From Candidatus Hydrogenedentota bacterium (GTDB lineage: Bacteria; Hydrogenedentota; Hydrogenedentia; Hydrogenedentales; JAEUWI01): a stretch of DNA of 52,763 bases. Numbering within the stretch: the first letter of the stretch is position 1; each line of letters begins with the position of its first letter. Positions 1 through 52,763 of the stretch are shown here, in pieces. The notes under the pieces were generated by a model. That model was not told the DNA's origin and made no database searches. It saw only the letters and a list, made by a program, of their open reading frames with translations. A program made the position numbers and the translations under genes. The stretch lies in contig JACPGE010000009.1 of assembly GCA_016182605.1 (NCBI GenBank), positions 1 through 52,763 on the forward strand. The letters run 5' to 3'.

Positions 1-68
1 TCCTCAACAGTCAACTCCACTTCCCCAAAGGCCGCTTCTGTTCGCTACACACCGTACGCGTTGACGCG

Positions 69-100
69 CCAATCACGACGCTCGTCGAGCGACGTGCTAC
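69..100 (-). repeat. REP-like palindrome, subtype A, copy 1
   Basis: This 32-bp imperfect palindrome has the core CGCTCG-T-CGAGCG with flanking CACG/CGTG arms. The same sequence, with few changes, recurs at 23853-23884, 24393-24424 and 52501-52532. A reverse-oriented version lies at 52067-52098 inside a MITE-like element. No gene is visible in 1-224, which holds only this copy and the GTCCCC element at 146-220. Confidence 0.75.
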
Positions 101-145
101 TTCGAAAGCCTCGATGCTTACTTCAGCGAAGTCCCCCTCAACCCA

Positions 146-220
146 AGGGGGCTGTCCCCGCCGGTGCCACAGACCCCGGCCCCGCAGCATCGTCCTGCAC
201 CGGCGAGGGGCTGTCCCCGG
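146..220 (+). repeat. GTCCCC/CCGG-bordered intergenic element, copy 1
   Basis: This 75-bp element starts AGGGGGCTGTCCCCGCCGG and ends CCGGCGAGGGGCTGTCCCCGG. An equal-length homologue lies at 24124-24198, and inverted homologues at 23997-24075 and 24537-24615. Both borders carry GGGGCTGTCCCC, and the interior ends are complementary (GCCGG/CCGGC). It abuts the 3' end of the agmatine deiminase gene. Confidence 0.7.
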
Positions 221-224
221 CACG

Positions 225-1292
225 CTACGGGGCGGGGATTTCGTGGGTGAGGCAGTGGATGGTGCCGAAGCCCCAGACGAGGTCGACGGCGTGAATGCCG
301 ACGACGCGGCGGTCCGGGAAGAGTTCGCCGAGGATGCCGAGAGCTTCGCGGTCGCGCGTGTCGTTGAAGGTGGGCACAAGCACGGCCTCGTTGCCGATGT
401 AGAAGTTGGCGTAGCTGGCCGGGAGGCGCAGGCTGTCGAAGTAGAGGGGCGCGGGCATGGGCAAGGCCACGACCCGAAGTTTTTCGCCGGTGGCGTTTCG
501 CATTCCTTGCAGGCGCTCGGCGTTCTCGGCGAGGGCGCGGTGGTTCGCGTCGCCCGTGTTGGGTTCCTGGCACAGGACGACGGTGGTCGCGTCGACGAAG
601 CGGCAGAGGTCGTCCACGTGGCCGTGGGTGTCGTCGCCTGCGATGCCGTGGCCAAGCCAGATCACCTGAGTGATTCCCAGATGCTCGCGGAAGACGGCTT
701 CGTAGTCTTCCCGGGTGAAGCCGGGATTGCGCACTTGGGTGACGGGGTCGAGGAGGCATTCTTCGGTGGTGAGCAGGGTGCCCGCGCCGTTACTGTCGAT
801 GGCGCCGCCCTCCAGCACGACGTGGCGCTTGCCCAGTTTGGCGGGGACACGTTTTGCCCGGGAATACTTCGCGAGGAAGGGCGCGGCCAGGGCGTCCCGT
901 TGCCAGTTGGGATATTTCGCCCAGGCATTGAAGGCGAAGTGCACGGCCTCGCGCAGCGTTTGTTTGCCGTCTTTGCGCAGGACGAATGCCGGACTGCAAT
1001 CGCGCATCCAGCCGCGGTCGAGTTCCAGTTCTAGGAAGTGCACCCGGTCCAGGCAGGCGTGGGCGCGCTCCAGGATGCGCCGGGCCTTTTGTGCCACAGC
1101 GTCTGACGGCACGATGAGCCAGACGCGTTCTTCGCGGCTGATCTGGCGCACCATTTCGGCGAAGACCCAGGGGATGGGCTGGAATTTGCCGGGCCAGTCG
1201 CGCGTGTTCACGGGCCAGGCAAGCAGGGTGGCTTCGTGGGGTTCCCATTCCGCGGGCAGGCGCAGCGCGGCGGGGCGGGGTTTAGCCTTCAT
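225..1292 (-). CDS. aguA: agmatine deiminase
   Basis: This 355-residue protein, the usual length for the family, hydrolyses agmatine to N-carbamoylputrescine and ammonia in the cytoplasm. It belongs to the PPADPH/guanidino-modifying fold. Family motifs are visible: MRDCSPAFV, LEGGAIDSNG, a DDTHGHVDD block with H223 and H225, and a C-terminal GFGTIHCLTHE block whose Cys347 matches the catalytic nucleophile. The ATG start overlaps the 3' end of the upstream amidase gene by 11 bp, so the two are translationally coupled and encode consecutive steps of arginine-derived putrescine synthesis. It is not a citrulline-forming arginine deiminase, which has different motifs. Confidence 0.93.
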   Translation of the reverse strand: MKAKPRPAALRLPAEWEPHEATLLAWPVNTRDWPGKFQPIPWVFAEMVRQISREERVWLIVPSDAVAQKARRILERAHACLDRVHFLELELDRGWMRDCSPAFVLRKDGKQTLREAVHFAFNAWAKYPNWQRDALAAPFLAKYSRAKRVPAKLGKRHVVLEGGAIDSNGAGTLLTTEECLLDPVTQVRNPGFTREDYEAVFREHLGITQVIWLGHGIAGDDTHGHVDDLCRFVDATTVVLCQEPNTGDANHRALAENAERLQGMRNATGEKLRVVALPMPAPLYFDSLRLPASYANFYIGNEAVLVPTFNDTRDREALGILGELFPDRRVVGIHAVDLVWGFGTIHCLTHEIPAP

Positions 1293-2187
1293 CGATGAAC
1301 CGCCGGGTGATGTCCTCGTAGGCGTCGATGCGCCGATCGCGCATGAAGGGCCAGTTGCGGCGGATGGTCTCCAGATGCGCCAGGTCTACCGTAGCCAAGA
1401 GGACCTCTTCTTGATCCGTTTTGGCCTCCGCGATGATGACGCCCTGTGGATCGGCGATGAAGGACGAGCCCCAGAACTCAATGCCCGCCTGCTCCGGCAC
1501 GGGCTGTTCGAAGCCCACGCGGTTCACCGCGCCGACGTAGATGCCGTTGGCGATGGCGTGGCCCCGCTGGACGGTGATCCAGGCGTCGCGCTGTGCGGCG
1601 CCATACTGTTCCTTTTCGTAGGGGTGCCAGCCGATGGCGGTAGGGTAGAAGAGTATGGAAGCACCGCGCAACGCGGTGAGACGCGCGCCTTCGGGGTACC
1701 ACTGGTCCCAGCAGATGAGGGTACCCACGCGGCCGTATTGGGTGTCGAAATTCTTGAAGCCCAGATCGCCGGGGGCAAAGTAGTATTTCTCGTAGTAGGC
1801 CGGATCGTCGGGGATGTGCATCTTGCGGTAGATGCCGAGCAGCGTGCCGTCCGCGTCGATCATCACGAGGCTGTTGTGGTAGACGCCCGCGGCCCGGCGT
1901 TCGAAGACCGGCACGGCGACGGCGGCGTTCAGGCGCGCGGCGGCCTTTTGAAAGGCCTCGATGCTCGGGTTGGGGATGGGCTCGGCCAGGTCGAAGAGGT
2001 CCACGTCCTCCTTTTGACAGAAGTATTGGCTCCGGTAGAGTTCCGGCAGACAGACGACCTGTGCGCCCTGCTTCGCGGCCTTTTCGAACCAGTCGAGTGC
2101 CTTGCGGGTGTTCTCTTCCGGGGAGGGGCTCACCTGAAACTGAAGCAGGCCAACGGTATAGTGCTTTGGTGGGGCGGGCATCGCCAT
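1282..2187 (-). CDS. aguB: N-carbamoylputrescine amidase
   Basis: This 301-residue nitrilase-superfamily enzyme converts N-carbamoylputrescine to putrescine, CO2 and ammonia. The catalytic triad is readable as Glu49 (CLPELY), Lys122 (YRKMHIP) and Cys159 (LICWDQWYPE). The WNPFMRDRR-like C-terminus (NWPFMRDRR) is typical of plant and bacterial AguB. I chose the ATG at 2187 rather than the GTG at 2193, because the AAGGA sequence touches the GTG but sits 6 nt before the ATG. It is first in an operon with aguA, which it overlaps by 11 bp. A region of about 200 bp separates it from the divergent histidine kinase gene. Confidence 0.93.
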   Translation of the reverse strand: MAMPAPPKHYTVGLLQFQVSPSPEENTRKALDWFEKAAKQGAQVVCLPELYRSQYFCQKEDVDLFDLAEPIPNPSIEAFQKAAARLNAAVAVPVFERRAAGVYHNSLVMIDADGTLLGIYRKMHIPDDPAYYEKYYFAPGDLGFKNFDTQYGRVGTLICWDQWYPEGARLTALRGASILFYPTAIGWHPYEKEQYGAAQRDAWITVQRGHAIANGIYVGAVNRVGFEQPVPEQAGIEFWGSSFIADPQGVIIAEAKTDQEEVLLATVDLAHLETIRRNWPFMRDRRIDAYEDITRRFIDEG

Positions 2188-2328
2188 GGACACTCCTTGG
2201 GTCGTTACGGGGCACTCGGTGTGCGCCCGATTCTATCAAAAGGCGCGCCGGGCCTTCCATTGCAGCGCGGGCGATTTGCGCGGCACCGGGCGTGTGCAGC
2301 GCCGCTACCCCGGGCACACTGCCTTGGG

Positions 2329-2334
2329 TATAAT
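2329..2334 (+). promoter_or_regulatory. candidate -10 box for the hybrid kinase gene
   Basis: A perfect TATAAT hexamer lies 50 bp before the TTG start at 2385 in an otherwise GC-rich spacer between divergent genes. No convincing -35 hexamer lies 16-18 bp upstream, so the assignment rests on one box only. Confidence 0.35.
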
Positions 2335-2384
2335 GGATCGGCTCCAGGCAGCAGCAAATTTTCCAGCACAGGCAGGGTCCCGAT

Positions 2385-4769
2385 TTGAAACCCATCACCA
2401 TCCTATTCGCCGAAGGCGACGCATCCAACCGGCTCGCTCTGCACCGGAGCCTGCCGGGCGCGTTGCCGGAGTGCCGCCTGGTGGGCGCGGAAACGGCCGG
2501 GGAATGCCTGCGTCTGCTGGAGCATCTGCGGCCGGATTGCGTGCTCGTGTACACCACGTTGCGAGACATGGATGCGGTGGAACTGTGCACGCGGATCAGC
2601 GGGCTGCCGGGCCGCGACCACCTGCCCATCTTGCTGCTTACCGAGCAGGACGCGCCGGCCGGGCTGCATGTGAAAGGGCTGGAGGCGGGCGCGGACGAGG
2701 TGTATCACCGCGCGGGGGATCCCACGGTGCTCGTATCGAAGATCCGGGTGCTGTTGCGGATGAAGAAGGCGGAGGATCAGTTGCGCGCGGTGAACAAGAA
2801 TCTGGCGGAGGTTGCCGCGATGCGATCGAAGGAACTGCATGCGAGCGACGAGCGTTTCCGGCTGCTGTTTCACACGTGCAGCGAGGCGGTCATGGTGCTG
2901 GAGTTGCTGCCGGACAATCGTGCCGGGGCCATTCTGGAGGTCAACGAAGTGGGCTGCCACCTGCTCGGCTACACGCGAGACGAGGTGCGCGGGCTGGAAC
3001 TCAAGGATCTTTTCCGTCCCACGCTGGTGCCGCTGCTGAACCGGCGCATCGCGGCCATTCTCAAGCACAAGCAGATTTACTTTGAGACCGAGCTGCTCGC
3101 CAAGGATGGGCACCTGGTGCCGTTTCATGTGAACAGCCGTGTCTTCGATTTCGGGGATCGGCGCACGATCATCTACGTTGCGCGCGTGGCCGCGGAGTTT
3201 CAATCGCACCCGAAGGGGCCCGCGGGGCGCATTCACGATCTCGTGGCGCAGACCGGACAACTCGTGTACGAGACGAACCTCGCCACAGGGAAGATTCTGT
3301 GGAGCGGGGCGATGGAACAGATCACAGGAATGACCAGCAAAGACTCGGACGCGATCGATCTGGCCACCTGGATGGATCTGGTGCATCCCGACGATCGCGC
3401 GCGGGTGATGGCGGTGACGGATCAGGCGGTCAAGTCGGTCGGGAAATATCATGTGGAATACCGGTTGCGGTATCAGGACGGGTCGTGGCGGCACCTGGAA
3501 GACATGGGGGTGGTGCTGCCAGACGCGGCGGCGGAAGCCTTTGTGCTCATGGGCAATTTGAAGGACATAACCTCGCGCGTGGAGAACGAACGCGAGCGCC
3601 AGGTTCTGGAGCAAACCATTCAGCACTCGAAGAAACTGGAGAGCCTTGGGGTGCTTGCGGGCGGCATCGCCCACGACTTCAACAACATCCTGGCGGCCAT
3701 CATTGGTCTCACCGATATGTCGCTCCAGGATATACCGAAGGACACGGGGACCTACGAGGATCTTTCGGAGGCGTTGAAGGCGGCGCACCGCGCGAAGGAT
3801 CTCGTGAATCAGATCCTGGCGTTCAGCAGGCAGGCCGGCGAGGAGCGCGCGCCGCTCTATCTTCATGTGGTCGCGCGCGAAGCGATGAAGCTGTTTCAGT
3901 CCACCATGCCGCAGTATATCGAGCTGATGGATTCGGTCGATGTGCACTCCGGGGTGGTGTTGGCGAACGCGACCCAGATGCACCAGGTGGTGATGAACTA
4001 CTGCTTGAACGCAGCGCAGGCCCTAAAAAACCGGGGCGGGCGTATCGAGGTGCGCGTGGAGGATGTCGAGGTGACGGCGGGTTTTGCGGCCACGCACCCG
4101 AAGCTGAAACCCGGGCCGTACGTGCGGCTCAGCGTGCGGGACAACGGCCACGGGATGGATCCGCTGGTGGCGAAGCGGATCTTCGATCCCTTCTTTACGA
4201 CGAAGGGACCTGGCGAAGGCACGGGCATGGGGCTGGCCGTGGTACACGGCATCGTTACGAGCCACGACGGGGTGGTCATACTGGTGACCGCGCCCGGTCA
4301 GGGAGCCACGTTCTACACGTATCTGCCGCGCATTGGGAGCGAAGTCTTCCCCGACCCGGTACGCGCCGCCCTGCCGGCGCACGGGGAGGAGTGTGTGCTT
4401 TTCGTGGACGACGAACTCGCGATACTGCGCTTTGGCACGGTTGCCCTGGAGCGCATGGGCTACAAGGTAATCCTGTGCAATGACGGCGCGGAGGCCCTGC
4501 GCCTGTTTCAGGATACGCCGGACCGCTTCGATGTGGTGGTGACCGACCAGAAGATGACGCCCATGAGCGGGCTCGCCCTGGCGCGCGAGATCAAGGCAAT
4601 TCGCCCGTCCTGTCCGGTGATATTGTTCACGGGTTTTTCGGACGAGATGGACGGCGCGATGGACGAGGAGGGCATCATCGACGAGATCGTGCACAAGCCC
4701 GTGATCGGCGCGCGCCTGGCCGAAACCGTGCGCCGGATCCTGGACAAGTCGGCCTTGAAAATCCCCTGA
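2385..4769 (+). CDS. hybrid sensor histidine kinase with pseudo-receiver N-terminus
   Basis: This 794-residue cytoplasmic kinase has no membrane segment. Domain order: receiver-like 1-125, short coiled linker, PAS about 155-275, PAS/PAC about 285-400, HisKA with the H-box GGIAHDFNN (His430), HATPase_c (N-box NYCLNAAQAL, G-box RDNGHGMD and GEGTGMGLAVVHG) and a C-terminal receiver 665-790. The C-terminal receiver is intact (acceptor Asp721 in VVTDQKMTP, Thr in LFTG, Lys in HKPV). The first receiver is not: the acceptor position in VLVYTTLRD is Tyr56, and the expected KP lysine is Arg (YHRAGDP). It is probably a signalling kinase whose N-terminus serves for protein contact. The start is TTG, with a weak GGCAGGG Shine-Dalgarno sequence and no in-frame ATG nearby. 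It stands alone, so the partner regulator is unknown. Confidence 0.9.
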   Translation: MKPITILFAEGDASNRLALHRSLPGALPECRLVGAETAGECLRLLEHLRPDCVLVYTTLRDMDAVELCTRISGLPGRDHLPILLLTEQDAPAGLHVKGLEAGADEVYHRAGDPTVLVSKIRVLLRMKKAEDQLRAVNKNLAEVAAMRSKELHASDERFRLLFHTCSEAVMVLELLPDNRAGAILEVNEVGCHLLGYTRDEVRGLELKDLFRPTLVPLLNRRIAAILKHKQIYFETELLAKDGHLVPFHVNSRVFDFGDRRTIIYVARVAAEFQSHPKGPAGRIHDLVAQTGQLVYETNLATGKILWSGAMEQITGMTSKDSDAIDLATWMDLVHPDDRARVMAVTDQAVKSVGKYHVEYRLRYQDGSWRHLEDMGVVLPDAAAEAFVLMGNLKDITSRVENERERQVLEQTIQHSKKLESLGVLAGGIAHDFNNILAAIIGLTDMSLQDIPKDTGTYEDLSEALKAAHRAKDLVNQILAFSRQAGEERAPLYLHVVAREAMKLFQSTMPQYIELMDSVDVHSGVVLANATQMHQVVMNYCLNAAQALKNRGGRIEVRVEDVEVTAGFAATHPKLKPGPYVRLSVRDNGHGMDPLVAKRIFDPFFTTKGPGEGTGMGLAVVHGIVTSHDGVVILVTAPGQGATFYTYLPRIGSEVFPDPVRAALPAHGEECVLFVDDELAILRFGTVALERMGYKVILCNDGAEALRLFQDTPDRFDVVVTDQKMTPMSGLALAREIKAIRPSCPVILFTGFSDEMDGAMDEEGIIDEIVHKPVIGARLAETVRRILDKSALKIP

Positions 4770-4782
4770 GATTAATAGTATA

Positions 4783-4838
4783 CCCCTTTCTGCACGATGA
4801 CACTTCGCGTGCCGTTCTTCAGCAATGCAGAAAGGAGG
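4783..4838 (+). promoter_or_regulatory. hairpin pairing with the ribosome-binding site
   Basis: CCTTTCTGCA (4785-4794) is the exact reverse complement of TGCAGAAAGG (4826-4835), with a 31-nt loop. Two further C-G pairs (4783-4784 with 4837-4838) are possible across a one-base bulge. The right arm contains the strong AAAGGAGG Shine-Dalgarno sequence (4831-4838) of the next gene. In mRNA the arm would mask that site. Confidence 0.5.
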
Positions 4839-4846
4839 CAACTCCA

Positions 4847-5599
4847 GTGATGCGATCGTTACTGGGCGATCCCCGGGCCGTATCCGTCCTGTTTGTCGTG
4901 GCGGGGCTGTCGGGCATTGCGCTGGGCTGGCTGCTGCGGGGCGCCCCGCAGCCCGCACTGGAGTCCGCCCCTGCGCAGGGTGGGGCGGGGCCTGCCGGGG
5001 AATGGGTGGAAGCCCCAAGTGCATCGGAGGCCGTGGAGGCGCCAGCCCTTCCGAAGGTGGTCCGTGGCAGCCTTCATGCTTCCATTCAGGGCGCGGTGTT
5101 TCAGCCGGGCGCGTATACGCTGGCGGCCGGCGCGCGGGTCTACGACCTTATTCAGGCGGCCGGCGGGGTGCGCGTGCAGGGGGTGACGCATCACCTCAAT
5201 CTTGCGGCCCACCTGGTCGAGGGAAGCACGGTAACCGTGGCGCACCGGGATGCCACCGAAGCGGAGATCGCCGCGGGGAATTTGCCGGGCTACCTGCGTG
5301 CGATGTGGACGCCGTCAATCGAAGTGGCGGCGCCGGCTGCGGGAACTGCGCCTCTGAATGCACCCGGTGCAGGGGCGGCGGCGCCGAGCGCAGCACTTTC
5401 GGAGCCCGGAAAATTCCCCCTGTCCACGGTGACCGGGGCGCAACTGGAGAGCATTCCGGGGATAGGCCCCTCGCTTGCGAAGCAGATTCTGGAGAGCCGG
5501 GATCAGGGCGCCCTGCGCACGCTGGCCGATCTTGAAGCAGTGCCTGGAATCGGCCCGAAGCGCCGCGCCACGCTGGAGGAATACCTCACCGCGCCGTAA
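4847..5599 (+). CDS. ComEA-like SLBB and helix-hairpin-helix DNA-binding protein
   Basis: This 250-residue protein has an N-terminal membrane anchor (about 9-30, VLFVVAGLSGIALGWLL). A Pro/Ala-rich linker leads to an SLBB-like domain (about 70-140: SIQGAVFQPGAYTL, VYDLIQAAGGV) and then a second Ala-rich linker. Two helix-hairpin-helix motifs close the protein (LESIPGIGPSLAKQIL and LEAVPGIGPKRRATLEEYL). This is the architecture of ComEA, the surface DNA receptor of natural transformation. The GTG at 4847 lies 8 nt after AAAGGAGG; the ATG three bases later is equally possible. No comEC or pilus gene is in the window, so a role in uptake is inferred from the family only. Confidence 0.82.
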   Translation: MMRSLLGDPRAVSVLFVVAGLSGIALGWLLRGAPQPALESAPAQGGAGPAGEWVEAPSASEAVEAPALPKVVRGSLHASIQGAVFQPGAYTLAAGARVYDLIQAAGGVRVQGVTHHLNLAAHLVEGSTVTVAHRDATEAEIAAGNLPGYLRAMWTPSIEVAAPAAGTAPLNAPGAGAAAPSAALSEPGKFPLSTVTGAQLESIPGIGPSLAKQILESRDQGALRTLADLEAVPGIGPKRRATLEEYLTAP

Positions 5600-5682
5600 G
5601 GGGCGCGTGCCGGAGAAAAAGAAAATCCCCCGCGAATTGCTTCACAGGGGATCGCAATAAGGTGTGTTGTTGGCGGCTTGGG

Positions 5683-6324
5683 TTATTGGCCCAGCCGGGT
5701 CAGGTCGCCACGGCCTTCGCGCTCGCGCGCGGAGCCGTATTCGGCGCGTTCGCCCACATAGTAGCGTTGAGCGCGTTTTACCCGTGATTCAACGATTTCG
5801 CCCTCTCGTTTCTTCTGGGCTTCCTTGCGCTCGTCCCGGATGATCTTGGCCTGCTGGAGCTGTTCGTCGACGCGCGCTGCGGAAACGCGGGGGCGGTGGT
5901 CAACGGCTTTCTGCACGGGGAAGAAATACCAACTGAAGAGGAAGTCGCTGGAATTGCGGAGAAACAAATCTTCTTCAATGATGTCGTTGGCGCGGTGTTT
6001 TTCTTTGTGATAGCCTTTGGGGGGCGGAGGGGCAAACACGGCGCCGTGAAAAGTGCTTTCCAGCAGTTCCACGGTACCGCGGCGCGCGCCGCGCAGGGCC
6101 AGGGTGCTGCCAACCACGGGCGCCATCATGTTGCCGCGCACAAATTGATCCTGGGTGTGCCAGACGAGCGACTTCACACCGTTGAAGATCCACTTGTAGG
6201 GCCGCAAGGCCGGTTCTTCGGCATTGCCAAATTCTTCGCCATAATAGGCCGGCTCCACGGCGGTGGCAGTCATCGCCAGCCCCATCAGGACGCACAAGAT
6301 CGGCAGTATCCGGGACCAGTACAT
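5683..6324 (-). CDS. exported protein of unknown function, possibly TIGR04073-like
   Basis: The 213-residue product has a clear signal peptide (YWSRILPILCVLMGLAMTA, cleavage near TATA-VEP). The ATG at 6324 is preceded by GGGAGG; a TTG 12 bp upstream would swallow that site. A central segment (FVRGNMMAPVVGSTLALRGA, then GTVELLESTFHG) loosely resembles the short exosortase-associated family TIGR04073. That match is from memory and weak. The C-terminal third is highly charged (EQLQQAKIIRDERKEAQKKRE) and likely helical. It stands alone between comEA-like and rplM. Confidence 0.7.
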   Translation of the reverse strand: MYWSRILPILCVLMGLAMTATAVEPAYYGEEFGNAEEPALRPYKWIFNGVKSLVWHTQDQFVRGNMMAPVVGSTLALRGARRGTVELLESTFHGAVFAPPPPKGYHKEKHRANDIIEEDLFLRNSSDFLFSWYFFPVQKAVDHRPRVSAARVDEQLQQAKIIRDERKEAQKKREGEIVESRVKRAQRYYVGERAEYGSAREREGRGDLTRLGQ

Positions 6325-6540
6325 AGAACCTCCCAAAGCAGAAGTTGTAAAGAGATAACCTTAGCGTCTCCATTGTAACGGATCGTACGGCGTTTCGCAA
6401 TCCCTGTCGCCTGCCCGGTTTAGGGGTCATTCATGGCTCCGGGAGGGGGGTGCGGCCCAAGTGCGGCCGGGAGTATATTGGTTCAGGCAGGGCGATGCGC
6501 CGCCCCCCGGCAGCCGCCGCAATGTCCCCGGGAGTGCCAT

Positions 6541-6570
6541 TTGACTCCAGCTTGCGCACTTTGCTAGACT
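6541..6570 (+). promoter_or_regulatory. sigma-70-type promoter for rplM-rpsI
   Basis: TTGACT (6541-6546) and TAGACT (6565-6570) are separated by 18 bp and lie about 65 bp before the rplM start. Each hexamer differs from consensus by one or two bases. No coding sequence occupies this stretch, and a ribosomal protein operon is expected to have a strong promoter. Confidence 0.5.
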
Positions 6571-6635
6571 TCCGCTCCCGTTATGTTTGCGCGCATATTT
6601 TGTCAAAAAATACTGCGTACCTGGAGGAAATTTTT

Positions 6636-7067
6636 GTGAAGACTTATGTCCCCAAAGATGGGGAAGTGCAACGCAACTGGCATGTGATAGATGCCGAAGG
6701 CCAAGTTGTAGGCCGGGTCGCTGTGGAAGCTGCCAAACTGCTTCGAGGCAAGCACAAGCCACAGTTCACCCCGTACCTCGATTGTGGCGACAACGTCGTG
6801 ATCATCAATGCGGCGAAGGCCCGGGTAACCGGCAACAAGCCTTTGGGCAAGATGTATTACCGCCACTCGGGCTATCCGGGCGGATTGACTGAGATGAACT
6901 ATGCCGAGCTGGTGTCGAAGCACCCGGAACGCGCGCTTGAGCTCGCGATCAAGGGTATGCTGCCGCACAACCGTCTTGGCCGTTCGCTGTACAAGCACTT
7001 CCGCGTCTATGCTGGCCCGGAACACCCCCACGAAGCCCAACAGCCCAAAGCTTTCGAGATGAAGTGA
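6636..7067 (+). CDS. rplM: 50S ribosomal protein L13
   Basis: This 143-residue protein is one of the early-binding large-subunit proteins. Typical L13 features are visible: an N-terminal TYVPKD...[35 protein letters not shown], and the [10 protein letters not shown] motif near the C-terminus. I start at the GTG at 6636, 8 nt after GGAGG (6623-6627). The longer open frame back to 6450 is upstream noise that includes the promoter. Only 16 bp separate it from rpsI, the conserved L13-S9 operon. Confidence 0.97.
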
Positions 7068-7083
7068 GTACGGGAGAAGCCAC

Positions 7084-7485
7084 GTGATCGATAAAACCAC
7101 CAACGAAATCGTTTCGACCGGCCGCCGCAAAGATGCGTCCGCCCGGGTGCGTCTTACGCCCGGATCGGGAAAGTTCATCGTGAACGGCCGCGAAGTAAAA
7201 GACTATCTCATGCGCGACGTGCTCGTGCAGTTGGCCAACCAGCCTTTCGAGATGACCGGGACCGTCAACAAGTTTGACGTGCGCGCCCGGTGTGCTGGCG
7301 GCGGCCTTACCGGCCAGGCCGGTGCGCTGCGTCTGGGTATTGCCCGTGCCCTCGTTGAGAACGACGAGAACCTGCACACGATACTCCGCCGGTCCGGCCT
7401 GCTGACCCGCGATGCGCGCTGTGTCGAACGGAAGAAGTACGGACAGCCCGGCGCCCGCAAGCGCTTCCAGTTCTCCAAGCGCTAA
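7084..7485 (+). CDS. rpsI: 30S ribosomal protein S9
   Basis: This 133-residue small-subunit protein has the universal C-terminal tail ending [17 protein letters not shown], which reaches the P-site tRNA. Other family blocks are [33 protein letters not shown] and [13 protein letters not shown]. The start is GTG after a GGGAG Shine-Dalgarno sequence. It is cotranscribed with rplM and followed 25 bp later by a strong terminator. Confidence 0.97.
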
Positions 7486-7510
7486 GCCGGCTTACTCAAG
7501 ACCTTTTTCG

Positions 7511-7547
7511 AACCGCTGTCCTCCGATTGGAGTGGCAGCGGTTTTTG
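7511..7547 (+). terminator. Rho-independent terminator of rplM-rpsI
   Basis: AACCGCTG (7511-7518) pairs with CAGCGGTT (7536-7543). The inner CTCC and GGAG can extend the stem, and the T-run begins within the right arm (TTTTT, 7542-7546). It lies directly after rpsI. Confidence 0.85.
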
Positions 7548-7773
7548 TATTGTCCCGGGGGGAGGCGAGGAAGGGATGGACGGGACCTTATGGCGGGGTA
7601 TTGCACTTGTGGGTGCAGTTTTAACCACGGATGGACACCGATGAACACGGATGGGAGAGGAGATGGGGTAGGTGCTGAGGTGGGCGCACCTTGCCCCGCG
7701 TGTAGATTGGGCGTAGCATAGTGGGTGTGCGGTGTGGCCGGTGGTGGCCTGCCGCAGTGCGGGGAAGGTTTGT

Positions 7774-9090
7774 ATGCACCCACCGATGTTGAGTGCTTTC
7801 CATGTCATGACCAAGCCTACAGGGCCGTTGTGCAACCTGGATTGCACGTATTGCTTCTATCTGGAGAAGTCGAAGCTGTACCCAGATGCGTCTGACTGGC
7901 GCATGCCCGACGCGGTTCTGGAAACTTATATCCGGGATTACATTCGGAGCCAGCCCGGTCCGGAGGTCACCTTTGCCTGGCAGGGGGGCGAACCGACGCT
8001 GCTGGGGGTGGATTATTTCCGGCGGGTGGTGGAACTCCAGGTGCGCTACGCGGAGGGCAAGCGCGTTGCCAATGCTCTCCAGACCAACGGCACCCGGCTC
8101 AACGACGATTGGGGGGCCTTCCTGGCGGAGCATGGCTTTCTGGTGGGCGTCTCGATTGATGGCCCGGAGAAGATTCATGATCGCTTTCGGGTGGATCGGG
8201 GGCACCGGCCCACTTTCGCGAAAGTGATGCGGGGCATCGAGGTCCTGCAACGCCACCGTGTCGACTTCAACACCCTCACGGTGCTGCACCGCCACAATGC
8301 GAAGCGGCCGGTGGAAATCTATGCGTTTCTGAAGGAGATCGGGAGCACCCACCTCCAGTTCATCCCCATTGTCGAGCGGCAGGCACAGCATGCGCAGGAT
8401 GACGCGCTGGGACTGGTGCTTCCGGAGAGCGCGGCCGGGGCGGGGCTCACCCCCTGGTCGGTCCTGCCCGAGGACTATGGCCAGTTCCTGGTCACGGTCT
8501 TCGACACCTGGGTGCGCCAGGACGTGGGGAAGACTTACGTTCAGATTTTCGACGTGGCGCTCGCCGCGTACCTGGGCCTGCCACCGGGGCTGTGCGTCTT
8601 CAACGAAACGTGTGGACTGGGGCTTGCCCTGGAGCACAACGGAGACCTCTACTCCTGCGACCACTACGTCTATCCGGAATACCTGCTCGGAAATATTATG
8701 ACGCAGTCGTTTGAGGCCATGGTGCACGCGCCACTGCAAGAGCGGTTTGGCCAGGACAAGCGCGACGCCCTGCCCCGCTACTGTCTGGAATGCGACGTGC
8801 GTTTTGCGTGCAACGGCGACTGCCCCAAGCACCGCATCGCCACCACGCCGGACGGGGAGCCCGGGCTGTCGCACCTGTGTCCGGCCTACAAGCGCTTCTT
8901 CAAGCACATTGGCCCGGCCATGCGGTTCATGGCCAACGAAATCCGGCAGCGCCGCGCCCCTGCCAACATCATGCGCCACCTGCAGCAGGAGGCCCTGCTT
9001 GCTGCGGGCCGCAGGGAGCCCCTGCCGAACGATGCGTGCCTGTGCGGGAGCGGGAGGAAGTTCAAGAAGTGCTGTGGGCGGGCGGGGTGA
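7774..9090 (+). CDS. anaerobic sulfatase-maturase-like radical SAM enzyme with SEC-C tail
   Basis: This 438-residue protein matches anaerobic sulfatase-maturating enzymes, which oxidise a Cys or Ser of a sulfatase to formylglycine. The radical SAM cluster motif is C20-NLD-C24-TY-C27. WQGGEPTLL, NALQTNGTRL and VGVSIDGP follow in the expected order. A SPASM-type cysteine-rich region supplies two auxiliary clusters (GLCVFNETCG, YSCDHYVYPE, YCLECDVRFACNGDCPKHR, HLCPAY). Unusually, the last 20 residues are a SEC-C zinc motif (C422-L-C424-GSGRKFKK-CC). The ATG at 7774 follows GGGGAAGG; an in-frame GTG at 7732 has no such site. No sulfatase gene lies nearby, so the substrate is elsewhere in the genome, or is another protein. 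Confidence 0.88.
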   Translation: MHPPMLSAFHVMTKPTGPLCNLDCTYCFYLEKSKLYPDASDWRMPDAVLETYIRDYIRSQPGPEVTFAWQGGEPTLLGVDYFRRVVELQVRYAEGKRVANALQTNGTRLNDDWGAFLAEHGFLVGVSIDGPEKIHDRFRVDRGHRPTFAKVMRGIEVLQRHRVDFNTLTVLHRHNAKRPVEIYAFLKEIGSTHLQFIPIVERQAQHAQDDALGLVLPESAAGAGLTPWSVLPEDYGQFLVTVFDTWVRQDVGKTYVQIFDVALAAYLGLPPGLCVFNETCGLGLALEHNGDLYSCDHYVYPEYLLGNIMTQSFEAMVHAPLQERFGQDKRDALPRYCLECDVRFACNGDCPKHRIATTPDGEPGLSHLCPAYKRFFKHIGPAMRFMANEIRQRRAPANIMRHLQQEALLAAGRREPLPNDACLCGSGRKFKKCCGRAG

Positions 9091-9120
9091 AGACGCGTGC
9101 TGGAGACCCGTGTGCCAACG

Positions 9121-9146
9121 GAGCGTGGGGTCCCGCCCGCATTGGG
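9121..9146 (+). repeat. GTCCCGCCCGCAT repeat, upstream copy
   Basis: The sequence GAGCGTGGGGTCCCGCCCGC, continuing ATTGGG, recurs in the same orientation with one gap and one change at 13579-13605, after the NACHT gene. Related pieces lie at 13504-13519 and 31513-31530. It is an intergenic repeat of unknown origin. Confidence 0.5.
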
Positions 9147-9243
9147 TCCCCGGGATCGCCACTCTCCTGAGTGGCTCCTCTCCCTCATCGAATCCAGTAG
9201 CCACTCGCCGGAACCTGCGCCAACACCCCGCCGTTTGCGGTGC

Positions 9244-9271
9244 TTGATACCTCACTGCCATTTCATATATA
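9244..9271 (+). promoter_or_regulatory. candidate promoter of the phosphoesterase-NACHT gene
   Basis: TTGATA (9244-9249) and TATATA (9266-9271) are spaced by 16 bp in an AT-rich patch, 63 bp before the chosen start at 9334. This predicts a leader of about 55 nt. Confidence 0.42.
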
Positions 9272-9333
9272 GGTAGTCCTTGTCCGATACTGTCTTATGG
9301 AGAGCGTTCATCACAACTTTGGGGAGGCACCCT

Positions 9334-12300
9334 GTGGCCGCGACTCGCATTGGAAAACCCATTCTGATCCTGCACCTCTCCGATTTGCACCTTGGCAAGC
9401 ACAGCCGCTTCCCGGAGAAAGACTTGGAGCACGTGGGGAAGACTTTGGGGCAGGCCGCCATAGCCGAGGCCCAGCGGCGGAAGACGGGCAAGGTGCCGGA
9501 CTTGGTCATCGTCAGCGGTGACTTGGTGGAGACGGGCCACAAGGACGAATTCAAGTTGGTCGGGCCCTTTCTGAATGCCCTGGCCGAAGCGCTTTCGGTC
9601 GATGGGGCCTTCAATCGATCAAAGTTCATCTTTCTGCCGGGGAATCATGATATCTCTTGGAACGCATGCAAGATAGCGGAACTCCAGCACGCGGAGGGCG
9701 AGTTCCCTGAGTCCGAACTGCTCGCCAGGATGAATGCGGTGAAACTCAGGCTGTTTGATGATTTTGTGAAGGAGTACACGGGAAAAGATCGTGGCGCTGC
9801 TGGAACGCTGTTGTCCTACGGAGCTTTTGTCCACGATTTTTCAGATTTGCGGCTCTCTGTGGCAGCCTTGAATTCCTGCGAAGACCTTACCCACAGGCAA
9901 CTTGCCGGTGGCATTAGTGAGCAGCAAGCGGAGGCTCTCATGAAACATTGGAGAGGGGATACCGAGGCGTGGTTGAAGGTCGCGGTTGTTCACCACAATC
10001 CCCGACCAGTGCCCCCGCAATGTATCGAAGACTGGAAGAGGTACTTAACCGGTCACGCGGCGGACGGCAAACTTCCCAAGGAGCATGTAGACCATTTCTT
10101 TGCGGATGCATTGGGCTTTGATCAGCAAGAAATGCTCAAACGAACGCTGAAGGATCGGCAGGTTCAACTGTTGCTCCATGGCCATCAGCATGAGCCATCA
10201 TGGGGAGAGTCTTGGAATTGGAACGCAAACGGCGTCACACACGTATTGGCCGCAGGGAGCGCCGGACTGTCGCCGGACAAGATGCCAAACGACCAACCGA
10301 ATCATGCGCAGTTAATCACACTAGAACCCGATGCCAGAAAGATTCGGGCATGGTCATTGGTCTATGACCCGCGCAGTAACGCAGCAGGTGCGGTGAAAGC
10401 AGGTAGCTTCGTATTCGATGGGGCTTTTCCAGATGGCTATGAGCACAAGCTGGATTTGCCTGCGAACTGGACGCGAAATCGTGCCACGCCCCCCAAAAAG
10501 GTGTCTAAGGGAAAAGACCTCACCGCCTTTCTCGCCACGTACCGTGAGGCATTCCGGCCCGTCTACAATCGATGGGATCTCCGCACCGCCGGGGCTGTCC
10601 AGCAGGGAGGTGCCGACAAACCCATCGACGCGACGTTGGAGAATATGTATTTGCCCCTGCGTCTTGCCGAAGGATTCAATATCAACAAATTGGAGGAAGG
10701 CACCGTCCTCCAGGAAGTCGAACTCCTGTCTCGTACGAAGCATCTGGCCATCACCGGGCCCGCTGGCAGCGGCAAGACCACCTGGATGCGCCACACCTTT
10801 ACCTCGCTCATCGATGAGCCAGACGCACTCCCCATCATGCTGGAACTGCGCGGTCTGGTGGCGGATTGGGCCAAGTCCGACAGCAAGCCGAAAGACCGCT
10901 CCCTCGATTGCTATTTCGAACAACGGGTGGCACAGCAAGTGGGTGAAACATGGGGCGGGGCCATCACGGGCCTCTTGTCATCCGCGCAGGGTCCCCGGCC
11001 AATACTATTGGTCGATGGATGGGATGAATTGGGGAGCCAAGGAGAGGATCTGCGCAAGAAGCTCCTCGGTTTTCTCGGGCGATACAAGCGGGTCTCGGCC
11101 GTGGTGAGCAGCCGCCCCTACGGCGAAGGCCAGCCCTCTTGGGCAGAAGGCTTTGAAGGCCTGGATATCCAGCCCCTAAACAACCCCGAAATTGAACAAT
11201 TTGCCACCAGTTTCTTTACCCATTGCTACCGCGGCGATGCGGTGGAACCAAAGAAGCAGGTGGATGGTTTCATGGAGGCCCTGGAGGCTTCCGCGGGGGC
11301 ACAGCCCCTTGCGCGTACACCCCTGCTTTTGACCATGATGTTGCTCATTAGCCGCAGTAGTCCTTTGCCCGACAAACGCCACCAACTCTACGATAAGTGT
11401 CTCGAAAACCTCCTCACGGCCATTCCCAAGCGTTATGAAGCGGAGTTCGGGCAATTGGGTTTCTCCCAATGGCGTCCGGACGATGGCGAAGAACGTATCC
11501 GTGTAGTATGCGCCATGGCCGCGGCATTGCAGGGCGGTAAAGGCAATCTCGCCCGGCTAGGCCAGGAGCGTATTGCGGTATCGTGGGACGAGATGGCGGA
11601 GCTCTTTCCCGATTGGGAAAAGGACAAGAAATTTGGATTTCTCACGTGGCTGGTGGAACGCGCCGGGGTGCTGGACTATCGCGAGGACGGGAGGCTCTCC
11701 TTCGCCCACCTGAGTTTTCAGGAGTATGGCGCGGCTCGTCATTTCAAAGCCATGTGTTACCAGGATGACGCGGTACGTGAAGCCTTCACCAAACGGGCGC
11801 CCTTTGAGTTTTGGTGGGAGACCCTGCGCCTGTGGGCGGCGCTCCTGGATAGCGAAAACCGTGAACGGGTGAATGGGATTATCGTGGCACTGGCGAAGTC
11901 GCAATCCGGATTGTCACTGACGGGCGCCATGCTGTCCGATGGCTTGGTGGATGACGGTGCAGTGCGGGTATGGGCAGCGGCCTACGCGTCACGCCTGAAA
12001 GAGGGCTGGATTGATGCCTGCGAGACCTGCGCCCAGGCGTGGGCCGGGAGCCGCCAGGACGCACGCAAACAGATCATCTTCGAAGTTCTTGAACTGCAGG
12101 CGCGGGAATCCACTTGGATGCAATGGACACGGTGCCGGATCTGGTCGGAAATGGCGCTGGGTAAGAGCATTGCTCTCCCGAACCACGAAACAAACGCCTT
12201 TGCATTACTTTGGTTCTGTCACAACGGCACGCTGGATGAGCGCAGTGTCGCCGCCGGGCGTATATTAGTCAATGGGGATTCCATCTGGCCCGGGTTTGAG

Positions 12301-13305
12301 GATGGCGTGGGACTCTTGCAGCTTTGGCCCGGCGACCGGCGGCTCGCCGGTCTGCGACTTCAAGCGCTGGCGAATCAGGGCATTGGGTTTGACGGGCTGC
12401 TAAAGAGCGCAAATACGGTGCTTGCGATTCCGCCGTGGGATGAGGCAAGGCGCTATTTTTCACGCTATTTTTCACGCGGTTTTTCACGCGGTTTATCACT
12501 CGATTTATCACGCTATTTTTCACGCGATTTTTCACGCTATTTTTCACGCGATATTTCACGCGATATTTCACGCGATTTAACATTCTATTTTTCAAGCAAT
12601 TATTCACGCAATTTTTTTCGCGATTTATCACGCGGTATTTCACGCTATTCTTCACGCGATATTTCACGCTATTTTTCACGCGATTTATCACGCGATTTAT
12701 CACGCTATTTTTCACGCGGTATTTCACGCTATTTATCACGCGATTTTTCAGCATTATACTTGGCGGAAATGTACGGGTTGGCCGAATCGGATTACAGCTT
12801 TATGCCAAGTGACCTCATGGCTGATGAGTTATTCTGCCATGGCCGCATTGGCTTGCCCTCGCTGTTGACCCTCGTGAAGGTATTGCCGGATGACCTTAGA
12901 GTCAAAACTCTGGCCATGGCGTGCCGGTTGATATATGCCTCAAGCAAAGATGATATTGGACTGAAGTCTGTGCTGAGGTCTTATCCCGCCCACTACGATC
13001 CCCTTTGGCCGGCGCTGGCCCGCCACATCGCCGGTATTGGGACCCCTGAGGATCGGGCGCTGTTGGAGGATTTGGCGCGACACCCGGAGAAGCGGGAGGG
13101 GCCGCTGCAATGGGGGCTTCGCTACATCGTGCGCGGCGACGTGGTCTTGGACGATGGCACCGTGGTGACGCTTGACGAATTGTCGGCAGCCCATGGCTTG
13201 GAGCCTTTGCCCTATTTGGAGGAGATGCCAGAGCGCTTTGAGGTGGATTGGGACGACGATGTGGAGACGCCGGAGGGAAATGAAGGGGAGGTGTCGGAGG
13301 GCTGA
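9334..13305 (+). CDS. calcineurin-like phosphoesterase-NACHT NTPase with tetrapeptide repeats
   Basis: This 1,323-residue protein has three parts. Residues 8-290 are a calcineurin-like metallophosphoesterase with all metal motifs: D17-L-H19, G62-D63, G103-N-H-D106, H220-H221 and G-H284-Q-H286. Residues about 465-800 are a NACHT NTPase: Walker A GPAGSGKTT (Lys481), Walker B ILLVDGWDE (Asp561-Glu565), VVSSRPYG, and the helical FAHLSFQEYGAARHF end typical of the family. The C-terminal half is a helical region, then 25 copies of R-[YDG]-[FLI]-S (1040-1139), then an acidic tail. STAND NTPases with an N-terminal effector and a C-terminal sensor are known antiphage proteins; that role is inferred here. 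GTG 9334 lies 6 nt after GGGGAGG, better supported than the upstream TTG. It is a single gene, somewhat poorer in GC than its neighbours and flanked by direct repeats. Confidence 0.88.
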   Translation: MAATRIGKPILILHLSDLHLGKHSRFPEKDLEHVGKTLGQAAIAEAQRRKTGKVPDLVIVSGDLVETGHKDEFKLVGPFLNALAEALSVDGAFNRSKFIFLPGNHDISWNACKIAELQHAEGEFPESELLARMNAVKLRLFDDFVKEYTGKDRGAAGTLLSYGAFVHDFSDLRLSVAALNSCEDLTHRQLAGGISEQQAEALMKHWRGDTEAWLKVAVVHHNPRPVPPQCIEDWKRYLTGHAADGKLPKEHVDHFFADALGFDQQEMLKRTLKDRQVQLLLHGHQHEPSWGESWNWNANGVTHVLAAGSAGLSPDKMPNDQPNHAQLITLEPDARKIRAWSLVYDPRSNAAGAVKAGSFVFDGAFPDGYEHKLDLPANWTRNRATPPKKVSKGKDLTAFLATYREAFRPVYNRWDLRTAGAVQQGGADKPIDATLENMYLPLRLAEGFNINKLEEGTVLQEVELLSRTKHLAITGPAGSGKTTWMRHTFTSLIDEPDALPIMLELRGLVADWAKSDSKPKDRSLDCYFEQRVAQQVGETWGGAITGLLSSAQGPRPILLVDGWDELGSQGEDLRKKLLGFLGRYKRVSAVVSSRPYGEGQPSWAEGFEGLDIQPLNNPEIEQFATSFFTHCYRGDAVEPKKQVDGFMEALEASAGAQPLARTPLLLTMMLLISRSSPLPDKRHQLYDKCLENLLTAIPKRYEAEFGQLGFSQWRPDDGEERIRVVCAMAAALQGGKGNLARLGQERIAVSWDEMAELFPDWEKDKKFGFLTWLVERAGVLDYREDGRLSFAHLSFQEYGAARHFKAMCYQDDAVREAFTKRAPFEFWWETLRLWAALLDSENRERVNGIIVALAKSQSGLSLTGAMLSDGLVDDGAVRVWAAAYASRLKEGWIDACETCAQAWAGSRQDARKQIIFEVLELQARESTWMQWTRCRIWSEMALGKSIALPNHETNAFALLWFCHNGTLDERSVAAGRILVNGDSIWPGFEDGVGLLQLWPGDRRLAGLRLQALANQGIGFDGLLKSANTVLAIPPWDEARRYFSRYFSRGFSRGLSLDLSRYFSRDFSRYFSRDISRDISRDLTFYFSSNYSRNFFRDLSRGISRYSSRDISRYFSRDLSRDLSRYFSRGISRYLSRDFSALYLAEMYGLAESDYSFMPSDLMADELFCHGRIGLPSLLTLVKVLPDDLRVKTLAMACRLIYASSKDDIGLKSVLRSYPAHYDPLWPALARHIAGIGTPEDRALLEDLARHPEKREGPLQWGLRYIVRGDVVLDDGTVVTLDELSAAHGLEPLPYLEEMPERFEVDWDDDVETPEGNEGEVSEG
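12451..12750 (+). repeat. 25 x 12-bp in-frame tandem repeat
   Basis: Exactly 300 bp consist of 25 units of CGC-TAT-TTT-TCA and variants (GAT or GGT at codon 2; TTA or ATT at codon 3). They encode RYFS, RDLS, RGIS, RDIS and similar tetrapeptides. Units 5 and 11-14 are the most diverged (LDLS, RDLT, FYFS, SNYS, RNFF). The tract is AT-rich compared with its GC-rich surroundings. Because 12 is a multiple of three, gain or loss of units keeps the gene in frame. Confidence 0.95.
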
Positions 13306-13650
13306 ATCGGATTTGGTAATCACTTTTCGGTATTGCGACTTTTGGGATACGGCGTAGTAAGCGCATTATAAGTCAACTATATACCCCTCGTTTCGGAAGT
13401 TCGCCAGGGTCTGGTGGATCGACCGCCCTACGTGGCGGCGGGCCAAACAGGAGTTTGGCGCTCCCAGGGGAGACGGCCCGGTGCATAAGGTGCCCTGTGT
13501 AGTGGGGGCGTCCCGCCCGTGGGGGAAGCCGAGTGCAAACTCGGCCATCCCAGGGAGGGGCAAGTCGAGGGGCGACGGGAGCGTGGGCGTCCCGCCCGCA
13601 TGGGGTGTTGGAGGAGGAGGCTGGGTGCAAACGGCGATCCCAGGGAGTGC
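13306..13650. other. gene-free spacer with short repeats
   Basis: No gene is visible. The stretch holds two copies of GGGCGTCCCGCCCG (within 13504-13519 and 13583-13600). It also holds three versions of a motif reading roughly GTGCAAAC-CGGC-ATCCCAGG, near 13450, 13530 and 13625. Relatives of both occur at 9121, 31513, 31660 and 51430. Confidence 0.55.
13579..13605 (+). repeat. GTCCCGCCCGCAT repeat, downstream copy
   Basis: This copy begins GAGCGTGGGCGTCCCGCCCG and continues CATGGGG. It is a direct-orientation match to 9121-9146 across the phosphoesterase-NACHT gene. Confidence 0.5.
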
Positions 13651-14952
13651 TCAGCGCGCCGGGGGCTGCTCTGCCGTTGCAGCCGTGAGTTCTCGCAGCA
13701 TTTCCAGCGCGCCGTCGATCATGGTTTCCCCGGCGCCTTCTGCCAGCCAGGCGAAGGCGGGGGCGGCGCCGTAGCCGCCGAGGGCGATGGCCTGCCGGGT
13801 AGGGATGTACATGTGGTGGCCGTTGCAGTAGCCGAGGAAAAGGGTTTTCTTCGCGGGGGAGTGGGCCTTGAGGCGCAGGCCGTGTTCGCAGAAGAACTCG
13901 CCGGATCCCCCGGCCAGGGCCAGCTCGCCATTAAGCAGCACGGTGGTGATGCGGGGTGTGAGGGTGTTGTTGCGGACGTCGTCGAGCATGGCGAGCATCT
14001 CGGGGAAGAAGGCCTGCTTGAAGAGCGCGAGGGTGAAGGGGTCCGAAAAGTCCACGCGGGAGGGGAAGGCGAAGTCCCGGGTGGAACCGCGCAGGGAGGG
14101 ATGCTCCGGGACGGTAGTCTGAATGCGCCGGGCGACGGGGAGAACGGTTTCCGCCGCAGCCTGGCCGAAACCTTCTGCGGTCTCGCGTCCGGGGCGGTCG
14201 CGGTTGGGACCCATGTCGCCCGCGGCGCCCTGCAGAAAGATGCACGGCGCGCCGAGGGCCTCGCGCACGTGCCGTTTCATGGCGCCGGGCCAGTCGGCTG
14301 ACCAGCGGCGGTCCATCACCTTGTGGATGGTGGGGTGGGCGGCGAAGTTTACGAGCACGGCGAGGGGCGTGCCGTCGAGGTGGTCCAGGCGCACGACGGC
14401 GAGTTCGGGATCGCGCGGCCTCGGGCCCACCATGGTGTGGCGGTTGCGGTTCAGATCGGAGTCGACGGATTCCCAGCCCCAGCGCACGGGCTCCAGGCGG
14501 GATGCCGCCTCGTTGATGGCGTCGGCGATTTGAGTGTTGAGCCAGCCGGCGTAGCGCACGGCCGCGTCGAAGCGGCCCTGGCCTAGGCCGGGCCTATCAA
14601 GGAGTTCCAGCACGGGGCCATGGTGGGTGTGGGTACCGCAGAGCAGGATCTGGGTGATGCCGGCGGAGGCGGCCACGGCCTCGCGGATGCGGTCCTGGTT
14701 GCGGGCGGTGGGGGATCGGCCGAGGTCCAGTGCCACGAGGGCGAGGCGTTCCGTGCCGGCCTCCAGAACCACAGCCTGTGCAAAGAGGGGGTCGAGGGCT
14801 TCCGTGGTGAGGAGGGCATGGCGCGCGCCGTAGCCCCACATGGGCATGGGCTCGGTGGGGGTGATGTCGCGATCGGCGTATCCGGCGCGGAAGACGCCGG
14901 CGTGCACGGCCGCGCTAAGCAGCAGGGCGAGTATGAGGGCCACGATACGCAA
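13651..14952 (-). CDS. secreted neutral/alkaline ceramidase-like hydrolase (paralogue 1)
   Basis: This 433-residue protein has a signal peptide (RIVALILALLLSAAVHA). It carries the zinc-site signature of the neutral/alkaline non-lysosomal ceramidase fold: GTHTHHGP, then VNFAAHPTIH, and FLQGAAGDMGP. The start of the mature domain (RAGYADRDITP) is also typical. True ceramidases cleave N-acyl-sphingosine and are longer (about 650-750 residues). This short version lacks the C-terminal domain, so the substrate is unknown; it may be another amide or an esterified glycan. Two paralogues follow at 25529 and 42058. It is followed closely on the same strand by nothing recognisable, and the GT39-like gene ends 38 bp before its start. 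Confidence 0.82.
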   Translation of the reverse strand: MRIVALILALLLSAAVHAGVFRAGYADRDITPTEPMPMWGYGARHALLTTEALDPLFAQAVVLEAGTERLALVALDLGRSPTARNQDRIREAVAASAGITQILLCGTHTHHGPVLELLDRPGLGQGRFDAAVRYAGWLNTQIADAINEAASRLEPVRWGWESVDSDLNRNRHTMVGPRPRDPELAVVRLDHLDGTPLAVLVNFAAHPTIHKVMDRRWSADWPGAMKRHVREALGAPCIFLQGAAGDMGPNRDRPGRETAEGFGQAAAETVLPVARRIQTTVPEHPSLRGSTRDFAFPSRVDFSDPFTLALFKQAFFPEMLAMLDDVRNNTLTPRITTVLLNGELALAGGSGEFFCEHGLRLKAHSPAKKTLFLGYCNGHHMYIPTRQAIALGGYGAAPAFAWLAEGAGETMIDGALEMLRELTAATAEQPPAR

Positions 14953-14990
14953 GACGGCGATTTATCCCATCGGGTTCAGGGTGTTGAATG

Positions 14991-16487
14991 TCATGGTGCT
15001 GTCGATATTCCCCCTGGACTGGGGGCGTTCTGGCGCTTCATACCGCGCAAGAGGAAGACCTGATAGTAGCGCGCCGGGCGATCATAGCGCTCGATAATTT
15101 GGGGAGGGAAGGGCTCGACCGATTCGAAGGCCTCCGTGACAGCCTTCGGCAGGGTGCCCTGCCCAATCTGCAAGTATACAAAGTCGCCTTCCGGGCGTTC
15201 CCAGAAGTCATATTGGTTCGGCCGGGAGCCCAGATTCAGGCTATAGGTGCGCGGCTGCTCCGGGAGGTAGAAGGCCATGAGCGCGGCCTCCTGATAGCGG
15301 TTGCCTGCCACGTGCGCGCCGGGGTGCCGATCGCGAATCTTCTGGACGTAGGCGGCCATTTCCCGGCCTCCGGTGAGGCGGTTGGTCTGGATGGCCTCCG
15401 GGCCGAGCTTGGCGCCCAGGGTATCGGCCACCCAGAGGTAGGGGGCGGGCGTGAGGGCCACGGAGATGAGAAAGAGGCTGGACAGGAGGGTCAAAATGGG
15501 GACGAGGCGGCGTTGCGTCTGCCACTGATCGGCGAGCCAGGCCCCGGCGAGAATGGTGCCGCCGAACCAGGCACAGATCACCCAGTTGGGTTGGATGGTT
15601 TTGCGGAGGGTCATGAACCAGAAGAAGCAAAAGATGAAGAGCGAAGCGATTATCAGAAGTTGCTTGGCCGGCATCAGGAGAGGCTTGGGATGGCGGATAC
15701 CGGCGATGGCCGACACAAACACCAATGGACCGACGAGAAGGATCTGAAAAAACAGGAAGTCTAACATGCGCAGGTAGAATGGATTCCCCTTGGCGCGTGC
15801 ACTGGGCAGGTGGACAATCGCACTGACGCCGGTCCAGTCATGTTGGAGATTCCAGTAGATTATCGGACTTAGCAGAGTGCCGCTGAGGAGTCCGGCCAGC
15901 CAGAAGTGGGGATTCCGGAGCACTTTTCGGAGGGGCGGGTGGGCGAGGAGGAAAAGGGTGAGAGCGGGGAGTGCGAGCACCATGGTGTGCTTGGCGAGGG
16001 TGCCCATGACGAGGGCGGCGGCGGACCAATACAGCCACAACCAATGCTCTTTGATCAAAAACCGATATATCCCGTAGCAAAAAAATGCCCATGCGGCAAA
16101 CTGGACCGTGTCGTGCATCATGAGGATGCCCCCCAGAAAGCCAATCGGCATGAGGGAGAGCACGAGCACAGCGAAGAATCCGGCGCGATTGGAGCCGTAG
16201 ATGGTGGCGGCGATGCGGTATGCGAGGATGGAGACTAGGATGCCGAGTACCCAAGCCGGGAAGCGCACGCCTAGTTCAGTGTGGCCGAAGAGGGCCGTGC
16301 CTGCGGCGATGGCGAAAGCCACCCCGGGGCCCTGATCGTAGTAGGACGGGGCAAGGTTGCGCGACCATTCCCAGTAATAGGCCTCGTCGTCCGTGAGTTC
16401 GTAGTGCCCCATGAGGTAGAGGCGGAGCAGGCTCAGGAGGGCGAGGTAGGCGATGACCGGCCAGTGTTGTCGAAGGAGATGTTGCAT
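14991..16487 (-). CDS. GT39-family glycosyltransferase, ArnT/PMT-like membrane protein
   Basis: This 498-residue polytopic protein has about 10-12 hydrophobic segments in its first 400 residues. The first periplasmic loop carries ELTDDEAYYWEWSRN, the acidic motif of GT-C enzymes that use polyprenyl-phosphate sugars. The C-terminal 130 residues form a soluble domain (REMAAYVQKIRDRHPG...). The ATG at 16487 is chosen because the upstream open frame translates an intergenic repeat; no strong Shine-Dalgarno sequence is seen. It would transfer a sugar to a lipid or protein on the periplasmic face. Acceptor and donor cannot be told from the sequence. Confidence 0.82.
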   Translation of the reverse strand: MQHLLRQHWPVIAYLALLSLLRLYLMGHYELTDDEAYYWEWSRNLAPSYYDQGPGVAFAIAAGTALFGHTELGVRFPAWVLGILVSILAYRIAATIYGSNRAGFFAVLVLSLMPIGFLGGILMMHDTVQFAAWAFFCYGIYRFLIKEHWLWLYWSAAALVMGTLAKHTMVLALPALTLFLLAHPPLRKVLRNPHFWLAGLLSGTLLSPIIYWNLQHDWTGVSAIVHLPSARAKGNPFYLRMLDFLFFQILLVGPLVFVSAIAGIRHPKPLLMPAKQLLIIASLFIFCFFWFMTLRKTIQPNWVICAWFGGTILAGAWLADQWQTQRRLVPILTLLSSLFLISVALTPAPYLWVADTLGAKLGPEAIQTNRLTGGREMAAYVQKIRDRHPGAHVAGNRYQEAALMAFYLPEQPRTYSLNLGSRPNQYDFWERPEGDFVYLQIGQGTLPKAVTEAFESVEPFPPQIIERYDRPARYYQVFLLRGMKRQNAPSPGGISTAP

Positions 16488-16520
16488 GGGTTTTTTGGGG
16501 GGTGGGTGAGGGGTGGTGGG

Positions 16521-16603
16521 TTCTCGGGTACAGTCCCCGCCGGAGCGGGTGTTGGGTTGCAGGATCGGGTTATTTGCGACCGGCGGGTACGGTCCCCTTG
16601 GGT
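16521..16603 (+). repeat. GTCCCC/CCGG element, tandem copy a
   Basis: This 83-bp unit runs from TTCTCGGGTACAGTCCCCG to GGTCCCCTTGGGT. It is repeated with only a few changes at 16614-16696, offset 93 bp. Its inner borders are CGCCGG and CCGGCG, as in the elements near 146 and 24 kb, but with GTACAGTCCCC in place of GGCTGTCCCC. Confidence 0.75.
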
Positions 16604-16613
16604 TTCGGGTACG

Positions 16614-16696
16614 TTCTCGGGTACAGTCCCCGCCGGAGCGGGCATTGGGTTGCAGGATCGGGTTATTTGTGGCCGGCGGGTACAGTCCCCTTGGGT
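16614..16696 (+). repeat. GTCCCC/CCGG element, tandem copy b
   Basis: This is the second copy of the 83-bp unit at 16521-16603. The 364-bp spacer 16488-16851 contains no gene: it holds these two units and a short GGATCGGTC-type tandem run (about 16731-16772). Confidence 0.75.
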
Positions 16697-16851
16697 GGTC
16701 CCCTTGGTTTTTGAGATCAGGGAAGGACAGGGATCGGTCGGATCCGTCGGATCGGACCGATCCGGCGGATCGTTTGGTGAATGCAGGCGCCAAGGGTAGC
16801 CCCGGTCGTTTTCTTGACGCCGGTTTCTGGTTTCTGGCTTGCGCCCCGGGC

Positions 16852-17961
16852 TTATTCCAGCGCGGACAGGGGAATCTGCCAGCACCGCACCCGCTCACGC
16901 TGGTAGGTGTAGGTAATTACGATACCGCCGGCCGATCGAACCATCGCCGGATAGGAGAACTCGCTCTCGGGATCCGGGTCGTGTTCGAGGTGGGCGATGG
17001 TGTCCCAGGTGGCGCCGTTGTCTTTGGAAACCGCGAGGTCGATCGGGGTGCGGGGTCCCCAGTTCTTGCCGATGGGGTTGTAGATGAGCAGGAGGCGTCC
17101 GTCTTCCAGTTGAAGCACATCGATGCCGCTGTTGTTGTTGGGCAGTTCGGTCTCCTGGATGGGGCTCCAGGTTTTGCCGCCGTCTTCGCTGTCGACGCGC
17201 CAGACCTTACCCGCGGTTGAGCGCAGCAGGGCGTGGACCTTGCCGGGGCTCGATTCCCAAAGGGTGGGCTGAATGGCGCCCTTGCCCTTGAGTTTCACGG
17301 TGAGCTGGTTCGTTTCGCGGTCAAAGTTGGGGGTGCGGCTCCAGGTCTTGCCCTGGTCTTCGCTGCGATCGACGAAGGCTTCCCAAGTGCCGAGTTCGGT
17401 GGAACTGGGGGCAAGCCAGGCGCCATCGGAGAGGATGATCGGTTTGCTGCGCACGGGGCCGCGGCCGCCTTTGTCGTCTTTTACGAGTTCCTTGGGCTCG
17501 CTCCAGGACTTGCCATCCTTGGAGTGCATCCAGTAGGTCTGCCAGTAGGGGATTTCCTTGCCAATTTTGAAGAAGAGGTGGACTTCGCCGGTGGCGTCGC
17601 GGAAGAGGACGGGGTTCCAGTGGGGGGTGTCATCGACCTTGGCGAGGCGTTCCGGCTTTCCCCATTTCTTGCCGTCGAAATGTGCGAGCCAGATGCCCAC
17701 GTCGTCGTCTTTCTCGGCGGTGCCGCCGAACCAGGCACTCAACAAGACGCCGGGCGAGACCTCGACTGCGGTGGAGGCGTGGCATTGCGGGAAGGGGCGG
17801 TCCGCACCAAAGACGAAGTCCAGGCGGCCGCCAGCGGCGCGGACCTTTTCGCCGAACTCGAAGGGGCTTAAGGGCGCGGCGAGGGCTGGGGCGGAAAGGG
17901 CCAGCAGACACAGGCCGCACAAAATGTACACGGCCACGCGGGATATTCGTGGATGCTTCAT
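16852..17961 (-). CDS. secreted sialidase-like BNR-repeat protein (paralogue 1)
   Basis: This 369-residue protein has a signal peptide (hydrophobic AVYILCGLCLLALSAPALAA). It folds as a six-bladed propeller of the exo-alpha-sialidase/BNR_2 type. Asp-box motifs are visible: SKDGKSWSEP, SEDQGKTWSR, SEDGGKTWSP and SKDNGATWDT. Early residues HASTAVEVSPGVLLSAWFGG and a later FSYPAMV are typical of the family. Most relatives in polysaccharide degraders are annotated as sialidases, but their real substrates are mixed. It is the upstream member of the minus-strand run 13651-17961, though separated from the GT39-like gene by repeats. Confidence 0.82.
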   Translation of the reverse strand: MKHPRISRVAVYILCGLCLLALSAPALAAPLSPFEFGEKVRAAGGRLDFVFGADRPFPQCHASTAVEVSPGVLLSAWFGGTAEKDDDVGIWLAHFDGKKWGKPERLAKVDDTPHWNPVLFRDATGEVHLFFKIGKEIPYWQTYWMHSKDGKSWSEPKELVKDDKGGRGPVRSKPIILSDGAWLAPSSTELGTWEAFVDRSEDQGKTWSRTPNFDRETNQLTVKLKGKGAIQPTLWESSPGKVHALLRSTAGKVWRVDSEDGGKTWSPIQETELPNNNSGIDVLQLEDGRLLLIYNPIGKNWGPRTPIDLAVSKDNGATWDTIAHLEHDPDPESEFSYPAMVRSAGGIVITYTYQRERVRCWQIPLSALE

Positions 17962-18283
17962 GATCTCTCCAGTTAACTAAGGGCCAATACGCGGCGATGG
18001 TGCAAGACCCGCCGAAGGACTTGCATCGACTGCACATGCCCCATAGCATACCGGTCCCGCCGGCGCCTGCGCCAGTTGGGGGAAGGCCCGGTGAAGGGGC
18101 GGAATCGGATGCGCGGCGGCGTGTTAGGCTTATGGTAGCGATGTAGTATACTCCTCGCACGCTTTGCCGTTTGGGCGTTATTATGCTGCGGGAGACCGTA
18201 GCGGGTGTGGGCGCCTGGCGATGCGGCCCGCGGAAAGCGTTCAGCACGGGGCGGTGGTTTGGCGTGCAACCCAGGAGACGGAC
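17962..18283. other. divergent intergenic region
   Basis: These 322 bp separate the sialidase-like gene (minus) from the RyR cluster (plus). I see no gene. A TATACT hexamer at 18147-18152 could be a -10 box for the RyR cluster, but its -35 position (TTAGGC, 17 bp upstream) matches poorly. Confidence 0.4.
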
Positions 18284-18574
18284 ATGGAGTACCAGCCTCA
18301 ACCGATTGATACTGCCGCAGTGAATCTGCCCGCGGCCCTCGAAACCTTGACGGAGCAGCTTGCCCGTCACAACCACGATGTGTGGGCGCAGGGGCGGATG
18401 GCCGAAGGCTGGGCGTATGGGCCGGCGCGGGACGATTCGAAGAAGCTGCATCCGTGTCTGGTGGCCTATGAGGAGTTGCCGGATTCGGAAAAGGATTATG
18501 ATCGCCGGACGGCGCTGGAGACCTTGCGCGCCATTGTGACGCTTGGGTACCGCATCGTGCCGCCCCCGGTATAA
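18284..18574 (+). CDS. stand-alone RyR-domain protein
   Basis: This 96-residue protein is almost entirely a RyR domain, the module repeated in ryanodine receptors and also found singly in bacteria. Visible signature residues: LARHNHDVWAQGRMAEGWAYG, DSKKLHPCLVAYEELPDSEK and DYDRRTALETLRAIVTLGY. The ATG at 18284 follows AGGAG by 6 nt. It leads a same-strand cluster with a large RyR/TrkA-N membrane protein (60-bp gap) and a Nudix hydrolase. Bacterial RyR domains are thought to bind nucleotide-like ligands, but the ligand is unknown. As a small soluble copy beside a membrane-bound one, it may compete for or deliver the same ligand. Confidence 0.85.
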   Translation: MEYQPQPIDTAAVNLPAALETLTEQLARHNHDVWAQGRMAEGWAYGPARDDSKKLHPCLVAYEELPDSEKDYDRRTALETLRAIVTLGYRIVPPPV

Positions 18575-18633
18575 GGGGGCTGTGGCACAGCAGAAGGCAC
18601 GGGCAAAGCGTGAAGCACGGGGAAGGTGAGAAG

Positions 18634-21465
18634 ATGTTCATTGCGGGAACACAGAAGCAGGGCGCAGGCCTGAAGGCTTCAAAAGAATCGGTGCTGCTGC
18701 GCGCCGTGCGTTGGACGGTGCTTGCCTGGCGCAGAATTTTCCTGATTCCGCACCTGCCTGCCCTTGTGTTGTGCTGGTTGTTCGGGTGGCTGCGGCGATG
18801 GTTTGCGGCGCCGGTACGCGGCACGATTACCGGCATTTTCTTCTTCATCCTCTCCGTTGTGGCGGCCTGGTATTTTGCGATCTATCCATTCGTTTCCAGC
18901 TATGAGACGACATCCATGACGCGTGTCCTTGACGCCTGGGATCAGGCCTATTTGACGCTGCAATTGATCCCGCTTGGCGGAGACTGGACCACAGACAGGG
19001 AGGCGCTTACGAAAGCCCCGGCCATTCCGCTAGAACTCAACGCAGCCCGCTTCCTGCTGCCATTGGTGGCGGTGTTTTCCCTGTTCATCGTCCTCTTTCG
19101 CTGGCTGGGCGACGCGATACAGCTTCTTATTATGCCGCGGCGGAATCATACCGTGGTGTGCGGATTGGGCGAGGCAGGATTTGCCTATGTGAGAAACTGG
19201 GAAGGGTTCTGGAAGCTCTGGGATCATGGCCCGCTGGTGGTGATCGAAAAAGATGCGAAGAATCCGCATATAGAAGCGTGCCGCGCCCTGGGCATCCCGG
19301 TCATTGTGGGCGATGCCACGGACGAGAGCATATTGTGGCGATCGCGTGCTCAACGGGCCCGGTGCATTGTCAGCCTGTTGCCGAGCGACCGGGAAGACAT
19401 CGAAGCGACCATGCACGTGCAGCGCTATGTGGACAAGAACTGGCGCGGCCGTTTTGGACGCTGGGTGGGCGGCATCACGGGATTGCACCGCCTGATGGCG
19501 CGGGCAAATGTGCCCCGGCGCGGGCCAGTGGTAATCGCGCAGATCGATTCGCCCCAGTTGGCGCGTCGGCTGGATTACTACGACAAGATTGCGCGGATGA
19601 GCAATCTGGATGTGCGCTTCCACAACATCTACAAGATGATGGCGATCCAGTTGTTTCTGCGGCATCCTCCGGAGCACTACGCCGGCCTATTCAATGTGCG
19701 GCAACCCCATTTTGTGGTCTATGGGTTTGGTTATCTCGGCCAGCAGGTCATTACGGAAGGCATCCACCTGTGCCAGTTCCGGAAGGCGCTTCCACCGAAG
19801 TTCACGATTGTCGATTCTAACGTGGAGAAGGTGGAGCACTTTCTGGCGACCGAGTTTCCCGGCATCCATGGCCATACGAAGACGCCGCCGCCCAAGGCCG
19901 CGGAATTTGCCGTGGTGGCATGCCAATTCAAGAGCCAGGCGATCACCAAGACGGAACTGGACCGGATTGTGGGTCTTGCCGAAACGCCCACCCAGCACAT
20001 TGTGTGTTTCGATGGCGAGGAGTTTGCCCTCTCGTTTGCATTGAGTTTGCAATCGCAACTGTATGAGCGCGTCAATGGCAATGCGCCGATCTTTGTCCGG
20101 GCACGGAGCCGCCGGGGCATGGCGGCGCTGCTGGATTCGAACCGGGGCCGCCCCGAGATACCGGATGGGATCTTTGCGTTTGGGATGGTCGAGGAGGCTG
20201 CCACACCCGACGCACTGGACAGCGCCTATATTGAGTCGCTGGCGGAAGCGATTCACACCTGCGATTACCTGGGGCGCAATTCTCACAGCCGGTTGCCCGC
20301 GAGCAAGGAGTGGTTCAGCCTGGCCGACGTGTTTCGCAGGACCAACCGGAACGCGGCGATGCACCTGGATGTGAAACTGCGTGCCGTGGGGCGGCGGCGG
20401 ATACAGGCGGGCCCTGGAGTAGCGCCCGAGTTCTCGGAGGACGAAGTTGTGTTGCTTGCGGAACTGGAACACCGCCGCTTTTGCGCCTCCAGGCTGGCGG
20501 AAGGCTGGCATTATGGCCGGAAGCGGCTGGATGCGGCGCGGCAGCACAATCTGCTGGTGGAGTATGTGCCCGAGTTGCATGCCGAGGGGAACGAACCGAT
20601 GCTGAAGATCCTGCCACCCATGCTCGATGGGCGCGCGGAGCGGGTCATCGAATTGCAGTCCGCAATGAATGGGGCGTCATCCGCTGGCGCCGGGAGCGGG
20701 GCCGGCGGCGAGCGCATGCACACGGTGCGGCAGGCGCTGACGTATTTCCGGAAGTCGAAGCGCTACCACTGCGCTCCGGTGTTGGAACTGGGCATAATTC
20801 AACTGACGAGCGATCTGGACATCGGTAGCTATCAATTGCCAGAGAAATGGCAGGACTTACTTCGGGGCATCGATGGGGAATGCCAAGGCAAGTCAGTCAC
20901 GATCCATTCGCCCTGTGCTTACCTTGCCGAGCAGCATGCTGCCGGGTATTTGTATGATTGCGTCTTGGGGCCGGCTCCACACGCGAAAGTGATGCCCTTC
21001 ACCGGCCCGTGCCAACACCAGATCGCCATCCTGTTGCCCGTGCCCTACGCTGCGATGGAGTTTGCCATCAACCGGAATCTGGCGGCCGGAAGCGACGGAA
21101 GCCTCGTGGACGTGTGGAAGCGCGGGCTCCAGGAACTCGTGGGGCGGGAGGAGGTGCGCTACACCGACATGCCCCTGCGCAATACCACGCTTTCGGGGCT
21201 CGCCGATGAGACGGCGATGGCAACGCAGTTCCGGGAAACGTGGGCCTATATCCAGGCGCGGTGCGAGTGCCAGATACTGCTCTATCCGGAAGACAAGCCG
21301 GAATTGCTCCATGGATTTTCCAGTCATCTTGAGGACTGCCGGGCGAATGGCGCATCCGAAAGTATGGCGCCCCCGGAGATTCCCTCCGTCGAGCAAGGCT
21401 GGTACTTTCCGCCCGTGAACGCTGCCTGCCGGAAGACCTGGCTCGTTCCCTTGAAGCACGTTTGA
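18634..21465 (+). CDS. channel-like membrane protein with two TrkA-N-type Rossmann folds and a RyR domain
   Basis: This is a 943-residue protein. An N-terminal hydrophobic patch (about 30-52) is followed by one helix (about 61-88), a loop with LTLQLIPLGGDW that resembles a K+-channel pore loop and filter, and another helix (about 134-162). Two TrkA-N/RCK-like Rossmann domains follow, with G177-L-G179-EA-G182 and G364-F-G366-YL-G369. A RyR domain (about 600-650) has ELEHRRFCASRLAEGWHYG. A last domain of about 240 residues is unrecognised (ILLPVPYAAMEFAINRN). Helix-pore-helix-RCK is the plan of ligand-gated K+ channels such as MthK. The ATG at 18634 follows GGGGAAGG; a GTG at 18610 is less likely. 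It may gate ion flow in response to a nucleotide. The ligand, the ion and the channel role are inferred. Confidence 0.83.
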   Translation: MFIAGTQKQGAGLKASKESVLLRAVRWTVLAWRRIFLIPHLPALVLCWLFGWLRRWFAAPVRGTITGIFFFILSVVAAWYFAIYPFVSSYETTSMTRVLDAWDQAYLTLQLIPLGGDWTTDREALTKAPAIPLELNAARFLLPLVAVFSLFIVLFRWLGDAIQLLIMPRRNHTVVCGLGEAGFAYVRNWEGFWKLWDHGPLVVIEKDAKNPHIEACRALGIPVIVGDATDESILWRSRAQRARCIVSLLPSDREDIEATMHVQRYVDKNWRGRFGRWVGGITGLHRLMARANVPRRGPVVIAQIDSPQLARRLDYYDKIARMSNLDVRFHNIYKMMAIQLFLRHPPEHYAGLFNVRQPHFVVYGFGYLGQQVITEGIHLCQFRKALPPKFTIVDSNVEKVEHFLATEFPGIHGHTKTPPPKAAEFAVVACQFKSQAITKTELDRIVGLAETPTQHIVCFDGEEFALSFALSLQSQLYERVNGNAPIFVRARSRRGMAALLDSNRGRPEIPDGIFAFGMVEEAATPDALDSAYIESLAEAIHTCDYLGRNSHSRLPASKEWFSLADVFRRTNRNAAMHLDVKLRAVGRRRIQAGPGVAPEFSEDEVVLLAELEHRRFCASRLAEGWHYGRKRLDAARQHNLLVEYVPELHAEGNEPMLKILPPMLDGRAERVIELQSAMNGASSAGAGSGAGGERMHTVRQALTYFRKSKRYHCAPVLELGIIQLTSDLDIGSYQLPEKWQDLLRGIDGECQGKSVTIHSPCAYLAEQHAAGYLYDCVLGPAPHAKVMPFTGPCQHQIAILLPVPYAAMEFAINRNLAAGSDGSLVDVWKRGLQELVGREEVRYTDMPLRNTTLSGLADETAMATQFRETWAYIQARCECQILLYPEDKPELLHGFSSHLEDCRANGASESMAPPEIPSVEQGWYFPPVNAACRKTWLVPLKHV

Positions 21466-21564
21466 GGCGAGGATGTAGTGCCGCGTTTCCCCCCGCGAAG
21501 TGGCGGCCATGCACCCGTTCTGATACGCTCAGTCAAGGCACGCCTTAATACCTGAGGAATTTCC

Positions 21565-22017
21565 GTGAGCACTTCAGCCATCCGCATCCGCGCCGCCGCC
21601 ATCCTCCTTCATGAAGGCCGCGTGCTCCTGGTGGAGCATGCCAAGGCCGGGCGGCATTACTGGCTCCTGCCGGGGGGCGGGGTGGACTATGGGGAGAGCC
21701 TGGCCGAGGCCGTGGCGCGGGAGCTGCGCGAGGAACTGCACCTGGTGGGGACGGTACACGAACCGCTGCTGATTAACGACGCCATCGATCCGGAGGGTGG
21801 GCGGCACTTAGTGCAGGTGGGCTTTCGCGTGACGCTGACGGGGCAAGGGGAGCCGAAACTGGGGATAGACCCCCGGGTGGTGGGGTGGGCCTGGCACCCG
21901 ATTGCGGACTTGGGGGGGCTGGAGATGTACCCGGCCATTGGGCCGCAATTGCGGGATTTGCTGGAGAGCGGGGATCGCCCTGCGGCACGCTATCTGGGGA
22001 ATCTGTGGAAAGCGTGA
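21565..22017 (+). CDS. Nudix hydrolase
   Basis: This 150-residue enzyme hydrolyses a nucleoside diphosphate linked to another group. The Nudix box is clear: GGGVDYGESLAEAVARELRE followed by EL, with Gly to His at the near-final consensus position. The preceding beta strand (YWLLPGGG) is typical. The GTG at 21565 follows GAGGA by 6 nt. It lies 100 bp after the RyR/TrkA-N channel-like gene on the same strand. This may place a signal-degrading activity beside a nucleotide sensor, as in TRPM2, where a NUDT9-like domain binds ADP-ribose. Family members also clean up oxidised nucleotides, so the link is inferred. Confidence 0.87.
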   Translation: MSTSAIRIRAAAILLHEGRVLLVEHAKAGRHYWLLPGGGVDYGESLAEAVARELREELHLVGTVHEPLLINDAIDPEGGRHLVQVGFRVTLTGQGEPKLGIDPRVVGWAWHPIADLGGLEMYPAIGPQLRDLLESGDRPAARYLGNLWKA

Positions 22018-22277
22018 GGAATGTAAGTAGTGATCCGGAATGTTAACATCCATGCTATACTTAGTAGCAATTGGGCGGTGCAGCGGATTTCTCTGCTCGG
22101 ATACCGCATTTGCGGGTTATCGTTCCGGCGTATGCTGCCGATAGAGTAACTACGGTGACGTGTGCGGGTGGGCCATGTGCGGGCCCGGCACAGTCCGGCG
22201 GACGGAACCGCTGGCATCGGCAGACGCCCCCCGCTTTCGGCGAGTGGCCAGGGAATGGCAGCAAGGAGTGTTTGGAT

Positions 22278-23744
22278 ATGCGCGTGGCAGTGTTGAACCC
22301 TATGTTCGGGAAAGACTTCACGAAGTCGGCGCGGTGGTTTGCGCGATCGCGCGGGCGTGTGCAGCGCCATCCCGACTATCTCGCGACGGCAGCGGCGGTG
22401 ATCGAGCAGGCCGGCCACCAGCTCCTGTTCATGGACTGTCAGGCGAAGAACATGCCGACGGCCGAGGTGATCCAGAACCACCTCAAGGCCTTCAAGCCGG
22501 ACATGGTCGTATATCAGGCGACCACGCCGTCGATCTACGCAGACATTGAGGCGGCGCGGCTTTGTAAAGAGGCGGTGGGGGGGATGCATGTGATGGTGGG
22601 GCCGCACGTGTCCGCCGAGCCCGAATCGACGTTGCGCGCCTCAAAGGGCGTGCTCGACGCGGTGGCGCGTCATGAGTTCGATTATATACTCCGCGATCTC
22701 GCCAACGGGGTGTTGATCAAGGATTGCCGCGGGGCGTCGTGGATGGATGGCGAAGTGTATCGCGAGAATCCCGACATGCCGTACATCGAGAACCTCGATG
22801 ATTTGCCCTTTCCCGCGTGGCATCACCTGGACATGCGCGACTACAAGGACGGCGCGAAGCTGTTTCCGTTCGTGACGGCGATCACGGGGCGGGGCTGCCG
22901 CTACCGCTGTTCGTATTGCCAGATTCCGCAGGTGATGAACGGGCACAATTACCGCACGCACAGTGTGGAGCGCGTGGTGGACGAGATGGCGTATGACAAG
23001 AAGATCATCCCCGGATTGCAGGAGGTGATGTTCGAAGACGACACGCTCACGATGCGCATTGCCCGCGAGCGGCTGATCGCGCTGTGCGAAGAGATTCTCC
23101 GGCGCGATTTGAAGTTGTCGTGGAGTGCGAACGCGCGGGTGGACCTGAACGATCTGGAGACGCTTCAGCTCATGAAGCGCAGCGGCTGCCGCATGCTCTG
23201 CGTGGGATTCGAGTTTGGCGATCAGAAAATTCTGAACAACGTGAAGAAGGGGACGACCGTCGACCAGATGTACACCTTCGCGGAGAACGCGGCGAAGGCG
23301 AAGCTGCGCATACACGGCTGCTTCATGGTGGGGGGGCCCGGCGAGACCCGCGAGACCGCCATGAGCACGGTGAAAATGTCCCGCGAACTGCCCATCGACA
23401 CGGCGCAGTTTACGGGGGTCGTGGCCTATCCCGGCACGAGCTACTACGCCTGGGCCGAGAAGGAAGGCGCGTTGATTCCCAAGGACTGGCGCGATTGGGT
23501 GACGGACGACTATGAGCAGGCGGCCACGGTGGATCTGCCCACGCTGAGCCGGCACGAGATCGACGAGATCGTGGACGTCGGTCTGCGCGGATTCTACCTG
23601 CGTCCCCGGCAGATGTGGCGCATGCTCCGGAACATCAGTTCCTGGTCCGACGTGAAGGCGAAGTACCATGGGCTGATGAGTTTTATGGGGTACTTTGGCA
23701 CGAATGGCCGGAAGAACTTCGTGGGCTTCACCGGGAACAACTGA
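22278..23744 (+). CDS. B12-binding-domain radical SAM protein
   Basis: This is a 488-residue protein. The N-terminal 150 residues form a cobalamin-binding-like Rossmann domain (HQLLFMDCQAKN, PDMVVYQATTP). The radical SAM core has the cluster motif C-RYR-C-SY-C, followed by MFEDDTLTM, SANARVDLND and VGFEFGDQKIL. The C-terminus has FMVGGPGETRETA and VAYPGTSYY. Such enzymes perform methylation, ring formation or C-C bond chemistry (for example HpnJ-type hopanoid and BchE-type cyclase relatives); which one cannot be read here. The ATG at 22278 follows AAGGAG by 9 nt. A leader of about 260 bp precedes it, with no riboswitch I can recognise. Confidence 0.85.
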   Translation: MRVAVLNPMFGKDFTKSARWFARSRGRVQRHPDYLATAAAVIEQAGHQLLFMDCQAKNMPTAEVIQNHLKAFKPDMVVYQATTPSIYADIEAARLCKEAVGGMHVMVGPHVSAEPESTLRASKGVLDAVARHEFDYILRDLANGVLIKDCRGASWMDGEVYRENPDMPYIENLDDLPFPAWHHLDMRDYKDGAKLFPFVTAITGRGCRYRCSYCQIPQVMNGHNYRTHSVERVVDEMAYDKKIIPGLQEVMFEDDTLTMRIARERLIALCEEILRRDLKLSWSANARVDLNDLETLQLMKRSGCRMLCVGFEFGDQKILNNVKKGTTVDQMYTFAENAAKAKLRIHGCFMVGGPGETRETAMSTVKMSRELPIDTAQFTGVVAYPGTSYYAWAEKEGALIPKDWRDWVTDDYEQAATVDLPTLSRHEIDEIVDVGLRGFYLRPRQMWRMLRNISSWSDVKAKYHGLMSFMGYFGTNGRKNFVGFTGNN

Positions 23745-23852
23745 GGGTAGTCTGGCGCGACAGTGGCCCGGGTAAACAGCCGCGCTGGTGCGTTACGGCG
23801 AGACTACATTTCCGATGGCGCCCCTGCATGCGGCAGGCCGTGCGCGTTGAGG

Positions 23853-23884
23853 CCAATCACGACGCTCATCGAGCGACGTGCTAC
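23853..23884 (-). repeat. REP-like palindrome, subtype A, copy 2
   Basis: A 32-bp palindrome as at 69-100, with one change (CTCATCGAG instead of CTCGTCGAG). It lies in the first 301-bp direct repeat. Confidence 0.72.
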
Positions 23885-23996
23885 TTCGGAGGCACGGACG
23901 TTTGATTCAACGATGGGTGGTCTGAAGTAGCCGATTGATCGAAAAGCGCAAGAATTGCTGGTCAGACCATCCGGATTGCGCACGAACAGCACCGCG

Positions 23997-24075
23997 CTGG
24001 GGACAGCCCCTCGCCGGCACACGACGGTGCTGCGGAGTTAAGAACACCCACACCCGGCGGGGACAGCCCCCTCGA
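23997..24075 (-). repeat. GTCCCC/CCGG element, copy in first direct repeat
   Basis: An inverse-oriented homologue of 146-220, bounded by CTGGGGACAGCCCCTCGCCGG and by CCGGCGGGGACAGCCCCCTC. Its interior differs (ACACCCACAC tract). Confidence 0.65.
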
Positions 24076-24123
24076 ACAGTCCCCTGGAACAACCTGTTAT
24101 CTCGAACACAGTGAGAGATCTCC

Positions 24124-24198
24124 AGGGGGCTGTCCCCGCCGGCGTCAACGACTCCGGCCTCGCAGCACCAGCCCGCACCGGCGAGGGGCTGTCCCCGG
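24124..24198 (+). repeat. GTCCCC/CCGG element, central copy
   Basis: An ungapped 75-bp homologue of 146-220 with about ten scattered changes. It lies between the two 301-bp direct repeats and in opposite orientation to the copies within them. Confidence 0.7.
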
Positions 24199-24255
24199 GA
24201 ACCCGTGTGCGGGAAGCCCATACCTCATTCGACCCTCCCCGCACACGCCGCTCCC

Positions 24256-24287
24256 AAGTAGCCCTTCGCTCGACGAGCGTAGGGATT
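24256..24287 (+). repeat. REP-like palindrome, subtype B, copy 1
   Basis: A 32-bp palindrome reading AAGTAGCCCTTCGCTCGACG and then AGCGTAGGGATT. It shares the CGCTCG-A-CGAGCG heart with subtype A but has AAGG/TAGG flanks. Its only other copy is at 52018-52049. Confidence 0.65.
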
Positions 24288-24392
24288 GATGGTAAACCAC
24301 CCGAACTGCACACGAACAGCCGCGCTGGTACGTTACTGCGAGACTTCATTTCCGATGGCGCTCCTGCATGCGGCAGGCCGTGCGCGTTGAGG

Positions 24393-24424
24393 CCAATCAC
24401 GACGCTCATCGAGCGACGTGCAAC
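24393..24424 (-). repeat. REP-like palindrome, subtype A, copy 3
   Basis: Carried in the second 301-bp repeat; it ends CAAC instead of CTAC. Confidence 0.7.
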
Positions 24425-24536
24425 TTCGGAGGCACTGACGTTTGATTCAACGATGGGTGGTCTGAAGTAGCCGATTGATCGAAAAGCGCAAGAATTGCTG
24501 GTCAGACCATCCGGATTGCGCACGAACAGCACCGCG

Positions 24537-24615
24537 CTGGGGACAGCCCCTCGCCGGCACACGGCGGTGCTGCGGAGTTAAGAACACCCACACCCGGCGG
24601 GGACAGCCCCCTCGA
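24537..24615 (-). repeat. GTCCCC/CCGG element, copy in second direct repeat
   Basis: Differs from 23997-24075 at a single position. Confidence 0.65.
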
Positions 24616-24648
24616 TCAAACGCAAGCGTCGGGTAATCGCGTTGACTG

Positions 24649-25296
24649 CTATGGTTTCAGTTTCTCCAGCAATTCTTGCAATTCTTCGCGCCAGACATCG
24701 GAGAGGCCGGTGATGGCGACGGCGCGTTCGAGGCCAGTGCGGTTTTTGGTGTCTTTGAAGTGCAGGGTGTGAATATCGATGAGGCTCATGCTCCGGGGAT
24801 CGCGTTCGAGGAGTTCGATGGTGTCGCCCGCTTGGACTGCGCCTTCTTCCACGACGCGGAAGTAGAAGCCGCTGAATTGGCTGTCCAGGAACTTTTTCAC
24901 AAAGGCGGCGGAGCCCATCTTGATGCCGAGCTTGAAACAGGGCACGCGGGGCTGCGTCACCTGGAGGTGCGCGGCGCCGATCTGGTAGATGTCGCCGATG
25001 TGCACGCTGCTTTCCAGCAGTCCGCGGGTGCTGAGGTTTTCGCCGAACTGCCCCCAGGGAAACGCGTCCACCCCTTGAACAGTAGCCCAGTGGGCATAAT
25101 GCTCGGAGGGGTAGCCGTAAACGGCTTTGTCGATTCCGCCGTGGTAGCGCAAGTCGACCTGGACATCGCCTTCGATGCTCCGGGCACCCACGTGGACCGG
25201 TCTCTGGACGGCCTCTTTGAAGATGCCGGTTTGCACGGTCTCGCCGCGATAGGGCACGCCGCGCGGGCGGCCGGTGTTAACTGATACGACTTCCAT
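24649..25296 (-). CDS. MOSC-domain protein, YiiM-like
   Basis: This 215-residue protein has an MOSC domain, which binds molybdenum cofactor or delivers sulfur. Visible features: the N-terminal GVPYRGETVQTGIFK, DLRYHGGIDKAVYGYP, FGENLSTRG, and the conserved cysteine in QPRVPCFKLG. A C-terminal three-helix segment (SLIDIHTLHF...LSDVWREELQELL) matches the 3-alpha domain of the YiiM group. Family members reduce N-hydroxylated compounds in some bacteria. The ATG start follows AAAGGAAA. It stands alone and faces the repeat nest. Confidence 0.9.
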   Translation of the reverse strand: MEVVSVNTGRPRGVPYRGETVQTGIFKEAVQRPVHVGARSIEGDVQVDLRYHGGIDKAVYGYPSEHYAHWATVQGVDAFPWGQFGENLSTRGLLESSVHIGDIYQIGAAHLQVTQPRVPCFKLGIKMGSAAFVKKFLDSQFSGFYFRVVEEGAVQAGDTIELLERDPRSMSLIDIHTLHFKDTKNRTGLERAVAITGLSDVWREELQELLEKLKP

Positions 25297-25528
25297 GCGC
25301 TTTCCTTTCCACGCTTGCCACTACGGAGGACGCCTCGTCCTTTCCCGTCCATGCGGTCCATCGCGTCCATTCCCTGACGGCACCCATTCTAGCAAATGCC
25401 GCGCGCTCCCGCGGATGTTCGCAGCAGCTTGTAATCTCCCCCGGGAATGCGCATTAATGGAAGCCTCGGGCTGGCCCGCACTGCGGGCGTATGCGCCATC
25501 TTACGACACAACGAGGAGGAAGCACCTC

Positions 25529-26923
25529 ATGGAAATGTCACGCCGCGGTTTTCTTGGACAATCGATTGCCGCGCTGAGCTTGACTCAGGCGTTGGGCGCC
25601 GCGCCGGTGCGGCGGCTGGCGGTGGTGTCTGCGCCGGAAGCGAAAACTCTGATGGCGGGTGCGGCCACGGCGGACATTTCGCCGCCTGCGGGCCTGAATC
25701 TTTGGGGCTATTCGAATCCGGATCAGGTGGCGAAGGGGGTGCGCGATCCGTTGATGGCGCGGTCACTGGTCTTGCGCGTGGGCGAAACGGCGCTGGGGCT
25801 GGTGGTGATCGACATGGGACGCGTGCCCGTGGCGGGGCTGCGGGAGCGGGTGCGTGCTGCCCTGGCAAAGGACGGCCTCAGCGACGTCATCTTCATGGCG
25901 ACGCATACGCACAGCGGTCCCTATGTGGAGGAAGAGGGGCTGCCGCACCTGGCCCTGGTGGAGGAGGGGATCGTGGGGAGTCTGCGCGAGGCGGTGGCAC
26001 GCCTGGAGCCCGCCGCGCTTGCGGTGGGGCGCGCGAACATCGACATCAACTTCAACCGCCGCTTTATCAAGGACGGCGAGTGCTGGATGAAATGGCGCAA
26101 CGAGGAGCGCATCCCCAACGAGCCGATCGACAAGGAGGCGGGCGTTATTCGTGTAGACAGTGTGGCTTCCGGCAAGCCGCTTGCGGTTCTGATCAACTAT
26201 GCGTGCCACCCCGTGATTTTTGGTCCGGAGAACCGGCACTATTCCGCGGACTGGCCTGGGGCGATGGCGCGTGAGGTGAAGGCGGCGACGGGTGCGGAGT
26301 GTTTTTTCCTTCAGGGGGGCGCGGGCGACGTGAATCCGTATCTGGACAAGACGCCCGTTTCCGCGGGCGGGGAGGCGGCGGTGAACGGGGAGGGAAAAAA
26401 GGCGGCGGATGCCGTGCTGCCGGTACTGGCAGGATTGAAGCCGGTGGTTTCTGCATCGCCGTCGTTGGCGTACCGCGAGGAGCCGGTGGAGGTGGGGCTG
26501 CGCTTCGATCTGGAAGACGAGAGCCAGACCGCAATATTGAAATCGGTGTATGGCCCGATTTTCAACAAGTACATGGCGGGGATGCCGCCCGACTTCGCCG
26601 TGAACGGTGGGGTGCTGATGCTGAACCGGGAACTGGCGTTGTCGTTCGTGCCCGGGGAGTTGTTTGTGCAGTTGCAGCTCGATCTCAAGCACGGATCGCC
26701 GCTGAAGAACACGTTCATGTGCGGTTATGCCAATGATTTTCATGTGTATTTTCCTACCATCAAGGACGCCGTCTACGGCGGCTATGGCGGGAAGACCGTG
26801 ACCTATGTGGGCGTGGGCGCGGGCGAAAAACTGGTGAACCACGCCCACGGGCTCATTGGGAGCATGATGGGCCGCCTGGGACCACTCACGGGCCCGGAAG
26901 ATTTTGCGCTGCTTGAAATGTAA
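25529..26923 (+). CDS. Tat-exported ceramidase-like hydrolase (paralogue 2)
   Basis: This 464-residue protein has a twin-arginine signal (SRRGFLGQSIAALSL, ending near GAAP). The ceramidase-type zinc motifs are present: ATHTHSGPY, INYACHPVIFG, and FLQGGAGDVNP, with an ADIS-PP start of the mature fold. The ATG at 25529 follows GAGGAGG by about 9 nt; the longer frame has no good site. It is 26 bp upstream of a Tat-exported Gfo/Idh/MocA gene, so the two are probably one operon working on the same extracellular substrate. The product is shorter than true ceramidases, and the substrate is unknown. Confidence 0.85.
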   Translation: MEMSRRGFLGQSIAALSLTQALGAAPVRRLAVVSAPEAKTLMAGAATADISPPAGLNLWGYSNPDQVAKGVRDPLMARSLVLRVGETALGLVVIDMGRVPVAGLRERVRAALAKDGLSDVIFMATHTHSGPYVEEEGLPHLALVEEGIVGSLREAVARLEPAALAVGRANIDINFNRRFIKDGECWMKWRNEERIPNEPIDKEAGVIRVDSVASGKPLAVLINYACHPVIFGPENRHYSADWPGAMAREVKAATGAECFFLQGGAGDVNPYLDKTPVSAGGEAAVNGEGKKAADAVLPVLAGLKPVVSASPSLAYREEPVEVGLRFDLEDESQTAILKSVYGPIFNKYMAGMPPDFAVNGGVLMLNRELALSFVPGELFVQLQLDLKHGSPLKNTFMCGYANDFHVYFPTIKDAVYGGYGGKTVTYVGVGAGEKLVNHAHGLIGSMMGRLGPLTGPEDFALLEM

Positions 26924-26949
26924 TGGATTACAAGAAGGAGAGTATTACC

Positions 26950-28179
26950 ATGGCGTCATCCATAAATCGCCGCACGTTTATCGCTCAATCCGCGGGCGCA
27001 CTTGCCGCTTCGGCGATGCTGCACCGTCCCGCGCTGGGCGTCGAGACCGAGCCCAAGAAGATCAGGCTGGGGATCGTCGGCGGTCGATTCGGCCTCGGCT
27101 TCCAGTTTCATTTGCACCCCAACTGTGTGGTGGAGGCGGTGAGCGACCTGCGGCCGGAGCGCAAGAAGCAATTGCAGGAGGTCTATTCGTGCGCCAAGGC
27201 CTACGATTCGCTGGAGGAACTGGTGAAGGATCCCAATATCGATGCGGTCGGCATATTTACCGATGCGCCGCTCCACGTGCAGCACGTGGAGGAATGCATG
27301 AAGCACGGCAAGCATGCGTTGAGCGCCGTGCCCGCGTGTGTGGGATCGCTTGAGGAGGCCGATCGTCTGCTGAACGTGGTGAAGCAATACGGCCTCACCT
27401 ACATGATGGCCGAGACCTCGTACTACCAGCAATTCACGATCTCTGCGCGGAAGTTTCAACAGGAAGGGCAGTTTGGCGAGATTTTCTATTGCCAGTCGGA
27501 GTATCAGCATGATGGACTGGATAGCCTCTTTATTGAGGACGGCAAGCGCACGTGGCGCTATGGCTTCGCGCCGATGCACTATCCCACGCACTGCACGGCA
27601 CACCTCATCGGTGTGACGGGCGAGCGATTGACCGAAGTGAGCTGCCATGGCTGGGGAGATGGCAATCAGGTGCTTCGGGACAACGTGTACAAGAATCCGT
27701 TTTGGAATGAGTCGGCGATGTTCCGCACGGACAAGGGCCACGCATTCCGGGTGAACGTGTGGTGGCGTGGCGCGCACCGGGGCTGCGAGCGTGCGGAGTG
27801 GATTGGGAACAAGATGAGTTTTTACGGGGAACACCCCAATGGTATGGGGCCCGTGATCGTGCGCAGCGCGGCCGCGTTGGAGAAGGATGCCGGGGGATTC
27901 GACCGTACGCAGCAGGAGTTTGAGGCTTACCAGCAGCCGAACTGGTGGGCGACGGATCTCTTGCCCGAGCCGTTGCGCATCGACAGCGGTCACCATGGAT
28001 CGCATTCGTTCATCACGCACGAGTTTGTTGACAGTCTTGTGCATGCGCGGCAGCCCACGGTGAACGTGTACGAGGCGCTGGCCTATACCGTGCCGGGGAT
28101 CGTGGCGCACGAGTCGGCCCTGCGCAACGGGGAGTTGCTGAAAATTCCGCAGTATGATCCCACGGGGACGGTGGCGTGA
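26950..28179 (+). CDS. Tat-exported Gfo/Idh/MocA-family oxidoreductase
   Basis: This 409-residue protein has a twin-arginine-like leader (NRRTFIAQSAGALAASAML). An NAD(P)-binding Rossmann domain follows (IRLGIVGGRFGLGFQFH, AVSDLRPERKKQ, PNIDAVGIFTDAPLH). Its C-terminal half is the substrate domain with MHYPTHCTAHLIG. Such periplasmic family members often act on sugars with tightly bound cofactor, for example in oxidation-elimination-hydration routes. The canonical EKP motif is replaced by SAVPACVGS, so the usual catalytic lysine is missing. The ATG at 26950 follows AAGGAGAG. Its 3' end is partly duplicated downstream, beyond an inserted repeat. Confidence 0.83.
   Translation: MASSINRRTFIAQSAGALAASAMLHRPALGVETEPKKIRLGIVGGRFGLGFQFHLHPNCVVEAVSDLRPERKKQLQEVYSCAKAYDSLEELVKDPNIDAVGIFTDAPLHVQHVEECMKHGKHALSAVPACVGSLEEADRLLNVVKQYGLTYMMAETSYYQQFTISARKFQQEGQFGEIFYCQSEYQHDGLDSLFIEDGKRTWRYGFAPMHYPTHCTAHLIGVTGERLTEVSCHGWGDGNQVLRDNVYKNPFWNESAMFRTDKGHAFRVNVWWRGAHRGCERAEWIGNKMSFYGEHPNGMGPVIVRSAAALEKDAGGFDRTQQEFEAYQQPNWWATDLLPEPLRIDSGHHGSHSFITHEFVDSLVHARQPTVNVYEALAYTVPGIVAHESALRNGELLKIPQYDPTGTVA
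28149..28179 (+). repeat. 31-bp duplicated gene end, original copy
   Basis: The last 31 bases of the oxidoreductase gene, GCAGTATGATCCCACGGGGA and on to the stop. They recur at 28269-28299 with two changes, on the far side of a GTCCCC-type element, at an offset of exactly 120 bp. Confidence 0.8.
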
Positions 28180-28191
28180 TGCGTGTTTCCG

Positions 28192-28264
28192 GGTACAGTC
28201 CCTGCCGGTGCGGGCTGGTGGTGCCGGTGTGGCGGGTTGCTTGCCGGCAGGTACAGTCCCCTGA
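28192..28264 (+). repeat. GTCCCC/CCGG element flanked by duplication
   Basis: An element bounded by GGGTACAGTCCCTGCCGG and CCGGCAGGTACAGTCCCC, related to the units at 16521-16696. It sits between the two 31-bp copies of the oxidoreductase 3' end. Confidence 0.65.
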
Positions 28265-28268
28265 GTAT

Positions 28269-28299
28269 GCAGTATGATCCCACGGGGATGGTGGCCTGA
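28269..28299 (+). repeat. 31-bp duplicated gene end, second copy
   Basis: Matches 28149-28179 at 29 of 31 positions, including the stop codon. Confidence 0.8.
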
Positions 28300-28303
28300 A
28301 TCG

Positions 28304-28347
28304 AATAAGAAAAGAGCGCGCCGGTTCCGAGGGGGCCGGCGCGCTCT
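28304..28347 (-). terminator. Rho-independent terminator of the second sialidase-like gene
   Basis: Read on the minus strand, a 12-bp perfect stem (AGAGCGCGCCGG with CCGGCGCGCTCT) and an 11-nt loop are followed by TTTTCTTATT. It lies 10 bp after the end of the minus-strand gene at 28358. Confidence 0.82.
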
Positions 28348-28357
28348 GCATTTGGAA

Positions 28358-29572
28358 TCAATCGCCTGCCATCACCCATTCTTTGTTGAAGGCAACATAC
28401 TTGATTGACTTGCCCTTGCTCTCTTCGGGGCTGTCGTTCTCGATGAAGTAGCTGTAGGAGGCGTGGAGCATGCCGTCCTTGTCCTGCATGATCGAGGGAT
28501 AGTGGAAACTGCCGGCGCCTTTTTCGCGCTGCTCCAGATGGCGGGTCCACTTCCAGGTGGCGCCGTCGTCGCCGGAGATGCTGACGGCCAGGCTGTGGCG
28601 TCCATCCATCAGGTCGTTGTAGATGACGGCCCAGTCGCCATCGGCCAGGTTGATTACCTCGAGGCCCGCGCCGGGATTGGGGAGCGAGGGGTGATCGTAG
28701 ACCGGGCCCCAGGTCATGCCGCGGTCTTTGGATTCGGCCACGTGCACGCGCTTGGGGGGCGGGCCATTGTCGCGCATGTAGGCCACAACGGTGCCGTCTT
28801 TCTTGGTGGCGAAGGTGGGCTGGATGTTGCCGCCGCCCACGAGGGGCTCGCTGAACTGCCAGCTTTTGCCGAGGTCGTCGGTGATGGCGACGAGGGAGAA
28901 GGAGAAGCCATCCGAGTAGAGGCCCACGAGCATGCGGCCGTCGTCGAGGATCTTGGGATGGGCGCGGGTGAACCAGCCGAGTCTGCGGGTGAGTTCGTCA
29001 TCGGCCTGCTTGTAGTTGTGGTCGATCCATTCCTGGATCCGGCCTTCGGGCTTCATGTTGAAGGAGGCCAGGTAGGCTTCGGTCTTCGCGCGCACGAGGT
29101 CCGGAAAATCGTTGCCGGGCTTCATGTGCAGTACTTCCTGGAAATCCCACTTGGGTGCGCCGGGATCGGTCATGTAATCGGAAGAGACCTTGTACTTCAT
29201 GAGCGCGCTTTCCCAGGAGTGCGCGAGGATGGTGGGCCAGAGGAGCCACAGGCGGTCCTGTCGATCGATGATCATGCAGCAGTTCGTGTCGGGGAAGCCG
29301 GGCACGTCCGCCATTTCGAAGGGCTCGGTCCATTTCCCCGTGGCGGCGACCTTGCGCGCGCCGCGAATGAGCACATCGTCTTCCTTGCGCTCGCCCGAGC
29401 CGTGGAACCAGCAGACGATGATGTCGCCATTGGGGGCTTTCACCACGCAGGAGCCGTGGTTGTGCCAATCTTCGAGGGGGAAGATGAGTTCGCCCTCCAG
29501 CTTCGGTTCTGCCGCGAAGGCGCTGCCGCACAACAGCAGGCCCAGCAGCATCGGCATCGTGCTCTTCTTCAT
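28358..29572 (-). CDS. secreted sialidase-like BNR-repeat protein (paralogue 2)
   Basis: This 404-residue protein has a short signal peptide (KKSTMPMLLGLLLCGSAFA). It has a BNR propeller with Asp boxes TDDLGKSWQFS, SKDRGMTWGP and SGDDGATWKW, plus the family's HNHGSCVVKAPNGDIIVCWF start and FHYPSIMQDKDG near the end. The ATG at 29572 follows AAGGAGAGG; the longer frame begins without such a site. It lies downstream of the GH172 gene on the same strand, 91 bp away, and may share its transcript. The sialidase name is by fold only: the sialate-binding arginine triad cannot be assigned by eye. Confidence 0.82.
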   Translation of the reverse strand: MKKSTMPMLLGLLLCGSAFAAEPKLEGELIFPLEDWHNHGSCVVKAPNGDIIVCWFHGSGERKEDDVLIRGARKVAATGKWTEPFEMADVPGFPDTNCCMIIDRQDRLWLLWPTILAHSWESALMKYKVSSDYMTDPGAPKWDFQEVLHMKPGNDFPDLVRAKTEAYLASFNMKPEGRIQEWIDHNYKQADDELTRRLGWFTRAHPKILDDGRMLVGLYSDGFSFSLVAITDDLGKSWQFSEPLVGGGNIQPTFATKKDGTVVAYMRDNGPPPKRVHVAESKDRGMTWGPVYDHPSLPNPGAGLEVINLADGDWAVIYNDLMDGRHSLAVSISGDDGATWKWTRHLEQREKGAGSFHYPSIMQDKDGMLHASYSYFIENDSPEESKGKSIKYVAFNKEWVMAGD

Positions 29573-29663
29573 ATCCTCTCCTTTTTCTGGCGTCACGATC
29601 GCCGCGACGTCTTACTTGGACCGCGCCGGTTGCGCTTCCAGTTTCGGTATGGTATCAGGCAAC

Positions 29664-30761
29664 TTAGAGCCCGGCTTTCGTATCGTCGGCCTTGGCTTCT
29701 TCAAAGAGGTTCGCGCTGCGCGTGCCCTTGTCTGGCAGGGATGGCCGCGCGGTCCACGCCGGGTATTGGTACCAGTACGCGGTCGAAGACCAATCGTCGG
29801 TGCGCAGGTAGAAGCCGTCTTCCGGATTGCGGCGCGGGTGATTCTTCGGGTTGAAGATCAGGGCTTCGCCAAAGATGGGTTCCACCTTGCTGCGGAGTTC
29901 CGCGCCCATCTGCTGGCAGACGACCTTGATGCGCTGCTGGAAGTAGATGGGATCCGGCTTGTGGAAGCGATACATCGAGGTGAAGCCGTTGCGGTGAAGC
30001 GGGGCGCCCTGAAACGGCGTGCAGTGCTCGCCGAGGCCCCAGGCGGAACCGATGTAGTCTTCCGTGCCGGTGCCGCAGATGGTGGGATAGAGGTCATCGC
30101 CGTCGAGGAAGATTTTCACTTCGCCTTCGCCCCACCAGCCGGGATGCAGCGGGCGCACGCCAAAGGCGCAGCCCATGTAGATGCCGCGCGCGCCCTGGGT
30201 GTCGAGAAAAAGCATGTCGTGGCCCATGGGACAGGGATTCTCGCGGCGGAAGAGGCAATGGAAGCGTCCGTCCTCTTCGGTGACGGCGTCGCCGAGGGTA
30301 AAGTCGACCTGGTAGAAAAACCAGTCGATGGGGCGATCGGCTTCATTGGTGACGGTGATGCGCGCACCGGTGGCGAAGGGCATGGGGAAGTAGCAGTTGA
30401 AGCCACGCCCTTCCTGCATGGCGACAAATTCGGAGAGCATGGGCACTGCGGCGCCGTGGGCCACGCCAAAGAAATCGCTGAGCGGCGCCTCGACGCTGGG
30501 GCATTCGTTGCCGTCCCAATACATGCGCAGGATGATGTTGCGCAGGTCGATGGGTTTGCGCGCGTGCGAGGTGAGCCAGATGTGGCGGATCATGCCGGAA
30601 CCGGCGGTTTCGAGGAGGGTCTCGGTCGCGCCCATCTTGAAGTCTTTGATGGCGGGCGCGCCCTTGATGCCGTTGCCGGCGGTGCCTCCTTTCCCCGGGA
30701 GGGCCCGGGGATTTTCCGCGCTTGCGGCGCGGCTCTGGAGGGCGGAAAGTTTGTAGATCAT
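29664..30761 (-). CDS. GH172 (DUF2961) glycoside hydrolase-like protein
   Basis: This 365-residue protein has the DUF2961 double jelly-roll signature: GSGMIRHIWLT, LRMYWDGNECPSVEAPLSDFF, FNCYFPMPF, GEGEVKIFLDGD and GTGTEDYIGSAWG. Glu214 (GEGEVK) and Glu234 (GTGTEDY) match in context the two acidic residues used by characterised GH172 enzymes, which act on furanosides such as fructofuranose and D-arabinofuranose. No signal peptide is visible, so it is likely cytoplasmic. The ATG start follows GAAAGG. It is upstream of a sialidase-like gene, as expected for a small glycan-use cluster. Confidence 0.88.
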   Translation of the reverse strand: MIYKLSALQSRAASAENPRALPGKGGTAGNGIKGAPAIKDFKMGATETLLETAGSGMIRHIWLTSHARKPIDLRNIILRMYWDGNECPSVEAPLSDFFGVAHGAAVPMLSEFVAMQEGRGFNCYFPMPFATGARITVTNEADRPIDWFFYQVDFTLGDAVTEEDGRFHCLFRRENPCPMGHDMLFLDTQGARGIYMGCAFGVRPLHPGWWGEGEVKIFLDGDDLYPTICGTGTEDYIGSAWGLGEHCTPFQGAPLHRNGFTSMYRFHKPDPIYFQQRIKVVCQQMGAELRSKVEPIFGEALIFNPKNHPRRNPEDGFYLRTDDWSSTAYWYQYPAWTARPSLPDKGTRSANLFEEAKADDTKAGL

Positions 30762-30884
30762 GCTGATAACCTTTCTGATTCGGCAGCGTTAGTCATGGTA
30801 TGATGAACAAACCGTCAGCGCCGTATAGTGTAGCTGGCCCCCGTCTGCCATATCGAATGGACCGAATTCGAGGAGTGCCCCCCA

Positions 30885-31421
30885 TTGAGAGACCACCTGA
30901 TCCGCTGTGCCGCGGCCCTATCCCTGGCCGTGGTGGCCGCTGGCTGCGACGAACTCTTTGCGCCCCCCTTCAATGCGACGGGCAGCTTTTCGGGCACGTG
31001 GCGCACGCAGGACTTGTCGGATATGCAGGTGACGGGGTGCCCCATTACGTTTACACTGCGGCACACCATCAGTGGCGATGTCCTGGAGAGCACGCAGGTG
31101 AGCGGAACGGTCACGCTGGACTTTTCGTGTTTTGAACTCGCGCAGAGCCTGATCGATTTTGGCATTCTGGAGATCGGCACGCTGGAGGTGGAGGGCTATG
31201 TGCTGCCGGGGGGTACGATGGAACTGCACACCAAGGACTTGTTCTCGTGTTCTGGCAATGAGTGCTTTCGCTTCGTTGCGCTTGGCATCGGCGCGGACAG
31301 TGACGGGGATGGCGGGTTGGATGGCTTCGAAGGAGACTGGGACGCTCTGGCGATGCTGGGCGGGGTGGCGCCGTTTCCGTTGAATGGCAATTTCGCGGTG
31401 ATGCTTGCGGCGGAGGAGTGA
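30885..31421 (+). CDS. hypothetical lipoprotein
   Basis: This 178-residue protein has a lipoprotein signal (AALSLAVVAAGC, Cys21 lipidated). The mature part is acidic and beta-rich, with four further cysteines (GCPITF, FSCFEL, FSCSGNECF) that may form disulfides. An Asp/Gly-rich patch (GADSDGDGGLDGFEGD) resembles a calcium-binding loop. The start is TTG, about 9 nt after GAGGAG. I recognise no family. It stands alone before a repeat-rich spacer. Confidence 0.72.
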   Translation: MRDHLIRCAAALSLAVVAAGCDELFAPPFNATGSFSGTWRTQDLSDMQVTGCPITFTLRHTISGDVLESTQVSGTVTLDFSCFELAQSLIDFGILEIGTLEVEGYVLPGGTMELHTKDLFSCSGNECFRFVALGIGADSDGDGGLDGFEGDWDALAMLGGVAPFPLNGNFAVMLAAEE

Positions 31422-32005
31422 GGGGAAAGAGGCAGGATGTGGCGGACTGGAGTCAACGGCGCTTCGCGTACCACGGGCCACACGGAGCACACGGAAGGGG
31501 AAGATATGTGGTGGGGGCGTCCCGCTCGCATTGTCTTCTTTGGGCCTCCGTTCGGAAGCGTTCTTTTCTCTTATTCGTGTGTCTTGGCGTTCATTCGTGG
31601 TCTTCTTGAAGGAATCAAACCGCGAATAAACACTGATGAACGCGAATGGGAGCGGGGAATCAAAGCCGAGTGGAACCCAGCGATCCCTGGAAGTGGATTC
31701 ACGCGAAATGGGAGTGCGTGGCGTTGCTGCAAAACGGTGGGAGGAGCCGTGAGGGGTGGTCTTGGGCGGAAATCCGGGTTGATGCGGTGACGGGGCACAC
31801 GAATCCGCGGAACGGAATCGCGTGGCACGGCGGTCTGGCGTTGCTGTTCTGGGTATGGGGGCGGAAGTGGAGAACGTTCACTGGGTTCGAGATGACAATT
31901 TGCTTAAGGAGTTCCGCATTCAAGTCAGGCTATTGGGCAGTCCATGAGGCTGTCGCCACGGGGGTGCGCCTCCCCGATTGCGCAGACTGGAGTCTGGAGT
32001 ACGCG
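31422..32005. other. repeat-rich spacer without genes
   Basis: No supportable gene. It contains a GGGGCGTCCCGCTCGCA motif (31513-31530), a dispersed 139-bp repeat (31569-31707), and a short inverted motif CAGACTGGAGTCTG near 31984. Confidence 0.55.
31569..31707 (+). repeat. dispersed 139-bp repeat, copy 1
   Basis: Matches the reverse complement of 51415-51553 at about 118 of 139 positions without gaps (hand count). The motif GATGAACGCGAATGGG within it resembles the GATGAACACGGATGGG near 7640. All three reading directions are interrupted in one copy or the other. Confidence 0.82.
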
Positions 32006-32043
32006 CAAAAAAAAACCGCGCAGACCCGGGGGGCTGCGCGGTT
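32006..32043 (-). terminator. Rho-independent terminator of the 609-residue protein gene
   Basis: On the minus strand, AACCGCGCAG and CTGCGCGGTT form a 10-bp stem with a 10-nt loop, followed by a run of nine T. It lies 20 bp after the stop at 32063. Confidence 0.9.
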
Positions 32044-32062
32044 CGTTGCCGGATCGTGGGAT

Positions 32063-33892
32063 TTAAAGTGAGCTGAAGGCAGCCTGGAAGTCGGTGTGTT
32101 CCTTCAGGGAGGCCTCGCGCTCGACGAGGAGGGCAATCTTTTCGGCCCATCCGTCGACACGGCTGGCGAAAACGCGTTCTTCGATTTCCTTCTGGAGACG
32201 GGGCTCCAGGCCTTCGACGAAGGACCAGTTCGGGGTCACGTCCTGAGAGACGTTCTGGAAGGTGCCGATATTCTTTCCGTCGAAGGTGCGGTAGTCCACA
32301 CTCCAATTGCCGTTCATCACACACTCGGCCCACTTGGCCGATTTCACGCCGAGCGGGTCGGTGACCATGAGCTTGGCGAAGAAGTATTCCTTCGCGCGCG
32401 AAATTTCCAGTTCGTTGAGATAGACATCGGTGTAGGCGTCTTGGAGTGCGGGAGTAACCCACTTCGCATTGGCCACCTGATCCTTGAGGGCCTCCACTGC
32501 CTGGATACGCTTGGTGTGGGCGTACTTGTCCGGGGTGAGGGGCATGGCTTCGCGCACCTGGATATAGAGGCGCTCCACACTGGCCGCGAGCGCATCCTTG
32601 GTTGCGGCACGGCGCTGGTTGGCGTCATCCAGTTCGCCGACATGGCGGGTCAGGCGGTCGACTTCGGCCAAGAGGCCCTTCTGCCGGGCTTCGGTGATGG
32701 CGGTTTGCTGTTGCAGTTCTTCGTAGGTGGCTTCCGCATCGGCGAACTCGGTGTTGAGCGTGTCGAGATCCGCCTGTACGGTGTCGTACTGGCCTTGCAA
32801 GCCTTTGAGTGCGGTGTCCTTTTCCGTCAATTGTGATTCGACCGCATTCAGGTCAGCCTTTGCCGCCGCGACATCCGCGACCAGCTTTTCCAATTCCTGT
32901 GGGGAAATGTCCAAGGGTACATCGGACTTCACCTTGCTCAGTTCGGCGTTCTGACGTTTGAGTGATTCGTTGTCCGCAGTGAGCCGGGCGTTTTCGGCCA
33001 TGGTGGGATTGGGCAAGAAGGTCAAGTAGGGAGCGATGTAGGGGCCTCCGATAATGCCCGCGATGAGCGCGGCTACGCCGACAAGCACGCCGGCGAGTGG
33101 GCTGCCGCCGCCTTTGCCGCCTTTGGATTTCTTGGGTTTTTCGACGCCCATCTTGGCTTCGGTGTCGGGCGAGAAGTCGGGTGCGGGCGTGCCAACGTTG
33201 AAGTCGCTTTTTCCGCCGCCGCCGCCGAGGCCGAATTGATCGGCGCCACTGCCGGTGCTGAAGTCGCCGCCGAAAGCGCCGACATCGAAGCCGCCGTCAC
33301 CACCGCCACCCAAGGGGGATTCGCCAAAGAGCGGGGTTTCCATGGCCTGGGTGGGTGCGGGCGTGTCGCCGCCCATGCCGAAGCCGCTACGGCTGCCCGC
33401 GCCGAAGGCGCTGTCAAACATGGGCGTATCCACGTTTGAATCGGGTCCTGGGCCGATTTCCGGGGTTTCTGGCGAGAAGTCGCTGTCTGCGGCCAAGTCC
33501 TGGAATCCGGAACCGGGATCGCCGAAGCGACCGCTGGGGGTATCGTGGGTTGGGGTATCAATGCCGGGGGTATCGAGCGCGGGTGCCCCGGAAGAGAAGG
33601 TGTCGCGAACGTTGCTATCAAAGCCCTTCGGAGGGATGGCAAAGCCGCCACCGATAGGCTGGGGGGTTTCGACCTGAATGTCGCCGATGGGTGGCAAACC
33701 GCGGGAGCCGCCATCATCGTCGTCGGCGGTTTCGGATTCGAAACTGCCGAGCGGGGGGAGCCCGCCGTCGGAATCGAGCCCGCTGTTGGAGTCGAAATCG
33801 CTTAATGGCGGCAGATTGCCCAGTCCGGAATCCCCGGAATCCCCAATGGGGCTATCGTCGTCATCGAATCGTTTGTCTTTGTTATCGGCCAT
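32063..33892 (-). CDS. disordered, coiled-coil single-span membrane protein of unknown function
   Basis: This 609-residue protein has three zones. Residues 1-255 are a low-complexity acidic, Gly/Asp/Pro/Ser-rich region with recurring LPPLGSFES, LPPIGDI and TPxFD-type motifs. A basic patch (KPKKSKGGKGGG) precedes one membrane span (about 268-292, VLVGVAALIAGIIGG). Residues 298-440 form a long coiled coil (AENARLTADNESLKRQNAELSK onwards). A C-terminal folded domain (about 450-609) has conserved-looking aromatic and Asp residues (YFFAKLMVTDPLG, NWSVDYRTFDGK). The basic patch places the N-terminus in the cytoplasm. The ATG follows AGGAGG by 9 nt. It may be a scaffold or envelope-organising protein; this is a guess. 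Confidence 0.78.
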   Translation of the reverse strand: MADNKDKRFDDDDSPIGDSGDSGLGNLPPLSDFDSNSGLDSDGGLPPLGSFESETADDDDGGSRGLPPIGDIQVETPQPIGGGFAIPPKGFDSNVRDTFSSGAPALDTPGIDTPTHDTPSGRFGDPGSGFQDLAADSDFSPETPEIGPGPDSNVDTPMFDSAFGAGSRSGFGMGGDTPAPTQAMETPLFGESPLGGGGDGGFDVGAFGGDFSTGSGADQFGLGGGGGKSDFNVGTPAPDFSPDTEAKMGVEKPKKSKGGKGGGSPLAGVLVGVAALIAGIIGGPYIAPYLTFLPNPTMAENARLTADNESLKRQNAELSKVKSDVPLDISPQELEKLVADVAAAKADLNAVESQLTEKDTALKGLQGQYDTVQADLDTLNTEFADAEATYEELQQQTAITEARQKGLLAEVDRLTRHVGELDDANQRRAATKDALAASVERLYIQVREAMPLTPDKYAHTKRIQAVEALKDQVANAKWVTPALQDAYTDVYLNELEISRAKEYFFAKLMVTDPLGVKSAKWAECVMNGNWSVDYRTFDGKNIGTFQNVSQDVTPNWSFVEGLEPRLQKEIEERVFASRVDGWAEKIALLVEREASLKEHTDFQAAFSSL

Positions 33893-34130
33893 CGGGCGAA
33901 ACCTCCTCGCAGCACGGGAACAGCCAAGAAATGAGCGGCATAGTCCGCTACGATTCGCATTCTAGCATGCACATGGGAGGGTGTCAAGAGTACTCCACAG
34001 GGTGGCGCGAAAACGCCGTTCCCCGGAAATCGTCACCAATAAAGCAGTTATGAAACGGGTGTGGCGTGGGCCGATAGAGGGCCGGGGCGTGACGCGCGCT
34101 TCTAAAACTGCCATAACTGTGAAATTGGCC

Positions 34131-34544
34131 TTATTGGACCACCCCGATCGTCAATAATAAATTCGCGTAAATCCGCTGTTCTCCGGTCACAATCTGCAGG
34201 CAGGTATCTTCGCTGGAGGCTTCTTCGTAAAACTCGTAGCGGCCATACTTGATGAGGGGCACATCGGGCATGAGGCTTCGAAACTCCTGAAATATGGGCG
34301 GTTCCGGGCCGTCTTCCGGTTCCATGACCGCAGCTTCCTCGACCACCACGGCGGTAAGGAGGATATCGAGCACTTCGGTCACGGTGAGTTTGCCAGGGGC
34401 CAGGTTGAGATAGACGAGCGAGGCGTTGTCCCCGACTTGGGTGCTTGCGGGATAGTTTCCGTCGGTGATGCAGACGCGCGCGCCGTGTCCTGCTGCTGCG
34501 AGGGCTTCGAGGATGTCGGGGTGGATGAGGCGTTGTTTCAGCAT
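34131..34544 (-). CDS. RbsD/FucU-family sugar mutarotase
   Basis: This 137-residue protein has the family start LKQRLIHPDILEALAAAGHGARVCITDGNYPAS with the catalytic-region histidine of AGHG. It also has PDVPLIKYGRYEFYEEAS. FucU and RbsD interconvert sugar anomers (fucose or ribose) before kinase or isomerase steps. The FucU/RbsD choice is open. The ATG follows AAGGAG. It lies 209 bp upstream of the MFS gene start-to-end interval on the same strand, consistent with a sugar uptake and use context. Confidence 0.85.
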   Translation of the reverse strand: MLKQRLIHPDILEALAAAGHGARVCITDGNYPASTQVGDNASLVYLNLAPGKLTVTEVLDILLTAVVVEEAAVMEPEDGPEPPIFQEFRSLMPDVPLIKYGRYEFYEEASSEDTCLQIVTGEQRIYANLLLTIGVVQ

Positions 34545-34691
34545 GGTTCGGGCGCTCCTTGGGTTCCGCTTATTGTCTACTCAGCATAGCGTTTGCGGGC
34601 GGGCAATTGGTAGTTTTACTGCGACAGTAAGGCAGCGCAGGCAGGATTGGGGAGGCTGGGAGGGGGTGAGGCCCGAGGAGGGGGCAAGAAG

Positions 34692-34723
34692 CGCGCCGCA
34701 GCCGGGTGGAGGACTGCGGCGCG
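34692..34723 (-). terminator. possible terminator after the MFS gene
   Basis: A perfect 10-bp stem (CGCGCCGCAG with CTGCGGCGCG) and a 12-nt loop, 30 bp after the MFS stop. On the minus strand it is followed only by CTTCTTGCC, so the T-run is weak. Confidence 0.4.
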
Positions 34724-34752
34724 ATGGGGAGGCGGACCGGATTGGGAGGGGA

Positions 34753-36099
34753 CTATCGCGTTCCCAGTACGCGATCGCGGGAGCGCTGGTAGTAGTGCGC
34801 GGCGATGAAATAGGGGATCGGGGCGGTCATGCCGGCGAGGGCAAAGAGGAGGGTGCCGTAGGTCATGGGCTCGGCGGTGAGTTGTCCGTCCGTGAGATCC
34901 ATGAGCCAAGCGACGAGTGCGTTTGCAGTGGCTTCCCCTGCGCCCACCGCAGAGAGGTGGTCGATCACGGCGCCGGTGAGAAAGGCGCCGAGTCCGACGC
35001 CGGCCATGTTGCTCATAAAGAGGGAGAAGGCAATGGCCGTGGAACGCACGTGGACCGGGGCGAGATCCTGGATGGCGCTGAAGACGGGCCCGTAGAAGAC
35101 GGTGAGCGCCATGCAGGAGGTAAAGAGGCACACGTAGAAGATGGGATTGGATGCGGGTACAAAGCGGTACGCGATCATAAAAGGTACGGCGAGCGTCAAG
35201 GCCACAGCGAGGAATTTCAATTTGCCCCCGGAATAGCGGTCGTGAAAGTAATCTGCGATACGGCCGCCAAAGACCGTGGCGATTGCGCCGGCGACGGTGT
35301 AGACGCATCCCGCGAGGATGGGTGCGGAGGATTGATTCATCCCGCGCTCGGCAATGAGCCATTGGATGTCGAAGAAGGTGGCCGAGAGGCCGATGTGGGT
35401 GATGACGGAACCGCCGATAACCCAGCACAGCGCCGGGCTTTCCCGGAGCGCTTCGAGGAGGCCGCGCAGGATGGCCGGGAAAGCGGGGCGCTCCGCGGGC
35501 ACGGAGACATTTTCCATGCCGCCGCGGGGGGGATCGTTGATGAGGAGGAGCCCGCCGGTGAGCGCCATACCGGCGATCCCCATGAGGTAAAAGCTGTTTC
35601 TCCAGCCCAGTTGCGGCCCGAGGATGCCTGCCATGATGAGTCCGGCCCCGGTGCCGACGGGGACGCCCAGGTAGTAAAAGCCGGAGGCCATGGCGCGGCG
35701 GTGCGGCGGCACGACATCGCTAAGCAGGGAGAGGGCGGTGGGAGTGAGGGTGGCTTCGCCCGCGCCAACGAGCAATCGGGCAAGGCCCATCTGGGAGAAA
35801 CTGCGCGCGGCGCCGGAAGCGGCGGTCATGAGGCTCCAGATAAAGAGGCCCGCGGCGATGAGGCGGGGGCGGTTGAAACGGTCGGCCATCATGCCAAGCA
35901 GCAGGCCGACGATGGTGTAGAAGACGGTGAATACGAGTCCGGTGAGGAGACCGTATTGGGTGTCCGAGAGGCCGAGGTCGTCGACGATGGTCTTGCTGAA
36001 GCCGACAATGAGATTGCGGTCGACGAAGTTGATGATGTTGAGGAAGGTGAAAAAGAGAATCAGCCGCCATGCCTTCGCCGAGTCCTGATCCGGAATCAT
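34753..36099 (-). CDS. MFS transporter
   Basis: This 448-residue protein has 12 hydrophobic segments. It has the MFS loop signature between helices 2 and 3 (LLLGMMADRFNRPRLI) and a second-half repeat (FGGRIADYFHDRYSGGK). NIINFVDRNLI in helix 1 is seen in the organic-acid/sugar-phosphate and Spinster-like subfamilies. The ATG at 36099 gives the normal N-terminus (PDQDSAKAWRLILFF); the longer frame has an extra weak segment. The substrate is unknown, perhaps a sugar or an acid sugar given the nearby mutarotase. Confidence 0.87.
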   Translation of the reverse strand: MIPDQDSAKAWRLILFFTFLNIINFVDRNLIVGFSKTIVDDLGLSDTQYGLLTGLVFTVFYTIVGLLLGMMADRFNRPRLIAAGLFIWSLMTAASGAARSFSQMGLARLLVGAGEATLTPTALSLLSDVVPPHRRAMASGFYYLGVPVGTGAGLIMAGILGPQLGWRNSFYLMGIAGMALTGGLLLINDPPRGGMENVSVPAERPAFPAILRGLLEALRESPALCWVIGGSVITHIGLSATFFDIQWLIAERGMNQSSAPILAGCVYTVAGAIATVFGGRIADYFHDRYSGGKLKFLAVALTLAVPFMIAYRFVPASNPIFYVCLFTSCMALTVFYGPVFSAIQDLAPVHVRSTAIAFSLFMSNMAGVGLGAFLTGAVIDHLSAVGAGEATANALVAWLMDLTDGQLTAEPMTYGTLLFALAGMTAPIPYFIAAHYYQRSRDRVLGTR

Positions 36100-36180
36100 T
36101 GTGTGCCCTTTTCTACTGGCTTGCCCGCACCGGGGATGGATGACAATAAAGCAGGCGGGGAGAAAAAGCAACCGGGCGCA

Positions 36181-36223
36181 CCAATAAAAGACCGCCGTTT
36201 CCCGATCTGGAAACGGCGGTCTT
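36181..36223 (-). terminator. Rho-independent terminator of the lipoprotein gene at 36250
   Basis: A perfect 15-bp stem (36188-36202 with 36209-36223) with a 6-nt loop. On the minus strand it runs into TTTTATTGG. It lies between the lipoprotein stop at 36250 and the downstream MFS gene. Confidence 0.88.
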
Positions 36224-36249
36224 GAAATTGGGCAATCGGTGAGGGAGTG

Positions 36250-36942
36250 CTACTTGGACTTGCCCGCTCCGATTATTTCCCAGGTATCCGCCAAGGGAAG
36301 GTACTCGATTTCGAGTTTTTCCTTGTTGCCGATGATTCGAATCAGCTTCAGGACATTATTTCCGTTTATGTCCTGGTAAAACTCCTCGCCTTCCCGGACG
36401 CGAATGGCGTCCGTTTCGCCGGAGTCTCTTTCGATAACGCGCAAGAACGCATATAATTCACCGTCGACCTCCACGAATCCCGTCGATCGTACCTGTGGGC
36501 GCGCCAACATGAGGTCCGTTCGATGGTCGAGCGTGGCATACTTCTTGAATTTCTCCTGCCCGCCGGGCAGCAACTTGTATAAATCGAGCACACAACGGAC
36601 GAAGCGCCATTTACCGAGATCGGGCGTGTCTTTCAACATGCGGTCGAAATCCGCCCGCACTTTTTCCAAAGCTTGGTCGCCGTTGGCCTTGTTGTCGGGC
36701 AGACCGCACTTCTGGACGAGTCCTGGGAACGCTTGCAGCACCTGAGCAACGGCCGCCAATTCGATAACCGCATCGCGCGGTTCGGCAGCATAGACCGCAG
36801 CGAGACCGTCCCGGATCTCCTTGTACAATTCATCGGCCGTGGGTGGAGGCGGTTTTTCCGGCGGGGGTGGCGGGGGTTCTTCCTTCTTGCAGCCTGCGCA
36901 GAGCAGCAAGATCACGCAAAGAATGGGGATAGCGTATTTCAT
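36250..36942 (-). CDS. hypothetical lipoprotein with proline-rich neck
   Basis: This 230-residue protein has a lipoprotein signal (LCVILLLCAGC, Cys18 lipidated). A KKEEPPPPPPEKPPPP spacer follows, then a helical domain (about 35-130: TADELYKEIRDGLAAVYAAEPRDAV...) and a beta-rich end (about 140-230). The second codon after lipid Cys is Lys, so outer-membrane sorting is likely. I start at the ATG at 36942 after GGAG; the TTG at 36951 is an alternative. I recognise no family. The downstream terminator makes it a single transcription unit. Confidence 0.75.
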   Translation of the reverse strand: MKYAIPILCVILLLCAGCKKEEPPPPPPEKPPPPTADELYKEIRDGLAAVYAAEPRDAVIELAAVAQVLQAFPGLVQKCGLPDNKANGDQALEKVRADFDRMLKDTPDLGKWRFVRCVLDLYKLLPGGQEKFKKYATLDHRTDLMLARPQVRSTGFVEVDGELYAFLRVIERDSGETDAIRVREGEEFYQDINGNNVLKLIRIIGNKEKLEIEYLPLADTWEIIGAGKSK

Positions 36943-37068
36943 GGGCTCCAATCCTGTAAGCCATCAGCATGGCTCTTTGAATGGTAACACAGGCGGTTCC
37001 GGGGGTACAAATGGGGTTACGTAAAGGCGTAGAATGGTTGTGTTGGTGCGATTCCGGAGCGATTGCGT

Positions 37069-37074
37069 TATAAT
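37069..37074 (+). promoter_or_regulatory. candidate -10 box for the response regulator gene
   Basis: A perfect TATAAT, 75 bp before the ATG at 37149. A TTGGTG at 37043-37048 is 20 bp away, which is longer than optimal. Confidence 0.35.
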
Positions 37075-37148
37075 AGGTCACCCAGAGGCGGGAGACGCCG
37101 GATTTTCGCAACGGGCCTTCGCGGCGTTTCCATAGAAAGCGAGACTAC

Positions 37149-38084
37149 ATGAGTAAGATCCTGCTCGTCGACGACGATGTAGATTTGGCGGAGTTGATCA
37201 AGACCCGGTTGAGCGCGGAGAACCATGAGTTGTTCGTGACCAATACGGGGGACGGCGCGTTTGAGTTCGCGAAGAAGATCAAGCCGGATATCTCCATTCT
37301 GGATGTGATGCTGCCGGGGATGACGGGGTATCAGATTTGCCGCAAGATGCGGAAGGATCCCGAGTTATACCGTCATGCAATCCTCATACTTACGGCGCTC
37401 GGGGAAGAGCCGGAGATCCTGCACGGGCTGGAGCAGGGGGCGGACGACTATCTGGTCAAGCCGTTCAAGGGGGAACGCCTTTTGGACAAGGTGGCGTCGT
37501 TGCAGGCGCTGTTGAAGATGGTGGGGACGCGCAACGTGGTGACCCAGCTTCCGGGTACGGATGCGATCAAGCGGGAGATCAACCACCAGCTTGCGCGCGA
37601 CTATGCGATAGCGGCGGTCTATATCGACATTGTGGGATTCAAGCCGTTTATTGCGAACCGGGGTCCGGATGGTCAGCGGCAGGCGCTTGAGTTCATGTCC
37701 AAGTTTCTCGTGGGGCTGACGCGGGACGGGGGGTTCTATGAAAGTTTTGTCGCGCATATGGGGGGCGAACATTTTGTGGTGATGCTGAAGCTGGAGGATT
37801 ATGAGCGGTTTACCTCCTCCTTGACGCAGCATTTCGATCAGCGCATCCGGGAAATGTACACGGGCACCGAGATCGACCAAGGTTATATCATCGCAAAGGA
37901 CCGGCGCGGCGAGGAAGTGCGGTGTCCGATTATGGCGCTTTCGGTGGGGGTGGCGCATACGCAGTACCGGAAATTCAAGACGGCGAAGAAACTTTTCGAG
38001 GTGCTTGCACAGGTGCGCCAGAAGGCGCAACCCTCGGACGGCAAAAGTGTGGTGTTTGTGGATCGGCGCCGGAGCGACCGGTAG
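37149..38084 (+). CDS. response regulator with degenerate GGDEF output
   Basis: This is a 311-residue protein. Residues 1-125 are a complete receiver: LLVDDD, acceptor Asp53 in ISILDVMLPGMTG, Thr in LILTALG, and Lys in YLVKPF. Residues 130-305 resemble a GGDEF domain. The first metal-site region is kept (VYIDIVGFKPF), but the signature reads GGEHF instead of GG[DE]EF, and the SVGVA strand follows. It is therefore probably inactive as a diguanylate cyclase, perhaps binding c-di-GMP or GTP or acting by dimerisation. No partner kinase is adjacent. The diguanylate cyclase at 39383 may share its pathway. Confidence 0.85.
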   Translation: MSKILLVDDDVDLAELIKTRLSAENHELFVTNTGDGAFEFAKKIKPDISILDVMLPGMTGYQICRKMRKDPELYRHAILILTALGEEPEILHGLEQGADDYLVKPFKGERLLDKVASLQALLKMVGTRNVVTQLPGTDAIKREINHQLARDYAIAAVYIDIVGFKPFIANRGPDGQRQALEFMSKFLVGLTRDGGFYESFVAHMGGEHFVVMLKLEDYERFTSSLTQHFDQRIREMYTGTEIDQGYIIAKDRRGEEVRCPIMALSVGVAHTQYRKFKTAKKLFEVLAQVRQKAQPSDGKSVVFVDRRRSDR

Positions 38085-38172
38085 TGTTCGCGGGAGACGG
38101 GCCAGGCTGGAATTTGGGCCGGCTGCATGATGGGGCTTGATCGCCCTTCTGGCCGCCCGTGGGAGGGCCCGA

Positions 38173-38658
38173 GTGTTGAATCGCAGAATTGTGGCTGCCG
38201 CCGTGCTGGCAGTGGTATCGATCGTGACGGGGTTGAGTGCGTGGGTGCGGGTTGCCTCGCTGAATCCGGAAGCGCTGGCGGCGCTGTGTGCGGAAGCCCG
38301 GCCGCAATGGCAGCGCTATGATGAAGACATCAAGAGCCTGGGCGCGGGGCCGGTGGCGGCGTGGCGTGGCGCCGTGGTGTGGGTTCAGGCGGGCGCCACG
38401 GGCATAGAGGTCGCGTTTGCCTTGGAGGCTCCTTGGGATGGGTATGAGGCGGCGCTGCCCATCTTGGTGCGCGTGCCCGATGGCACGGTGTTGTATGCCG
38501 AATCCAGCAAACGGGAGGCTAAGGCCCGGATTTATACCTTTGTTTGGAAGGCGCAGCCGGAAGCGGTCTCCTTGCCCTGGATCGAGGCGCGCTACCCGCA
38601 TGCGGAGCGGCGCTTTGTGCTGGATGCCGCGGGCCGTTGGGAGCCGGCGGCTGGCTGA
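38173..38658 (+). CDS. hypothetical exported or membrane-anchored protein
   Basis: This 161-residue protein has an N-terminal hydrophobic segment (RIVAAAVLAVVSIVTGLSAWV) that acts as signal or anchor. The soluble remainder (PQWQRYDEDIKSLGAG..., TVLYAESSKREAKARIYTFVW, ERRFVLDAAGRWEP) has no family I know. The GTG at 38173 lies 6 nt after GGGAGG; the TTG next to it is possible. It lies 33 bp before the WYL regulator, so the two are probably cotranscribed. Confidence 0.65.
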   Translation: MLNRRIVAAAVLAVVSIVTGLSAWVRVASLNPEALAALCAEARPQWQRYDEDIKSLGAGPVAAWRGAVVWVQAGATGIEVAFALEAPWDGYEAALPILVRVPDGTVLYAESSKREAKARIYTFVWKAQPEAVSLPWIEARYPHAERRFVLDAAGRWEPAAG

Positions 38659-38691
38659 CGGGAAGCGGCATTGGAACCGGGAGGCGGAAGC

Positions 38692-39369
38692 TTGCGCAAG
38701 GCCGAGAGACTTTTCCAATTGGTGCTATTGCTGCGGCGTCCGCGGGTGGTGACGGCGCGCGAACTTGCGGTTGAACTCCAGGTATCCGAGCGGACGGTCT
38801 ACCGGGATATTCAGGCCCTGGTGCTCTCCGGGGTTCCGATCGAGGGGGAAGCGGGGGTGGGCTATGTGCTGCGGCGCACCTTCGAACTGCCGCCGCTCAT
38901 GTTCACACCCGAAGAGGCGCAAGCGTTGCTGCTCGGGGCCCGGATGGTTCAGGCGTGGGGCGATCCCAAGTTGGAACAGGCGGCGCGGCTCTTGTTGACG
39001 AAGGTATCGCAGGTTGCCCCGGATCATGTGAAGGCCGCGCTGGACGATTCGAGGCTGCTGGTTCCTGGCTTTCACGTTGCTTCGGCATTGCGGGAAACGC
39101 TGGGGCTCATCCGCCGCTGTATTGAAGGATCGGAAGTCCTGCGCTTTGCATACAAGCGGGCGGACGGGGCGAAATCCACGCGCACGGTGCGCCCGCTCTG
39201 TCTGGTGTATTGGGGGCATGGGTGGACACTTGGGGCGTGGTGTGAATTGCGGGAGGATTTCCGGACCTTCCGGCTGGACCGCATGGCCGGCATTGAACCG
39301 GACGGGCGGCATTTCATGCCGGAGGCGGGCCAGAACCTGGAGAACTACCTGGCGGCCACGCGGGAGTAG
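38692..39369 (+). CDS. HTH-WYL transcriptional regulator, YafY-like
   Basis: This 225-residue protein has a DeoR-type winged helix (VTARELAVELQVSERTVYRDIQAL, GVPIEGEAGVGYVLR). A WYL domain follows (about 135-215: VLRFAYKRADGAKSTRTVRPL, WTLGAWCELREDFRTFRLDRM). WYL domains bind nucleic acid or nucleotide ligands; many family members control stress or defence genes. The TTG at 38692 follows GGGAGG by 6 nt. The target is unknown. Its 3' end is 13 bp from the convergent diguanylate cyclase gene. Confidence 0.86.
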   Translation: MRKAERLFQLVLLLRRPRVVTARELAVELQVSERTVYRDIQALVLSGVPIEGEAGVGYVLRRTFELPPLMFTPEEAQALLLGARMVQAWGDPKLEQAARLLLTKVSQVAPDHVKAALDDSRLLVPGFHVASALRETLGLIRRCIEGSEVLRFAYKRADGAKSTRTVRPLCLVYWGHGWTLGAWCELREDFRTFRLDRMAGIEPDGRHFMPEAGQNLENYLAATRE

Positions 39370-39382
39370 CCCCCCCCCGGGA

Positions 39383-40372
39383 TCAGGCTTGCAGTATGAC
39401 GCGGTTGCGCCCGGTGCTTTTCGCTTTGTACAGAGCCTGATCGGCGCGGCCGATCAATGCCGCGATGGTGTCATTCCCGGGCCGTACTTCGCTGACGCCC
39501 GCGCTCAAGGTGACGGAGAGCGTGGCTTGAAGCGCCTTCAAGGGAGCGGCGGCCAACTGGAGGCGCATCTTTTCCGCGACGGCGCCGGCCTCCTTCAGTG
39601 CGGCGCCGGGGAGCATGAGGGCGAATTCTTCCCCGCCATAGCGCGCGAGGAAATCGTATTCGCGGCAGTGCGTGCTGAGGATTTGGGCGGCGATGCGGAG
39701 GATCTCGTCGCCGCACAGGTGCCCATGGGTGTCATTGATGGCCTTGAAGTGGTCGAGATCGAAGAGCACGACAGAGAAGGGTCTATTCTCGCGCCCGGCC
39801 CGGTTCAGTTCTTCGACGAGACGTTTGTCCAAGGTGCGCCGGTTGGCAACGCGGGTGAGGAAATCGATGGAGGCTTCTTCACTCAGACGGTCCAATTCCG
39901 TGCGCTGTTCGGCAATGGTTTTGTTCGCGCCATGCAATTTGTCCCGGTAGGTTTCCGAAGCGCTTTGCATGTCGGAAATGCCTGCGAGCAGCAGGCGCTC
40001 GACCTCTTCCAATGCGGCCAGGGTCTGGGCTTGTTTTACGGAGGTTTCGTGGCGTTTCAGGGAGCCGGTGTAGGCGTCCATTTCTCCCAATAGATTGCGC
40101 ACGTTCTGGGAGACACCGGCGAGGAGCCCATGCATCAACTCGCGGCTCCGCTGCAGGGCGAGCAGTTCGTCTTCCGAAAGGGATGCTTCCACTACCGGCG
40201 CGTGCACGAGGGCCACGCTTGCGGACGCGGGAGCCGGGAGGGGCTTTCTGGCGGGTAACGGGGCTGCCTGGGGGGGCGCCGGGCCTGCCATGGATCTTCT
40301 CAAGAGCCAAAACGAGCCCAAGAGCATGGCGATCCCGAAGGCCAGGACGGAATAGGTGATGATGTTCAGCAT
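39383..40372 (-). CDS. membrane-anchored diguanylate cyclase
   Basis: This 329-residue protein has one N-terminal membrane span (about 2-25, IITYSVLAFGIAMLLGSFWLL). A Pro/Ala-rich linker and a helical region (about 65-165) follow. The GGDEF domain is complete: FDLDHFKAINDTHGHLCGDEILR, YGGEEF and SAGVSE. It makes c-di-GMP from two GTP. The ATG at 40372 has no obvious Shine-Dalgarno sequence. It is transcribed convergently to the WYL gene and divergently from the phosphatase gene. Confidence 0.88.
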   Translation of the reverse strand: MLNIITYSVLAFGIAMLLGSFWLLRRSMAGPAPPQAAPLPARKPLPAPASASVALVHAPVVEASLSEDELLALQRSRELMHGLLAGVSQNVRNLLGEMDAYTGSLKRHETSVKQAQTLAALEEVERLLLAGISDMQSASETYRDKLHGANKTIAEQRTELDRLSEEASIDFLTRVANRRTLDKRLVEELNRAGRENRPFSVVLFDLDHFKAINDTHGHLCGDEILRIAAQILSTHCREYDFLARYGGEEFALMLPGAALKEAGAVAEKMRLQLAAAPLKALQATLSVTLSAGVSEVRPGNDTIAALIGRADQALYKAKSTGRNRVILQA

Positions 40373-40565
40373 GGTGTGTTCGATTCGTGCAAATACAGGC
40401 CTATTCCGGATATCATGGTGTAGCGTTTGTTGTGCGGCGGCCCAAGCCCCTCGCTGGGAAGTATACGTAAGCGGCCCGCCGGAATGCGAGGCAAATCTTT
40501 CCGGTGCGGGAGTGTTCGTGCGTCTGCGGAGGCATGTCCCCAACCGCCCCAATTTGGAGCCGATC

Positions 40566-41888
40566 ATGAAGTTTGCGAGCCGGTATTGCGTGGTGTTTCT
40601 TGTGCTGTGGGCGGTGTCCGGCGCGGTTCACGCGGAGATTCGCCATATCATCTTATTCGTTGGCGATGGCATGGGATACAACCAGGTATCGGCGGGAAGT
40701 TGCTATACGACAGGCCGGGAGCAGGGTCAGCTTTACTGGCAGTATTCCCATTGGCCGATGTCGACCTATTCCGGGAATAACAAAGAGGGCTACCGGCCCG
40801 ATCTGGCTTGGTCCGATTTCAGCTATGTAAAGAAGCTGCCGACGGATTCGGCTGCCGCGGCGACGACGCTGTCTTCGGGGGTGAAGGTGCGCAATGGGCT
40901 GATCGGAATGACGCCGGAGGGCGAGCCGGCGCGTCACTTTATCGAGGATGCCGAGGCGGCAGGCTGGTCCACGGGCGCCGTCACGACGGTGTATTATACG
41001 CATGCAACGCCGGCAGCATTCACGGCGCATGTGAAGTCACGCAACAAAACCGAAGACATCGGCATCGACATGATCCGCAACACATCGGTCGACGTTGTCA
41101 TCGGCGCAGGGCACCCCTGGTACGACGACGACGGGGTCAAGAGTGCCGAGCCGAGTTATGGCCGCGTTGGCGGCGAGGCGTTGTGGAAGGAGTTGGTGGC
41201 CGGAACGGCGGGTGGCGATGCGGATGGAGACGGTATAGCGGACCCGTGGACGCTGGTGGAATCCCGTGCGGGATTGCAGGCCATTGTGGAGGGTCCGGCG
41301 CCGAAGCGCTTGCTCGGCGTCATGCCCGTGGGCGCGGCCTTTCAGGTAAACCGCGGTGGCGACCAGAAGGCGGCGGCGGATGTGGCGCCGCGGCTGGAAA
41401 CTTCTCCCACACTGACGGAAACCGTGATGGCGGCGCTGAAAGTGTTGGGTCAGAACCCCAAAGGATTCTTTTTAATGGCGGAGGGGGGCGCGATCGACTG
41501 GGCGTCCCATGGGAATGCATCGGGCCGGATGATCGAGGAGCAGCGGGATTTTGACGAGGCGATTGCGGCGGTCCATGCATGGGTGGAGGCGAAGAGCAGT
41601 TGGGAGGAGACGCTGGTGATGATTACGGCGGATCATGAGACGGGGCATCTTACGGGTCCGGGATCCGATCCGGAATACAAGCCGCTGGAAAACCGGGGTC
41701 AGGGCCAGATGCCGGGGATGGAGTGGCACTCCACGCAGCACACGAACCATCTGGTTCCTTTTTTCGCCCACGGTTTCGGTTCGGATCGATTTGCGGCGCA
41801 TGTGAAGGGCGAGGATCCGAAACGGGGGCCGTATCTCGACAACACCAGCGTGGCACAGGTCATGCGGGAGCTGCTGCTCAAGCCCTAA
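40566..41888 (+). CDS. secreted alkaline phosphatase
   Basis: This 440-residue protein has a signal peptide (YCVVFLVLWAVSGAVHA). The alkaline-phosphatase superfamily sites are visible: the first metal Asp in LFVGDGMGY, nucleophile Ser95 in TDSAAAATT, GGAIDWASHGN, and MITADHETGHLTG. A His in HTNHLVPFFAHG completes the zinc set. It releases phosphate from organic esters in the periplasm. The ATG at 40566 follows TTGGAG. The stop codon directly abuts an inverted-repeat element. Confidence 0.9.
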   Translation: MKFASRYCVVFLVLWAVSGAVHAEIRHIILFVGDGMGYNQVSAGSCYTTGREQGQLYWQYSHWPMSTYSGNNKEGYRPDLAWSDFSYVKKLPTDSAAAATTLSSGVKVRNGLIGMTPEGEPARHFIEDAEAAGWSTGAVTTVYYTHATPAAFTAHVKSRNKTEDIGIDMIRNTSVDVVIGAGHPWYDDDGVKSAEPSYGRVGGEALWKELVAGTAGGDADGDGIADPWTLVESRAGLQAIVEGPAPKRLLGVMPVGAAFQVNRGGDQKAAADVAPRLETSPTLTETVMAALKVLGQNPKGFFLMAEGGAIDWASHGNASGRMIEEQRDFDEAIAAVHAWVEAKSSWEETLVMITADHETGHLTGPGSDPEYKPLENRGQGQMPGMEWHSTQHTNHLVPFFAHGFGSDRFAAHVKGEDPKRGPYLDNTSVAQVMRELLLKP

Positions 41889-42046
41889 CAGCCCGTTGCA
41901 AAACTCGAACGCGGGCTACGAACGGCCCTCTTGTCCGAACTCTGCGTTGCGAGACCTTGAAAATAGCCGTATTTCCGGCGGTCTCACGCCTTGATTTCGG
42001 CCAAGATTGCTCGTTCTCGCCTTCGCGCGCCTTTTTCAACGGGCTG
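41889..42046. repeat. 158-bp inverted-repeat-bounded element
   Basis: CAGCCCGTTG (41889-41898) and CAACGGGCTG (42037-42046) bound the element. The match extends weakly on both sides (AAAA tracts inside, TA/TA outside). It lies between the phosphatase stop and the ceramidase-like stop, carries no gene, and looks like a short non-autonomous mobile element or a bidirectional terminator. Confidence 0.6.
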
Positions 42047-42057
42047 CTAAGGGCAGC

Positions 42058-43416
42058 CTACTTCAGCAAATCTTCGAGGGCGTTCCTCAGCACGGTCTCC
42101 ACGGCGGCGCTGGTGCGCGACACGTGCAATTCCGTTTCGTAGCCGCCTTCGGCATAGGCGATCTCGGTGCCAATGTAGCCGGGGCTGTAGTCGCCATAGG
42201 CTGCCATGCACACGTGACGGCCGGGGGCCATCTGTTGCGCCATGAGTTGGTATTCCACAAAGAGTTCCCCCGGCATGTGGAGAATGTCGACTCCGTTAAT
42301 GCGCAGCCGTGACAGGGGAATGCCCTTACCCGCCGCGTTCCGCTGGCGGAAGACCAGTTCCGTGGCCGCAGCCGTACGTTCGCCTGGCTTGGCGGCGGGA
42401 TCCTTTAACACAGTCTGTTCCCGGGCTTCGTCGATCTCTTCGCGGGCGGGAAGCGTAATGGGAAGCGACTTCCAATCCAGGGAGGCTTCGGTGAGCGGCT
42501 CTTTTTTTTGCGTGTCCCAGGCCAGCTTCATGCCGGCTTCCAGTTTCGCGGCGAGCACGGGCCGGTTCTCCGGTGCGCCATCGTTCCACTTGCCCGCGCC
42601 AATATTGCCGCCTGCGCCGTTGAAGTGCACGTGGAGTACGCCGGGCAGGGCGGCTTCACGCGCCTCGCGCGCCATGCCCACGAAATCCGGACTCACCTGG
42701 CCCTTCCCATAGAAACTCTGTGGATGGGTGGCGTAGTAGGTGAGCACGGCCACAGGGGTGTCCCCGTTCCAGAAGCTCACGAGCTGCACCTTGGGATCGA
42801 TGGTGCCCACGGGAAAGGCGCGCACGGCGGCGTCCGTGGTTGCGGTCCAGCGCACGTGGGCGACCCGGCCGTCATTACCCAGGATGCGGCGGTTGGAAGC
42901 CACCTCCTGTACTTCGCCACTGCCCGCGGCAATTGCGCTGACGGGTTGTTTTTCTGCGATGCTTGCCTTGACGGCGGCAGCGGTATGCTTGATTGCGGCA
43001 ACCGCGAAATCGACGTTGAAGGTCGTTCCGCCCAGACCGTATTCGGTGAGCACCGCGTCGGTGCTGAAATCGCAGACGGGCGTGTCGTGCGGGTGCAGGG
43101 CGTGGACGGCCACGCGATCCGGTGTGGTGCCCGCCGCATTGGCCAGTGCCTCGCGCCAGCGATCTTGGCCTTCGTTGGCGATGCCGATCCAGTCCACGGC
43201 GCAGAGCACAACGGGCTTTTGCGTTTCGGGGAACAGCACGATGCCACGTGCGGTTAGGGGGGCGAGGATTTCCGCGGCAGGCATGATGGCGCCGCTGCAC
43301 AAGGGCGTGCCCAGCGGTGGCGTCACGTCCGCCTTGAACGTCGCGATGGCGAGGCGATCGGCCGTAGCCAGTTGAGTCACGAGGAGCAGCGGGAAGATCG
43401 CCATCAAAAAACGCAT
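42058..43416 (-). CDS. secreted ceramidase-like protein (paralogue 3), diverged
   Basis: This 452-residue protein has a signal peptide (LMAIFPLLLVTQLATA). The fold resembles the neutral/alkaline ceramidase family: FKADVTPPLGTPL, YYATHPQSFYGKG and FNGAGGNIGAGKW. It differs from the other two paralogues in the first metal motif, which reads ALHPHDTPV instead of THTHxGP. This may change activity or abolish metal binding. The ATG follows GGAAGG. It lies 23 bp downstream of a TVP38/DedA-like gene on the same strand and is probably cotranscribed with it. Confidence 0.78.
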   Translation of the reverse strand: MRFLMAIFPLLLVTQLATADRLAIATFKADVTPPLGTPLCSGAIMPAAEILAPLTARGIVLFPETQKPVVLCAVDWIGIANEGQDRWREALANAAGTTPDRVAVHALHPHDTPVCDFSTDAVLTEYGLGGTTFNVDFAVAAIKHTAAAVKASIAEKQPVSAIAAGSGEVQEVASNRRILGNDGRVAHVRWTATTDAAVRAFPVGTIDPKVQLVSFWNGDTPVAVLTYYATHPQSFYGKGQVSPDFVGMAREAREAALPGVLHVHFNGAGGNIGAGKWNDGAPENRPVLAAKLEAGMKLAWDTQKKEPLTEASLDWKSLPITLPAREEIDEAREQTVLKDPAAKPGERTAAATELVFRQRNAAGKGIPLSRLRINGVDILHMPGELFVEYQLMAQQMAPGRHVCMAAYGDYSPGYIGTEIAYAEGGYETELHVSRTSAAVETVLRNALEDLLK

Positions 43417-43439
43417 GTTGAGTTTCCTTCCAGAGAGAA

Positions 43440-44180
43440 TCAGTTTCCGGGATTGGCCGCGCGCGGCCGCCGTTGAAGCCTGACCAGTATCCACACCACG
43501 ATGGCAAAGTACAATGCGCACGCCGCCACGAGAGGATAGACCAGTTGGGGGAAGAGTGTGAAGAGGGCGTCCGCGAGATAGCTTTGCAGCCAGCACTGCG
43601 GGGCCATGCCCAGGGCGGTGGCGAGGAGGACCTTCCAGGCCGCGATACCGGTGAAGCCGGCGGCATAGCTGACGAGGTCGGAGGAGGTCAGTGGATTGAT
43701 GCGCAGCCCGAGCACGATCCAGAAGCCGCCACGTTGCAACGGGGCTTCATAGGGGCCCAGTGCGTGGCGGAATCGCAGCCCGAAAGCCGTTTCTCCGAGC
43801 ACGCGCATGAGGGTCCAGGCGATGGCGGCCCCGATCACATTGCCGATGAGAGAATAGAGGCCGCCCAGCAGGCCGCCGAAGAGGAGTCCGCCCGGGGCGT
43901 AGAGCATGGCGCCGGGAATCGGCGCGACGGTGACTTCCACGACGACGAAAAGGATGTAGACGAGCGGCGCCCAGGGCCCCCATGCGAGGAAGAAATCCTG
44001 CAGGGCACGCACTTTCGTTTCTGCGGAGGCGCCGCCATCGAGGAGCACGGCAAAGATGCCGCCGGTGTACCAAGACCACGCCGCAACGGCGAGCAGGCTG
44101 CACAGAAAGAGTCCTGCGGCCAGTGCGGGGATGCGCATGCTGGCGTGGCGGGCTTCGGTATGGGGGAGAGGTTGGGTCAT
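43440..44180 (-). CDS. TVP38/TMEM64 (SNARE-associated, DedA-like) membrane protein
   Basis: This 246-residue protein has about five or six hydrophobic segments. The domain core is readable: PGAMLYAPGGLLFGGLLGGLYSLIGNVIGAAIAW, then a loop, then LRINPLTSSDLVSYAAGFTGI. The family is linked to lipid scrambling and envelope homeostasis. The ATG at 44180 is taken; an internal ATG about 40 bp further in (RIPALAAG) is possible. It sits upstream of the third ceramidase-like gene, and 88 bp separates it from a divergent secreted protein gene. Confidence 0.82.
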   Translation of the reverse strand: MTQPLPHTEARHASMRIPALAAGLFLCSLLAVAAWSWYTGGIFAVLLDGGASAETKVRALQDFFLAWGPWAPLVYILFVVVEVTVAPIPGAMLYAPGGLLFGGLLGGLYSLIGNVIGAAIAWTLMRVLGETAFGLRFRHALGPYEAPLQRGGFWIVLGLRINPLTSSDLVSYAAGFTGIAAWKVLLATALGMAPQCWLQSYLADALFTLFPQLVYPLVAACALYFAIVVWILVRLQRRPRAANPGN

Positions 44181-44268
44181 GGGCGCGGTATTCCCTTTGG
44201 AGCCGTGGAGTATAGTAGACTGCGTGTCCGCCGCGCGAGTTTGCGGGGTGTCCATACGGGGAGTTCAG

Positions 44269-45741
44269 ATGCGCATGAAGTGGAAGCCGCTGCCGATCGT
44301 ACTGATGCTGATGATGGGTGCGGGAATGCCGTGCCGGGGCGAAGCCTCCCCGTGGCCGCAGGGCATTCAGCAGGTGCTCGATCACACACCGTGGCTGACC
44401 TTTTCGCGCGGCAACACGCTTCCGCTCTATCTCTGGCCTGCGCGCAATCCAGGCACGTTGGATCGCGCGGTGCTGATCAAGCTGCTGACGGAATTGGACA
44501 GGCGCGGGATCGGACTGGTCTCGTCGTGGTTTCCCAACCAGGTGGAGGCGTCGCTCGAGACCGCACTGCCGGTGGCGCGGCTCCAGAAAGAATTGGGGCT
44601 TATGGTCAATATTGACGCCACGTCGATGCTCTACAGTTTTTTTGATGGGAGCGAAGAGACGGCGCATCTCGACGCCACGGGCAAACCCTTTTTCGACGAT
44701 ACCTTCGGCAGTGCCAACATGGGCTGCCCTTTCCGGCTGGAGCAGCGCATCGCGCCGATGAAGGCGCGCTTGCAGGCCGTCATCGATGTATACAAGAAGG
44801 AGGCGTTGCCGGTAGATTTTGTGTTTGCCGATTGGGAGGTCGATGGTCCCATCGAGTGGAACGAAAGCTGGAAGGCGTCGCAGCGCTGCACGGTCTGTCT
44901 GGAACACCTGAAGGGCGCGCCGTTTGAGGGATATCAACAAGCCCTGCGCGCCATTCGGAGCCGGCTGCAACGCGTCGTATACGCCGAGCCGATGCGCGCG
45001 GCATTTCCCAAAACGCTTGTCGGCAATTACGCCGTCTATCCGCACGACGGATACCGCTACTGGTACGACTACTTTGAGAAGTATGTGGAGGGACAGCCCG
45101 CACGGATGGAAGGCCATGCGCGGTACCGTCCTTGGGCGCACGAGTTTGAGGACACGGGATACACCTTCGCCATGCCGGTGGTTTATCCCTGGTCGTGGAC
45201 CTGGAACTGGTACGATTTCGAGCAAGGGGACTACCGCTGGTTTTATAACGGCCTGCTGGTGGCCTCCAATGCCGGGAAGCATACGCCCGCGGAGACGCCC
45301 ATCATTTCGTTTGTCCATTATCACACGGTGGACGTGGGATTGAGCGAGCGGCTTGCGGGCCCGCCCGAGAAGGCCGGGAAGGCGCGGCAGATGTCGGAGT
45401 TTGCGTATCGGGAATTGTTGTGGCACCTGCTCTTGCGCGGCACGGACACCTTCTTCCTCTGGTGCACGGAGGAGGAGAATGTGAAGGAGATCGAACTGCT
45501 CTTTCCCGTCTATGCGGCGTCCCGGCAGTTTGGTCCCTTTTGGGAGAAGGGCACGCCCATCACCTTCGAGGTGCCGAAAGAGCCGGGTACGGTGATATCG
45601 GGTCTCCGGCTGGATCGGTCCGTGTTGATCCGGCGTACAGACTTCACGGGGAACGCCGGACCTGTTTCCATCGTTATAGAGGGTCAGGAGGTGGCGGTGC
45701 CGGCGCATCCCGGCGAGACGCAGATCATCACATTGAAATAG
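44269..45741 (+). CDS. secreted protein of unknown function, TIM-barrel-like
   Basis: This 490-residue protein has a signal peptide (LPIVLMLMMGAGMPCRGEA). It contains patterns typical of glycosidase-like barrels (GLMVNIDATSML, PVDFVFADWEVDGPIEW, AMPVVYPWSWTWNWYDF, DTFFLWCTEEENVKEIELL), rich in Trp and acidic residues, and a short beta domain at the end. FADWEVDGP could hold catalytic acids. I do not recognise a named family. The ATG at 44269 follows GGGGAG; the ATG at 44275 is nearly as good. The TMTC-like gene follows after 93 bp. Confidence 0.75.
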   Translation: MRMKWKPLPIVLMLMMGAGMPCRGEASPWPQGIQQVLDHTPWLTFSRGNTLPLYLWPARNPGTLDRAVLIKLLTELDRRGIGLVSSWFPNQVEASLETALPVARLQKELGLMVNIDATSMLYSFFDGSEETAHLDATGKPFFDDTFGSANMGCPFRLEQRIAPMKARLQAVIDVYKKEALPVDFVFADWEVDGPIEWNESWKASQRCTVCLEHLKGAPFEGYQQALRAIRSRLQRVVYAEPMRAAFPKTLVGNYAVYPHDGYRYWYDYFEKYVEGQPARMEGHARYRPWAHEFEDTGYTFAMPVVYPWSWTWNWYDFEQGDYRWFYNGLLVASNAGKHTPAETPIISFVHYHTVDVGLSERLAGPPEKAGKARQMSEFAYRELLWHLLLRGTDTFFLWCTEEENVKEIELLFPVYAASRQFGPFWEKGTPITFEVPKEPGTVISGLRLDRSVLIRRTDFTGNAGPVSIVIEGQEVAVPAHPGETQIITLK

Positions 45742-45834
45742 CGGGATTGATAGGAGGCGCTGTAACTTGAAGCGCCTCGGGCGTCGCGGCTAGGCTATAG
45801 GCCGTTCAACCGGCGCCCAATCTGGAAAGAGACC

Positions 45835-47532
45835 ATGAGCAGCAAGGCCGTTACCCTACTTATTGCCACGATGATTGTACTTTGCGGCGTAATCGTCTAC
45901 GCCAACACCCTTGACGGGGAGTGGGTGTGGGACGATGCGTCCTCGGTTTTGCTGCACAAGGACGTTCAGAATCCGGCTTCCTTACTTGAACTCTTCAAGA
46001 AGGACCAGCATGCGTTCGGGCGGGGCGCGGGTAATTTCTACCGGCCAATGGTCTCCGTGACCTTCATGGCGGATTATGCGCTTACGCCGAAACCGGCAGA
46101 CACCTCACCCAGCGTGTTGGCGCGCGAACTTCCTCCCTTCTATTTTCACCTCTCCAATATGGCGTGGCACATTGCCGCGGCGCTGAGTCTTTTTGCATTG
46201 CTGCGGCTCCTGGGTGCTCCGGTGTGGGTGCAGGCAGCCGCGTGCCTCGTTTTTGTGGTGCATCCGCTTCACACGGAAGCCGTGGCCTATATCAGTGGCC
46301 GGGCGGACATGCTCTCTGCGACTTTTCTTTTTCTGGGGCTCTATTGCGCCCTTCAAGACGGAACGGCCGGGCGCCGCGCGCTGTACTGGTCTGCATCGGC
46401 CCTCTGTTTTGTGCTGGGGCTGTTGAGCAAAGAATCTAGCCTGATATTCCCGCTGTTGCTGGCCGCGCTGATTGCGTTGCGCCCGCTTCCGGGAAATGTG
46501 AGCGGCATTGCGGCAAAGCGCGCCTACTATTTTCCGCGCCTGGCGCCGCTCGCCATGGCACTGGGCGTGCTTGTGGTCTATGCACTGCTGCGCAGTTCCG
46601 TGCTGCAATTCGCCACGCCGCAGGAAAGCGCATCGAGCGCCTTCGGGACGCGGTTCGTGGAAACAGGTCAGGCCTTCTGGTTCTACATGGTGCGCCTCTT
46701 CTATCCCGTGCACCTGCACATGGAGCAGACACTGAGTGGTGTCTCCGGACTGACCGCGTTGCTAGGATATGCCTGTCTGGGACTCATAGCCGCAGCGCTT
46801 GTGGTGTCCCGTCTTATGGGGCAGCACCGGGTGGCGATGGGGCTGGGCTGGTTCATCCTTACGTGGCTTCCGATATCCGGGCTTTTCCCGCTGAATGCGC
46901 CGATGGCAGAACACTGGATGTATGTGCCCATGGCGGGTTTCTGGTGGGCAGTGGCCGAGGTGGTGTATGCCGCGGTACCGGAAGGCGCTGCCGCCGTGCG
47001 CAATGGGGTGGTCTACGTGTTTGTGCTGCTGCTGATGGCGCTTGGCGCGGCGCGAAACCAGGACTGGCATTCCAATGAGCGGCTCTACGAAGCGACACTC
47101 CGGGAGAATCCGCACACGACCCGCGTGCGTTACAATTTGGCGGTGACGCATCAGGATATCAGCGGGAATGCAGCGGGGGCGCGGCGGAACTTCGAGGCGT
47201 TGCTAGACGTCTACGCGCAGCAGAAGGCGGGCCGCGGCGAGGAGGGTATGCTCCTTCTGGAAGAGATCGATGTGCACCGGAGCCTGGCCCACATCGCGAT
47301 GGCGGAAGACGACTTCGCCACGGCCTTGAAGCATCTCATGCCACTGGTGCGGCTGCCGGAATCGGACCAGAACCGCCCGGAACTTGCGCGCGACACGATG
47401 GACGCGGGCAAGTGCTTTCTGGCGCTGGGGGACGTGACGTCGGCCGATCAGGCCTTTGGGCGCGCCGCGCAACTCGTTCCCGAAACACGGATGTACACGC
47501 TGGACCTCTTAAAAGGCGCCCCCATCGACTGA
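45835..47532 (+). CDS. TMTC-like polytopic membrane protein with TPR tail
   Basis: This 565-residue protein resembles TMTC/DUF1736 proteins, which in eukaryotes are O-mannosyltransferases. Blocks in order: GEWVWDDASSVLLH, GNFYRPMVSVTF, VHPLHTEAVAYISGRADMLSA, LGLLSKESSLIFPLLL and LNAPMAEHWMYVPMAGF. About ten membrane spans are visible, followed by tetratricopeptide-like helices (about 420-560). The DD and HPLHTE residues match the GT-C catalytic region. It may glycosylate exported proteins. The ATG follows TGGAAAGAGACC. The adjacent secreted protein gene may be a partner. Confidence 0.82.
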   Translation: MSSKAVTLLIATMIVLCGVIVYANTLDGEWVWDDASSVLLHKDVQNPASLLELFKKDQHAFGRGAGNFYRPMVSVTFMADYALTPKPADTSPSVLARELPPFYFHLSNMAWHIAAALSLFALLRLLGAPVWVQAAACLVFVVHPLHTEAVAYISGRADMLSATFLFLGLYCALQDGTAGRRALYWSASALCFVLGLLSKESSLIFPLLLAALIALRPLPGNVSGIAAKRAYYFPRLAPLAMALGVLVVYALLRSSVLQFATPQESASSAFGTRFVETGQAFWFYMVRLFYPVHLHMEQTLSGVSGLTALLGYACLGLIAAALVVSRLMGQHRVAMGLGWFILTWLPISGLFPLNAPMAEHWMYVPMAGFWWAVAEVVYAAVPEGAAAVRNGVVYVFVLLLMALGAARNQDWHSNERLYEATLRENPHTTRVRYNLAVTHQDISGNAAGARRNFEALLDVYAQQKAGRGEEGMLLLEEIDVHRSLAHIAMAEDDFATALKHLMPLVRLPESDQNRPELARDTMDAGKCFLALGDVTSADQAFGRAAQLVPETRMYTLDLLKGAPID

Positions 47533-47563
47533 TGCGGGCGGATTCAATGGCGGGCGCGAAGCG

Positions 47564-48115
47564 TCATCCGGGCTCTTGCAGGCAGACATCCTGATTGGAC
47601 ACGAAGGACATGTGGGTCACCACACCATCGCTTATGCCAAAGCGCGCGCCAATCGTGTAGTACTGCATGGACCGGAAACCATTGAGCAGGGACGTTTCAT
47701 GTTCCGGTTCGCCATAGGCCGCCACGACCTCGGATGCGGTAGAGCCCAACTGGATCCCTTCCGCCGTGCGGAGATGAATATGAGCATGGGCAGCCGTTGG
47801 TATCGCACTGAGATTCACGGCGCGCAGATGTTTCCGGGACGGGCAATAGACGGCGGAAAAGCCGTGGGCGCGGTATTCCAGGGTGGCGCCGTAGTCCCGT
47901 TCGGGCAGACCCAATTCCTGGATCAGGGTATCTTTCGAGGCGCCAAACGGCAGCGACTCGATTCCCTGAGCGGGAACCATGACGAGATCGGAAAGTGCGA
48001 CCGCCTCGGGATCGCCGATGCGCGGACTGGCCTCGGTTCGGGCACAGCCCGTCAGGGATGCGCCGATGAGCGCCACGAGGGCGGCAGCACCGGCAGAGCG
48101 ATAGGGAAACTTCAT
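47564..48115 (-). CDS. hypothetical lipoprotein with two BamE/SmpA-like repeats
   Basis: This 183-residue protein has a lipoprotein signal (AALVALIGASLTGC). Two similar segments follow: GIESLPFGASKDTLIQELGLPERD and then GIQLGSTASEVVAAYGEPEHE. The pattern of a short strand, a G-S/T-x-x-x-V helix and a G-x-P turn is like that of the small BamE-type fold. Function unknown. It converges with the TMTC-like gene, with 31 bp between the stops. Confidence 0.7.
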   Translation of the reverse strand: MKFPYRSAGAAALVALIGASLTGCARTEASPRIGDPEAVALSDLVMVPAQGIESLPFGASKDTLIQELGLPERDYGATLEYRAHGFSAVYCPSRKHLRAVNLSAIPTAAHAHIHLRTAEGIQLGSTASEVVAAYGEPEHETSLLNGFRSMQYYTIGARFGISDGVVTHMSFVSNQDVCLQEPG

Positions 48116-48415
48116 GGTACGACCTCCAGCTTACGACAACGGTTTAGAACGAGCGCAGATAGAACACACACGTTGGCCGAAGCTGGTCGCGATTCAATTT
48201 CACAGGCAGTGTACCATGTGGAAGTTTCTGGCGCAACAACAACTATAAAATCCAGCTATTATTTCGGCGAAAATACCATAAATTAAGCATTATGATAATG
48301 TTCGCCATACGAAATGGTATGATGGGTTGCTGCGACTGAAGCGGCCGGGAGGCCTCTCGCAGTTTCCTCTGGCGGACGCCAAGCGCGCCACGGCCATAAA
48401 GAACCCGCTTCGAGG
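48116..48415. other. AT-rich spacer with nested inverted repeats
   Basis: No gene in these 300 bp. A 13-bp palindrome CATTAT-G-ATAATG (48288-48300) lies inside a GGCGAA/TTCGCC pair (48266-48271 and 48301-48306). An ATACCAT/ATGGTAT pair (48273-48279 and 48314-48320) overlaps it. It may hold the promoter or operator for the minus-strand lipoprotein gene. Confidence 0.45.
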
Positions 48416-51220
48416 TTATTCGGAGGCGGTTTCCGCCGCTTGCGGGGTGGGAGGTACGGCCACCGGTGTGGCTGACGCAGCGGCACGGGGGATGGGCACA
48501 AAACGATCCTGGGCCGGCCGGGGTTGCCACGCATTCTGCGCGATTTCCAGGGGAAGGTAGTCGCCATCGACGAGCCCGCCCTTGTTCAGGGTGAGGCGAT
48601 AGATACGGCTGATGCGCGTGGGGGGGCGGGACCACTGATCAAAGACAAAGTTCCCCATGCTGTAGATGATAAGCCCGTTCTTGTACCACTCCGCTTCCTG
48701 CAACACGTGGGGGTGGTGTCCGGCGACGACGCTCACGCCTTGATCGATGAGGAAGCGCCCGAGTTGCTGTTGCCGGCCGTCGGGGTTGGCGTTGTATTCG
48801 ATACCCCAATGGAGGGAAACGACGATGACGTCGCATTGGCCCTTGAGCGCGGCGATATCCCGGGCGATGTCTTCGTCGACGGCTTTGGCGGGGCCGGTTT
48901 CGAAGGCGTCGAATTCTTTGGCATAGGCGTAGGGCGTTTTGTGATCGGCGTAGGCGAGGAAGGCGACGCGGATGCCGTTCGGCGTGAGGATGACGGGTTT
49001 CTGCGGCGCGTTCCGGGTGACGACGCCCAGGACGCCGATGGCGTTTTTCTGGAGGATCTCCACGGTGTCTTGCAGGGCGATGGGGCCATAGTCGAGCACG
49101 TGGTTGTTCGCGAGGGAGACCAGATCGAAGCCGCTATGCGTGATGCCTTCGATACTTTCCGGGGGCGCATTGAAGAGATATTTCTTGTTGTTGATGGCGG
49201 CGCCGCGGCCGGAGATGGGGCACTCGAGATTGCCGAACGCGATCTCTGCCTGTGTGAGTATTTCCGCAGTTTCCGCGAAGGGATACGTGAAATCGCGGCC
49301 ATTCTCCTTCACGCTTTTTGCAACATTGCGGGAAAGCATGATGTCGCCCACGAGCATGAGGGAGATGCCCTCCTTCGCGGGGGGCACGGTCACCTTGACG
49401 GAGGATACGGGGGCGGCGGGGACTTCCGGGGCGCCGTCGCCGACAGTTTCCATGGGGCCATCGGGTTCGTTGTCACGATCGGTATCGCGCTCTTGGGCGG
49501 GGGCTTTTCGCGTAACGGCCTGGCGCGTGGCGGGGTCCTCTGCGGGGGCATCCTCCGCCAGGAAGGCGGCGCCGATGCGGAAGAGAAGAAGCACCAGGGC
49601 ACCGGCAGCGATGGCATAGAAGAGGGCGGGCTTTCTGGAGAGGGATTGAACGCGAAGCAGTACGCCATCGGTTACGAGGCCCGGACTGACGAGGGCACCG
49701 CAGAAGACGAGATACATGCAGGAGAGGTAGAAGCAGAGGGGAAAATCCAGGGCGAGTTTCAGGTGAAGCACGTAGGTGAATACGGAGTAGGAGAAGAAGA
49801 GGGCCGCCCCGGCCGCGTACCAGGGCTTCTCCAAGTGGCCGAGAAAAAGCATCATCGGCACGATGAGCAGGACGTAGTAGTAGAAGGTGGGCGCGGTGAG
49901 GAAGAAGGCGGGAACGAAACCTAGGGCGATGGTCTCCCAGGGTTTCATGCGCCTGGCGGCGGCGAAAGTGATGGCGAGCATGGCGAGTTGCAGGAGGTAC
50001 CAGCCGGCGGATTTCGCCTTGAAGGCTTCCACCTTGGCGCCGAAGGACTCGTAGGGCCACAGGTAGATGTATTTGAAGCCGACGCGCGTGGTGGAGATGT
50101 CGTTGTTGTGGACGCCAATCTTGGACTGGTACTCCTGGAAGAGTTCCGTGCCGTGGTCGAGAAAGGTGAGGGAAACCAGTGCAAGGCCCACGGCGGCGAA
50201 GACGGCGAAGAACTGGAAGTAATTCCGGTTGACCTTCCGCGTTTCGTAGAGTTCCCAGAGCCCCTTCGCGCCCAGCCCAAAGACGAAAACGAGAGGAAAG
50301 ATGCGGGCACTTGCGGAGTAGGCGAGCACGGCGCCCGCGCTTTTGTAGCGCTCTTTTTTCAGCAGGCAGAGCCCGAGCACCAGTCCGAGCACCCAGTCCA
50401 TGCGCATGAGTGCGCCCTTGATGTGCACAAAGCTCATGACGAAATTGGTACCGAAGAAACACACGGCCAGCAGCATCACTTCGAGACCGAAGGCCCACCA
50501 GATACCGGCGAACATGATCGCGAGGAGTATGGGGTCGACAGCCACGAGAAATCGCATGCCCCAATCGTTGCCGGTGGAGATGCGGTTGGTGAGAAAACCG
50601 GCGACCATCGTCCAGACGGGCGTGCCGTTGTAGCCCTTGTCTTGCAGCATCTGCTGCCATTTTGCCTTGGGGACGCGCCCCTGAAACCAGGTGATGTCTC
50701 TCTTGAAGTCTTCCCAGCGCTCCGGGGAGAAATGCGCCTTGATCGCGTCTTTCTGGGCGAGCACCTGCGCCACGGGGGTGTAGCCGTGGGTTTCCAGATT
50801 GCGGATGCGCTGTTTGGGGTCGAAGAGTTTCTTCCCCTCGAAGTCCGCGACAAGCGAGGCGGCGTATTGGTTGTGGTAGCCGACTTCGGGGGCGTACTTC
50901 GTGCCGATGTAATAGTGGTAGAAGTCGTGGGGGTTCATGTACTGGCCATAGCGGAGGTAACCGAATTCGAAATAGGCCATGGTGGAAACGAGGGCGACTA
51001 CGCCCAGGACGACGCGAAAGAGCATTTTGCCGGAGGGGATTTGGTGGCGTAGGCGCATGCCATAGAGGAGCGCCAGCGCGAGCGCGCCCTCGGCGAGCAG
51101 GGCTTTGACGATTTCGCGGGAAGTGGTGGTATCCAACACGGGTGTAATGCCTCGCGAAGGGTCCAGTAGCGGACCGGTTGTGACTGCGGCGGAGCCAAAG
51201 ACGCGGGCCATGATACACAT
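48416..51220 (-). CDS. polytopic membrane protein fused to a CapA-type metallophosphatase domain
   Basis: This is a 934-residue protein. Residues 1-560 contain about twelve membrane spans with GT-C/GT87-like character (HDFYHYYIGTKYAPEVGYHNQ, WAFGLEVMLLAV, LVLGLCLLKKERY). An acidic linker (AEDAPAEDPATRQ...) leads to a C-terminal CapA/PGA_cap domain (about 630-900): LMLVGDIMLSRNV, GNLECPISG, LANNHVLDYG, VSLHWGIEY, GHHPHVLQ and YSMGNFVFDQ. CapA domains take part in poly-gamma-glutamate or other polymer export. The ATG at 51220 has no Shine-Dalgarno sequence; the ATG at 51211 is possible. It may assemble an extracellular polymer; the fused order is unusual to me. Confidence 0.83.
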   Translation of the reverse strand: MCIMARVFGSAAVTTGPLLDPSRGITPVLDTTTSREIVKALLAEGALALALLYGMRLRHQIPSGKMLFRVVLGVVALVSTMAYFEFGYLRYGQYMNPHDFYHYYIGTKYAPEVGYHNQYAASLVADFEGKKLFDPKQRIRNLETHGYTPVAQVLAQKDAIKAHFSPERWEDFKRDITWFQGRVPKAKWQQMLQDKGYNGTPVWTMVAGFLTNRISTGNDWGMRFLVAVDPILLAIMFAGIWWAFGLEVMLLAVCFFGTNFVMSFVHIKGALMRMDWVLGLVLGLCLLKKERYKSAGAVLAYSASARIFPLVFVFGLGAKGLWELYETRKVNRNYFQFFAVFAAVGLALVSLTFLDHGTELFQEYQSKIGVHNNDISTTRVGFKYIYLWPYESFGAKVEAFKAKSAGWYLLQLAMLAITFAAARRMKPWETIALGFVPAFFLTAPTFYYYVLLIVPMMLFLGHLEKPWYAAGAALFFSYSVFTYVLHLKLALDFPLCFYLSCMYLVFCGALVSPGLVTDGVLLRVQSLSRKPALFYAIAAGALVLLLFRIGAAFLAEDAPAEDPATRQAVTRKAPAQERDTDRDNEPDGPMETVGDGAPEVPAAPVSSVKVTVPPAKEGISLMLVGDIMLSRNVAKSVKENGRDFTYPFAETAEILTQAEIAFGNLECPISGRGAAINNKKYLFNAPPESIEGITHSGFDLVSLANNHVLDYGPIALQDTVEILQKNAIGVLGVVTRNAPQKPVILTPNGIRVAFLAYADHKTPYAYAKEFDAFETGPAKAVDEDIARDIAALKGQCDVIVVSLHWGIEYNANPDGRQQQLGRFLIDQGVSVVAGHHPHVLQEAEWYKNGLIIYSMGNFVFDQWSRPPTRISRIYRLTLNKGGLVDGDYLPLEIAQNAWQPRPAQDRFVPIPRAAASATPVAVPPTPQAAETASE

Positions 51221-51589
51221 TTGCCGGGCATGCGATCATGTTGAAGGCCAAGGAGGGGAAGAGGGGAAGAGGAGATCTCTCACTTCGTTCGAGATGACAG
51301 GGGGGAGGGAGGATAGGAGGGGTAGGAGATTGCTCACTTCGTTCGGGATGACAGCGGGGGAGATGACAGGAGGAGGGCTCAACGGAAACCAAGGCCTACT
51401 TTGCGGCTTGCGTCTTTGCGTGAATTCCCTTCCTGGGATCGCTGAGTTGCACTCGGCTTTGATCCCTTGCCCCCATTTGCGTTCATCCGTGTTCATTCGC
51501 GGCTGGACTTCTTCAAGTAGACCGCGAATGAACGCCAAGGCACGCGAATAAGAAATGAAGAACGCGCTCGATTTGAGACCCGAAGGACG
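51221..51589. other. spacer with short and dispersed repeats
   Basis: No gene. Two copies of CTCACTTCGTTCG-GATGACAG lie at about 51279-51300 and 51333-51354. The second copy of the 139-bp dispersed repeat is at 51415-51553. Confidence 0.55.
51415..51553 (-). repeat. dispersed 139-bp repeat, copy 2 (inverted)
   Basis: The reverse-oriented partner of 31569-31707; see there. Confidence 0.82.
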
Positions 51590-51870
51590 CTACAGCCGCG
51601 CGTGACGCCAGTGAAGGTACGGGGCATCGAACAGGTGTGTGCGGCCGATGGTCCTCGAAAGCGATTCCTTGGTTTCAGGTACCACGACCAGATGCACATG
51701 GTTCGTCATGCGGCAGACACCGCCAATCCATGCTGCCGCGCGCTCTCCCGCAACGACGCCAAATAATGCCGGCGGTCGCCATCGCGAGGAAGACCTCCTG
51801 GCGGGTAGTTGCCTCGCTGCGTCACGTGATGGGCCACGCCAGGGAGGGCGATGCGCACTTGTCTTGTCAT
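51590..51870 (-). pseudogene. decayed REP-associated tyrosine transposase (Y1 family)
   Basis: The minus strand from the ATG at 51870 reads MTRQVRIALPGVAHHVTQRG, the normal start of IS200-like REP-associated transposases. It then loses frame around the RGN-R-QEVF block and recovers at GDRRHYLASLRESARQHGL. It shifts again just before MTNHVHLVVVPET, which contains the HxH metal-binding motif of this family. The homology stops after SLSRTIGRTH, before the usual C-terminal half with its catalytic tyrosine, and a stop follows at 51590. Two frameshifts and a truncation make it inactive. REP-like palindromes start 148 bp away. Confidence 0.75.
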
Positions 51871-52017
51871 GGGAGAAGGCTATTATAAAGGCCGAGAATC
51901 CGCAATAAATGGTTACTGTCCCGAATGGCGCTAACTTTTCGCGTGGTATCGAGTTCGGGTGCGGACTTCAAGACTTTCTGCCTGGTTGATGGGGTTCAGG
52001 AGGGTGCTTCGACGCGG

Positions 52018-52049
52018 AATGCCTACGCTCGGCGAGCGAAGGCCTACTT
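52018..52049 (-). repeat. REP-like palindrome, subtype B, copy 2
   Basis: Homologous to 24256-24287 in reverse, with core CGCTCGGCGAGCG; the left half of the inverted pair in the MITE-like element. Confidence 0.68.
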
Positions 52050-52066
52050 TGGTGGCAGGCCTGATG

Positions 52067-52098
52067 GTAGCACGCTGCTCGCCGAGCGGCGTGATTGG
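52067..52098 (+). repeat. REP-like palindrome, subtype A, in MITE
   Basis: GTAGCACG then GCTCGCCGAGCGG then CGTGATTGG; the reverse complement of copies 1-3 with compensating changes that keep the palindrome. Confidence 0.72.
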
Positions 52099-52144
52099 GG
52101 TGAGACTGCAAAACTTAGCGCCATTCGAGACAGTAACCATTTAT

Positions 52145-52763
52145 CGTTTCCTTGGCCCCCCGCTGGTGTTTGGCCGGCGGGTTCGGGGATTCTTGTCGGG
52201 GCTTCCCTTGGGGCGTTCACGCGGAAGTGCACGCACCGCTTTGCCGAGCCAGGAAAAAAATTGGGACAATAGCCAATTATTGCGCCAACACAGAGGTCTA
52301 TTTCAACAAGAACCAGAACAAAGTACGATAGCAGCATGCGTCCCGAGGCGCCCGGGGCTTCCCTACGGGATTTGCCGGGCTCTGCCCTTGGCCCTCTGCG
52401 TTTTCTTCGTGTGCTCCGTGGTCCGCGAAGCGCCTGGGTCCTCCAGTCTACGACTTGGTTGGGGCAATCTTGTTTGCGGCAGGCCATGGGTGTTGGCGCG
52501 TCAATCACGACGCTCGTCGAGCGACGTGCTACTTTAGAACGCGTGTTCAGAACGCGTTTGGATTGCGGGGTGACGGAATGCGGGAGGATGAGAAGCTTGG
52601 GTGGGTGGAAGTGCGTGAAGGTGTCCCGGGTACATCCATGATAGGTAGAAGTCAAGCAGCAGAGCAGGCGTTCTGCCACCGCTGTTCTTGAGTACCGGGC
52701 GTGTTGTGCCGTAAGTGGATGATAGGGGAAGCCTTAGGCGGCGTTCGTGCAATAGGGCGTCGA
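52145..52763. other. terminal spacer without recognisable genes
   Basis: These 619 bp, up to the window end, show no gene I can support. They hold one REP subtype A (52501-52532). A CGTGTGCTCCGTGG motif near 52410 is an inverse relative of the one near 31470. Confidence 0.5.
52501..52532 (-). repeat. REP-like palindrome, subtype A, copy 4
   Basis: Nearly identical to 69-100 (one change, T for C at the first base) in the same orientation, at the other end of the window. Confidence 0.75.

What the first reader, a model, noticed from the sequence alone, without database searches (positions are those of the whole stretch)
51905..52144. 240-bp MITE-like element carrying a nested REP inverted pair
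Terminal inverted repeats of 30 bp match at 29 positions and enclose no gene. They do enclose one subtype B and one subtype A REP palindrome in inverted orientation, the layout of a REPIN. A decayed REP-type transposase lies 34 bp away. The element joins two scales of inverted repeat that are usually described separately.
Basis: seen in the sequence. Interest (0 to 1): 0.62.

Follow-up and report, generated by a model that had tools for sequence, protein, structure and literature searches.

The report
IS4-type mini-transposon carrying a REPIN
This is one of at least 40 copies of a small non-coding transposon that carries a second, unrelated kind of repeat (a REP pair) inside it; the carrier copies have drifted apart while the REP pair has hardly changed, which suggests that something maintains the REPs separately.

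Summary
The element is a 204-bp MITE (51923-52126), not 240 bp. It has 17-bp terminal repeats (GAATGGCGCTAACTTTT, one mismatch) and at least 40 related copies in this genome. Many full copies are flanked by 11-bp direct duplications resembling GGGACWGTCCC. Ends and duplication length fit subgroup IS4 of the IS4 family; an intact relative in the same phylum (G015) has matching ends and a perfect 11-bp duplication, and two unassembled IS with related ends break 12 contig ends here.

They are the ends of two tandem TIRYT-type Y1 transposase remnants that meet at the insertion point. The decayed gene is one of these, not the REPs' partner. The likely partner is an intact RAYT at C110:57767, bordered by REP-B copies identical to this one.

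The surprise: in 24 full copies both REPs differ from consensus at 2.5% of sites, against 17% in arms, spacer and terminal repeats; an arms-only search agrees. A second MITE family carries one near-invariant REP-B, and hybrids join at REP-B. Best reading: an IS4-type transposase spreads the MITE with its REPIN passenger, and a REP-specific process keeps the REPs intact.

The parts
51923..52126 (+). MITE-1 element (204 bp), true ends
   Evidence: ends set by aligning copies and by the 11-bp duplication peak
51923..51939 (+). left terminal inverted repeat GAATGGCGCTAACTTTT
   Evidence: fits the published IS4-subgroup end -AATR--------WTW (PMC2266710)
52110..52126 (-). right terminal inverted repeat, one mismatch to the left
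52018..52047 (-). REP-B, GTAGGCCTTCGCTCGCCGAGCGTAGGCATT
   Evidence: identical to REPs beside RAYT-1 at C110:58277 and 58596; DNA hairpin z -3.5
52067..52096 (+). REP-A, GTAGCACGCTGCTCGCCGAGCGGCGTGATT
   Evidence: DNA hairpin z -3.05
52048..52066 (.). spacer between the REPs, as variable as the MITE arms
   Evidence: about 19% divergence from consensus against 2-3% in the REPs
51912..51922 (.). left 11-bp flank GTTACTGTCCC, two mismatches to the target consensus GGGACWGTCCC
52127..52137 (.). right 11-bp flank GAGACAGTAAC; inverted (10/11), not direct (6/11), copy of the left flank
51593..51870 (-). N-terminal remnant of a TIRYT-type Y1 transposase, with its 5' end repeat up to 51922
   Evidence: tblastn with the intact C126 gene, two frames, 66% and 53% identity
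52156..52272 (-). C-terminal remnant (39 aa) of a second TIRYT-type Y1 gene; its 3' end repeat lies at about 52127-52144

Best explanation
The element is a non-autonomous MITE mobilised in trans by an IS4-subgroup DDE transposase acting on GAATGGC... ends. It inserts into GGGACWGTCCC-like sites, some of them ends of TIRtrons, with 11-bp duplications. At some point a GTAG-type REPIN (REP-B/REP-A) was caught inside a progenitor; it now travels as a passenger. After insertion the MITE decays but the two REP hairpins are kept nearly intact by a REP-specific process: most likely RAYT-linked recopying or conversion between REPs, or selection on the hairpins. Shown: copy number, ends, duplications, target preference, matching IS4-family element in relatives, difference in REP and arm divergence, hybrids. 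Inferred: mobilisation in trans, capture of the REPIN, and the cause of REP conservation.
For: 43 matches at E <= 1e-5 in the own genome (a lower bound, since 40 of 127 candidates were scored). The duplication signal peaks at k = 11 only: direct identity 0.70 against 0.46 in the control for MITE-1, with 8 perfect 11-mers among the 30 MITE rows. 40 of 62 flanks lie within 3 mismatches of GGGACWGTCCC, against 0.27% of the background. IS4-family transposase by NCBIfam NF033592, 209.5 bits, cut-off 115, in a 1,861-bp element with perfect 21-bp inverted ends GAATGGCACTTAATTAAG... and a perfect 11-bp duplication ATACCTGTCCC. Two related IS with 100%-identical right ends at 5 and 7 contig ends of the own genome. 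REPs 36/1463 changed sites, rest 536/3136, 24 of 24 copies in the same direction; an arms-only profile search gave the same. MITE-2 REP-B is 99.4% identical pairwise against 88% and 80% in its arms. Hybrids with MITE-2 left arm and MITE-1 right part join at REP-B, clearest in L259. Intact RAYTs at C110 and C83 pass NF047646 and are bordered by REPs.
Against: The autonomous IS is not assembled in this genome; only its right ends are seen, and its ends differ from MITE-1 at about 3 of 17 bases. MITE-1 shares only the end repeats with the IS. The window copy lacks a direct duplication. No second genome carries the family, so no true empty site could be compared. The cause of REP conservation is not resolved by sequence alone.
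Confidence: 0.85

Rival explanations
1. One reading: a 240-bp MITE whose real ends are the 30-bp repeats at 51905 and 52144, tied to the neighbouring decayed REP-type transposase.
For: The 29/30 match is real. One IS copy in G016 (L185) likewise shows a 36-bp extended inverted repeat.
Against: In other copies the outer 13 bp differ and are directly, not invertedly, repeated. The same letters occur without any MITE at both ends of the intact Y1 gene of C126. The Y1 family of the decayed gene is about 26-28% identical to the REP-bordered RAYTs.
Confidence: 0.05
2. The mobile unit is the REPIN, moved by RAYT; the arms are incidental flanks duplicated along with it.
For: REPIN mobilisation by RAYT is the published model (PMC3116915). 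REPs are far better conserved than the arms. Some copies keep little of one arm.
Against: Arms are homologous in 24 copies and end in inverted repeats at an 11-bp duplication. A different MITE with the same kind of ends carries only REP-B. In the 1.2-Mb sample most REP-A/REP-B doublets of this type lie in full or partial MITEs.
Confidence: 0.08
3. REPs stay alike because the host selects for them at each site (terminator, mRNA stabiliser, gyrase site), not because RAYT or conversion acts on them. This competes only with the last step of the best explanation.
For: Changes in REP-B fall mostly in the triloop; GTAG and stem are nearly invariant. Roles of REPs at transcript ends have been proposed elsewhere (PMC3733652).
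Against: Selection would be needed at 24 or more unrelated sites plus the MITE-2 sites. REP-B is identical between the two MITE families and beside RAYT-1, which also suits conversion.
Confidence: 0.35
4. A structured RNA or regulatory element conserved in place.
For: Strong palindromes.
Against: No Rfam match. Copies lie at unrelated loci and are absent from the other six genomes of the family.
Confidence: 0.02

Closest known systems
IS4 family, subgroup IS4, and its possible MITEs (PMC2266710)
   Same: Ends fit -AATR--------WTW, duplication of 11 bp lies within 10-13, related transposase with the YREK signature in the phylum
   Different: Non-coding and carries a REPIN; strong preference for GGGACWGTCCC sites; only the end repeats are shared with the IS
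REPINs and RAYTs (PMC3116915)
   Same: Two GTAG-type REPs in inverted orientation; intact RAYT genes bordered by the same REP type
   Different: Here the doublet is spread inside an IS4-type MITE with its own ends and duplications, not as the mobile unit itself
TIRYT / TIRtrons (PMC3733652, PMC6006769)
   Same: The outer repeats beside the MITE fit the GGGGWSAS motif and border an intact Y1 gene in C126
   Different: They are the landing site, not part of the element
IS elements that insert into REPs, such as ISPpu9 (PMC8450116)
   Same: An IS and REPs found nested
   Different: Opposite nesting: here the REPs are inside the transposon

Membership tests
MITE of the IS4 family (subgroup IS4) | Short non-coding element with terminal inverted repeats, many copies | tested here: met
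   204 bp, 17-bp repeats, at least 40 copies, no conserved frame
MITE of the IS4 family (subgroup IS4) | Direct duplication of 10-13 bp | tested here: met
   k = 11 peak, 8 perfect cases among MITE rows; not met by the window copy itself (6/11)
MITE of the IS4 family (subgroup IS4) | Ends -AATR--------WTW | tested here: met
   GAATGGCGCTAACTTTT read against Table 1 of PMC2266710
MITE of the IS4 family (subgroup IS4) | Autonomous IS4-family element with the same ends in the same genome | tested here: inconclusive
   Right ends and C-terminal coding part at 12 contig ends; complete element only in relatives
MITE of the IS4 family (subgroup IS4) | Mobilised by that transposase | not testable with these tools
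   needs a transposition assay
REPIN | Two REPs with GTAG and hairpin in inverted orientation | tested here: met
REPIN | Cognate RAYT bordered by the same REPs in the genome | tested here: met
   C110:57767, REP-B identical beside it; REP-A differs by a few bases. Cognate by sequence only; binding not tested
REPIN | The doublet itself is the mobile unit | tested here: not met
   unit ends and duplications are those of the MITE
TIRtron (neighbouring Y1 remnants) | Y1 gene bordered by inverted repeats with GGGGWSAS | tested here: met
   intact C126 gene with GGGGACAGTAACTATTTATT before and AATAAATGGTTACTGTCCCC after it; motif from PMC3733652

The most novel reading that the evidence does not exclude
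REP doublets have become long-lived passengers of IS4-type MITEs: the transposon spreads them, dies at each site, and a REP-specific activity (RAYT-linked copying or conversion, or selection) keeps the hairpins intact and lets them serve as exchange points between MITE families. The MITE arms then act as a built-in clock against which REP maintenance can be measured.
Probability: 0.5. Interest if true: 0.7.

Novelty: new variant of a known kind. Interest (0 to 1): 0.5.

Why it matters
Whether REPs are kept by their transposase, by conversion or by the host is an open question, and it is usually hard to say how old a REP copy is. Here each REP pair sits inside a dead transposon whose arms record the time since insertion, so REP maintenance can be measured within one genome. 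It also shows a second route of REP dispersal, by an unrelated DDE transposase.

Tried and rejected
Structured RNA: no Rfam match. Protein-coding element: the frame is open in 4 of 14 copies only. Autonomous transposase in the own genome by PF01609: four hits, none with these ends. Plasmids and viral contigs: no MITE match in plasmids, no REP match in viral contigs. True empty site in relatives: the element is in none of the six other genomes of the family; only MITE-free homologues of the target sequence were seen, at the C126 Y1 gene. Tree of copies with REPs left out: star-like, 1 of 21 inner branches well supported, too weak to prove conversion from the triloop variants. A breakpoint exactly at REP-B between C80 and C110 was set aside because it lies near a contig end. 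A first alignment of MITE-2 mixed orientations and was redone.

Full report
Observation. The inverted arms, the two REP palindromes in opposite orientation and the nearby decayed Y1 gene are all present as described. The 30-bp arms match at 29 positions.

Copies. A search of the own genome (G000, 6.76 Mb in 130 contigs) found 43 matches at E <= 1e-5, with only 40 of 127 candidates scored, so the number is a lower bound. I collected 40 non-redundant REP-B/REP-A pairs of this kind, the window copy included. None of the six other genomes held for the family has the element.

True ends. Alignment of copies shows that homology stops at GAATGGC... on the left and ...GCCATTC on the right, window 51923 and 52126. 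Just outside, many full copies carry direct duplications. Testing lengths 7 to 14, only 11 stands out: mean identity 0.70 against 0.46 in a swapped-flank control for MITE-1, and 0.71 against 0.61 for MITE-2, with eight perfect 11-mers among the 30 MITE rows. Examples are GAGACTGCCCC at C117:79266, GTTACGGTCCC at C24:16659 and AATCCGCTCTG at L020. The sites prefer GGGACWGTCCC: 40 of 62 flanks are within three mismatches, against 0.27% of random 11-mers.

The mobilising family. TIR searches also found a second MITE of about 250 bp (MITE-2) and, at 5 and 7 contig ends, the right ends of two IS that break the assembly. One of these encodes a C-terminal peptide whose relatives in Nostoc plasmids are annotated as IS4-family transposase. 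In the same phylum, G015 holds a complete 1,861-bp element with perfect 21-bp inverted ends and an 11-bp duplication. Its 465-aa transposase scores 209.5 bits on the NCBIfam IS4 model, cut-off 115. Published features of subgroup IS4 are ends -AATR--------WTW and duplications of 10-13 bp (PMC2266710). MITE-1 fits both. Mobilisation in trans is inferred.

The outer repeats and the decayed gene. The intact Y1 gene of C126 has GGGGACAGTAACTATTTATT before it and AATAAATGGTTACTGTCCCC after it. This is the TIRYT arrangement described by Di Nocera and colleagues, with motif GGGGWSAS (PMC3733652). In the window, a C-terminal remnant of such a gene (52272-52156, minus) lies on one side of the MITE and an N-terminal remnant (51870-51593, minus) on the other. 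So the MITE sits where two tandem TIRtron remnants meet, and the outer ATAAATGGTTACTGTC / GACAGTAACCATTTAT repeats are their ends. This explains why the window copy has inverted (10/11) rather than direct (6/11) flanks. Loss of direct duplications by recombination between copies or by adjacent deletion is well known (PMC11708052). A relative in G016 (L185) shows the same effect.

The likely partner of the REPs. Two intact RAYTs, at C110:57767 and C83:17560, are bordered by GTAG REPs and pass the REP-associated transposase model. They are 66% identical to each other and about 26-28% to the C126 Y1 gene. REP-B of the MITE is identical to REPs beside the C110 RAYT; REP-A is a close variant.

REP conservation. 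In 24 copies with a recognisable left arm, REP-B and REP-A differ from consensus at 36 of 1463 sites (2.5%), the arms, spacer and terminal repeats at 536 of 3136 (17%); all 24 copies show the same direction. Thirteen of the 36 changes are in the REP-B triloop. The spacer between the two REPs is as variable as the arms, so this is not a matter of distance from the ends. To exclude a search bias I searched a 1.195-Mb sample with profiles of the arms alone: of 13 left-arm hits at E < 0.01, 12 have REP-B within three mismatches. In nine of these with strong left arms, REPs are 96% identical pairwise, the left arm 75%. MITE-2 shows the same for its single REP-B, 99.4% against 88% and 80%. A tree without the REPs is star-like with long end branches, so the REPs have been kept after the copies separated. 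Sites within copies are not independent, so the Fisher p-value (1e-55) is only a guide.

Hybrids. In L259 a MITE-2 left arm runs into REP-B and continues as MITE-1; parts of L252 and L250 look alike. Exchange by recombination in the shared REP is the simplest reading.

What remains open. RAYT action, gene conversion and host selection all fit the REP conservation. TnpAREP is known to cut single-strand REPs at CT next to the hairpin, with GTAG important for activity (PMC8266576). That would suit the invariance of GTAG and stem, but nothing here shows activity.

Novelty. Papers found on REPINs and MITEs compare the two, but I found none that describes a REPIN inside an IS4-type MITE; subscription journals and preprints were not covered. 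I rate it a new variant of a known kind. The organism could not be named with these tools.

Noticed in passing
window 23775-24074 and 24315-24614: 300-bp direct repeat, 98% identical, spaced 540 bp, containing REP-like palindromes at 23858 and 24398; another REP type GTAGCCCTTCGCTCGACGAGCGTAGGGATT lies between them at 24258-24287.
   Followed up: partly
window 71-100 and 52503-52532: Two REPs of the type found beside the second RAYT (C83), GTAGCACGTCGCTCGACGAGCGTCGTGATT, both on the minus strand.
   Followed up: partly
L089 (C110:57000-59000), REPs at C110:58213-58622: Three tandem REP doublets with a period of about 160 bp directly downstream of RAYT-1, a BIME-like array.
   Followed up: partly
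L252 (C8:1700-4200): Cluster of MITE-2 and MITE-1 pieces in tandem, with hybrid arms.
   Followed up: partly
G000 C117:17338-19243 (in L201): A 1.9-kb stretch with MITE-1 right arms at both ends and several decayed REPs inside, perhaps a composite or rearranged cluster.
   Followed up: no
window 51270-51305 and 51324-51359: Two copies of a 36-nt repeat (CTCACTTCGTTCGAGATGACAG type), 89% identical; similar text recurs beside other MITE copies.
   Followed up: no
L185 (G016:C264), 797-832 and 2666-2701: IS4-type element whose inverted repeat extends to 36 bp because the flanks are inverted copies of GGGACAGTATA; no direct duplication.
   Followed up: partly
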